The notes beneath the pieces are model-generated. The model worked only from the letters and a program-made list of their open reading frames with translations. It ran no database searches and was not told where the DNA came from. Below are positions 1-37,294 of a DNA stretch of 37,294 bases, one piece after another. The position numbers were made by a program, and so were the translations under genes. Position 1 is the first letter of the stretch. Each line of letters begins with the position of its first letter. The stretch is from Patescibacteria group bacterium (GTDB lineage: Bacteria > Patescibacteriota > Patescibacteriia > JAHIZJ01). The stretch covers positions 1-37,294 of the forward strand of contig JAHIZJ010000060.1 in NCBI GenBank assembly GCA_018814765.1. The letters run 5' to 3'.

Positions 1-144
1 ACAGAGAGGTTTAATCGTAAGTTGATGGACTATCTCATATGGTACAATACCAAAAGACCTCATTGGTCGCTTAAACTGCAATCCCCTGTGGATTATTTAC
101 TTAAAAACAATTATCTGTCCAGGATGTGTTGGACTAATACATAA
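1..144 (+). CDS. Integrase-core transposase, C-terminal end (partial)
   Basis: The window opens inside a reading frame of 47 codons that stops at TAA 142-144. It reads like the end of a DDE integrase-core (rve/rve_3) transposase of the IS3/IS481 type: an F-N-R-K-L block, then W-Y-N-T-K-R-P-H, then a Q-S-P-V-D-Y-L motif. This is the usual conserved tail in which a tryptophan/tyrosine and the N-x-x-R-P-H segment precede the last helix. The start, DDE residues and left end lie outside the window, so neither activity nor the exact family can be judged. I could not recognise a right terminal inverted repeat downstream. A promoter for the next unit starts three bases after the stop. Confidence 0.72.
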   Translation, partial: TERFNRKLMDYLIWYNTKRPHWSLKLQSPVDYLLKNNYLSRMCWTNT

Positions 145-146
145 AT

Positions 147-175
147 TTGTCTATGCTGAGAATTTACAATATACT
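147..175 (+). promoter_or_regulatory. Sigma70-type promoter of the 182-464 transcription unit
   Basis: TTGTCT at 147-152 and TATACT at 170-175 are separated by 17 bases. Both boxes are close to consensus. Transcription would start near 182, about 40 bases before the ATG at 222, and would run to the terminator at 428-464. Confidence 0.6.
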
Positions 176-221
176 GTAAGTGGACGAATTTGTGTCAATC
201 GTATAGAAAGGAGTGTTCTCT

Positions 222-410
222 ATGGGACAGGTAAGATCGTCAACCAGGCTTCATAACTTTGATCTTCGCAGAAGACGGGGCATTGACCCCCGATCAACGG
301 TTCCACCGACCGCCCGATACAGAGGGCACTTTCAAGTGAGAGCAGGAAGTCTGCCAACCGCTTTGAAGATGGCCACCGGTCAGCGTACAACTCTTACCCG
401 GCCAGTCTAG
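222..410 (+). CDS. Possible small basic protein, 62 residues, unknown
   Basis: An ATG at 222 lies eight bases after an AAAGGAG ribosome binding site (207-213) and opens 62 codons. I prefer it to the in-frame GTG at 213, which overlaps the binding site. The product would be very basic, rich in Arg, Thr and Ser, with an R-R-R-R run near residue 20, no membrane segment and no domain I recognise. Many arginines use AGA, AGG, CGA and CGG, and base composition differs from neighbouring genes; both fit a structured RNA as well as a foreign gene. GGAG 210-213 can pair with CTCT 218-221 in a small hairpin that would cover the binding site. It is a monocistronic unit with its own promoter and terminator. 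Confidence 0.35.
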   Translation: MGQVRSSTRLHNFDLRRRRGIDPRSTVPPTARYRGHFQVRAGSLPTALKMATGQRTTLTRPV

Positions 411-427
411 TCGGACTCGTACCTTGT

Positions 428-464
428 GCTTGGTTCGATTTATTTCGACACCGAGCTTTTTTTT
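428..464 (+). terminator. Intrinsic terminator
   Basis: A ten-pair stem with one bulged base (5' arm 428-437, 3' arm 446-456) closes an AT-rich loop and is followed by eight T at 457-464. It ends the short unit that starts near 182. Confidence 0.85.
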
Positions 465-689
465 ATTTACATAGAAATAACTTTTAAAGATAGTAGGATA
501 TATTAAATAAAAGTATAAGTATATTCTTTAGCCATCGTAAATAATTCGCCGAAGTTCATAGAGATATTCCAATGACAATGACGTGCTACAACGTAGGCGG
601 ATCTACTGTCTTTAGCTACCCATCTTGACTCACACTGCATGCCCGCTTAGCGGGACAGGTCGCCGTAGCCATATTCATAGCCCTTTACG
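465..689. other. Gene-poor stretch with one palindrome
   Basis: No convincing gene lies between the terminator at 464 and the ParB-like gene ending at 690. A perfect 6-bp palindrome with a one-base loop sits at 642-654 (arms CCCGCT and AGCGGG), in a short GC-rich patch typical of dispersed palindromes in these genomes. A 45-codon frame on the minus strand (640 to 503) has no ribosome binding site and no recognisable similarity. Confidence 0.5.
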
Positions 690-1106
690 TTACTCTTGGT
701 AGCGAATGGCGGGGTTTGCCTTCACAATATCCTTAATATGTTTTTTGTAAACCTTCTTAACCTTGATAGTCCGATGACCTAACGCTTTAGCTTTTACAAC
801 CCTGTGAAGCCCATCCAGCATTTCCCACTTCCCTTTCTTGTTCTTCGCAATATGAACCGGGTATTTTAAATCAGAATTCATCGTTCTGTTATACTGATAT
901 CGAAACTTTCTTGGGTTAGCCATTACCTGATTTGGAGTAATGGCATATTTTACTTTTCCGTATTTCCAAAAAGGCAGATCAAACTGCCAGGCTAATTTTG
1001 ATATGGCCATTTTTTCTACAGGCAGGTTTAGCTTCCAGACTTTTTCATTATCCCAAGAAAAATCCAGACAATTGTCTCGAATGGCTATAGGTAGATTATT
1101 AATCAT
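690..1106 (-). CDS. ParB/Srx-like domain protein, 138 residues
   Basis: The C-terminal half carries the core of the ParB/sulfiredoxin-like fold: a Y-P-V-H-I-A strand (82-87), then L-D-G-L-H-R (97-102) followed by V-V-K-A-K-A-L-G. This matches the D-G-x-H-R phosphate-binding signature of ParB N-terminal and related domains. The N-terminal half (1-75) is not recognisable and rich in aromatic and basic residues. There is no helix-turn-helix, so it is unlikely to be a chromosome-partition ParB; small stand-alone proteins of this fold include nucleases and ATP-using enzymes, and the function here is unknown. The start ATG (1106-1104) overlaps the TGA that closes the broken Nudix frame upstream by ATGA, so the two were one translationally coupled pair. 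Confidence 0.6.
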   Translation of the reverse strand: MINNLPIAIRDNCLDFSWDNEKVWKLNLPVEKMAISKLAWQFDLPFWKYGKVKYAITPNQVMANPRKFRYQYNRTMNSDLKYPVHIAKNKKGKWEMLDGLHRVVKAKALGHRTIKVKKVYKKHIKDIVKANPAIRYQE

Positions 1107-1566
1107 TTTATTTTTATATTATTGTCAGTTTCTAACCAGTAACGTTCTAAAATTTTACCATGTTCATAGGCAAGTGAACCTAGCTTAGTAATTTCTTTCT
1201 TTGTAAACCAGGCGTACCCTAGAGAATATGGTGGCCGGATAGTCATGCGTTATTCATCAATAGTACCGACGAAAACGACCGTCTCATAAACATATTCATC
1301 GTTAACAACCGGATAAACAAATATTTTTTTGCCCTTGAAAGAGCTTTGCAGATCGCAGTCAACCTCATCTAAAACGGCCTGAGCTGGTGACATGCCTTTT
1401 TTGGTTTCACCTATCCCGCTAACTAAAGCCCAGTACCCGACGAAAGGATTACGTCCACGCTTGATTAGCAAAAACTGGTTATTACCATTATTTATAATCG
1501 CACAGGTGGCCTGTACCTTTTTTATATTGATTTTATAAAATAGTCTTTTTTAATTCGTGGAATCAT
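1103..1566 (-). pseudogene. Nudix-like hydrolase, broken (frameshift plus in-frame stop)
   Basis: Three pieces of one Nudix-like protein lie in order on the minus strand. ATG 1566-1564 opens M-I-P-R-I-K-K-D-Y-F-I-K and stops after 14 codons; the next frame continues, with V-Q-A-T-C-A-I-I-N-N at 1516-1487, then L-L-I-K-R-G-R-N-P-F-V-G-Y-W-A-L and G-I-G-E-T-K-K-G. That frame meets TAA at 1252-1250, yet the same frame reads on as G-Y-A-W-F-T-K-K-E-I and S-L-A-Y-E-H-G-K-I to TGA 1105-1103. The frameshift sits near A-rich runs; the TAA could arise from a CAA, AAA or GAA codon by one change. The Nudix box is divergent, D-E-V-D-C-D-L replacing R-E-x-x-E-E, as in some small Nudix proteins of these bacteria. 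Only the 1250-1471 piece is an uninterrupted frame, and it lacks the family's N- and C-terminal strands. Confidence 0.65.
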
Positions 1567-1653
1567 ATAAATACAAGGGCTCGACTTTTTTACATATTCT
1601 TTGACAATCTCTACAGGTTGTCTGTTTGTTTTTTATTCATAGTATAAATAGAA

Positions 1654-2277
1654 TCACTTTCTTTTTATATCACTTTTGATCATTTCTATAATTTCTGGAA
1701 ACGCAGGTATTTGGAAATGTCCGTGTATGTGCTTGTATATTTTAATATTTGCGTTTTTTAATTTAGCTGAATATTTCTTTGCGTGTGAAATAGGAACTAC
1801 ATTATCATTTTTAGAAAAAAGAAGGGTGAGCTTTTTAGAATTCTTTTCTAAAAGCGATAAGTCTGGCTTTGGCTCGAATCCACCTGCTAAATCTTCACCT
1901 GCTAAAGTGTTGTCATAAGGAGGACAGACTAGATAGGCAGATAAAATCTTTTTGGGAAATTTATTTTCAGACAGATACTTTACCAAAAATATTCCACCCA
2001 AGGACTCACCTATCAGGATCAGATTGTTATTTAATTTGGGAAAGAATCTCTCAAAGTGTATTGCCCAGTCACTATACTTCGCATTGTCTTGCAAAGGCAT
2101 ACGGGGCCTTATGATGTGAAATTTACTTCCCAGCTTTTTATCCAAATACTCTCCATTCCAGGCTATCTTCTTGTCAATAGACACTTCTCTATTTTTAATA
2201 AAACTAAAGTAATCCTTTTTATTAACAAAGGTCATTCCTCCATGAATATATAATATTTGTGTTTTTCGTTTGGGCAT
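1654..2277 (-). CDS. Alpha/beta-fold serine hydrolase (RBBP9/YdeN-like)
   Basis: A 207-residue soluble protein with the full set of alpha/beta-hydrolase landmarks. It has an H-G-G oxyanion-side motif (12-14), the nucleophile elbow G-E-S-L-G-G with Ser92, an acid candidate in S-K-N-D-N-V-V-P (Asp158) and a late histidine in H-I-H-G-H-F (His185 or His187). The short length, lack of a lid domain and the I-R-P-R-M-P and S-D-W segments resemble the RBBP9/YdeN group of small serine hydrolases; the substrate is unknown. No signal peptide is visible, so it should act in the cytoplasm. It stands alone between the broken Nudix gene and the transposase, and no clear promoter or terminator was seen. Family assignment is firm, exact activity is not. 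Confidence 0.78.
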   Translation of the reverse strand: MPKRKTQILYIHGGMTFVNKKDYFSFIKNREVSIDKKIAWNGEYLDKKLGSKFHIIRPRMPLQDNAKYSDWAIHFERFFPKLNNNLILIGESLGGIFLVKYLSENKFPKKILSAYLVCPPYDNTLAGEDLAGGFEPKPDLSLLEKNSKKLTLLFSKNDNVVPISHAKKYSAKLKNANIKIYKHIHGHFQIPAFPEIIEMIKSDIKRK

Positions 2278-2343
2278 GAAATTTTTCTTTTTCTCTTTTT
2301 ATAATCTCACATTCTAAGAAATAATGCTAATTCTTAAAAATGT

Positions 2344-2376
2344 GCGCCTGAAGACGCGCTTACGGCGGTAGGAGAC
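2344..2376 (-). repeat. REP-like element, copy A
   Basis: An 18-base core at 2344-2361 is identical to 2646-2663 inside the transposase gene, and similarity continues to about 2376 (roughly 28 of 35 positions over the longer alignment). It can form a small G/C-rich hairpin. It lies about 40 bases past the transposase stop, the usual place for REP elements served by this transposase family. Confidence 0.6.
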
Positions 2377-2416
2377 AGATATTCGTTTATTTAGATTGTA
2401 ATTCGCTATTGCGTTA

Positions 2417-2968
2417 TTATTTGTCGAATAACTTATGGACTAGCTTTTTATTGATACAGAGGTAGGGATAGGCTTCACCTTCTTTTACTAAACCGTGTTT
2501 GATCGGATTAATGCGTAAGTATTCAATATGGAGCCTGAAATCATTATCACCACGAATAATATGGTCGTGGAAGGATTTGTGCCATGTATGTTTAATTCCA
2601 CCACAACCCGCAAGCGAGTGTTTACGCTCGCAGTTTAAATGAGGCGCGCCTGAAGACGCGCTTGCGCCGGTGGTAGACGAATAAGTGTTTATAAGATTAA
2701 TAATTCGAGCTGATCTACCCTTAATTATACTCATTACTTTTGAAATGGTATTGCGCCTTGGCTGTAATAAAATATGAACATAGTTAGGAATAATTACAAA
2801 ACCAAAGATGTCGACATTCATTTGGCCCGATGCATTGTGCATTATTCGCATTAATATTTCACAATTATTACTGTTTGAAAAAATATTATGATTTTGATAT
2901 GTCCTAGTGGTCACGAAATATATCGCATTTTTCAGGTATATACGTTTTTGGCTGTTTTTGTGATACAT
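2417..2968 (-). CDS. REP-associated tyrosine transposase (Y1/HUH family), altered HUH motif
   Basis: A 183-residue member of the single-strand Y1 transposase family, REP-associated (RAYT) branch. Visible landmarks are F-V-T-T-R near residue 18, F-V-I-I-P-N-Y-V-H-I-L-L (57-68), W-H-K-S-F-H-D-H-I-I-R (129-139) and I-E-Y-L-R-I-N-P-I-K-H-G (148-159) with the expected catalytic Tyr150. The family's H-x-H metal-binding pair is normally N-H-V-H; here it is N-Y-V-H (Tyr63, His65), which a single C-to-T change (CAT to TAT) explains and which should impair metal binding. Residues about 100-127 form a Ser/Gly/Cys-rich insert with no place in the family fold; it is encoded by a palindromic element at 2598-2673. 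The frame stays open throughout. The protein is probably inactive or weakly active. Confidence 0.75.
   Translation of the reverse strand: MYHKNSQKRIYLKNAIYFVTTRTYQNHNIFSNSNNCEILMRIMHNASGQMNVDIFGFVIIPNYVHILLQPRRNTISKVMSIIKGRSARIINLINTYSSTTGASASSGAPHLNCERKHSLAGCGGIKHTWHKSFHDHIIRGDNDFRLHIEYLRINPIKHGLVKEGEAYPYLCINKKLVHKLFDK
2598..2673. repeat. Palindromic REP pair (BIME/MITE-like) inside the transposase gene
   Basis: About 76 bases with imperfect inverted ends: CCACC and GCAAGCG on the left (2598-2616), CGCTTGC and GGTGG on the right (2659-2673). Each half folds into its own small stem, and the left half read on the minus strand resembles the right half, so this is a pair of REP units in inverted orientation. 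The right half shares an 18-base identical core with copy A (2344-2361). It is much richer in G and C than the flanking gene and does not break the reading frame. Confidence 0.6.
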
Positions 2969-2991
2969 AAAAGCAGGGATGTTCTTCCTGC
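2969..2991 (-). terminator. Hairpin with T4 directly before the transposase start
   Basis: Arms 2973-2979 and 2985-2991 form a seven-pair stem (one G-T pair) with a five-base loop. On the minus strand it is followed by TTTT (2972-2969) and at once by the transposase ATG (2968-2966). It could end transcription from the Nudix gene upstream, or limit transposase expression. Confidence 0.45.
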
Positions 2992-3083
2992 GGTATATTT
3001 ACAATACATATATTATTTGTATATGGTAAGTTCTACGTTATTCTCTTCATCGAAATTATCTAGCTAATATGTAAATAACTACG

Positions 3084-3455
3084 CTACATCAAAAAAAGTT
3101 TTATGACCGGAGACACATCATACTCCTTTAGCTCTTCTTTACGAACCCACTTATAGTCAGTGTGTTCAGGGCTGAGTTTCAATTCTCCAGAATAAGACAA
3201 GATCGTAAAATAGTTGATATGCAAATCTAGTTCCCCTTTTTTATATGAACGCTGCATTACAATTTTATCTGGAACAACGGTTAAAGAAGTTTCTTCCAGA
3301 GTCTCTCTAATAACTGCACCTTCAGGAGGTTCATTTATATTATTTTTACCTCCAGGAAAGTCCCATACACCCGGAAACGTTTTTGATGTAGGTGCTCGTT
3401 TCAGAATCAGGTACTTACCATCTTTGATTATTAAGGATTTTGATATTTCTAACAT
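3084..3455 (-). CDS. Nudix hydrolase (MutT-like)
   Basis: A 123-residue single-domain Nudix protein. The Nudix box is complete in spacing: Gly36, Glu42 after five residues, then seven residues, R-E-T-L-E-E (50-55) and T-S-L, with Ser in place of the usual final Gly. The W-D-F-P-G-G-K lead-in and L-I-L-K-R strand are typical of MutT and related nucleoside-triphosphate pyrophosphohydrolases. The likely reaction is hydrolysis of a nucleoside diphosphate-X substrate with magnesium; which one cannot be read from the sequence. The ATG at 3455 overlaps the last codons of the P-loop kinase gene by seven bases, so it is the last gene of the mraY operon. It is a distinct, intact protein from the broken Nudix gene at 1103-1566. 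Confidence 0.85.
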   Translation of the reverse strand: MLEISKSLIIKDGKYLILKRAPTSKTFPGVWDFPGGKNNINEPPEGAVIRETLEETSLTVVPDKIVMQRSYKKGELDLHINYFTILSYSGELKLSPEHTDYKWVRKEELKEYDVSPVIKLFLM

Positions 3456-3949
3456 TGTTTTTTTATCAACTGTTCAGTAATAGACAGTGGCTTCTCCATG
3501 TCCAAGACATCATATTCAAGATCGGTCTTTTCTAGCTTTTTTATATGCTCTTGGGGAAATTTCCTTTGGAGTCTGAGTTCCATGGCTTCCATGTCGTCTC
3601 CCCTATTTCTCCCGATCACCCTCTGACGAAGCGTATCTATCTCTGCAGTACAAATATATATTTTTATCTGAAAATCTTTTTGCAGGTTTGATAATTGCTG
3701 AACGTTAAACTCGGGATGGTTCGAACCTAACTCGAGAATAACAAGAGGCTCGCTCATCTTGAGCAAATCCTTATACATATCTTTGTATCCATCAAGCGTC
3801 CTCTCTTCCGGAACGTGTCCATTTACCTTATAAGCGTACACGTAGGGTAGTACATCTATTAGCTTTTTATCTGGAAATACCCTCTTAATTAATGTGGTTT
3901 TACCAACACCCGGCTTACCAACGAATACAACTAAAGTATTTTTCTGCAT
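3449..3949 (-). CDS. P-loop nucleotide-binding kinase-like protein
   Basis: I start this gene at ATG 3949-3947, just after the mraY TAG; an in-frame TTG at 3964 would overlap mraY and is less likely. The 166-residue product opens with M-Q-K-N-T-L-V-V-F-V and a Walker A motif G-K-P-G-V-G-K-T-T. A conserved-looking E-L-G-S-N-H segment follows at mid-protein, then strand I-K-I-Y-I-C-T-A and an R-Q-R-V-I-G-R-N-R-G lid-like region. This is the layout of a small nucleoside/nucleotide kinase or zeta-toxin-like P-loop kinase, but no substrate-specific motif is clear. It is soluble. It sits between mraY and a Nudix gene with one-base and overlapping junctions, so the three are cotranscribed. Predicted kinase, substrate unknown. 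Confidence 0.65.
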   Translation of the reverse strand: MQKNTLVVFVGKPGVGKTTLIKRVFPDKKLIDVLPYVYAYKVNGHVPEERTLDGYKDMYKDLLKMSEPLVILELGSNHPEFNVQQLSNLQKDFQIKIYICTAEIDTLRQRVIGRNRGDDMEAMELRLQRKFPQEHIKKLEKTDLEYDVLDMEKPLSITEQLIKKQC

Positions 3950-3950
3950 A

Positions 3951-5003
3951 CTAACTCTTGTCAATCAATACAATAATCAAACCCATGGCAGATGTAACTG
4001 CCGCAATAATCCAAAAACGCATAACTATCTTGGTTTCAGGCCAACCGGAAGCCTCCAAGTGATGGTGGATTGGCGCTGACAAAAAGACCCTTTTCTTAAA
4101 GAATCGTCGGGAAAATAATTGAATAATAACTGACAATGATTCAATAACAAATAACAACCCGATTATAGGCAAAACCAAGGCTGTATTGGTTAACATGGCC
4201 ACAATTCCCAGAGTAGTACCCAAGGCCATTGCTCCCGTATCACCCATAAAGAAACGAGCCGGCGGAATATTGAACCAAAGAAAAGCAAACAACGCTCCCA
4301 CTATAACTCCACAGAATGTAGCCAGATCATATCTTCCCTGTGAAAAAGATATCGCGGCATAAACACCGAATGCCGCCAAGAGCGTACCACCGGATAAACC
4401 ATCCAACCCATCAATCTCATTGACAGAAAATGAGGTCGCCACAATCACAATAATAAAAATAGGAATATACCATAAACCAATTTCATAATTACCCAAAAAT
4501 GGAACGTGTAACACATCCCAGTCAAGCTTGGAATAAAACCAATAGGCTCCCACAGCTGCAATGACCGTATAAATTAACAAACGATAACGGATCTTCAGAC
4601 CACCTCCATAGGGACCTATCCCCTTGATGTTCATAAAATCATCCAACAATCCAATAATTGCAGTAGCTATCAGGGCACCCAGAGGTAGAAGAGTTTCTGA
4701 GCGAGTTAAAAAGTTGAAATCACTTAAAACTTCGAGGTTAAACAACTTTCCCAGATAAAAAAACAACAAGGCCAGAATAAGAACCGTACCCCAAACTAAC
4801 ACACCCCCCATAGTTGGTGTGCCTGATTTCTTTTGGTGAAGCCTGGAATATACCGGAGCCGATACATCATCACGAATAGTTTTTCCTAACTTGTATTTGT
4901 ACAAAAAATGAGTCAGCGCAGGAGTCCAAATAATCGTGATGACAAAAGACAAAACTGTCAGGAAGAATATTTTTATTATTTGAAAATTATCTGCAAAGTC
5001 CAT
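3951..5003 (-). CDS. mraY: Phospho-N-acetylmuramoyl-pentapeptide-transferase MraY
   Basis: MraY moves phospho-MurNAc-pentapeptide from UDP to undecaprenyl phosphate, giving lipid I on the inner face of the membrane. The 350-residue protein has about ten membrane segments and all the family's loop motifs: H-Q-K-K-S-G-T-P-T-M-G-G (56-67), the Asp pair D-D at 121-122, N-E-I-D-G-L-D-G-L-S-G-G (195-206), F-M-G-D-T-G-A-M-A-L-G (252-262) with Asp255, and the H-H-H cluster at 313-315. Length is normal. It is not in a dcw cell-wall cluster here; it follows a small membrane protein by six bases and is followed at once by a P-loop kinase and a Nudix hydrolase. No lesion is visible. Confidence 0.97.
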   Translation of the reverse strand: MDFADNFQIIKIFFLTVLSFVITIIWTPALTHFLYKYKLGKTIRDDVSAPVYSRLHQKKSGTPTMGGVLVWGTVLILALLFFYLGKLFNLEVLSDFNFLTRSETLLPLGALIATAIIGLLDDFMNIKGIGPYGGGLKIRYRLLIYTVIAAVGAYWFYSKLDWDVLHVPFLGNYEIGLWYIPIFIIVIVATSFSVNEIDGLDGLSGGTLLAAFGVYAAISFSQGRYDLATFCGVIVGALFAFLWFNIPPARFFMGDTGAMALGTTLGIVAMLTNTALVLPIIGLLFVIESLSVIIQLFSRRFFKKRVFLSAPIHHHLEASGWPETKIVMRFWIIAAVTSAMGLIIVLIDKS

Positions 5004-5009
5004 AGAATT

Positions 5010-5378
5010 TTATACTAGCAGTTGGTTTATTATTAACCAACCGGATGCTAAAAAGACTATTTCACATAATACTAATGATGCTATTAAAATATAGCTTATC
5101 AGCCTGGCACGTTGATATACCATATATGAGACTACCGCATTTATCAAGATAAAGACAAACCCAGACAGTGGCATTAATAGGATTTGGTACCAAGGACCAT
5201 ATAGATCAATGCCAAAATAGATGTTATAATGCAGGGGTACAAACTCTGTTTGATTGTTAAAATTAGAATAGAGCAACCACCAAAGCAGAGCATCAATAAC
5301 CAGTGCGACAATCAAGCCTACCAGAATATATATATCGGAGAAGTACTTCTTTTTATTATTAGTAGTATAATTATCCAT
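5010..5378 (-). CDS. Small membrane protein, unknown function
   Basis: Starting at ATG 5378-5376 (an upstream in-frame TTG at 5402 would run into the divergent gene), this encodes 122 residues with three hydrophobic segments: about 15-36, 65-85 and 90-115. The first is followed by an external-looking loop with F-V-P-L-H-Y-N-I-Y-F-G-I-D, then G-P-W-Y-Q and a second segment with I-L-I-N-A. This P-L-H-Y-N...G-I-D signature recurs in small membrane proteins of Patescibacteria and recalls the DUF1648 type, without known function. It lies six bases upstream of mraY on the same strand and is probably cotranscribed. Its start is only seven bases from the start of the divergent glycosyltransferase gene. 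Confidence 0.6.
   Translation of the reverse strand: MDNYTTNNKKKYFSDIYILVGLIVALVIDALLWWLLYSNFNNQTEFVPLHYNIYFGIDLYGPWYQILLMPLSGFVFILINAVVSYMVYQRARLISYILIASLVLCEIVFLASGWLIINQLLV
5366..5371 (+). promoter_or_regulatory. Possible -10 box of the glycosyltransferase gene
   Basis: A perfect TATAAT lies 14 bases before the ATG at 5386, inside the 5' end of the divergent gene. No good -35 box is present at 16-18 bases. If used, the mRNA would be almost leaderless. Confidence 0.35.
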
Positions 5379-5385
5379 TAAACAA

Positions 5386-7173
5386 ATGACTAACTTTCTC
5401 AAAAAACATTACATTATATTCGTTGTGGTTCTTTTGCTTTTTATGCTTGCCACCGAAATCTCCAGTGCTATGCAAAAATCACAGATCATCGATGAGTCAC
5501 CACATATTGCAGCAGGATACTCATATTTAAAAACGGGAGATTATAGATTAAACCCTGAACATCCACCATTGATAAAAATGATGAGCGGCTTTCCGCTACT
5601 CTTCATCGAGCAGGATTCACTAGACGATAATCCCGGCTGGCAAAGAACTGAACAATGGTATGCAGGACAGTATTTACTTTACCATAGTTCGGCCAATCAT
5701 TCTTGGCTACTCTTTTGGGCCCGCTTGCCCAACATGCTGTTAAGTATACTCCTCGGTCTGATTATTTTCAAATGGGCCAAGGCTCTCTTTGGTGTTTCGG
5801 GCGGTCTTTTTGCTCTGTTATTCTATACTTTTGATCCGACATCTTTAGCCCACTCTCGCTGGGTTACTACGGATTTGGGTATCGCCGCCTTTATGGTTTT
5901 TGCTCTTTATTTTCTGTCACGGTATATAAAAAAGCCAACTCTCAAACGAGCTCTGGTATTTGCAATCGTATTTGGCTTAGCCCTAGTAGCAAAATTTTCA
6001 GCAGTTATCCTTATTCCTTTGGTAATCATATATCTGCTAATAAACTGGTGGCAACGCAGACCAAGAGTTTCTCAAAATTTACCAGAAGAGGGAAAGCGAC
6101 CTTTTCCTATTAAAGGCTTAATTCTGGTTACAATAATAATTTCATTTATCGTTATTTGGGCAACCTATGGCTTTGAAGTACAAAAACCTTTTAATGATCC
6201 TGAAGTCTCCGTTGCCTTTGCTCCGGGGAAGTCTCAGCAGATATTCGATAAACCTTGGTTGCAATTTGTTAATCAGATCACGGACACTGAAACAAGTATT
6301 GGTAAGACAACAATGAATCTGGCAAAAACAATACCAGTACCCGCTTATACTTACGCCAAAGGATTTGCTGTATTGGCAAATCATAACTACTGGGGTCATA
6401 CGTCTTATCTGTTGGGTAGCTTTTCTAAAGTTGGCTGGTGGTATTATTTTATAATCGCATTCTTGGTGAAAAGCCCATTGATAACACTTATATTCACCCT
6501 GTTATTATTGACCTTGCTGATTAGATGGCTCTCTTCCCTATTCCGCCGGTCATCTTATCATGACGGCGGAGCACTAAATACGCTCAGAAATATAAAAATT
6601 GATTGGTTTATAATAGTTCTGACACCATCTCTCTACTTTATCTGGACCCTTACAAGTAAACTAAATTTAGGAGTAAGGCATTTGCTTCCTGTTTACCCAT
6701 TCTTATTTATTATGTTTGGATATATTGTCACCCTAGCTTGGATAAAACGTTCGAAAATAACGAAAACTATCTTGGCAGTTCTTGTGCTCATATATGTATC
6801 TCTATCTTTAGCAATTTATCCTCACTACCTGTCCTATTTTAATATTGCTGTAGGCGGACCAAGTCAGGGATATAAATATCTCACAGATTCAAATCTTGAT
6901 TGGGGTCAGGACCTTATTGCTCTCAAAGATTATATGGATGAAAATGATCTTGATAATATATATTTTCACTATTTCGGTACAGCTGAGCCAGAAGCTTATG
7001 GCATCATTCATGAGTCACCCCCTACCACAGAGCAATTAAAACCTGACTTTAAAGGTATTGTTGCAATAAGTGCGTCAGGTTTATATTCCGAGAACCAAGA
7101 TTATAAATGGTTATTGGACTACGAACCAATCGATCGTATTGGATATTCAATATATATCTACGATATAAAATAA
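5386..7173 (+). CDS. GT-C membrane glycosyltransferase (PMT/ArnT-like)
   Basis: A 595-residue polytopic protein of the dolichyl/polyprenyl-phosphate-sugar-dependent glycosyltransferase superfamily. After the first membrane segment (about 8-25) comes the signature loop I-I-D-E-S-P-H-I-A-A-G (34-44) with the Asp36-Glu37 pair, then L-N-P-E-H-P-P-L-I-K (56-64), as in PMT and ArnT enzymes. About ten further hydrophobic segments follow, and a periplasmic-type loop with N-Y-W-G-H. A C-terminal soluble part after about residue 490 (S-N-L-D-W-G-Q-D) is shared by many bacterial members. It should transfer a sugar from a polyprenyl phosphate carrier to a lipid or protein on the outer face; donor and acceptor are unknown. 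It diverges from the mraY operon and ends before the pilus promoter. Confidence 0.82.
   Translation: MTNFLKKHYIIFVVVLLLFMLATEISSAMQKSQIIDESPHIAAGYSYLKTGDYRLNPEHPPLIKMMSGFPLLFIEQDSLDDNPGWQRTEQWYAGQYLLYHSSANHSWLLFWARLPNMLLSILLGLIIFKWAKALFGVSGGLFALLFYTFDPTSLAHSRWVTTDLGIAAFMVFALYFLSRYIKKPTLKRALVFAIVFGLALVAKFSAVILIPLVIIYLLINWWQRRPRVSQNLPEEGKRPFPIKGLILVTIIISFIVIWATYGFEVQKPFNDPEVSVAFAPGKSQQIFDKPWLQFVNQITDTETSIGKTTMNLAKTIPVPAYTYAKGFAVLANHNYWGHTSYLLGSFSKVGWWYYFIIAFLVKSPLITLIFTLLLLTLLIRWLSSLFRRSSYHDGGALNTLRNIKIDWFIIVLTPSLYFIWTLTSKLNLGVRHLLPVYPFLFIMFGYIVTLAWIKRSKITKTILAVLVLIYVSLSLAIYPHYLSYFNIAVGGPSQGYKYLTDSNLDWGQDLIALKDYMDENDLDNIYFHYFGTAEPEAYGIIHESPPTTEQLKPDFKGIVAISASGLYSENQDYKWLLDYEPIDRIGYSIYIYDIK
5413..5418 (-). 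promoter_or_regulatory. Possible -10 box of the mraY operon
   Basis: TATAAT on the minus strand at 5418-5413, about 35 bases upstream of the ATG at 5378 and inside the 5' end of the divergent glycosyltransferase gene. The -35 region is poor. Confidence 0.3.
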
Positions 7174-7204
7174 TTTTTCTAGATAAACTATTGTAATTTT
7201 TTAG

Positions 7205-7233
7205 TTGACTAATTATTTTATTTGTGATATAAT
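7205..7233 (+). promoter_or_regulatory. Near-consensus promoter of the type IV pilus operon
   Basis: TTGACT (7205-7210) and TATAAT (7228-7233) are 17 bases apart, with an extended -10 TG at 7225-7226. Transcription would start near 7240, leaving a leader of only about 18 bases with no clear ribosome binding site before the pilB ATG at 7258. Confidence 0.85.
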
Positions 7234-7257
7234 ATATTAGTAAAAACAAATATTTCT

Positions 7258-8991
7258 ATGCTAACACCGGAACAAGTAAAACAAATAATCCTCAATTCTA
7301 AAGTATTACCCGAGGCAGAAATAAAAAAGGCTGCCACCGAAGCAGCCAACGAGAATATTTCATTGGCCAACTACCTTATTGGTCAAAAAACTCTGTCAGA
7401 AAATGGACTTTATGAAAGCATCGCCAATCATTTTGGGGTGCCTTTTGTTAATCTAAAAAAGAAAGTTATCCGAAAAGACTTACTCCGCATTATTCCGGAA
7501 CAAATTGTCCAAGCACACCAAGTTGTAGCTTTTGACCAAAATCCCGAAACAGTAAAATTGGCCACAACCGACCCATCAGATCTGGAGATTTTTGAATTTA
7601 TTAAGAAAAAAACTAATCTTATTCCTGAGATTCATGTCACCACACCATCCTCTATTAAAGAGATTTTAAAACAGTATCATAAAGGGATTAAAGCAAAATT
7701 TAAAGAGATGGCTGCTCCGGGTGAGGGTGAAGAAATTGTATCTGACCAGAAAGATTTAAAAAAATTAGCTCAAGACCTGCCTATCATAAGAATTGTTGAC
7801 ACATTGCTGGAATATGCAATATATGAGGGCGCCTCAGATATTCACATTGAGCCTACTGAAAAAGATGTTATTGTCCGATACCGAATAGATGGAATATTGC
7901 GAGAAGTAATGACCCTGCCAAAGAAAATAAAATCAGGTGTTGTCGCCAGAATAAAGATACTATCCAATTTAAAGCTGGATGAACATCGTTTACCACAAGA
8001 CGGACGGTTTAAGGTAAATACTGAGGAATACAAAGTAGCTTTTCGTGTTTCGATAATTCCTGTCTATGACGGTGAAAAAATAGTCCTTCGCTTACTAAAT
8101 GAATCCGCCCAGATAATGAGCTTAGAACAAATCGGACTGCTCACTGATGCTTATAACTCTGTCAAAAAAAACATCCAAAAACCTCATGGTATGATTCTAG
8201 TAACCGGACCTACCGGATCAGGTAAAACAACGACGCTATATACTATTTTAAACATTCTGAATAAGCCGGGAGTTAATATCTCAACCGTGGAAGATCCCAT
8301 AGAATACCGCATGCCACGCGTAAATCAAAGCCAAGTAAATCCAAAAATTGGCTTTACCTTCTCAGTCGGTTTACGTGCACTTCTCCGTCAAGATCCTAAC
8401 ATTATCATGGTGGGAGAAATTCGTGACAAAGAAACTGCAGAAATATCATCCAACGCCGCTATGACCGGGCATCTTGTTTTATCTACGCTTCATACAAACG
8501 ATGCAGTTGGCGCCCTGCCTAGGCTCTTAGAAATCGGCATCCCTTCCTTTCTGGTTGCTTCTACTACTAACTTAGTCATGGCCCAAAGGCTTGTCAGAAA
8601 AGTCTGTCCTAGCTGCATCATGAGCTATAACTTAAGTAAAAAAGCAATCGCCGAACTGGAGAAACAAATTAATTTCAACGAACTGCTTGAATCATTGTCA
8701 AAGTCTGGAGCCATTGCATCACTCAAAGTTGAGCCTGAATCATTATTATTCTATCGCGGTAAAGGCTGCCAAGAGTGCGGACAAACTGGGTACAAAGGAC
8801 GTCTCGGCATTTATGAAGTATTGGAAATAGACCACGAGATAGCTGATCTAATCACAAAAAACCCTACTAGTGAAGATTTATTAAAACTAGCCCAGGCTAA
8901 AGGAATGATGACTATGATGGAAGATGGATTTACAAAAGCAAAAATGGGCATTACTACCATTGAGGAAGTTTTGCGTGTAACTAAGGATTAA
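7258..8991 (+). CDS. pilB: Type IV pilus assembly ATPase PilB/GspE
   Basis: The cytoplasmic hexameric ATPase that drives pilus extension. Residues 1-150 form the GspE N-terminal (MshEN-like) domain. The ATPase domain has Walker A G-P-T-G-S-G-K-T at about 317-324, the Asp-box-like V-E-D-P-I-E-Y-R, Walker B with R-Q-D-P-N-I-I-M-V-G-E-I-R-D, and the His box H-L-V-L-S-T-L-H-T-N-D-A. Two Cys pairs, C-P-S-C near 450 and C-Q-E-C near 504, form the zinc-binding site typical of PilB and GspE and absent from PilT. At 577 residues the length is normal. It is the first gene of the pilus operon, two bases ahead of pilC. The ATG is close to the predicted transcription start. A retraction ATPase (PilT) is not present in the window. 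Confidence 0.96.
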   Translation: MLTPEQVKQIILNSKVLPEAEIKKAATEAANENISLANYLIGQKTLSENGLYESIANHFGVPFVNLKKKVIRKDLLRIIPEQIVQAHQVVAFDQNPETVKLATTDPSDLEIFEFIKKKTNLIPEIHVTTPSSIKEILKQYHKGIKAKFKEMAAPGEGEEIVSDQKDLKKLAQDLPIIRIVDTLLEYAIYEGASDIHIEPTEKDVIVRYRIDGILREVMTLPKKIKSGVVARIKILSNLKLDEHRLPQDGRFKVNTEEYKVAFRVSIIPVYDGEKIVLRLLNESAQIMSLEQIGLLTDAYNSVKKNIQKPHGMILVTGPTGSGKTTTLYTILNILNKPGVNISTVEDPIEYRMPRVNQSQVNPKIGFTFSVGLRALLRQDPNIIMVGEIRDKETAEISSNAAMTGHLVLSTLHTNDAVGALPRLLEIGIPSFLVASTTNLVMAQRLVRKVCPSCIMSYNLSKKAIAELEKQINFNELLESLSKSGAIASLKVEPESLLFYRGKGCQECGQTGYKGRLGIYEVLEIDHEIADLITKNPTSEDLLKLAQAKGMMTMMEDGFTKAKMGITTIEEVLRVTKD

Positions 8992-8992
8992 T

Positions 8993-10210
8993 ATGTCAGA
9001 CTTCCTCTATACCGCCCAAGCACTGGACGGATCAATCAAGAAAGATAAGCTTGAGGCGGCAAACAAAAAAGAGCTCGAGAGCAAATTGAACAAAGATGGT
9101 CTTTCTTTGGTCTCATCTACTCTCGTACAAAAGCAGAAAAACCAAAAAGTGACAGGTCTGGAAAAATTTCTAAACCGCGTCTCTCTGGTTGATCGTATGT
9201 TTTTCACGCAAAATCTTGAAGTAATGATACGAACAGGCTTTTCCATTGCTCGTGCCTTAAAGACACTTTCTTTGCAAGCAAGCAATCCGTACTTTGCCAA
9301 AATAATAAATCAGATTTGTTCTGAAGTAGAACAAGGCAAAACACTTGCTACAAGTATGCGTGAATATCCGAATGTTTTCTCATCAATCTTTATCAACATG
9401 ATAGAAGCGGGCGAAGTTTCAGGTCAACTGGAGTCTGTCCTAAAAAGACTAACCATCCAGATGAAAAAGGATCACGCGCTAATCGCTAAAGTTAAAGGCG
9501 CACTCACCTATCCGGCAGTTATACTGATAGCTATGGCGGGAGTCGGTGTGGCAATGTTTATTTTCGTCATTCCAAAAATAACTAGCCTCTATGATGAATC
9601 AACAGTTGAGTTGCCCATGGCTACAAAGCTTCTTATATCAACCAGCGATTTTGCTTCAAAAAACGCCATACTGGTAGTCGGCTCAATGATTGCGCTTGTA
9701 ATAATTGTTATGCGCTGGCTAAAAACAAAACACGGACGTCGGGTCTGGCATACGATACTATTACGTTTACCCATCTTTTCAAAAATTGTAAAAAAAATAA
9801 ACCTGGCGCGTTTTACCAGAACATTGAGCTCACTCTTGAAAACCGACATACCCATTGTAAAAGCCTTTACAATAATTTCAAACACCCTGGGAAATGTATA
9901 TTATCGTGACGCCATGATGGTAGTGGCTGATAATGTAAAACAAGGCAACACTATTACCTCGGTCCTCGAACAATACCCAGCACTCTTTCCTCCGGTAGTA
10001 ACTCAGATTATTAACGTAGGAGAACAATCGGGTACCATTGATACCATTTCGGAAGAGATAGCGGTTTTTTATGAAGAAGAAGTTGAACAAACTATGTCGA
10101 GCCTTGCTACTATCATAGAACCCATTTTAATGCTGGTATTGGGTGCGGGCGTTGGCTTAGTTGCAATTGCTATCATTATGCCTATGTATAACTTAGTTGA
10201 AACGATTTAA
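8993..10210 (+). CDS. pilC: Type IV pilus inner-membrane platform protein PilC/GspF
   Basis: The 405-residue polytopic platform protein on which the pilus motor acts. The two GspF-type helical domains are evident, about 65-190 and 270-395, each with the family pattern F-x-x-x-L-x-x-x-x-x-x-G and a G-E-x-S-G-Q/T-L/I motif (E-A-G-E-V-S-G-Q-L and N-V-G-E-Q-S-G-T-I). Hydrophobic segments lie at about 165-190, 217-240 and 372-400. The N-terminal F-L-Y-T-A-Q-A-L-D-G-S strand is also typical. It starts one base after the pilB stop and ends directly before the next ATG, so it is tightly cotranscribed. Length and motifs are complete. Confidence 0.95.
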   Translation: MSDFLYTAQALDGSIKKDKLEAANKKELESKLNKDGLSLVSSTLVQKQKNQKVTGLEKFLNRVSLVDRMFFTQNLEVMIRTGFSIARALKTLSLQASNPYFAKIINQICSEVEQGKTLATSMREYPNVFSSIFINMIEAGEVSGQLESVLKRLTIQMKKDHALIAKVKGALTYPAVILIAMAGVGVAMFIFVIPKITSLYDESTVELPMATKLLISTSDFASKNAILVVGSMIALVIIVMRWLKTKHGRRVWHTILLRLPIFSKIVKKINLARFTRTLSSLLKTDIPIVKAFTIISNTLGNVYYRDAMMVVADNVKQGNTITSVLEQYPALFPPVVTQIINVGEQSGTIDTISEEIAVFYEEEVEQTMSSLATIIEPILMLVLGAGVGLVAIAIIMPMYNLVETI

Positions 10211-11542
10211 ATGAGAAACATGAACACAAAGGGTATTACTTTAATAGAAACCATCGTAGCCATGGGTATATTTGCCATAGCTATTGCGGGTCTTTACGCC
10301 CTCTTTAATCTGGGTACTAGGGTTTTAGGAGATAATCGCTCACGCATTGATGCCACCGCATTATCGAATAAACGGATGGAGATGATCAGAAATTTATCTT
10401 ATGACGATATTGGTACAGTTTCCGGTATTCCTCCCGGGACAATAGAGCGCACAGAAATTACCACTATTAATGGTATTGATTATACTATCACTACTGATGT
10501 GATATATATAGACGATCCTTTCGATGGTATTGCAGGAGAAGTGCCTGACGATTTATTCAACGCGGATTATAAACGAATTCGTATTGAAGTCACCTGGGAA
10601 AACATGATGAATGATCTACCGGTGATTCTTATAACCGATGTATCACCCAAAGGCCTGGAAACCGCCTTATCTGGTGGAACAATATCGTTTACCGTATTTG
10701 ATGCACTGGGAGATCCTGTTTCAACAGCAGATGTTCATATAGAGAACACTGACATTGTGCCAATCATTGATATCGATACACAAACAACGGCTAATGGAAA
10801 ACTTACATTACCGGGTGCACCACCCTCACTAGAATCATATGACATCATTGTTTCAAAAGCTGGCTACAGCACAGACCAAACATACGAGGTAGACCTGGTT
10901 GATAACCCCAACCCGGACCCACCGCCGCTGACAGTATTCGATGGCGTGGTTACTGAAAAGAGTTTCTCTATTGACCTGCTCAGCACACTTACTATAAACA
11001 CCTATACTACCGAGTCTGCCCCCTTGGGAAATATTGATTTCGCCCTACAAGGATCAAAAATCATTGGAACAGATGGTGATGAAGCTCCTATTTACAAATA
11101 TTCTGTGGCGCAGGCTACGGACGCTAGCGGACAACTGGTATTAAATGACATGGAGTGGGATACATATGATTTTATCATCGACAACATTGGTATCAATTAT
11201 GATATCGCAGGAGCTAACTTGCCACTACCAATCAGTATCTTACCAGACACCAGCCATTCTGTTGAGATATTTTTAGCACCACACACAGATCATTCTATTT
11301 TGGTTACGGTTCGTGGTGAGACAGGTGACTTGATCGAGGATGCTTCACTACATTTAACATCTATCGTACCACCCTATGACAATACCCAGGTAACATCAAG
11401 CTACGGCCAAACGTTTTTCTCTGACTTGTCTAATATAAACTATGATCTCAATGTTCAAGCTGATGGTTATGATGAATATGACATGGAAATCATGGTAGAG
11501 GATGCCACCACATTAGATATATTTTTAACCGAGTCAACATAA
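10211..11542 (+). CDS. Prepilin-like minor pilin with Ig-like repeats (PilV/PulG type)
   Basis: The N-terminus M-N-T-K-G followed by I-T-L-I-E-T-I-V-A-M-G is a class III/type IV prepilin leader: cleavage would fall after Gly8, leaving Ile1 and Glu5, then a hydrophobic helix to about residue 30. The body (443 residues in all) is far longer than a standard minor pilin. From about 155 on it holds beta-sandwich segments like carboxypeptidase-regulatory or transthyretin-like domains: 155-225, 250-330 and 365-440. Each has a V-x-G/D-A-x-V/L strand, a T-x-x-N/S-G turn and a G-Y or Y-D-x-x-V end. It is probably a surface-exposed pilus-tip or adhesion subunit. The start ATG directly follows the pilC stop; an alternative ATG at 10220 is also possible. 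Exact pilin name uncertain. Confidence 0.78.
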   Translation: MRNMNTKGITLIETIVAMGIFAIAIAGLYALFNLGTRVLGDNRSRIDATALSNKRMEMIRNLSYDDIGTVSGIPPGTIERTEITTINGIDYTITTDVIYIDDPFDGIAGEVPDDLFNADYKRIRIEVTWENMMNDLPVILITDVSPKGLETALSGGTISFTVFDALGDPVSTADVHIENTDIVPIIDIDTQTTANGKLTLPGAPPSLESYDIIVSKAGYSTDQTYEVDLVDNPNPDPPPLTVFDGVVTEKSFSIDLLSTLTINTYTTESAPLGNIDFALQGSKIIGTDGDEAPIYKYSVAQATDASGQLVLNDMEWDTYDFIIDNIGINYDIAGANLPLPISILPDTSHSVEIFLAPHTDHSILVTVRGETGDLIEDASLHLTSIVPPYDNTQVTSSYGQTFFSDLSNINYDLNVQADGYDEYDMEIMVEDATTLDIFLTEST

Positions 11543-11545
11543 ATA

Positions 11546-12163
11546 ATGATAATTTTCCAAAACCAAAAAGGCGTTACTCTTCTCGAAGCAGTAGTATCCC
11601 TAACAATATTTAGCATGCTTATGGCTGCTCTATACTTTTTTTATACTCAAGGAATGAAAATACAACAATTTGGTTCTGAACAGCAGTTGGCTGTAGAGAG
11701 CGCACGTAAAGGCATTAAGGAGATAGTGAAGGAACTGCGCGAGGCTGCTGCCGGTGATGATGGGTCATATATAATTACCAAAGCAGATGATCAAGAAATT
11801 ATTTTTTTCAGTGATATTGATTCTGACCTTTACGCAGAAAGAGTGAGATATTTTCTAGAAGACCATACATTAAAAAAGGGCGTTATCGAACCAGATGGTG
11901 AACCGATTGGGTATTCTGATCTAAGTGAATCGATAACCAATATTTCAGAATATGTTCAAAATAACGATGAGCCTATATTCACATACTACAATGGGGACTA
12001 TCCAGGAGATACTATAAACAACCCCCTACCAACTCCAACCCGATTAACTGAGACAAAGCTTATTAATGTATATTTAGAAATCAACGTATTTCCAGAACGC
12101 GCACCCAGTAACATTGAAATAGACTCTGATGTACAAATAAGAAACTTGAAAAACAACCTCTAA
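11546..12163 (+). CDS. Prepilin-like minor pilin (PilW/PulJ type)
   Basis: A 205-residue protein with a prepilin leader: M-I-I-F-Q-N-Q-K-G then V-T-L-L-E-A-V-V-S-L-T. Cleavage would fall after Gly9, with Glu at +5, followed by a hydrophobic helix to about residue 30. The rest is a soluble, acidic pilin head without cysteine pairs. Position between a PilV-like and a PilX-like protein, and E-S-A-R-K-G-I-K-E-I after the helix, fit the PilW/PulJ class of minor pilins that prime assembly. It begins three bases after the previous gene and its TAA shares one base with the next ATG. Maturation would need a prepilin peptidase (PilD), which is not in the window. Confidence 0.78.
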   Translation: MIIFQNQKGVTLLEAVVSLTIFSMLMAALYFFYTQGMKIQQFGSEQQLAVESARKGIKEIVKELREAAAGDDGSYIITKADDQEIIFFSDIDSDLYAERVRYFLEDHTLKKGVIEPDGEPIGYSDLSESITNISEYVQNNDEPIFTYYNGDYPGDTINNPLPTPTRLTETKLINVYLEINVFPERAPSNIEIDSDVQIRNLKNNL

Positions 12164-14028
12164 TGAAAAAAGTGGTACGAAACAAAAAAGACTCTTGGCT
12201 GGGAATGATCCTTGTTGTAGTGTTGGTATTCACTACAGTCTTACTCGTCATTATGGGTGGGCTAGTAACGCTTATTACCAGTCAGAATAAAAGTACTGTC
12301 AGAGAGGTCTCTTGGCATCGCTCCCTAGCCATCGCAGAATCAGGAATAAACTACTACCGCTGGCATCTGGCTCACGATATTAACGACTATCAAGATGGCA
12401 CCGGGACTCGGGGTCCTGATATTACTGTAGAGGAGATGCTACCAAGCTCGTACGAAACAGCTTCCCTGATAGTTGGAGATGAATATTACATTGATCGTAA
12501 TTACACTATCTCTTCAATACCCGAAGATTACGAAGATTTATTGTGGATAAAAACCTCCAACGAGGATGGGCATGCATACAGTACTGACGAAGAATTTTTA
12601 ATGTTTGAAGTAAATCGTGAGGTGTATGTATATGTAGCTTACGATGACCGTGCAACAAGTTTGCCAAATTGGCTAGCGGATGATTTCACCGATATCGGAG
12701 AGTCTATTGGCGTTACAGATATTGGAGTAAATACATTGAATCTATACAAAAAGAAATTCTTCACTGGGAGCGTAACTCTGGGAGGTAACTTTGCTGAGGG
12801 CGCTGCCGGCGCTGAAAGTATGTACGCTGTGCTTATTCAACCGACTGAAACAAATGGGCCTTACATTCACGACTATACCGATCCTTATGGAGATATTATT
12901 GGACAATACTCTATTGAGATCACTCCTCCAGTGACGGGATCAACAGTAGTGGTATTAAAATCGGTCGGCTGGACCGTAACCGAACCGACGGTTAAACGAA
13001 TCTTGTTAGTGCGTTATGGCATTCCATCATTAGCGCGTTACGCCTACTTAACAAATAATAATATCTGGTTCGGTGAAACAGAAGAAATTCGAGGAGAAGT
13101 CCATTCAAATGGTGGCATTAGAATGGACGGCACCGGTAATGCGCGCATGACTTCCGCACGTGAGACATACATTTGTGGTCCTGAGCATGGCTGTAGCAAT
13201 GAAGAAAAACCGGGGGTTTGGGGAACAGGAGAAGATCCTGCCCTTTGGGAATATCCGGTTGATTCGGTAGATTTTGATGAAATAACAATAGATCTATCAA
13301 ATATTAGAGACGAGGCTCAAGCCGAAGGTGTCTATCTTGGATCATCAGGCAGTCTAGGATATCATGTAACATTTTTAAATGATGGTACATTTGATCTCTA
13401 TCGAGTAACTGGCTTGTGGCCATCAGTCTGGGGTCACGATGGCAACCAGTGGATCAGAGAATCAAACAGCTGGCGTAATCATGTATTCCTGGATAATTAT
13501 TCCATACCTGAAAATGGGCTGATATTTGCAGAGGATGATGTTTGGGTTGACGGTGAGGTTAATGGTCGTGCTTTATTGGCCTCAGCTCGCTTCCCGGAAG
13601 TACCTGCCACTAATACAAGTATTCGCATTCAAAATGATATTACCTACTATAACAATCACAATGGTACATCGGCTCTTGGTTTAATCGCTCAAAAGGATAT
13701 TCTTATTCCTCTTCGGTCTGAGGATGAGCTGATAATTGAAGCAGCACTGTTAGCACAAAAGGGGCATGTGTTTAGGTATTACTACCCTGACTGGTATGCT
13801 CCGTGGCACTTACGTGATCGGATTGAAGTCTATGGTGGTGTTATTACAAATACTATTTGGACATTTAGCTGGGTTAGCTGTGATGGCTGTCCTGTTATAT
13901 CAGGCTATAGTAATACCCAGGTATCATACGACCCGTTTCTTCTATACGCACCTCCGCCATCATTCCCAACTTCTGGAGAATATTCATTTATTTCATGGGA
14001 AGAGTTATTTAAGGGTGAAGACTTTTAA
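12163..14028 (+). CDS. Large PilX-like pilus-associated protein
   Basis: A 621-residue protein with one N-terminal membrane segment (about 12-38). It is preceded by a basic stretch and followed by the R-S-L-A-I-A-E-S-G-I-N-Y-Y-R-W pattern seen in PilX-like proteins (A-x-x-A-A-E-A/S-G). There is no G-F-T-L-x-E prepilin signature, also as in PilX. The remaining 550 residues are predicted outside the cell: a beta-rich part, then an R-G-E-V-H-S-N-G-G motif near 312, then C-G-P-E-H-G-C and C-D-G-C pairs that could form disulfides, ending with an F-A-E-D-D-V-W-V-D-G-E-V polymer-like segment and an aromatic, Pro-rich tail. PilX of proteobacteria is about 160-200 residues, so the outer part is a large lineage-specific extension. 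It starts on the last base of the previous stop codon. Function inferred from position. Confidence 0.68.
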   Translation: MKKVVRNKKDSWLGMILVVVLVFTTVLLVIMGGLVTLITSQNKSTVREVSWHRSLAIAESGINYYRWHLAHDINDYQDGTGTRGPDITVEEMLPSSYETASLIVGDEYYIDRNYTISSIPEDYEDLLWIKTSNEDGHAYSTDEEFLMFEVNREVYVYVAYDDRATSLPNWLADDFTDIGESIGVTDIGVNTLNLYKKKFFTGSVTLGGNFAEGAAGAESMYAVLIQPTETNGPYIHDYTDPYGDIIGQYSIEITPPVTGSTVVVLKSVGWTVTEPTVKRILLVRYGIPSLARYAYLTNNNIWFGETEEIRGEVHSNGGIRMDGTGNARMTSARETYICGPEHGCSNEEKPGVWGTGEDPALWEYPVDSVDFDEITIDLSNIRDEAQAEGVYLGSSGSLGYHVTFLNDGTFDLYRVTGLWPSVWGHDGNQWIRESNSWRNHVFLDNYSIPENGLIFAEDDVWVDGEVNGRALLASARFPEVPATNTSIRIQNDITYYNNHNGTSALGLIAQKDILIPLRSEDELIIEAALLAQKGHVFRYYYPDWYAPWHLRDRIEVYGGVITNTIWTFSWVSCDGCPVISGYSNTQVSYDPFLLYAPPPSFPTSGEYSFISWEELFKGEDF

Positions 14029-14034
14029 ATAATT

Positions 14035-14049
14035 CATACCCTTGGTATG
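14035..14049. repeat. Perfect palindrome between the PilX-like gene and pilM
   Basis: CATACC (14035-14040), a three-base loop and GGTATG (14044-14049). It is not followed by a T run, so it is not a typical terminator. It could be an RNA hairpin or operator dividing the pilus operon. Confidence 0.4.
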
Positions 14050-14074
14050 ATAGATAAGGAATAAGTCAATTAAT

Positions 14075-15151
14075 ATGGGATTATTAAGAAAAAATGAAAA
14101 AACACTCGGTCTTGATATAAGTGATTTAGTATTACGCGCAGTACAACTAAAAAATCATGGTCGTAGTACATCATTTGTAGCATATAATCAGATAGATCTT
14201 CCTTCCGGTATTATTAAAAATGGTGAAATACTTGATCCCAGGGCCTTACGAGATGCAATAAAAAAACTTATCTCACATCCGAGCTATGGTCGTTTTACTG
14301 CTAAACAAGTTGTGGCTTCTTTGCCCGAAGCCAAGTCATTTTTTAAAGTGATTGAAATCCCACAAGTTGACAATCAGCAGATAGATGAAACAATAAAGTG
14401 GGAAATAACTCAGCACATTCCCCTATCACCTGATGAGATGTATATGGACTGGAAAGCTTTATCTACGGGCACAGGCGGAAAACTCAAGATTGTTATATGT
14501 GCTATCCCAAAAACGATAGTGGATTCATACACGGCTGGACTAGAAGATGCTGGCTTAAGACCAATAGCACTAATTATTGAGTCCATTGCTATAGCTCACA
14601 ATCTAATTTCTCAAAAACTTGAAAATACCACCTCAGCTTTAATACTTGATATCGGCTTAAATAGAACCAGCTTTCTTGTATATGAAGGCGGTGCCGTGCG
14701 TTTCAGTGCCTCATCAAAGAGGGTTTCTGGGCAGGCTATGACAAACCTAATATCTCAAAGGTTAAAACTAACCGACAAGCAGGCAGAACGCGCCAAGCGT
14801 ATGGTTGGCCTTGATCCAACTCGTGGCAAAGCTGCAATCCCAAAAATCCTCGACACCTATATCAATAAAGCTACCCAGCAGATAGATGAGATATTGAAGT
14901 TTTATTCTGCTCATCATCCTGGTTCAAAAAAAATCGATCAAATAATCATTATTGGTGGTGGCGCTAATTTAAGAAATTTAACTGATATCCTTAGTAAAAA
15001 AATTAACAAAAATATAATTCTTGGTGATCCTTGGTCTAGATTTAAAAATTTAAAAAACACCAGCATAATTCCAAAAAATCAACACTTATCTCATTCAACA
15101 GTGTTAGGCTTAGCTTCTATGTGTTCGTCTGATATATTTGAAAATAAATGA
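14075..15151 (+). CDS. pilM: Type IV pilus assembly protein PilM
   Basis: A 358-residue actin-like ATP-binding protein of the PilM family, which sits on the cytoplasmic face and binds the N-terminus of PilN. The first phosphate-binding segment L-G-L-D-I-S-D-L-V-L-R-A-V (12-24), the second near A-L-I-L-D-I-G-L-N-R-T-S (about 189-200) and the adenosine motif I-I-I-I-G-G-G-A-N-L-R-N-L (about 288-300) are all visible, as is the V-x-x-x-L-P family motif early on. It starts 46 bases after the PilX-like gene, past a perfect palindrome; its TGA overlaps the pilN ATG by four bases. Complete and of normal length. Confidence 0.93.
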   Translation: MGLLRKNEKTLGLDISDLVLRAVQLKNHGRSTSFVAYNQIDLPSGIIKNGEILDPRALRDAIKKLISHPSYGRFTAKQVVASLPEAKSFFKVIEIPQVDNQQIDETIKWEITQHIPLSPDEMYMDWKALSTGTGGKLKIVICAIPKTIVDSYTAGLEDAGLRPIALIIESIAIAHNLISQKLENTTSALILDIGLNRTSFLVYEGGAVRFSASSKRVSGQAMTNLISQRLKLTDKQAERAKRMVGLDPTRGKAAIPKILDTYINKATQQIDEILKFYSAHHPGSKKIDQIIIIGGGANLRNLTDILSKKINKNIILGDPWSRFKNLKNTSIIPKNQHLSHSTVLGLASMCSSDIFENK

Positions 15152-15717
15152 TAATCTTAAACCTTCTCTCTCCAGAAAAAAAGAAAGACTTAACAGCCAA
15201 TGAAAGCTTTTATCAGGTAAAAAAGGCAGTGGTTGTATTATTTGTGGCCTGCCTAATCGTTATAGGTATATCTCTAGCAACCAAAATTCTGGTCTCCAAA
15301 GAGATTGATAAGATTGACAATGAAATCGTCCAAACTCAATCACTAATTAAAACCAATGGCAATGGCAGTACTGACGAATTGATAAAACAAATAAACCAAA
15401 AAGTTACTAAGCTTTCATCTGTTCAAAGCGAATACAACAATTGGTCTCCAATTCTTCATACACTGGGCCTATCAGTCGATAAGAATATCCAGCTTAAGTC
15501 ACTTCTTCTTAATCGTTCTGAAAAACTTTTTGAGATTGGTGGTGTGGCAAATACCAGAAATAGCTTATTGGACTTTAAAAAAGATATAGAAGCGTTACCC
15601 TTCTTTGAAAACGTCAATGCTCCCCTATCCAATCTTATGCAAAAAGAGAATATAACTTTCAATTTCGATGGAGTATTTATTATCGAGCAGGTAGACAACG
15701 ATGGAAACACTGAATAA
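15148..15717 (+). CDS. pilN: Type IV pilus assembly protein PilN
   Basis: A 189-residue bitopic membrane protein: a short cytoplasmic start I-I-L-N-L-L-S-P-E-K-K (the PilM-binding I-N-L-L-P motif of this family, here N-L-L-S-P), one membrane segment at about 26-48, then a coiled coil (50-80) and a small ferredoxin-like periplasmic domain. PilN with PilO forms the alignment complex that links the motor to the outer parts of the machine. The start is fixed by the ATGA overlap with pilM, and the gene overlaps pilO by 17 bases. Confidence 0.88.
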   Translation: MIILNLLSPEKKKDLTANESFYQVKKAVVVLFVACLIVIGISLATKILVSKEIDKIDNEIVQTQSLIKTNGNGSTDELIKQINQKVTKLSSVQSEYNNWSPILHTLGLSVDKNIQLKSLLLNRSEKLFEIGGVANTRNSLLDFKKDIEALPFFENVNAPLSNLMQKENITFNFDGVFIIEQVDNDGNTE

Positions 15718-16255
15718 AAAATCAGTCTTATACATTTCTATTGCCCTGTTGGTACTTACGGGTTTGGTTGTTTTTGTAGTTATACCCATGCAATACAGTA
15801 TTAACGACCTGAACGATCAGCTAAACGAAAAGAGGCTGGACTTAGCTATGGCTCAACAACAGTCTACTCATAGCTCTCAACAAGAGAATGAGCCAGAATT
15901 ACAGCCCATGAATGATAAATTAGATGACTATTTCGTATCAAAAAACCAATTCCTTGAGTTTGTATCAAGCTTGGAGAACATTGCTCAAGAAAATAACATT
16001 GGTATTAATATTACTATTAACGAATTTTCCGATACTGATCCACTATTTGATCACCCCTTGTCTCTTAGCTTAACGGGTAGTTACAACAATCTAATAAATT
16101 ATATTATAGACCTTGAGAGTATGGATTATTATTTCAATTATAATACTATTAATATCAGTAGCGCCATTTCATTAAAAGAGGAATCTATGTTTAAACATGC
16201 GCAGTCCAGTACTATAAAGGCAGATATTACCGGAACTACTTATTGGAGGCAATAA
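15701..16255 (+). CDS. pilO: Type IV pilus assembly protein PilO-like
   Basis: A 184-residue protein with one membrane segment (about 8-30), then a coiled coil rich in Gln, Asn, Leu and Glu (31-70) and a ferredoxin-like domain in which F-L-E-F-V-S-S-L-E-N-I-A-Q-E-N-N-I and L-S-L-T-G-S-Y-N-N-L-I-N-Y-I match the PilO pattern. Identity is weak by sequence, as is usual for PilO, and rests also on position right after pilN. It overlaps pilN by 17 bases, so the start is coupled; there is no alternative methionine nearby. Confidence 0.82.
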   Translation: METLNKKSVLYISIALLVLTGLVVFVVIPMQYSINDLNDQLNEKRLDLAMAQQQSTHSSQQENEPELQPMNDKLDDYFVSKNQFLEFVSSLENIAQENNIGINITINEFSDTDPLFDHPLSLSLTGSYNNLINYIIDLESMDYYFNYNTINISSAISLKEESMFKHAQSSTIKADITGTTYWRQ

Positions 16256-16261
16256 AATATT

Positions 16262-16552
16262 ATGATATTCACAAATAATTTATTACAAAAATATGGCTTT
16301 AAGTTAGTCTGGGTAATTAGTGTCTTGTGTATATTATGGGTCACCTTCTTGGATTATCAAGTTGTAGATCAGGCCATTCTAAATCCGCCAATTATTGAAC
16401 AACAACAGCTAAGCGACAGACAAAATAAGATAAATACTCAGTTATTTGAAAGTGTTATTCAATATCACGCGAAAAAGATAGAAACTGATAAGCCAGAACC
16501 GCTTAAAACTGACCCATTTGAAGGCGCAGACCTTGACACCGATACAGAATAA
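16262..16552 (+). CDS. Small membrane protein at the end of the pilus operon
   Basis: A 96-residue protein with one membrane segment (about 13-31), a helix rich in Gln and Asn (45-70) and an acidic tail ending in D-L-D-T-D-T-E. A GGAGG ribosome binding site at 16245-16249 supports the ATG at 16262. It occupies the place where proteobacterial clusters carry pilP, but lacks a lipobox cysteine and the PilP beta domain, and is too short, so I do not call it PilP. It is probably a membrane partner of the PilN/PilO complex. No terminator is seen before rpmA. Confidence 0.55.
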   Translation: MIFTNNLLQKYGFKLVWVISVLCILWVTFLDYQVVDQAILNPPIIEQQQLSDRQNKINTQLFESVIQYHAKKIETDKPEPLKTDPFEGADLDTDTE

Positions 16553-16625
16553 GTTTACACTTACCAATAAGTTTCGTTAATCCTTAATTTGTTAGTTTTA
16601 AATTATTAACTATTAATTATTCTCC

Positions 16626-16907
16626 ATGGCACACACAAAATCAGGCGGTACAACCGGCCTCGGTCGGGATTCGCAGAGTAAACGACTGGGTGTAAAACTC
16701 TTTGGTGGTCAAAAAGTAGCCAAGGGTAATATTATCGTCAGACAGCGTGGCACCAAATATCATCCGGGTGAGAATGTCAAACGTACCGGTGATGATACTA
16801 TAATGTCACTAATCGACGGAGTAGTAAAATTCACTCATAAGAAAAGAAAACGCTTTGACGGCAGTCTCAAACCGGCAGTCTTTGTTAACGTAGTTTCAGA
16901 GAAATAA
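16626..16907 (+). CDS. rpmA: 50S ribosomal protein L27
   Basis: bL27, a component of the large ribosomal subunit whose N-terminal tail reaches the peptidyl-transferase centre. The start [10 protein letters not shown] is the mature form, without the cleavable leader found in Firmicutes. The [12 protein letters not shown] block, [13 protein letters not shown] and [10 protein letters not shown] are diagnostic. At 93 residues it is slightly longer than usual. rplU, its common partner, is not next to it here. A bidirectional terminator follows. The 73 bases upstream hold no promoter I would stand behind, so it may be read from the pilus operon. Confidence 0.97.
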
Positions 16908-16925
16908 AATTACCAATCAATTATA

Positions 16926-16948
16926 AAAACCGCCGATCAGGCGGTTTT
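16926..16948. terminator. Bidirectional terminator between rpmA and pyrG
   Basis: A perfect nine-pair stem (16926-16934 with 16940-16948) with a GATCA loop, a GC core and A4/T4 ends, placed between the convergent ends of rpmA and pyrG. It can stop transcription from both sides. Confidence 0.88.
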
Positions 16949-16962
16949 GTTGTGTTTACTTC

Positions 16963-18597
16963 TTAAGACTTTTTCGTCGAAGCTTTAACAAACTCCACAA
17001 ATAGCGGATGCGGTTTTTCCGGTCGAGACTGATACTCAGGATGGAACTGTGAACCAACGAAGAATGGATGGTCAGGTAGCTCAATCGCTTCGACTAATTT
17101 TCCATCAGGAGAGGTTCCCGATATTACTAAACCCTTTGATTCAAGCTTTTTGCGATACGTATTATTAAATTCATATCTGTGACGGTGGCGCTCTTGTACT
17201 ACCTTTGACATAGGACCATAGGCCTGCGCTGTTCGTGTTTTAGGCTTTATCCGACATGGCCAGTCACCCAGCCTAATAGTACCTCCATACTGCTTCTTGG
17301 CTAGATATTTTTCCTGTTCCGGCATAATATATATTACGGGGTGCGGTGTATTAGGATCACTTTCAAGAGAATTTGCCTTTTTAAGACCGGCAACATTTCG
17401 TGCAAATTCAATCACCGCCATCTGCATTCCATAACAGAGACCAAGGTAAGGTATTTTCTTTTCACGTAAAAACTTAATAACAGAGATCTTACCTTCTGAA
17501 CCACGACTTCCCCAGCCCTGAGGTACAATAACACCATCATAACTCTTTAAATCAGAGACTAGTGCAGGGTTTTTCTCATATTCCTCGGAGTTCAACCATA
17601 TCAGTTCTGGCTGATATCCCTCAGACCAAGCTGCGTGCCTTATAGCCTCAATCACGGAAATATATGAGTCGGCTAAGGTAAAATTGCCTGTGGCAAAATA
17701 TTTACCCACTATGCCGATTCGCACCTTCTTCTTGGCAACCGTCATCTTATTTACTAGCTGTTTCCAGAATCGAAGATTTTTGCCCCGTGGTTTCAAGTTG
17801 AACTTTTTTAATATCCTATCGGGTAATTTATCCTTATCAAAGTTGAGTGGCACTTTGTATATATTATCAACATCAACAGCAGAAAATACACAGCTCGATG
17901 ACATATTACAAAATGTGGCTAATTTTTCAGATCTTGGCTTATCCAAAGGCTTTTCTGATCGACAGAGCAAAAAGTCTGGCTGTATACCAGCAGAATTTAA
18001 AGTCCGTACAGCATATTGAGTCGGTTTTGTTTTCATCTCTCCTATCTTAGATGGAATCGGTAAATAGCTAACTAGGATGTGCTGAACGTCCTCGGGCATC
18101 TCTAGCTTCATCATCCTAGCCGCCTCAAGAAAAAGAAGGTTTTGATATTCACCTACTGTGCCACCGATCTCAATCAATATAATGTCCGATTTAGTCTTTT
18201 GGCCAGCCAATTTTATTCGGCGTATGACTTCCTCTGGTATATGCGGAACTACTTCAACACAACGGCCCTTATATTCCAAATTCCTTTCTTTTTCTATAAC
18301 CGACTGATAGACAGCGCCGGTTGTCATATAGTTGTCACGGGTTAAATCAGTATTAAAAAAACGCTCGTAATTACCAATATCTTGGTCTGTTTCTAACCCA
18401 TCCTGCGTAACAAAAACCTCACCATGCTCAGTTGGATTCATTGTGCCTGCGTCTACATTTACATAGGGATCGATTTTCAAAGCGGTAACACGAAAACCAC
18501 GGCTTTTTAATAACATACCGATTGATGACACTGCTATACCCTTGCCTAGACCCGAGAGTACTCCACCAATGACAAATATATATTTCTTATTTTTCAT
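16963..18597 (-). CDS. pyrG: CTP synthase
   Basis: Makes CTP from UTP, ATP and glutamine. Residues 1-270 are the synthase domain, with the P-loop G-G-V-L-S-G-L-G-K-G (11-20), K-I-D-P-Y-V-N-V-D-A-G-T-M (41-53) and E-I-G-G-T-V-G-E (143-150). Residues 291-540 are the class I glutaminase domain with nucleophile Cys388 in L-G-L-C-Y-G-M-Q and the His519/Glu521 pair in F-H-P-E-Y. The oxyanion loop reads V-P-Q-G-W-G-S-R-G instead of the more common P-G-G-F-G. Length (544) is normal. The start overlaps the rplI end by 11 bases, and the gene is the last of the murA operon, ending at the shared terminator. Confidence 0.97.
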   Translation of the reverse strand: MKNKKYIFVIGGVLSGLGKGIAVSSIGMLLKSRGFRVTALKIDPYVNVDAGTMNPTEHGEVFVTQDGLETDQDIGNYERFFNTDLTRDNYMTTGAVYQSVIEKERNLEYKGRCVEVVPHIPEEVIRRIKLAGQKTKSDIILIEIGGTVGEYQNLLFLEAARMMKLEMPEDVQHILVSYLPIPSKIGEMKTKPTQYAVRTLNSAGIQPDFLLCRSEKPLDKPRSEKLATFCNMSSSCVFSAVDVDNIYKVPLNFDKDKLPDRILKKFNLKPRGKNLRFWKQLVNKMTVAKKKVRIGIVGKYFATGNFTLADSYISVIEAIRHAAWSEGYQPELIWLNSEEYEKNPALVSDLKSYDGVIVPQGWGSRGSEGKISVIKFLREKKIPYLGLCYGMQMAVIEFARNVAGLKKANSLESDPNTPHPVIYIMPEQEKYLAKKQYGGTIRLGDWPCRIKPKTRTAQAYGPMSKVVQERHRHRYEFNNTYRKKLESKGLVISGTSPDGKLVEAIELPDHPFFVGSQFHPEYQSRPEKPHPLFVEFVKASTKKS

Positions 18598-19039
18598 CGC
18601 TACTTCTGACGGTTAATTTAATGATTACACTTTTTTTGTCTATTTCAACTTTTATCTCATGTTCGCCTATTTTTTTAATGGCTTTGCCCATTTTTATATT
18701 GCTCTCCGGAATTTCAATCCCTTTCTGCTTTTTAATTTCCTTCGCGATTGCAATGGCATCCAAACCAGCATAGAGCTTACCTTCAGCGGTAGTTTTGGCC
18801 TTAATGTCTATTTTTAGGCCCTCAATATCACTTAGTAATGTCTTTAGTTTTGCTTGGGCTTGTTCCTGTGCTGCTTGTCTTTTCTTTAATAGTTTTTCAG
18901 ATTGTTTTAGATTACCGAGTGTAGCTGGAACCACCAATTTCTTGGGTATTAAAAAATTCCTAGCATGACCATCAGAAACATTCTTTAAGTCGCCTGCGTG
19001 ACCCAGATTGTCAATATCTTTTAGTAGTATTACTTTCAC
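18587..19039 (-). CDS. rplI: 50S ribosomal protein L9
   Basis: bL9 of the large subunit. The N-terminal domain M-K-V-I-L-L-K-D-I-D-N-L-G with V-S-D-G-H-A-R-N-F-L-I-P (22-33) is diagnostic, followed by the long connecting helix (about 43-75) and the C-terminal domain with A-K-T-T-A-E-G-K-L-Y-A-G (82-93) and I-K-K-I-G-E-H-E-I-K-V. Full length at 150 residues. Some Patescibacteria groups lack bL9, so its presence is taxonomically useful. It lies 12 bases after the acylphosphatase gene and overlaps pyrG by 11 bases. Confidence 0.96.
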   Translation of the reverse strand: MKVILLKDIDNLGHAGDLKNVSDGHARNFLIPKKLVVPATLGNLKQSEKLLKKRQAAQEQAQAKLKTLLSDIEGLKIDIKAKTTAEGKLYAGLDAIAIAKEIKKQKGIEIPESNIKMGKAIKKIGEHEIKVEIDKKSVIIKLTVRSSDEK

Positions 19040-19051
19040 AAATGTTATTAT

Positions 19052-19339
19052 TTAGTATTTAACTATAAAATCATCGTGCTCATTTGTTGCTTCTTCCCAT
19101 GATTCTTCAATACGATCCACACGACATGAACCATGGAGATTTTTTAGCCAGTCTATAAATTGTTCCAATTTTTCTTTGTCTTCCTCCGCCTCAAGACTGA
19201 CGCTACCATCATCATCATTATTTTTTACATAACCCGTTAGTCCCAAATCCAGTGCTTTCACTTTTACCATCGATCTTAGGTTTACTCCCTGTACAGTTCC
19301 ATAAATTCTCATTTTTAATTTCTCCATGGTAGGTGTCAT
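19052..19339 (-). CDS. Acylphosphatase
   Basis: A 95-residue single-domain acylphosphatase, which hydrolyses carboxyl-phosphate bonds in small molecules such as acetyl phosphate or carbamoyl phosphate. The active-site signature G-T-V-Q-G-V-N-L-R (14-22) supplies the phosphate-binding Arg22, and G-Y-V-K-N (36-40) the catalytic Asn40; Leu replaces the usual Phe before Arg. G-S-V-S-L-E-A-E-E also fits. The ATG at 19339 overlaps the protease TGA by four bases (ATGA), which supports it over the ATG four codons later. Middle gene of the murA to pyrG run. Confidence 0.9.
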   Translation of the reverse strand: MTPTMEKLKMRIYGTVQGVNLRSMVKVKALDLGLTGYVKNNDDDGSVSLEAEEDKEKLEQFIDWLKNLHGSCRVDRIEESWEEATNEHDDFIVKY

Positions 19340-20592
19340 TCTTTGGTTAGTAATTCAATTGCTTTATCCAGTTGCAGATCGATACCGGCCAGATAGTCTT
19401 CATAAGTGTATTCTATCATAATATCAGGATCAATGCCCGTTTTATTGATAGACCGGCCATTGGGCGTTAACCATTCCGCTACAGTGACTTTAAGACTAGA
19501 ACCATCGTCAAATTCAACATAATCCTGTACAGAGCCCTTGCCAAATGTAGTTTCCCCTACTAAGGTTGCCATTCCATGGTCTTGCAGGGCACCTGCTAAT
19601 ATTTCTGCCGCTGACGCAGTTCCTTGGCCTATTAGAACGACAGTAGGAAAATCTATCAATCTATTGCCTCCATCAGGATAATGATCCGACTTGTCACCAT
19701 TGCTAAAGACTTCTGTTACCACCAACTTATCATCTACAAATTCCCCAGTGACTTCAACAGCTACACCTAAATAACCACCGGGGTTATTACGCAGATCTAA
19801 AACCAAACCAATCGGCTCTTCTAAAAGAAGTTCATTAACAGCCTGGGTAAATTGACCCTGAGTATCGTTCGTAAAACCTGTCATAGCAATATAGGCCACT
19901 TTAGATTCAAGCATTTCCCAGGATACGCTTTGAGTACTTATAGTATCACGTACTATTGTAATTTGTTCTGTTTCTTCTTGCCCTTTATGAATGATCAATA
20001 GATCAACCGAGGTGCCAAAATCTCCACGAATCAGCGCTACGGCTTCGTCAATTGTCAGATTATATGTTTCTGTATCATTTATTTTTAATATTGCGTCTCC
20101 AGCTTTTAATCCCGCGCTTTCGGCCGGAGAACCCAACAAAGGAGCTATTACGACCAACTGATCGTCTCTCACTCCTATTTCCGCCCCAATACCTTCGAAA
20201 TGTCCCGTAATCTCAATATCGAACTCTTTTGTCTCATCCGGATCAAGAAAAACAGAGTAAGGATCATCTATCGAAGCTACTACCCCCTTTAAAGCTCCAT
20301 AAAAAGCAGCTTTTTCATCAAATGGTTGATGTACGTACTCCTGAGATACATATCGCCAGACGTCCCAAAACATTCCAAATTCAATTTCCTGACTCTTTAG
20401 ATTGTCCTCAGATGGATTAATTATTTCAGAAAAGATTTGTATACCCGTAGAAGCACCGGATTTATAAGCACCGAAAAAATATCCGATAAAAAACATTACT
20501 ATCAACAGTGATAATACTAAATACAATAATAATAACCTGAGTAATAATCCTGGCTTGTGTTTTTTTATTGTGCTCTCTGTATATTTATCCAT
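19336..20592 (-). CDS. S41 C-terminal processing protease (CtpA/Prc-like)
   Basis: A 418-residue secreted, membrane-anchored serine protease. A basic N-terminus leads into one membrane segment (about 14-45). Then comes a helical part, a PDZ domain (about 125-205) with G-I-G-A-E-I-G and S-P-A-E-S-A-G-L-K-A-G-D, and the S41 protease core (230-395). The catalytic dyad is visible: Ser327 in G-T-A-S-A-A-E and Lys352 in F-G-K-G-S-V-Q, and L-D-L-R-N-N-P-G-G at 265-273 is typical. It probably trims exported or envelope proteins in the periplasm-side space. It begins three bases after murA ends and is coupled to the acylphosphatase gene. Confidence 0.93.
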   Translation of the reverse strand: MDKYTESTIKKHKPGLLLRLLLLYLVLSLLIVMFFIGYFFGAYKSGASTGIQIFSEIINPSEDNLKSQEIEFGMFWDVWRYVSQEYVHQPFDEKAAFYGALKGVVASIDDPYSVFLDPDETKEFDIEITGHFEGIGAEIGVRDDQLVVIAPLLGSPAESAGLKAGDAILKINDTETYNLTIDEAVALIRGDFGTSVDLLIIHKGQEETEQITIVRDTISTQSVSWEMLESKVAYIAMTGFTNDTQGQFTQAVNELLLEEPIGLVLDLRNNPGGYLGVAVEVTGEFVDDKLVVTEVFSNGDKSDHYPDGGNRLIDFPTVVLIGQGTASAAEILAGALQDHGMATLVGETTFGKGSVQDYVEFDDGSSLKVTVAEWLTPNGRSINKTGIDPDIMIEYTYEDYLAGIDLQLDKAIELLTKE

Positions 20593-20595
20593 TTT

Positions 20596-21852
20596 TTAAT
20601 TTACTCTTTTTATGTCAGCCCCCAGCGCCTGTAGTCGCTGATCAATCTGCTCATAACCACGGTCAATCTGATAGATGTTTTCAATTTCACTTTCTCCTTC
20701 GGCAATTAGAGCTGATATCACCAGAGCAATACCTGCTCGAATATCAGGGCTCTCTAGCTTCTTGCCAAATAATTTTGTCGGACCCAACACAACAGCACGA
20801 TGAGGATCACACATGATTATTTTAGCGCCCATTTTATTGAGCTTATCAATATAAAACAAACGACCATCGTAAATGGTTTCATGTATCAGGCTCAAGCCCT
20901 CTGCTTGTGTCATCAGAACAGTAAAAGGTGCCTGCAGATCGGTAATAAAACCCGGATATTCATGTGTTATTAAATTCGTTGCTTTAAGTTTTTTTGATCC
21001 GTATACTTTTACCTCATTTTCCATTATTTCAAATTTCATCCCCAACTGCCTAAATATCTTCCAGGGTACCTCTAAATGCTTCGGATTACAGTTTTTAATT
21101 GTTAGCTCCTGCCCCACTAAGGCTCCTAAGATGGCAAAAGTGCCTGTTTCAATACGATCAGGGATAATACGAGTGTCACCACCTCGAATCGATTGAACAC
21201 CCTCAATGGTTATTGTGTGAGTTCCGCCACCTTGTATTTTTGCCCCCCTGGCATTCAAATAATCGGTCATGAAACCAATCTCTGGCTCACAAGCTGAGAA
21301 TTTTAAGGTAGTTGTCCCCTCAGCTAAAGAAGCAGCCAAAATTAGAGATTCAGTAGCTGTTACACTAATCCTGGGAAATACGAATGTTGCGCCAGTAAGT
21401 TTCTTTGCCTTAAAGTGATAAAAATCAGCCTCTTCAATCACTTCAGTGCCGAGAACCTTAAAGCCTTCAATAAATATATCAATTGGTCGTTGGCCAATAA
21501 CACAGCCTCCCGGATGTGGAAATTTCACTTCTCCGAACCGAGCTAGGAGTGGACCCAACAACACAACCGAGGCTCTTAATTTTCTAACCAGCTCAGGTTT
21601 TAGTGCCGGTTCTTTTACTTCAGCGCATGATATTTCATAGGTGTGCCCATCTATTTTATTGACATGCGCCCCTAAGTCCTTCAATATATCGACTATTGCA
21701 CGAATATCCGCTATATCGGGCACGTTTGATATACGACAGGGCTCATCTGATAATAACGTAGAGGCAATTATTTTTAAGGCAGAATTTTTTGCACCATTTA
21801 CGACAATGTCGCCTGATAGTGTATTGCTACCATTGATTATGAATTTTTCCAT
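20596..21852 (-). CDS. murA: UDP-N-acetylglucosamine 1-carboxyvinyltransferase MurA
   Basis: First committed step of peptidoglycan synthesis: transfers enolpyruvate from phosphoenolpyruvate to UDP-GlcNAc, in the cytoplasm. The 418-residue protein has N-G-A-K-N-S-A-L-K (19-27) with Lys22 and Asn23, and H-P-G-G-C-V-I-G-Q-R-P (113-123) with the active-site Cys117, which is the fosfomycin-reactive form rather than the Asp variant. I-T-D-L-Q-A-P-F supplies the conserved Asp, and R-G-Y-E near the C-terminus is present. It is the first gene of the run murA, S41 protease, acylphosphatase, rplI, pyrG, behind a good promoter at 21899-21927. Confidence 0.96.
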   Translation of the reverse strand: MEKFIINGSNTLSGDIVVNGAKNSALKIIASTLLSDEPCRISNVPDIADIRAIVDILKDLGAHVNKIDGHTYEISCAEVKEPALKPELVRKLRASVVLLGPLLARFGEVKFPHPGGCVIGQRPIDIFIEGFKVLGTEVIEEADFYHFKAKKLTGATFVFPRISVTATESLILAASLAEGTTTLKFSACEPEIGFMTDYLNARGAKIQGGGTHTITIEGVQSIRGGDTRIIPDRIETGTFAILGALVGQELTIKNCNPKHLEVPWKIFRQLGMKFEIMENEVKVYGSKKLKATNLITHEYPGFITDLQAPFTVLMTQAEGLSLIHETIYDGRLFYIDKLNKMGAKIIMCDPHRAVVLGPTKLFGKKLESPDIRAGIALVISALIAEGESEIENIYQIDRGYEQIDQRLQALGADIKRVN

Positions 21853-21898
21853 GATATTGCTCTAGATGTGTCTTACTGATAGAATTACCATATACTAG

Positions 21899-21927
21899 AT
21901 TGTACCGATAAATTACGATTACGTCAA
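21899..21927 (-). promoter_or_regulatory. Promoter of the murA operon
   Basis: On the minus strand TTGACG (21927-21922) and TACAAT (21904-21899) are spaced by exactly 17 bases. Transcription would start near 21892, about 40 bases before the murA ATG. The -35 box lies one base from the ATG of the divergent PEGA gene (21929). Confidence 0.75.
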
Positions 21928-21928
21928 A

Positions 21929-23254
21929 ATGACACGTCAAACAAGAAAAATTATTTTAACACTATTCATAGCTCTTTTTTTTATTGTAGCGCCTATATTG
22001 ATGTATTATACCGCTGGTTATCGATACGATTGGGGTAGAAAAAAAATCATAAAAACCGGTGTTATTAGCGTAGAGACACAGCCCCACGGTGCGCAAGTGA
22101 TTCTCAATGGACAAAAGCTAGGCAAAAAAACCCCGACTACAATCGCAAACTTATTACCAGGCGACTACTCTATTGAGGTGACCAAGGAAGACTATCTCAC
22201 ATGGAAAAACAATATTTCAGTAAAAACCGATAACGCCACTGTAATACCGGAAATAATATTATTTAAAGACGCTTCTAGCTTACTTATTAGCAACAAAAAG
22301 GTTGTTCAGGTTTTAGAAACTAATAAGGATAATATTTCATTAATAATAGCTATGACAGATGATGGCTATGAATTATCAAGATATAATTACTCGAGTCACA
22401 ATGATGAGATCTTATTATCAGTAACCAATGAAATGGATATTGAGAGCTCCATTTTTAATAACTTAGTCATCATATCAACTAAGAGTAACGGAGTAAAAAA
22501 GTTCCAATTACTAGATATCAATGAAAATCAGGTAACTACCATTAGCTCATTACCACAAGACATCTATCACTTGGAATGGATAAGCCAAGACTTGGTTTTT
22601 GTTCTGTCAAATGGCATGTTGTGTAAAATTGGTTTAACAGATAATTCGAAAACATGTATTGCGCATACTGTCACCGATTTTACATTAATTAATAATCATA
22701 TCTATTACCTCACAAACAGTGATAGCACAGGACTATTCCAGACTCCTAGCATCGACATGACGCCAGACAGGCTAATAACTTATTTACCCCTGTCAGACAA
22801 TTATAAATTTACTGCCAGCACTAACCAACACTTGGCTTTGATAGACAAACAAACGGAAGATATTTATATTATCAATCCCAATGAATCGCAGTTAAACATC
22901 ACCAGGTTTTCTCGATCAGCTAAAGACGCATTTTGGCTGAATGATAACTCAAGCATTGTTTATTACAATGATTTTGAGGTTTGGTTATGGCATGTAAACG
23001 AAACAGATCCGATACTAATAACTCGTGTCAGTGAGCCAATAAACCAAGTGATGCAATATAGTGACTATGCCTATCTTCTACTTTCTCAATCAAAAAAGAT
23101 CCAGTCAATTGAACTGGAGACCTGTTCCCACACGCGTAAGATGACACCTCTAATTGAAAACGCTGGCTCTACTTTTTTCTTAGACCAAGATAATAAGACA
23201 ATTATATATACTGGATCTGATCAGCAAAAACTCTGGTCAAGGATTATTCGCTAG
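21929..23254 (+). CDS. PEGA-domain membrane-anchored protein
   Basis: A 441-residue protein with an N-terminal membrane segment (about 8-30) and then a PEGA domain (about 48-112). The PEGA landmarks are V-E-T-Q-P-H-G-A-Q-V-I-L-N-G, G-K-K-T-P-T-T-I and L-L-P-G-D-Y-S-I-E-V-T-K-E-D-Y. The remaining 330 residues form short repeating beta-strand units, with W or F near turns and N-x-S/D patches, as in a beta-propeller; no catalytic motif is evident. PEGA domains are usually extracellular and thought to bind surface polymers. The gene diverges from murA with the murA promoter lying against its start, and converges on rfbD, overlapping it by 11 bases. Specific role unknown. Confidence 0.75.
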   Translation: MTRQTRKIILTLFIALFFIVAPILMYYTAGYRYDWGRKKIIKTGVISVETQPHGAQVILNGQKLGKKTPTTIANLLPGDYSIEVTKEDYLTWKNNISVKTDNATVIPEIILFKDASSLLISNKKVVQVLETNKDNISLIIAMTDDGYELSRYNYSSHNDEILLSVTNEMDIESSIFNNLVIISTKSNGVKKFQLLDINENQVTTISSLPQDIYHLEWISQDLVFVLSNGMLCKIGLTDNSKTCIAHTVTDFTLINNHIYYLTNSDSTGLFQTPSIDMTPDRLITYLPLSDNYKFTASTNQHLALIDKQTEDIYIINPNESQLNITRFSRSAKDAFWLNDNSSIVYYNDFEVWLWHVNETDPILITRVSEPINQVMQYSDYAYLLLSQSKKIQSIELETCSHTRKMTPLIENAGSTFFLDQDNKTIIYTGSDQQKLWSRIIR

Positions 23255-24074
23255 ATTTCCTTTTGCTTATATAGTCAGCCAAAGCTTCGTCCAACGATCG
23301 TAAAGGTTCAAATTTTTTGTTTATTAGGGCTGAGTGAGCCGGTCTTTTTGCTGCTGATTTGAATTCTGAAGAACTCACGGAAACCAGGTTGGGGCTCAGG
23401 TTAGCTTGCTTAAATATCTTTTGTGCAAACTCATACCAGCTCAATATTCCTTCATTAACCATATGATATACTCCGTACTCAGGTTGTAAATCAATAAGCT
23501 TTATTATAGATTCCGCTAAATCATAGGTATAAGTAAACTTTAGATATTGATCATTGACCACACGAATTTCCTCACCCGTTTTTGCTTTTTCCAGCATTGT
23601 GTCTACAAAGTTCTTTCCATTTGGACCATACAGTCCCGAGGTTCTAACCAAAAAGAAGGCTTCCGTATTTTTTTTTAGGTTTTTTTCTCCATCAGCTTTC
23701 GTCTTGCCATACGTATTTATCGGATCTGTCTTCTCATTCTCGTCATAGCCATCTTCTTTGTCTCCTTTGAAAACATAGTCAGTACTAAAATGGATAATCG
23801 GGGTATTTATTTTTTCACAACCCTCGGCAAGAAATATTACCCCTTCTGAATTAGCCATTTTAGCTTCTTTCTTGTTACTCTCACAGCCATCTACGTCCGT
23901 ATAGCCGGCAGTATTAATAACAAACTCAGGATTTTCAGCTACAATCCTCTCAACTGTTTCTTCTTGTGAAATGTCTATTTCAGGCAAATCCCAGAGCAAT
24001 AATTCCTGACCTTTACACTTTTCGACTAAGGCAGACCCTAGCATTCCTTTGTGACCGACTATTAGAATTTTCAT
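23244..24074 (-). CDS. rfbD: dTDP-4-dehydrorhamnose reductase RfbD
   Basis: Last step of dTDP-L-rhamnose synthesis, reducing dTDP-4-dehydro-L-rhamnose with NAD(P)H. A 276-residue short-chain dehydrogenase with the nucleotide motif G-H-K-G-M-L-G (7-13), N-T-A-G-Y-T-D-V-D (54-62), F-S-T-D-Y-V-F (97-102) and the catalytic pair Tyr122 and Lys126 in Y-G-K-T-K. S-W-Y-E-F-A and the R-P-A-H-S-A-L motif near the end are typical of RfbD. It lies 100 bases after rfbB on the same strand; rfbA and rfbC are about 10 kb upstream. It converges on the PEGA gene with an 11-base overlap of the ends. Confidence 0.93.
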   Translation of the reverse strand: MKILIVGHKGMLGSALVEKCKGQELLLWDLPEIDISQEETVERIVAENPEFVINTAGYTDVDGCESNKKEAKMANSEGVIFLAEGCEKINTPIIHFSTDYVFKGDKEDGYDENEKTDPINTYGKTKADGEKNLKKNTEAFFLVRTSGLYGPNGKNFVDTMLEKAKTGEEIRVVNDQYLKFTYTYDLAESIIKLIDLQPEYGVYHMVNEGILSWYEFAQKIFKQANLSPNLVSVSSSEFKSAAKRPAHSALINKKFEPLRSLDEALADYISKRKSSE

Positions 24075-24174
24075 AGTATGTTACTATCGGTTAATTATTA
24101 AACTTATAATCCTGCCATGATCCTGCGTTTAAGCACATTTTACACAATTAACTCCCAAATGTAAAGATTGATTA

Positions 24175-25170
24175 CTAGCCGTATTGCTTTTTGTAATAGT
24201 CCAAATACTCACCACTTTTGAGCCTTTTCCACCATAGCTCATTCTCTTTATACCATTCGACCGTATCTTTAATGCCCTGCTCGAACTGTACGTCTGGCTT
24301 CCATCCTAACTTGCGAAGTTTGTCGGAATTAACCGCATATCTCTTATCGTGTCCCGGACGATCCTTTACGTATTCAATCATATCATTTCCCTGCCCCATC
24401 AGTCCCAGAATAATATTGGTTATTTCCAGATTTGCCTTTCTATAGCCCGAGCCAATATTATACACTTCACCAATTTCACCTTTCTGTATGACGGTATCAA
24501 GGGCTCGACAGTAATCGGGAACAAATATCCATTCTCTAACTTGTTGTCCATCACCGTAAACCGGTATCTTTTTACCTTCAATTAAATTTGTTACAAATAA
24601 AGGGATCAACTTTTCCGGGTATTGATAAGGTCCGTAAAAATTACAACTATGAGTTACAACCGTCGGTAAATCGTAAGTTTTCCAGTAGGCTCTTACCAGA
24701 TGATCTCCTCCTGCCTTCGAGGCTGAATATGGACTATTAGGCTCAAATGCGGTGTCTTCATAAAATTCCCCATCCTCGGTAGAGCCAAACACTTCGTCTG
24801 TAGAAACCTGGATATATTTCTGTGTCTTGTATTTCTTGGCTGCTTCGAGCAAGTTATAAGTTCCAAAGACGTCAGTCATTATGAAGCTCTTAGCTCCATG
24901 TATTGAACGGTCAACATGCGTTTCAGCTGCAAAATTGACAATTTGATCAATGCCCTTTTGCATTACCTGATCAACAACCTTTTCATCAGCTATATCCCCT
25001 TTTACGAATTCATAGCGGGTATTAGTTTCCACGTCTTTCAGGTTTTCCAGATTTCCCGCGTATGTCAACTTATCCAGATTAACAACTTCATGTTCAGGAT
25101 ATTTGTTCAATATGTAGCGGATAAAGTTAGAGCCCATGAACCCTGCACCACCGGTGATAAGAAATTTCAT
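24175..25170 (-). CDS. rfbB: dTDP-glucose 4,6-dehydratase RfbB
   Basis: Second step of dTDP-L-rhamnose synthesis. A 331-residue extended short-chain dehydrogenase: G-G-A-G-F-M-G-S (7-14) binds NAD, V-S-T-D-E-V-F-G-S (122-130) gives the Asp125-Glu126 pair needed for dehydration, and Y-S-A-S-K (148-152) has the catalytic Tyr and Lys. H-V-D-R-S-I, N-F-Y-G-P-Y-Q-Y-P-E-K-L-I-P and the R-E-W-I-F-V-P-D-Y motif are diagnostic. Length is slightly short but complete. A fragment copying its first ten codons lies just upstream at 25226-25256. Confidence 0.96.
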   Translation of the reverse strand: MKFLITGGAGFMGSNFIRYILNKYPEHEVVNLDKLTYAGNLENLKDVETNTRYEFVKGDIADEKVVDQVMQKGIDQIVNFAAETHVDRSIHGAKSFIMTDVFGTYNLLEAAKKYKTQKYIQVSTDEVFGSTEDGEFYEDTAFEPNSPYSASKAGGDHLVRAYWKTYDLPTVVTHSCNFYGPYQYPEKLIPLFVTNLIEGKKIPVYGDGQQVREWIFVPDYCRALDTVIQKGEIGEVYNIGSGYRKANLEITNIILGLMGQGNDMIEYVKDRPGHDKRYAVNSDKLRKLGWKPDVQFEQGIKDTVEWYKENELWWKRLKSGEYLDYYKKQYG

Positions 25171-25225
25171 ATTAACTGATTGAATGATTTAATAATTCTA
25201 TATATCTGCCGGGATGCAGGGCAAG

Positions 25226-25256
25226 CTCCTGCACCACCGGTAATAAGGAATTTCAT
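25226..25256 (-). pseudogene. Fragment repeating the first codons of rfbB
   Basis: ATG at 25256-25254 opens M-K-F-L-I-T-G-G-A-G, identical at protein level to residues 1-10 of rfbB, with only two base differences visible over the matching stretch. After that the sequence diverges and the frame ends about 20 codons later near the rfbB start. It is either a leftover of a second dehydratase/epimerase gene or a local duplication. The gap between kbl and rfbB (25171-25279) holds nothing else. Confidence 0.6.
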
Positions 25257-25279
25257 AATACAAATAAATTAATTGATAT

Positions 25280-26464
25280 TTAAATTATTTTTAGCTCTTT
25301 TGCAACTGACTGAAAAGCCTCTATTCCGTAATCTAAATCTTTCTTCGTGTGTTCGGCAGAAATCATTACTCGTATTCTGCCCTTCCCTCTTTGCACCAAT
25401 GGATAGGTCACAGCTGTTGCAAACACCTTCTTCACAAATAACTGCCGACTAAATTCCTGAGTTAGTTTTTCGTCACCAATTATTACTGGGGTAATTGGTG
25501 TTTGGCTATTACCAACATTCAATCCCAAGCTGTTAATTTTTTCTTTAAAATACTTTGAATTTTCCCAAAGTTTTTTATTTAATTCATCAGATTTATTGAG
25601 AATATCAAGCGAGGCAATACAGGCTGCCGTGTCAGGAATAGTCATGGCCGAAGAGAATAAAAATGGCCTACCTCGTTGCCTTAACCAATCTATTATTATT
25701 TTTTTACCTGCAACAAATCCTCCGCGTACCCCAAAAGCTTTGGAAAAAGTGCCTACTTCAATATCTACCTGACCATGAAGCCTATAATAATCTACCACGC
25801 CCCGACCATTATCCCCCAATACCCCCTCACCATGAGCGTCATCAGTCATTACAATTAAATCTTCTTTTTTAGCTAGCTCTACTAATCCTGGTAGTGGGGC
25901 AACATCACCATCCATACTAAATACGCCATCAGTAACAATTAAACCTTTCTCAAACCCAACTTTTCTTTCTTGAACTATCACCTGTTTTAGATTATCGACC
26001 GAACAATGTTCATAGGGAATAATCCTAGCCTTGGACAGTCGGCAACCATCTATGATAGATGCGTGATTAAGTCGATCCGAAAATATGATATCCCCATCTC
26101 CAAATAATGCCGGTATTACTGCTAGATTAGCGGTAAAGCCTGATGGAAATGTTAATACTGCCTCAACCTTTTTAAAAACTGCTAATTTATTTTCCAATTC
26201 TATGTGCAAATCATTCGTACCAGCAATTGAACGTACCGCTCCAGGTCCAATCCCGAACTTATCGATGGCTACTATTACCGCTTTTTTAACATCAGGATGG
26301 TTGGCCAAACCAAGATAATTGTTGGAACAAAAGTTTAGACACTTCTGGCCATTAATGTCGAACCAAGCACTTTGAGGTGATCCTATAACTTTTATATTAG
26401 ACAAAAGACCTTGCTTTTCTAATTTTTCTAGTTCTCCTTCAATCCAAGTATACAAATTCGTCAT
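25280..26464 (-). CDS. kbl: Glycine C-acetyltransferase (2-amino-3-ketobutyrate CoA ligase)
   Basis: A 394-residue PLP enzyme of the alpha-oxoamine synthase family. The N-F-C-S-N-N-Y-L-G-L-A-N-H-P segment (44-57), L-N-H-A-S-I-I-D-G (132-140), D-D-A-H-G-E-G (208-214) and the PLP lysine Lys242 in T-F-S-K-A-F-G are in place, as is R-Q-R-G-R-P-F-L-F-S. These match Kbl more closely than BioF or HemA. It cleaves 2-amino-3-oxobutyrate with CoA into glycine and acetyl-CoA. The neighbour 20 bases upstream is a threonine-dehydrogenase, which makes this substrate, and that settles the choice between family members. Confidence 0.9.
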   Translation of the reverse strand: MTNLYTWIEGELEKLEKQGLLSNIKVIGSPQSAWFDINGQKCLNFCSNNYLGLANHPDVKKAVIVAIDKFGIGPGAVRSIAGTNDLHIELENKLAVFKKVEAVLTFPSGFTANLAVIPALFGDGDIIFSDRLNHASIIDGCRLSKARIIPYEHCSVDNLKQVIVQERKVGFEKGLIVTDGVFSMDGDVAPLPGLVELAKKEDLIVMTDDAHGEGVLGDNGRGVVDYYRLHGQVDIEVGTFSKAFGVRGGFVAGKKIIIDWLRQRGRPFLFSSAMTIPDTAACIASLDILNKSDELNKKLWENSKYFKEKINSLGLNVGNSQTPITPVIIGDEKLTQEFSRQLFVKKVFATAVTYPLVQRGKGRIRVMISAEHTKKDLDYGIEAFQSVAKELKII

Positions 26465-26484
26465 TGGTGTTGTAGTGTTAGCTA

Positions 26485-27519
26485 TTATTCATTATAAAAA
26501 ACCACTTTTCCGCACTTGCCCGAGGTCATTACTTCGAATCCTTTTTCAACATCTTTAAGGCTAAATTCGTGAGTTATTATAGAGCTCAGGTCAACTAATT
26601 TATTATCTATAAGATCACTGGCTTTCTCCCAGGACTCCCATAGACGTCGACCCACGACACCCTTAATCGATATACCTTTAAAAACTACCATATTACTCAG
26701 ATCAATGTTAATAGATGAACTGGGTAGACCAAAGGCAATCATTTTACCACCAGGTTTTAAAAGCTCAAAGCCGGATACTATTGCTGTTTCAGCACCTGAC
26801 ATATCAATGAACACATCCACCCCTTTACTATTGGTCCTTTTTTTAATGATAGAGACTAAGTCTTTTCCATTTGCTCTAATTGTGTGGTCGGCTCCCATCT
26901 TTTTAGCTAAATCAAGTCTGTATTGATGTAAATCAGTAGCAAATACGTTTTTCGCGCCAGCAGCTTTACAGACTGCAGCAGTCATACAGCCTACTGCCCC
27001 ACAACCAGTAATTAATACATTCTTATCCTTCACTTCATAGGTGTCTGCAGCGTGAACTGCGTTCCCAAAATTTTCCATAAGAACCGCAGTCTTAATATTA
27101 AGATCCTTAGAATTACGCCATATATTTTGAGCTGGTAATGCAATATATTCTGCATAACAACCATTTATATCAACACCAATTATTTTTGTTTGATTGCAGA
27201 TATGGTATCGACTTGTTCTACACAAATCACAAGTATTACATACGATATGACTTTCAGCAGAAATAAAATCACCAACTCTTACATTAGAAACACTATCTCC
27301 AACTTTACTGATTTCTCCACATAATTCATGTCCCATTATTAATGGTAATTGTTTGATACGTCTGTTTGCCCATTTATTCCATTGATATATATGCAGGTCA
27401 GTACCACAAATTGATGCAGCTTTAACCTTAACTAATACTTCGTTGGCGCCAATTGTAGGAATAGCAATCTCGCTGATTTTTATTCCCGGTGCCCGCTCTG
27501 ATTTAATGACCGCTTCCAT
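26485..27519 (-). CDS. tdh: L-threonine 3-dehydrogenase
   Basis: A 344-residue zinc-dependent medium-chain dehydrogenase. The catalytic zinc ligands Cys38 (S-I-C-G-T-D-L-H-I-Y) and His64-Glu65 (M-G-H-E) and the structural zinc cysteines at 94, 97, 100 and 108 are visible. The Rossmann motif is G-C-G-A-V-G-C. The D-L-H-I-Y-Q-W-N-x-W stretch and G-K-C-G-K-V near the end are typical of Tdh. It oxidises L-threonine to 2-amino-3-oxobutyrate with NAD. Sorbitol or butanediol dehydrogenases are related alternatives, but the kbl partner directly downstream makes Tdh by far the best reading. No strong promoter was seen in the 118 bases upstream. Confidence 0.9.
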   Translation of the reverse strand: MEAVIKSERAPGIKISEIAIPTIGANEVLVKVKAASICGTDLHIYQWNKWANRRIKQLPLIMGHELCGEISKVGDSVSNVRVGDFISAESHIVCNTCDLCRTSRYHICNQTKIIGVDINGCYAEYIALPAQNIWRNSKDLNIKTAVLMENFGNAVHAADTYEVKDKNVLITGCGAVGCMTAAVCKAAGAKNVFATDLHQYRLDLAKKMGADHTIRANGKDLVSIIKKRTNSKGVDVFIDMSGAETAIVSGFELLKPGGKMIAFGLPSSSINIDLSNMVVFKGISIKGVVGRRLWESWEKASDLIDNKLVDLSSIITHEFSLKDVEKGFEVMTSGKCGKVVFYNE

Positions 27520-27637
27520 GTGGATGTTTTAATAGATGAATATAGAGTTTTTGCTTAATTATCTAAACGCTTAACGACGTCCTATTTTTATACATAAAAT
27601 GTTACATAATCATAATATTCACTTTTTCTTTCTATTG

Positions 27638-28918
27638 TCATAATGTTAGATAAGTTATGTCATTAGCCAAAATATCAGATTGTTTTATTACACCTGCTAG
27701 ATCAAATATCACACCATTGTGGATTTTATCAATAATATCATGTATCGTAATTTTCCTTATCTCATTATGAGGGGCTAAAATTACATAAGCATCTGTATTA
27801 TGAAGATCCTTCGGATGAATGTTACGTACTCCAAATTCTTTTTCTATAGTATCATCGTCGAGTAAAGGATCCCATCCGATCACCGTAGCACCACTTTTTT
27901 TTAGTGCTTCTATCACATCTTTTGCCTTACTGTTGCGAAAATCTTTCACATCCTCCTTGAAAGTAAGCCCCATAACATATACTTTCGGTTTTTCTATTCC
28001 TTTCTCTTTAAGTTTATCAATAATTCTGTTTGCTACAATAATCGGCATATGGTCATTTAACGAACGCCCTGCCAAAATAACTTCAGGATCATAATCAAGT
28101 TCCTTTGCTCTGAAAGTCAAATAATAAGGATCTACACCGATACAGTGGCCACCGACTAAGCCTGGCCGGTATGGGTGAAAATTCCATTTAGTTGAGGCTG
28201 CGGCTATTACGTCTTTTGTTTTAATTTCCAGCTTTTCAAAAATTAGGCTTAATTCATTCATCAGAGCAATATTCAAATCTCTTTGGATATTTTCTATTAC
28301 TTTGGCAGCTTCGGCAGTTTTGATGTTTGGTGCTTTATGAACGTTCGTAAATGAACCATATACTTCTGCCACAGACTCAAGTGTTTCTTTGTCCATACCA
28401 CTGACAACTTTTACTATTTTGTCGATAGTATGCTTTTTATCACCCGGATTGACACGTTCTGGACTATATCCGATTTTCCATTCTGAGCCACATTTCAAGC
28501 CCGAAGCCTGCTCAATTATAGGCTGACAAATATCTTCTGTTACTCCGGGATAGACCGTTGATTCGAAAACCACAATAGTTCCTTGCGATAAATTCTCACC
28601 AACTAACTTTGAAGCCGCTTTAACTAACAATAAATCTGGTTTCAGATCATTATCTATGGGTGTGGGTACAGCAACAATAATAAAACTACACTTCTTTAAC
28701 TCGGCAGATTGGTTTGTATAATCGATACTTGCTCGAGCTAACACTTCATCGCTTATTTCCTCATTCGGGTCATGGCCTTTTTTAAACGAATTAATTTTTG
28801 ATTCATTTAAATCCAGTCCAATTACAGAGTACTGCTTACTTAGCTCAACTGCTAAAGGCAGACCAACATAACCCAGCCCCACCACGCCAATCGTGTAATT
28901 TACTTTTTTCTTCTTCAA
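27638..28918 (-). CDS. UDP-sugar 6-dehydrogenase (TviB/WbpA-like)
   Basis: A 426-residue nucleotide-sugar dehydrogenase that oxidises the C6 hydroxyl of a UDP-sugar to a carboxylate in two NAD-dependent steps. The N-terminal Rossmann motif G-V-V-G-L-G-Y-V-G-L-P-L-A is at 11-23, V-A-V-P-T-P at 82-87, F-E-S-T-V-Y-P-G-V-T-E at 118-128, and the catalytic Cys259 in G-G-H-C-I-G-V-D-P-Y-Y-L. A C-terminal UDP-binding domain follows. The V-D-P-Y-Y-L form points to the TviB/WbpA/WecC group acting on UDP-GlcNAc or UDP-ManNAc rather than UDP-glucose; which one is not certain. The uronic product would feed a surface polysaccharide with the sugars from the rfb genes. Confidence 0.88.
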   Translation of the reverse strand: MKKKKVNYTIGVVGLGYVGLPLAVELSKQYSVIGLDLNESKINSFKKGHDPNEEISDEVLARASIDYTNQSAELKKCSFIIVAVPTPIDNDLKPDLLLVKAASKLVGENLSQGTIVVFESTVYPGVTEDICQPIIEQASGLKCGSEWKIGYSPERVNPGDKKHTIDKIVKVVSGMDKETLESVAEVYGSFTNVHKAPNIKTAEAAKVIENIQRDLNIALMNELSLIFEKLEIKTKDVIAAASTKWNFHPYRPGLVGGHCIGVDPYYLTFRAKELDYDPEVILAGRSLNDHMPIIVANRIIDKLKEKGIEKPKVYVMGLTFKEDVKDFRNSKAKDVIEALKKSGATVIGWDPLLDDDTIEKEFGVRNIHPKDLHNTDAYVILAPHNEIRKITIHDIIDKIHNGVIFDLAGVIKQSDILANDITYLTL

Positions 28919-28952
28919 TCCCGTAATCTGTTAATTCTTAATTTTTAATATT

Positions 28953-28985
28953 TCTCCCTTTGGGAGATCTCCGTCCCTTCGGGAC
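28953..28985. repeat. Two tandem small hairpins
   Basis: Between ahcY and the UDP-sugar dehydrogenase gene, TCTCCC (28953-28958) pairs with GGGAGA (28962-28967) around TTT, and GTCCC (28973-28977) with GGGAC (28981-28985) around TTC. Neither is followed by a T run on the minus strand. They look like dispersed GC-rich palindromes in an otherwise AT-rich 108-base gap. Confidence 0.5.
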
Positions 28986-29026
28986 ATCTCACGCAGGGAC
29001 GACCGTAGGGAGAGAATTATTAATTA

Positions 29027-30331
<1,305 letters not shown>

Positions 30332-30361
30332 TTATTTTCTAATCAATCTAATCACCCCGTA

Positions 30362-30415
30362 GCCGCAAACCCGCCTGCCAAAGCCTTGTGCGACGGACAG
30401 GTCTTCGTTTGCGGC
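30362..30415. repeat. GC-rich long hairpin upstream of ahcY
   Basis: GCCGCAAAC (30362-30370) pairs perfectly with GTTTGCGGC (30407-30415); inside lie CCTGCC and GGACAGG, which extend the pairing. The inner GCCTGCCAAAGCC-type motif resembles palindromes dispersed through Patescibacteria genomes. A second perfect seven-pair hairpin, GCGCAAA with TTTGCGC, sits at 30441-30460. Together with an AT-rich nine-pair stem at 30326-30348 they fill the gap between the PsbP-like gene and ahcY. None is followed by a T run on either strand. Confidence 0.6.
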
Positions 30416-30520
30416 GATGATTTCTATATTATTTCTGCTAGCGCAAACACAGATTTGCGCATACGTAAGTGAAAGGATTGAGCGACAAACTACAAGTTAC
30501 ACGGATGATTGTTTGTTGGA

Positions 30521-31978
30521 TTATTCGGTAAATTGGAATGTGGAGAGGATTTGATTTTCTATCACGGACATCTCGTAATCTCCCAAAAACTCGAGACCGA
30601 GGAGCTTACCCTGATGTTGAACAACGTATGCAATTGTCTTACTACCGGTCTGCCCCGCATCACTAGGTTGATAGGTGTACTTTTTTCCTATTCTTCCACC
30701 CATAGTAATATCGCCTGATGAAGCATGATCAAACCATGTTGAGAGTGAACCGTCGATAGTCTCAAGTCGATAGTGAATATCAAGAACTGATTTGCCTTCT
30801 TTATAAACAAAATACACATCTTCATTGGTACTCATTTCAATAATGTCATATTCGGGAGGATACTGAAAGGTATACCCATGTGCATTATTCATATAAGTCA
30901 GCCAATCAGATGTGTCTGTTGTAAATTGGAAAGTAGAAAGTATTTGTTCATATTCAGGATAATTGTCATTAAGACTTTTTCCCCAATATAATTGGATATA
31001 TCCACCATCGTCAACTGGATAATAGGAAACAAGAATATCCACAATACCAACTTCAGTCTGCTTAACAACGGATATTCCATCAATCTCCACTGTTTCCGGA
31101 CCATCAACAACAATACCTCCTTCACCTATATTTTCGACTTTTTTAATAGTCAAAGCCCTGGCTGTCCCTCCAGAAGTACCCGGTTCATATCCTGTAGGAA
31201 TTACTTGTACATGTTTTGTGCTGATCAACTCAGAGGAAACCCAATCAGTCGGATACTGTATTGAATATCCATATTCTTCATTCGTATACGTTTCCCAGTC
31301 AGATGTGTCCATAGAATTACTTGTATTATTAAGGGTCACCGAGGAAAGGATCCCATCTAATACATCCTGCAATTCGTCCTCTTCCTCTTCAGTTAATCCG
31401 TTTGCAATTACTATGTCTGTTATATCATTAGTTATCCCAAGTCTATATATGCCCACATCAGTAAAATAAGACATCGAGCTAACATTGTCTGCTTCTGCTG
31501 ATACAATAGAATAGTCTACTGTTCCATGTGTTATTTCTGTGGCTTTATTATCATAAACATCTTTTATGTATTGCTCTGTACTACCCTCTTCCACGGTTAT
31601 ATATATTGGATAAGCCTCTGACCCCTCAAAGAAATATGTTTCTTTTTTCGGTTTCAACTGAGCAATGATTTGTGCACCATCTAATTCAACCACTTCCCAA
31701 TCTTGGGGGAATGAAAGCCCAAACCCATATTCTTCATTCGTATACGTCTCCCAATAATCCAGCGGATTCACCTCGAAAGTATTATAGCCCTTATTCGTAT
31801 TACTTCTTGAATCCACAGTAACGGGCACAATGCTTCTATCTTCAATTCCTTCAATAGTAGTAAAAAAATACATGCCCCCTCCGACTATTACAGAAAGACC
31901 AATAACCACTGAAAGTGCAATAATCGATGAAAATCCCGGCTTGTTAGTTTTTCTTGTTTTCTTTTTTGCCATAAACAT
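30521..31978 (-). CDS. Membrane-anchored protein with three PsbP-like repeats
   Basis: A 485-residue protein: basic start M-A-K-K-K-T-R-K, one membrane segment (about 18-40), then three copies of a PsbP-like domain at about 76-215, 228-353 and 359-485. Each begins with W-x-T-Y-x-N-x-x-Y/H-G-(F/Y)-x-(F/Q)-(F/Y)-P and ends with an I-L-S-(S/T)-x-x-x-x-T strand. This repeat is common in surface proteins of Patescibacteria and is related to the PsbP/MOG1 fold; it is not photosynthetic here, and no enzyme site is visible. Part of the first and second repeat is nearly identical at the DNA level. Starts at 31978 or at the ATG 31972; both follow the PfkB kinase stop by a few bases. Function unknown, probably an extracellular binding protein. 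Confidence 0.72.
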   Translation of the reverse strand: MFMAKKKTRKTNKPGFSSIIALSVVIGLSVIVGGGMYFFTTIEGIEDRSIVPVTVDSRSNTNKGYNTFEVNPLDYWETYTNEEYGFGLSFPQDWEVVELDGAQIIAQLKPKKETYFFEGSEAYPIYITVEEGSTEQYIKDVYDNKATEITHGTVDYSIVSAEADNVSSMSYFTDVGIYRLGITNDITDIVIANGLTEEEEDELQDVLDGILSSVTLNNTSNSMDTSDWETYTNEEYGYSIQYPTDWVSSELISTKHVQVIPTGYEPGTSGGTARALTIKKVENIGEGGIVVDGPETVEIDGISVVKQTEVGIVDILVSYYPVDDGGYIQLYWGKSLNDNYPEYEQILSTFQFTTDTSDWLTYMNNAHGYTFQYPPEYDIIEMSTNEDVYFVYKEGKSVLDIHYRLETIDGSLSTWFDHASSGDITMGGRIGKKYTYQPSDAGQTGSKTIAYVVQHQGKLLGLEFLGDYEMSVIENQILSTFQFTE

Positions 31979-31983
31979 ATTTA

Positions 31984-32928
31984 TTAAAGTTTGATACTTT
32001 CATTAAAGTTTTCCTTGTAACGTCGGATAAATTCCTGGCTCGTGTAACTATGTTCCTGTGTTCCATAACACTCGATCGGATATACCGCTGAAAGTGCCGC
32101 CAAACGCCCGGTCTGCTCAATCGAATAATTGCCCAACAATCCTTTTATCAGTCCAGCGCGATATGCGTCTCCAGCTCCGGTTGGGTCCTTGATTTCATGG
32201 GGCTTGGCAACGGGTATATTTATGCTTTTATCCTTTGTTTCTATCAATGAGCCTTGCTCACCCATTGTCGTGACAATTAATTCAGTTTTCTTTAGTATAT
32301 CTTGTTTTGTAAGATTTGTCTTTTTTAAGACTAGATCAATTTCATAATCATTCCCGATGAATATTCTAGCTCCCTGAATAGCAAATTTCAGTTGATCAGC
32401 CGTAAGTACCGGGATTTGCTGGGCCGGGTCAAAGATATATGGGATGTTAAGTCTTTGGTATTCTTTTGAATAGTAGGTCATATCTTCCAAGTTTCCGGCA
32501 ACAACAATTCCAAAAAGTTCGTCTGCTTCACTCTTGATAGACTCGATCGACACATGGCTGGCCTCCTTCATAGCGCCGGGATGAAAACCTGTGATCTGGT
32601 TGTTATCCAAGTCCGTAAAAATGTGTGCGGCTGCAGTAAAATCGTCGACCAACTTTATATAGGTTGCGTCAATGTTATTCTTCTTTAGCCAATCTGAATA
32701 CTGCTGGAAATCCTTCCCAGCAGTGGCTAATATAATAGGGGTTTCTTTTAATAAGCTCAGGCTGTAAGCAATATTTCCGGCTGTTCCGCCAAATTTTTCT
32801 CTCAGCCGATTAACCATAAAGCTGACACTCAGAACATGAATCTTTTCTGGTAGTATGTGGTCTTTGAATCTACCAGAGAAATCCATAATTCTGTCAAACG
32901 CTAGTGAACCGCTAACAAGTATTTTCAT
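31984..32928 (-). CDS. PfkB-family kinase, possibly adenosine kinase
   Basis: A 314-residue ribokinase/PfkB-fold enzyme. The start V-S-G-S-L-A-F-D-R-I-M is characteristic, F-G-G-T-A-G-N (46-52) binds the sugar, and D-P-T-G-A-G-D-A-Y-R-A-G (248-259) is the second PfkB signature with the catalytic base Asp254. The pattern G-S-L-A-F-D and Y-I-F-D-P-A-Q-Q matches archaeal-type adenosine/carbohydrate kinases better than fructokinases. With ahcY two genes downstream, phosphorylation of adenosine to AMP is a reasonable inference, but ribose or fructose derivatives cannot be excluded from sequence. It directly precedes the PsbP-like gene (five-base gap). Confidence 0.78.
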   Translation of the reverse strand: MKILVSGSLAFDRIMDFSGRFKDHILPEKIHVLSVSFMVNRLREKFGGTAGNIAYSLSLLKETPIILATAGKDFQQYSDWLKKNNIDATYIKLVDDFTAAAHIFTDLDNNQITGFHPGAMKEASHVSIESIKSEADELFGIVVAGNLEDMTYYSKEYQRLNIPYIFDPAQQIPVLTADQLKFAIQGARIFIGNDYEIDLVLKKTNLTKQDILKKTELIVTTMGEQGSLIETKDKSINIPVAKPHEIKDPTGAGDAYRAGLIKGLLGNYSIEQTGRLAALSAVYPIECYGTQEHSYTSQEFIRRYKENFNESIKL

Positions 32929-32961
32929 GATAATTTATTATTCATAATGTAAAATTAATAA

Positions 32962-33331
32962 TTATGGTTGTTTTTTTGATTTTATTAAAATTGCGGCAAT
33001 TATCTTTGATATTTGTATATTTTCACCAATCAAGAAATCAATCTTATTATAATCTATGCCTTTAGTTTCTTTTTAATATTGTCAGCCAATATTCTGTTTC
33101 TCTCGCTGAACGCAGTGATATTTGAAGATATCTTCTAAATTCTTTCTTGGTGGCACTATTTTGCGCTTCAACAACATTTGCTCCTATCGAACAAGCTGAG
33201 CGCATAACTTGGTTTAGTAACACACTCGATATTGTCGTTGTAGCAAATGACTGAAGATATCTTGTTATCTCTAAACTAAATTGTAACGTACGGTTATGAA
33301 TGGTTACCTCGGTCATTCTCATCTCCAACAT
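32962..33331 (-). pseudogene. Four-helix-bundle protein gene, frameshifted
   Basis: The first frame (start ATG 33331, or better ATG 33316 with GGAG six bases upstream) matches the four-helix-bundle family once called 23S rRNA intervening-sequence proteins: F-S-L-E-I-T-R-Y, Q-V-M-R-S-A-C-S-I-G-A-N-V-V-E-A and S-A-R-E-T-E-Y-W-L. It stops at 33062 after about 89 residues. The family's last helix is found in the next frame, after an A-run: E-T-K-G-I-D-Y-N-K-I-D-F then I-S-K-I-I-A-A-I-L-I-K-S, ending at TAA 32964-32962. Joined at the A-run, the product would be about 120 residues, the normal length. So one extra base in the A-run has cut the gene, unless it is a sequencing error or a programmed slip. 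Confidence 0.65.
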
Positions 33332-33402
33332 CTCCCCAAACCGTCTTTCTATTATATTTAAAATATTTTTCCTAAATTATTAATTCTAAAATTTTTAAAT
33401 TC

Positions 33403-33879
33403 TTAATTGGCATCCCAATCAAAACCAATTTTTGGGTCATCATATGGTAATCGTTTTTCATCCGGTTTATCAGTATTGTATGGCTCAGTTGTATGATAAA
33501 ACAATAAAACCGGTTCCTCGCTTAGCACCTTGTACCCATGAGCCACACCGATCGGAATAACCACCAGCTTATAATCGTCCTTACCGGCCAAAATCACCTG
33601 AGTTTCACCCTTTGATGGTGAATCATCACGCATATCATATAGCACTATCATGGCTTTACCTGTCGCCACGAACCACAGATCGTCCTGTTTTTCATGATAG
33701 TGAAATGCTTTTATTGTATCTTGATAAGCCACTGTAAACGTTGTCTGTCCATATTTCTTTAATAAGCCTTCGTCTCTTCTCAACACTTCCATTAAAAAAC
33801 CGGGTTTATTTACATCTTCATCACGATCTGGGATATCTTTATGGATTATGAGTTTTTTTATGATTACTCCTTCAATCAT
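33403..33879 (-). CDS. rfbC: dTDP-4-dehydrorhamnose 3,5-epimerase-like cupin RfbC
   Basis: A 158-residue RmlC-type cupin, the third step of dTDP-L-rhamnose synthesis. The active-site His pair lies in A-F-H-Y-H (58-62), V-I-P-I-G-V-A-H-G-Y (107-116) carries another conserved His, and the C-terminal P-Y-D-D-P-K-I-G-F-D-W (145-155) is the usual family ending. It is somewhat shorter than the classical 180-residue enzyme. The start ATG overlaps the rfbA stop (ATGA). Some RmlC-like proteins in such clusters are related isomerases, but rfbA next door and rfbB/rfbD nearby support RfbC. Confidence 0.85.
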   Translation of the reverse strand: MIEGVIIKKLIIHKDIPDRDEDVNKPGFLMEVLRRDEGLLKKYGQTTFTVAYQDTIKAFHYHEKQDDLWFVATGKAMIVLYDMRDDSPSKGETQVILAGKDDYKLVVIPIGVAHGYKVLSEEPVLLFYHTTEPYNTDKPDEKRLPYDDPKIGFDWDAN

Positions 33880-34604
33880 TTTTTGGATCCTTTCTTTTCT
33901 GCAATTATTTTATTTGCGCGATAGAGTGATTCAAATGTTCCGGCGTCAGTCCATTGACCATCTAATACTTCATAGGTCATTGTCCCCTGATCAATGTAAT
34001 AATTATTCACATCAGTTATTTCAAGTTCTCCCCTACCTGAGGGTTTAAGTGTTTTTACAACATCCCAAACTTGCTCATCGTACATATATAACCCAACCAC
34101 AGCCAATAAACTTTTCGGTTTTTTTGGCTTTTCTTCGATTCCAAGTATTTTCTCTCCGGAGATTTCAGCCACACCAAAACGTTCAGGATCATGAACTTCT
34201 TTCAGAAAGATTTTTGCTCCTTTTTTTTGTTTTTCGAAATCTTTTACTGCTGTTTCTGCAACATTGTTTTCAAAAATATTGTCACCTAATATTACTGCGA
34301 CACTGTCTCGATCAGCAAAATCTTCGCACAAAGCCAAAGCCTGAGCGATTCCACCGGCCTCTTCCTGTACACCATAAGATAGCCGCACACCGAAATCACT
34401 ACCAGATCTTAGCAACTCTAAAAAATGTCCCGCATGTCCTTTTCCTGAGATAACCATTATATCTTTTATGCCTGCATCAACCAATGTTTGTAGGGGATAA
34501 TAAATCATAGGCTTATCGTACACAGGCAAAAGATGTTTATTGGTTACCAATGTTAATGGCTGTAACCTTGTTGCCTGTCCGCCTGCTAGTATTATTCCTT
34601 TCAT
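33876..34604 (-). CDS. rfbA: Glucose-1-phosphate thymidylyltransferase RfbA (short form)
   Basis: Makes dTDP-glucose from glucose 1-phosphate and dTTP. The 242-residue sugar nucleotidyltransferase starts M-K-G-I-I-L-A-G-G-Q-A-T-R-L-Q-P-L-T; the loop is G-G-Q-A-T-R-L instead of G-G-x-G-T-R-L, as in short RfbA forms of these bacteria. K-H-L-L-P-V-Y-D-K-P-M-I-Y-Y-P (23-37), I-L-G-D-N-I-F (104-110), E-K-P-K-K-P (157-162) and W-T-D-A-G-T-F-E-S-L (near 222) are all typical. It lacks the extra C-terminal part of the 290-residue enzymes. It is linked by ATGA overlaps to the small membrane protein upstream and to rfbC downstream. Confidence 0.9.
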   Translation of the reverse strand: MKGIILAGGQATRLQPLTLVTNKHLLPVYDKPMIYYPLQTLVDAGIKDIMVISGKGHAGHFLELLRSGSDFGVRLSYGVQEEAGGIAQALALCEDFADRDSVAVILGDNIFENNVAETAVKDFEKQKKGAKIFLKEVHDPERFGVAEISGEKILGIEEKPKKPKSLLAVVGLYMYDEQVWDVVKTLKPSGRGELEITDVNNYYIDQGTMTYEVLDGQWTDAGTFESLYRANKIIAEKKGSKK

Positions 34605-34972
34605 TGTTTGTGCTCCTTGCTCGTTATTAGTAGATAAATAAAAATATATAAGATAAAGACAAGGCTGACCATTATAGCTCCCAAACCAAAACTCAAAGTC
34701 TTTAATATGACAAATACCATAACAATAATGACAAATATTGCAAAAAAAGTATAGTTTTTCTTCCAGGGGTTGTTTTCGTGAAAATCCTCTCTGGGAAATA
34801 GAAATGTAAATATTCCCAATATAGCAACAATAACCAATAGGGCCGTAAGATTTAAATAGTTGCTCACTCTACCTGTATCAATTAATTCCACCATCCAAAG
34901 AACCAGGAAGGTCAGCCAGGCCACCTTATAGAAAAAGTCTAACAGTACTTTTAAAACAGAATTAAAACTCAC
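34601..34972 (-). CDS. Small four-helix membrane protein, unknown
   Basis: A 123-residue protein that is almost entirely membrane-embedded: hydrophobic segments at about 10-31, 38-59, 72-93 and 96-116, with a short P-R-E-D-F-H-E-N-N-P-W-K-K loop between the second and third. The tail S-K-E-H-K-Q is polar. No known family is recognised. The start ATG overlaps the TGA/TAA end of the 524-residue gene and its own stop overlaps the rfbA start, both as ATGA, so it is translated as part of the rfbA-rfbC chain. It may help transport, assemble or anchor the rhamnose-containing polymer. Confidence 0.55.
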   Translation of the reverse strand: MSFNSVLKVLLDFFYKVAWLTFLVLWMVELIDTGRVSNYLNLTALLVIVAILGIFTFLFPREDFHENNPWKKNYTFFAIFVIIVMVFVILKTLSFGLGAIMVSLVFILYIFIYLLITSKEHKQ

Positions 34973-36543
34973 TTATTTAATTTAATTATTTTTTTAAACC
35001 CGGAAACAAGGTTTTTCAAATTTAATGGTTCGCGTTCTAGGTCAACTATTATTTTTCTTATCTTTATTTCAGCGCCTCGTTCTGACATCCCAGGAGCGGA
35101 TATCATAAATCTTATTGTCTGGTCTTCATCAACGTATGCCTTGGTCAGATCATACTCCTGTGTGGCAGTAAGCCATGAGTTATCCTCTGTCGGGCTATCA
35201 TACCCCTTAGCTAAAACATAATCTATTTGTGATAGTTCAGTGTTATGGCGTAGCTTTACAATGTTTGCAGCGGGGTCAAAATAGCTTTCAGGTGTAAGTG
35301 AAAAATATCCATCTCCCGAAACAACCAAGTTATTTTTTGGCAAAGTTAAAGTGTTTAACGTACCGTCCTCTTCATATTTCGATTCGAACTTGTGTCGTGT
35401 CTTTGTAGCTGTAATGTCATACTCTTCATCATTAAGTAGGACCGTTTGAATACCGGTAACATGTTGTGTATAAAAATTCAATTTGTTTTGTTTTGTATAA
35501 AGACGAGTAGGGACATCATTAATGTCTGAAATATTTCGTCCATATTCTTCTGAATTATCTATTGGGAATATCTGATCTATCGCTACTAATAAATGTTGAT
35601 CAGTTTTTATTTTTCTAATAACCAGGTCATCACTGATATCAAATTCCAAGCGATAAATACCTTCAGTCAAACCTGGTAAATCAACTTCTATACTTTGCTT
35701 TTCCGTACCTTGACCACTGGCGTCTATTATATCATCATCTTCTAGATCCTGATGATAAACCAATTTGGAATCACCACGGTAGATATTCAGATGAAAACGA
35801 TCTGGTCCAATATTCCGGTTTATGTCAACAAAATCAATCTCCAAGCTCAAAGCTTCGTCCTTTATGTATGTATAAAAATTGTGTTTTCCGCGCAAGGAAG
35901 TATTTATCTCTAAGCCACTGCTGTTTGGGGAGTAGTCAGATATCAGATACAGGTCTTTCAGGTCTGTTTGGTACAGAGCAATTGTTTTATCAACGGGCAT
36001 ATCTTTGAAAAACTGATCCAAGCTTTGGAATCTTTGAGTCCTAAATAGTTTACTTTCTTCATCGTCTATCCCTTGACCCTCAGATAGCAAATCCCCTTTT
36101 TCAGTTAATACTAAATCACGCGAACTATCTGATACAGAATACCAATCTTTGTTGTCAATAAATTTATTGTCCATTGGCTTGAGTAAATAATCCCAAGCAT
36201 TTTTTGATTGCTGGATTCCAAGCTCTACTATCGGCTGGTTGGTATTTTGAAACTCTAAGGATACCTTGGCCGTTTCAAATGACCTAGGCATGCTAACGCT
36301 AAAATAAACCGGGTCGGTATGAACTCGCCGATAGGATCCACCATGATTTACGCTTTTTTCTCTTTCCGAGACCCTAGCAGCTGGTCCCAAGTCAGAAATC
36401 GATCGTGTATTCCCGCCAACTTCATACTCCAACCGTAAATGTCCCGAAGGGACAACTATACTATTTAACAATCGTAATCCAATTATAGCTGGAAATAATA
36501 AAATGATTATTTTGCCTAACACTAAAGTGACTCTTTGGGTCAT
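34969..36543 (-). CDS. Membrane-anchored extracellular protein, unknown (524 residues)
   Basis: One N-terminal membrane segment (about 9-32) followed by about 490 residues predicted outside the cell. The body is rich in beta strands, Asp, Ser and Tyr, with few cysteines and no catalytic motif I can name. It seems built of two or more beta-sandwich-like parts: about 35-200 with S-M-P-R-S-F-E-T-A-K-V-S-L-E-F, 205-330 with Y-R-L-E-F-D-I-S-D, and 340-520 with a T-x-x-Y-D-L-x-K segment. It ends in a basic stretch, K-K-I-I-K-L-N-K. It is the first gene of the chain leading to rfbA and rfbC, joined by an ATGA overlap to the next, with a good promoter upstream at 36579-36606. A role in surface-polysaccharide attachment or export is inferred from position only. 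Confidence 0.55.
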   Translation of the reverse strand: MTQRVTLVLGKIIILLFPAIIGLRLLNSIVVPSGHLRLEYEVGGNTRSISDLGPAARVSEREKSVNHGGSYRRVHTDPVYFSVSMPRSFETAKVSLEFQNTNQPIVELGIQQSKNAWDYLLKPMDNKFIDNKDWYSVSDSSRDLVLTEKGDLLSEGQGIDDEESKLFRTQRFQSLDQFFKDMPVDKTIALYQTDLKDLYLISDYSPNSSGLEINTSLRGKHNFYTYIKDEALSLEIDFVDINRNIGPDRFHLNIYRGDSKLVYHQDLEDDDIIDASGQGTEKQSIEVDLPGLTEGIYRLEFDISDDLVIRKIKTDQHLLVAIDQIFPIDNSEEYGRNISDINDVPTRLYTKQNKLNFYTQHVTGIQTVLLNDEEYDITATKTRHKFESKYEEDGTLNTLTLPKNNLVVSGDGYFSLTPESYFDPAANIVKLRHNTELSQIDYVLAKGYDSPTEDNSWLTATQEYDLTKAYVDEDQTIRFMISAPGMSERGAEIKIRKIIVDLEREPLNLKNLVSGFKKIIKLNK

Positions 36544-36578
36544 TATATATTGGCCTAAAATTAATTGAAACTTATTAC

Positions 36579-36606
36579 ATTATACATCATTCCAATGACT
36601 TTACAA
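36579..36606 (-). promoter_or_regulatory. Promoter of the 524-residue protein and rfbA-rfbC
   Basis: On the minus strand TTGTAA (36606-36601) and TATAAT (36584-36579) are 16 bases apart. Transcription would start near 36572, about 28 bases before the ATG at 36543. The -35 box overlaps that of the divergent epimerase promoter. Confidence 0.6.
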
Positions 36607-36627
36607 ATAGACATATTGTGGTAGAAT
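36600..36627 (+). promoter_or_regulatory. Promoter of the epimerase gene
   Basis: TTTACA (36600-36605) and TAGAAT (36622-36627) are 16 bases apart; the start of transcription would be near 36634, about 36 bases before the ATG at 36670. The -35 shares bases with the divergent promoter. Confidence 0.6.
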
Positions 36628-36669
36628 TTAATCTGTAATTAAAAATATATTATCAATATACATTAATAA

Positions 36670-37294
36670 ATGGCGACAATTTTAGTTACCGGTGGTGCGG
36701 GCTTTATAGGGTCTCACACGATTAAAAGACTTTTAGACAATGGGGATAGCGTAGTATGCGTTGATAATTTCAATGACTACTACGACCCACAAATCAAGGA
36801 AGATAGAATATCCTCTTTTTTGGGTAATTTTAACTTCCCCGTGTATCGTACCGATATTCGTGATCTTGATGGCCTGAAAAAGATATTCACCGAAAACAAA
36901 ATCGATAAGATATGCCACCTAGCGGCTAGAGCAGGCGTCAGAGCCTCTATAGAGGATCCTTTTATTTACCAAGACGTTAATGTCAGAGGAACACTAAATT
37001 TGTTAGAGCTTGCAAAAGACAATAGTATAGAAAACTTTGTATTTGCGTCATCATCCTCCGTATATGGCGGTAATAAAAAAATTCCTTTTTCTGAGAGTGA
37101 CCCCGTTGACTTGCCAATATCTGCCTACGCAGCTACCAAGAAAGCATGTGAGTTGCTGTCTCATGTATATCACAAATTGTACAACCTGAATGTATCAGGG
37201 CTTAGGTTTTTTACAGTCTATGGTCCGTTTGGACGTCCGGATATGGCTCTATTCAAATTTACTAAAAATATTTTGAACGGAGACGAAATTGATG
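36670..37294 (+). CDS. UDP-sugar 4-epimerase, UDP-glucuronate epimerase-like (partial)
   Basis: The frame is open from ATG 36670 to the window edge, about 208 codons. It has an extended short-chain dehydrogenase fold with G-G-A-G-F-I-G-S (8-15), C-V-D-N-F-N-D-Y-Y-D (29-38), L-A-A-R-A-G-V-R-A-S (85-94), S-S-S-S-V-Y-G-G (125-132) and the Y-A-A-T-K pair near 146-150. The A-R-A-G-V-R and N-D-Y-Y-D motifs are typical of UDP-glucuronate 4-epimerase rather than GalE. The C-terminus lies outside the window. It diverges from the surface-sugar operon and would interconvert UDP-uronic acids, consistent with the nearby UDP-sugar dehydrogenase. Confidence 0.88.
   Translation, partial: MATILVTGGAGFIGSHTIKRLLDNGDSVVCVDNFNDYYDPQIKEDRISSFLGNFNFPVYRTDIRDLDGLKKIFTENKIDKICHLAARAGVRASIEDPFIYQDVNVRGTLNLLELAKDNSIENFVFASSSSVYGGNKKIPFSESDPVDLPISAYAATKKACELLSHVYHKLYNLNVSGLRFFTVYGPFGRPDMALFKFTKNILNGDEID

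Follow-up and report, generated by a model that had tools for sequence, protein, structure and literature searches.

The window analysed here is a stretch of 37,294 nucleotides from a Patescibacteria group bacterium, whose genome comprises 1.38 Mb in 139 contigs. Its reverse strand carries an open frame for a protein of 183 residues, uninterrupted from ATG to stop, which the preliminary description had taken for a REP-associated transposase. As a homologue of that family the frame stands confirmed: NCBIfam NF047646 (REP_Tyr_transpos) covers residues 7-169 with 110.8 bits (cut-off 80), the Pfam Y1_Tnp match being confined to residues 16-91, and full-length homology to RAYT/TnpA_REP proteins (class 2 TnpA_Y1) was found with NF047646 and, in both sequence and fold, with the solved structure 4er8. 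The HuH stretch reads IIPNYVHILL, in which the codon of His65 lies at 2774-2776 and the first metal-binding His is replaced by Tyr63. The catalytic Tyr150, described earlier as kept, is indeed retained in the alignment, as is N154, so that the Y---NP motif of RAYT proteins is present; the W motif is W-H, where most relatives have W-Q. Given that Tyr63 stands in place of the first HuH His, the two-His HuH of RAYT/TnpA_REP enzymes is absent, and this work accordingly lists the protein among homologues whose HuH is broken and not among active RAYTs. A REP adjacent to the gene and dispersed in the genome, another mark of RAYT genes, was found in the form of the single REP that follows the stop codon plus five other places outside the gene. 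The features are collected in the table.

Table. Features of the RAYT-family gene and its REP sequences (positions in the window)
Feature	Positions	Strand	Basis
RAYT-family gene (TnpA_REP homologue), 183 aa, HuH = N-Y-V-H	2417..2968	-	NF047646, fold, 4er8
Tyr63 codon (TAT), at the first metal-binding His position	2780..2782	-	alignment
Tyr150, catalytic Tyr position, Y---NP motif (YLRINP)	2519..2521	-	alignment
Trp129, W motif, aligned to W of WQ in E. coli TnpA_REP	2582..2584	-	alignment
Inverted REP pair (REPIN), in frame, residues 99-124	2598..2673		dispersed copies, model
One REP of the pair: foot GCAA + hairpin GCGAGTGTTTACGCTCGC	2610..2631	+	sequence
Other REP of the pair: foot GCAA + hairpin GCGCGTCTTCAGGCGCGC	2644..2665	-	sequence
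Single REP, same family as the internal pair, 41 bases past the stop codon	2344..2376	-	33 bases, 88%

The claimed in-frame read-through of a 76-base inverted REP pair was verified, the pair encoding residues 99-124. Its arms (2609-2631 and 2644-2666) are 78% complementary and make up the 76 bases together with the outer parts. Taken alone, this palindrome is not beyond chance: its best short stem was equalled in 23 of 100 codon shuffles, and its DNA fold gave a z of -1.4, with 19 of 200 shuffles equally good. The pair was accepted as a real REP element because dispersed copies of it exist. The family has seven copies in the genome, four of which are pairs (two extra 15-base matches were treated as chance and are excluded from this count). 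The best dispersed copies, on contigs C30 and C18, are 86-87% identical over 63 bases (E 3e-16 and 6e-15) and have their left flanks in common, and the others lie on C37, C26 and C104, in addition to the single REP beside the gene. The feet of the REPs in the window are GCAA/GTAA, arranged in a two-REP unit. Among the seven copies, only that in the RAYT gene falls within a long open frame, and none of the other six overlaps a frame of more than 70 residues. An RNA family as the identity of the element was considered and dropped, since no Rfam family matches positions 2200-3100. At two of the dispersed loci (L017 on C37 and L020 on C104) a second palindromic repeat, with GGTCAGATCGACCTGATCTGATC or a sequence close to it, is nested inside the REP; elsewhere in the same genome (L021, on C64) a GGTCAGATCGACCTGATCTGATC-type repeat is present without a surrounding REP, a case of one repeat nested in another.

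An AlphaFold2 model of the protein, built with a ten-sequence alignment as input (mean pLDDT 83.3), gives residues 100-122 a pLDDT below 50 and places them between helix 75-101 (alphaC) and strand 134-137, from which the insert is predicted to loop out. The fold check proposed earlier thus puts the REP-derived residues in a low-confidence loop. The statement that the pair adds about 25 residues is right in comparison with RAYT proteins devoid of a REP; it does not hold in comparison with the siblings of the protein, whose own inserts make its length ordinary.

The search for an intact, uninterrupted close copy elsewhere in the genome found none. Pfam Y1_Tnp matches at 13 places in this genome (split matches counted once), and in seven of these, namely the window gene, L002, L003, L005, L006, L007 and the broken L008, the coding strand carries a palindrome between HuH and the W motif. 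The palindromes differ from gene to gene, and for several of them further copies are scattered over the genome; none of the 13 outside copies of the paralogues' REPs that were checked overlaps an open frame longer than 96 residues. The nearest paralogue (L002, 48% identical) has an NHIH motif and its own, different palindrome at the corresponding site, and its motifs (NHIH, WQ and YIKNNP) fit those of Quentin subclass 2.4. In L005, L006 and L007 the palindromes occupy the published beta3:alphaC site (L005 and L006 were placed by script, L007 by eye). The broken genes L008 (on C42) and L081 (in genome G002) run across several frames and still contain clear palindromes.

The distribution of the internal palindromes was followed beyond this genome. 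A search with the window protein in 380 genomes of its class gave a match at E 1e-12 or better in 28. A first set, comprising the 90 distinct ORFs from all fetched loci, contained 74 that could be scored, the others being devoid of the needed landmarks; the palindrome was reached by at most 1 in 100 codon shuffles in 35 of them and by at most 5 in 100 in 44. In a second set, drawn from named genomes (75 ORFs, 64 scorable for the same reason), the corresponding figures were 12 and 17. Among the controls, in groups as classed in the analysis, the limit of 5 in 100 was reached by none of seven IS200-like ORFs and by two of 17 other Y1 ORFs. In a tree of 75 of the 90 ORFs (without L052, the ORFs shorter than 125 residues and the rows containing unread stretches), the window protein groups with L040, L002, L081, L042 and L080 (SH-aLRT 99), and in a second tree of 50 rows, hand-chosen from 165 ORFs, this group falls within a clade of 36 rows with an SH-aLRT of 94%. 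The clade spans Patescibacteria, Peregrinibacteria, Gracilibacteria, Cloacimonadota, Spirochaetes, Leptospiraceae and Bacillota. Thirty of its members have a strong palindrome in the variable region that precedes the W motif: 26 are reached by at most 1 in 100 codon shuffles, and L061, L081, L143 and L147, which lie outside the shuffle-tested set, have perfect or near-perfect ones. The palindrome of L003 is weak (5 in 100 shuffles) and the window row is a two-REP unit, while the palindrome is missing from four members whose frames are intact (L138, L140, L141 and L156). One of these, L141, has a sister (L151, 69% identical) with a palindrome of 26 pairs, which makes L141 a case of loss of the palindrome with the frame intact. 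The palindrome is therefore not indispensable.

These results alter two points of the preliminary description. A REP inside the gene of its own enzyme had been considered unusual; most RAYTs of the clade carry one, and the feature is, in the available part of PMC6006769, the published hallmark of subclass 2.4. A decayed gene had also been implied. Since most RAYTs of the clade, intact ones included, carry an insert in the corresponding stretch, it is no sign of decay, and the REP as the cause of decay was rejected on the same grounds. In some RAYT genes, the segment with the insert has been multiplied: L168 (281 residues) has its palindrome-bearing segment in tandem duplicate, the units beginning at 423 and 534 of the frame, and L037 and L052, both from G036, have repeated coding segments holding the insert before the W motif, the frame of L052 continuing into some 240 residues of an unrelated-looking protein.

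What is kept among these inserts was addressed with 26 zero-loop palindromes (25 distinct), aligned on their centres; palindromes that were looped or scored below 11 were left out, as were L087, L051, L204, L136 and L142, which have other motifs. Watson-Crick pairs fill 341 of the 350 cells. In the 25 distinct palindromes standard pairs amount to 98.3%, compared to 69.9% in shuffles, none of 500 being as high, a percentage that is inflated by the selection of the rows as palindromes, the codon-shuffle test being the fairer measure. What the pairing analysis adds is that homologous sites with different sequences still pair: 13 of the 14 pair positions show changes in both partners, with a covariation score of 0.70 compared to 0.06-0.10 for slid partners. 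The palindrome is centred at one common codon position in 24 of the 26, L137 and L160 being read in another phase. The kept pairing, the changes on both sides and these two readings argue that the nucleic-acid element, and not the peptide, is what is conserved; an adaptation at the level of the peptide was rejected on account of the variable peptide sequence and of the two palindromes in another phase. The idea that the palindromes are more conserved in sequence than the gene was rejected as well, their DNA showing the higher identity in only 107 of 207 pairs and thus changing at about the pace of the remaining gene. A further candidate, the covariation of W-H with a GCAA foot, was dropped, L075 and L180 combining W-H with GAAG feet.

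One explanation of these inserts is that they are neutral scars, left because REPs often land in or near the RAYT gene by action in cis, so that in-frame insertions into a tolerant loop survive and pairing is high simply because the inserts are young. Several observations fit: the loop is disordered in the model, L141 has lost the palindrome with no harm to its frame, PMC6006769 judges, in its available part, that such an insert is likely of little impact, and the dispersed copies are near-identical within a genome among the matches listed. Regarding the last point, joined inserts gave matches in all 15 genomes searched with them (own internal copies included), and among the matches listed exact stretches of 27 to 29 bases recur elsewhere in the own genome for L040 (G002), L083 (G055) and L093 (G198), while the palindrome of L095 appears outside its own gene in G014 and G055 and not in its own G084; likeness within a genome is therefore common but not universal. 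Close to the genes, a scan of 53 ORFs with 1.5 kb around them found outside copies for L059, L060, L062, L066, L037 and L001, and none for most genes. However, neutral scars would hardly be expected to share one stretch and one codon phase, as 24 of 26 palindromes from many genera do, nor to be present in 30 of the 36 clade members. In addition, in three of the four closest pairs among those listed (L136/L142, L002/L081 and L055/L057) the palindrome is identical letter for letter at a protein identity of 63-71%, and the inserts are thus not always fresh. On balance, the neutral explanation seems rather unlikely.

The kept pairing also bears on a second alternative, autoregulation, in which the hairpin would act in the mRNA or in single-stranded DNA and the RAYT would bind its internal REP, damping expression or protecting the gene. 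The pairing is maintained independently of the peptide, the relatives have zero-loop stems of 11 to 27 pairs in the coding strand, and in 4er8 the E. coli RAYT is, according to the structure title, bound to a REP hairpin; but the weak hairpin of the window gene itself, the existence of clade members with no palindrome and the lack of an Rfam match in 2200-3100 make this explanation improbable.

The change at the HuH motif concerns the window copy in particular. The replacement of the first metal-binding His by Tyr63 was corroborated: in 151 aligned rows this position is His in 148 and Tyr in three (the window protein, L006 of the same genome and L193), and the second His is Asn in three. The attribution to one C-to-T change is deduced from the His codons. 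As for homologues with the same insert and NYVH, which had been expected to speak for a functional variant, the insert region is shared, but Tyr is present in no sibling and in only three of the 151 rows, that of the window protein included. Judging from the function of this residue in enzymes of the HuH type (described in the available part of PMC6006769), the window enzyme is probably impaired in cleavage.

Of the 28 columns at which 90% of the other rows agree, the window protein departs at 4, and L002, with an intact HuH, likewise at 4 of 29. Its branch is the longest in the six-row clade (0.68, compared to 0.27-0.32, in the 75-ORF tree) and 19 of 20 relative-rate comparisons give it the larger number of unique changes. 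However, siblings with intact HuH also differ about two-fold among themselves (8:20 for L002 and L080), so that the rate evidence is weak and the notion of a strong acceleration loses force. Could Tyr63 belong to a working variant, with Tyr as a metal ligand, or with a protein that binds REPs as a regulator and does not cut them? The intact frame, the small number of departures and the independent EYVH of the paralogue L006, with its Y and N kept, are compatible with it; the absence of Tyr from all siblings, the fact that each of the three losses of the first His gave Tyr, as expected from a C-to-T change, and the long branch tell against it, and it is regarded as quite unlikely.

Catalytic-site variants were also observed in other genes. 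L006 (on C8) is a RAYT of a separate clade with palindromes at beta3:alphaC, and L193, the RAYT of Stenotrophomonas maltophilia Sm46PAILV (frame from 1417), has PDYIH where its relatives L166 and L210 have PDHIH. In L143, L147 and L203 (from Patescibacteria, Parcubacteria and Buchananbacteria) it is the second HuH His that is replaced, by Asn (YDHLN, YDHLN and YDHIN), and Val replaces the strand 1 Thr that is invariant in the ten-sequence alignment. The three retain perfect internal palindromes of 14, 15 and 27 pairs, and they look like a conserved H-U-N variant.

The observations can be integrated into a model that we consider reasonably probable: the window gene would have a cognate REP that is built in throughout its clade, and in this particular copy H63Y has probably impaired the enzyme. 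The RAYT-homologue frame holds a REP of its own genome in the loop between helix alphaC and the strand before the W motif. This built-in REP would be ancestral in the clade and either renewed or kept as a nucleic-acid element, and the RAYT would act on it in single-stranded form, while the loop would tolerate it with no harm to the protein. The most likely reason for the arrangement may be that a RAYT gene holding its own substrate always travels and persists with its REP, forming a one-gene REPtron, and the copy in the gene could reseed the family. In the window copy, the ancestral single palindrome may have been replaced by a two-REP unit of the dispersed family; H63Y probably impairs cleavage, although the copy retains an open frame, the catalytic Tyr and almost all of the conserved residues. 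As a tentative extension, for which our confidence is low, the in-frame REP of this cross-phylum clade could be a selected part of the gene, a covarying hairpin of the alphaC-beta4 loop that is the enzyme's own substrate. Gene, enzyme and repeat would then form one coding unit, able to reseed REPs after transfer or to regulate itself, with no need of the flanking REPs that define a REPtron.

Links between RAYTs and REPs have so far been drawn mostly from their proximity, and REPs inside the genes were disregarded as likely to do no harm. A clade with a perfect, pairing-conserved cognate repeat in its coding sequence makes enzyme-substrate pairs readable from one gene and allows the joint inheritance of RAYT and REP as a single unit to be tested, for which the Y-U-H and H-U-N variants of these families offer natural changes of the catalytic site.

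In-frame REPs inside RAYT genes are already known. In the available part of PMC6006769 (Quentin 2018), they are described as a unique and predominant feature of subclass 2.4 (Bertels group 4), whose entry in Table 1 lists a variable insertion in beta3:alphaC and the motifs NH[IFV]H, WQ and YIxNNP, and the insert is judged likely of little impact. As far as that description extends, the window gene resembles the subclass in its in-frame REP between HuH and Y, the REP beside the gene, the Y---NP motif and the lack of a tail domain, and its relatives do so in their double-foot palindromes. It differs in the site of the insert, which lies at alphaC:beta4, after helix 75-101 and before the W motif, and not at beta3:alphaC (among 69 palindrome-bearing ORFs submitted to the script, 48 inserts were at alphaC:beta4, 5 before the helix, and 16 were not placed). 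It also differs in its motifs, NYVH, WH and YLRINP, which fall outside those of the subclass, and in its feet, G[CT]AA in a two-REP unit and not the published GT[AG]G or double-foot REP; GTAG/CTAC feet are present in some relatives (L040, L058). Patescibacteria are not among the groups named for subclass 2.4 in the same part of PMC6006769, and in the open-access texts searched no RAYT with an internal REP was found for Patescibacteria or the Candidate Phyla Radiation. What is added here is a second insertion site (alphaC:beta4), the presence throughout a clade across phyla, the pairing kept despite change of the peptide, and the occurrence in Patescibacteria.

Other known systems share some of these traits. 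E. coli TnpA_REP (4er8) is the best solved relative of the window protein (sequence E 2.4e-16, fold E 1e-8), and the W, Asp/Glu, His and Arg of its foot-reading region align with it; in contrast, its HuH is intact, it has no internal REP, and the Gln that follows its W corresponds to His in the window protein. A survey of 2013 (PMC3733652) reports, in the part available, that in several species REPs occur within coding genes, and it refers to the Rickettsia palindromic elements (RPE), which are likewise palindromic repeats in frame within genes; as given there, RPE occur in various genes, whereas the internal copies found here lie in RAYT genes only. Finally, the element resembles a REPIN in that two inverted REPs form a single dispersed unit, and it differs in that the window family has few copies, at seven places with four pairs, one of them inside its RAYT gene.
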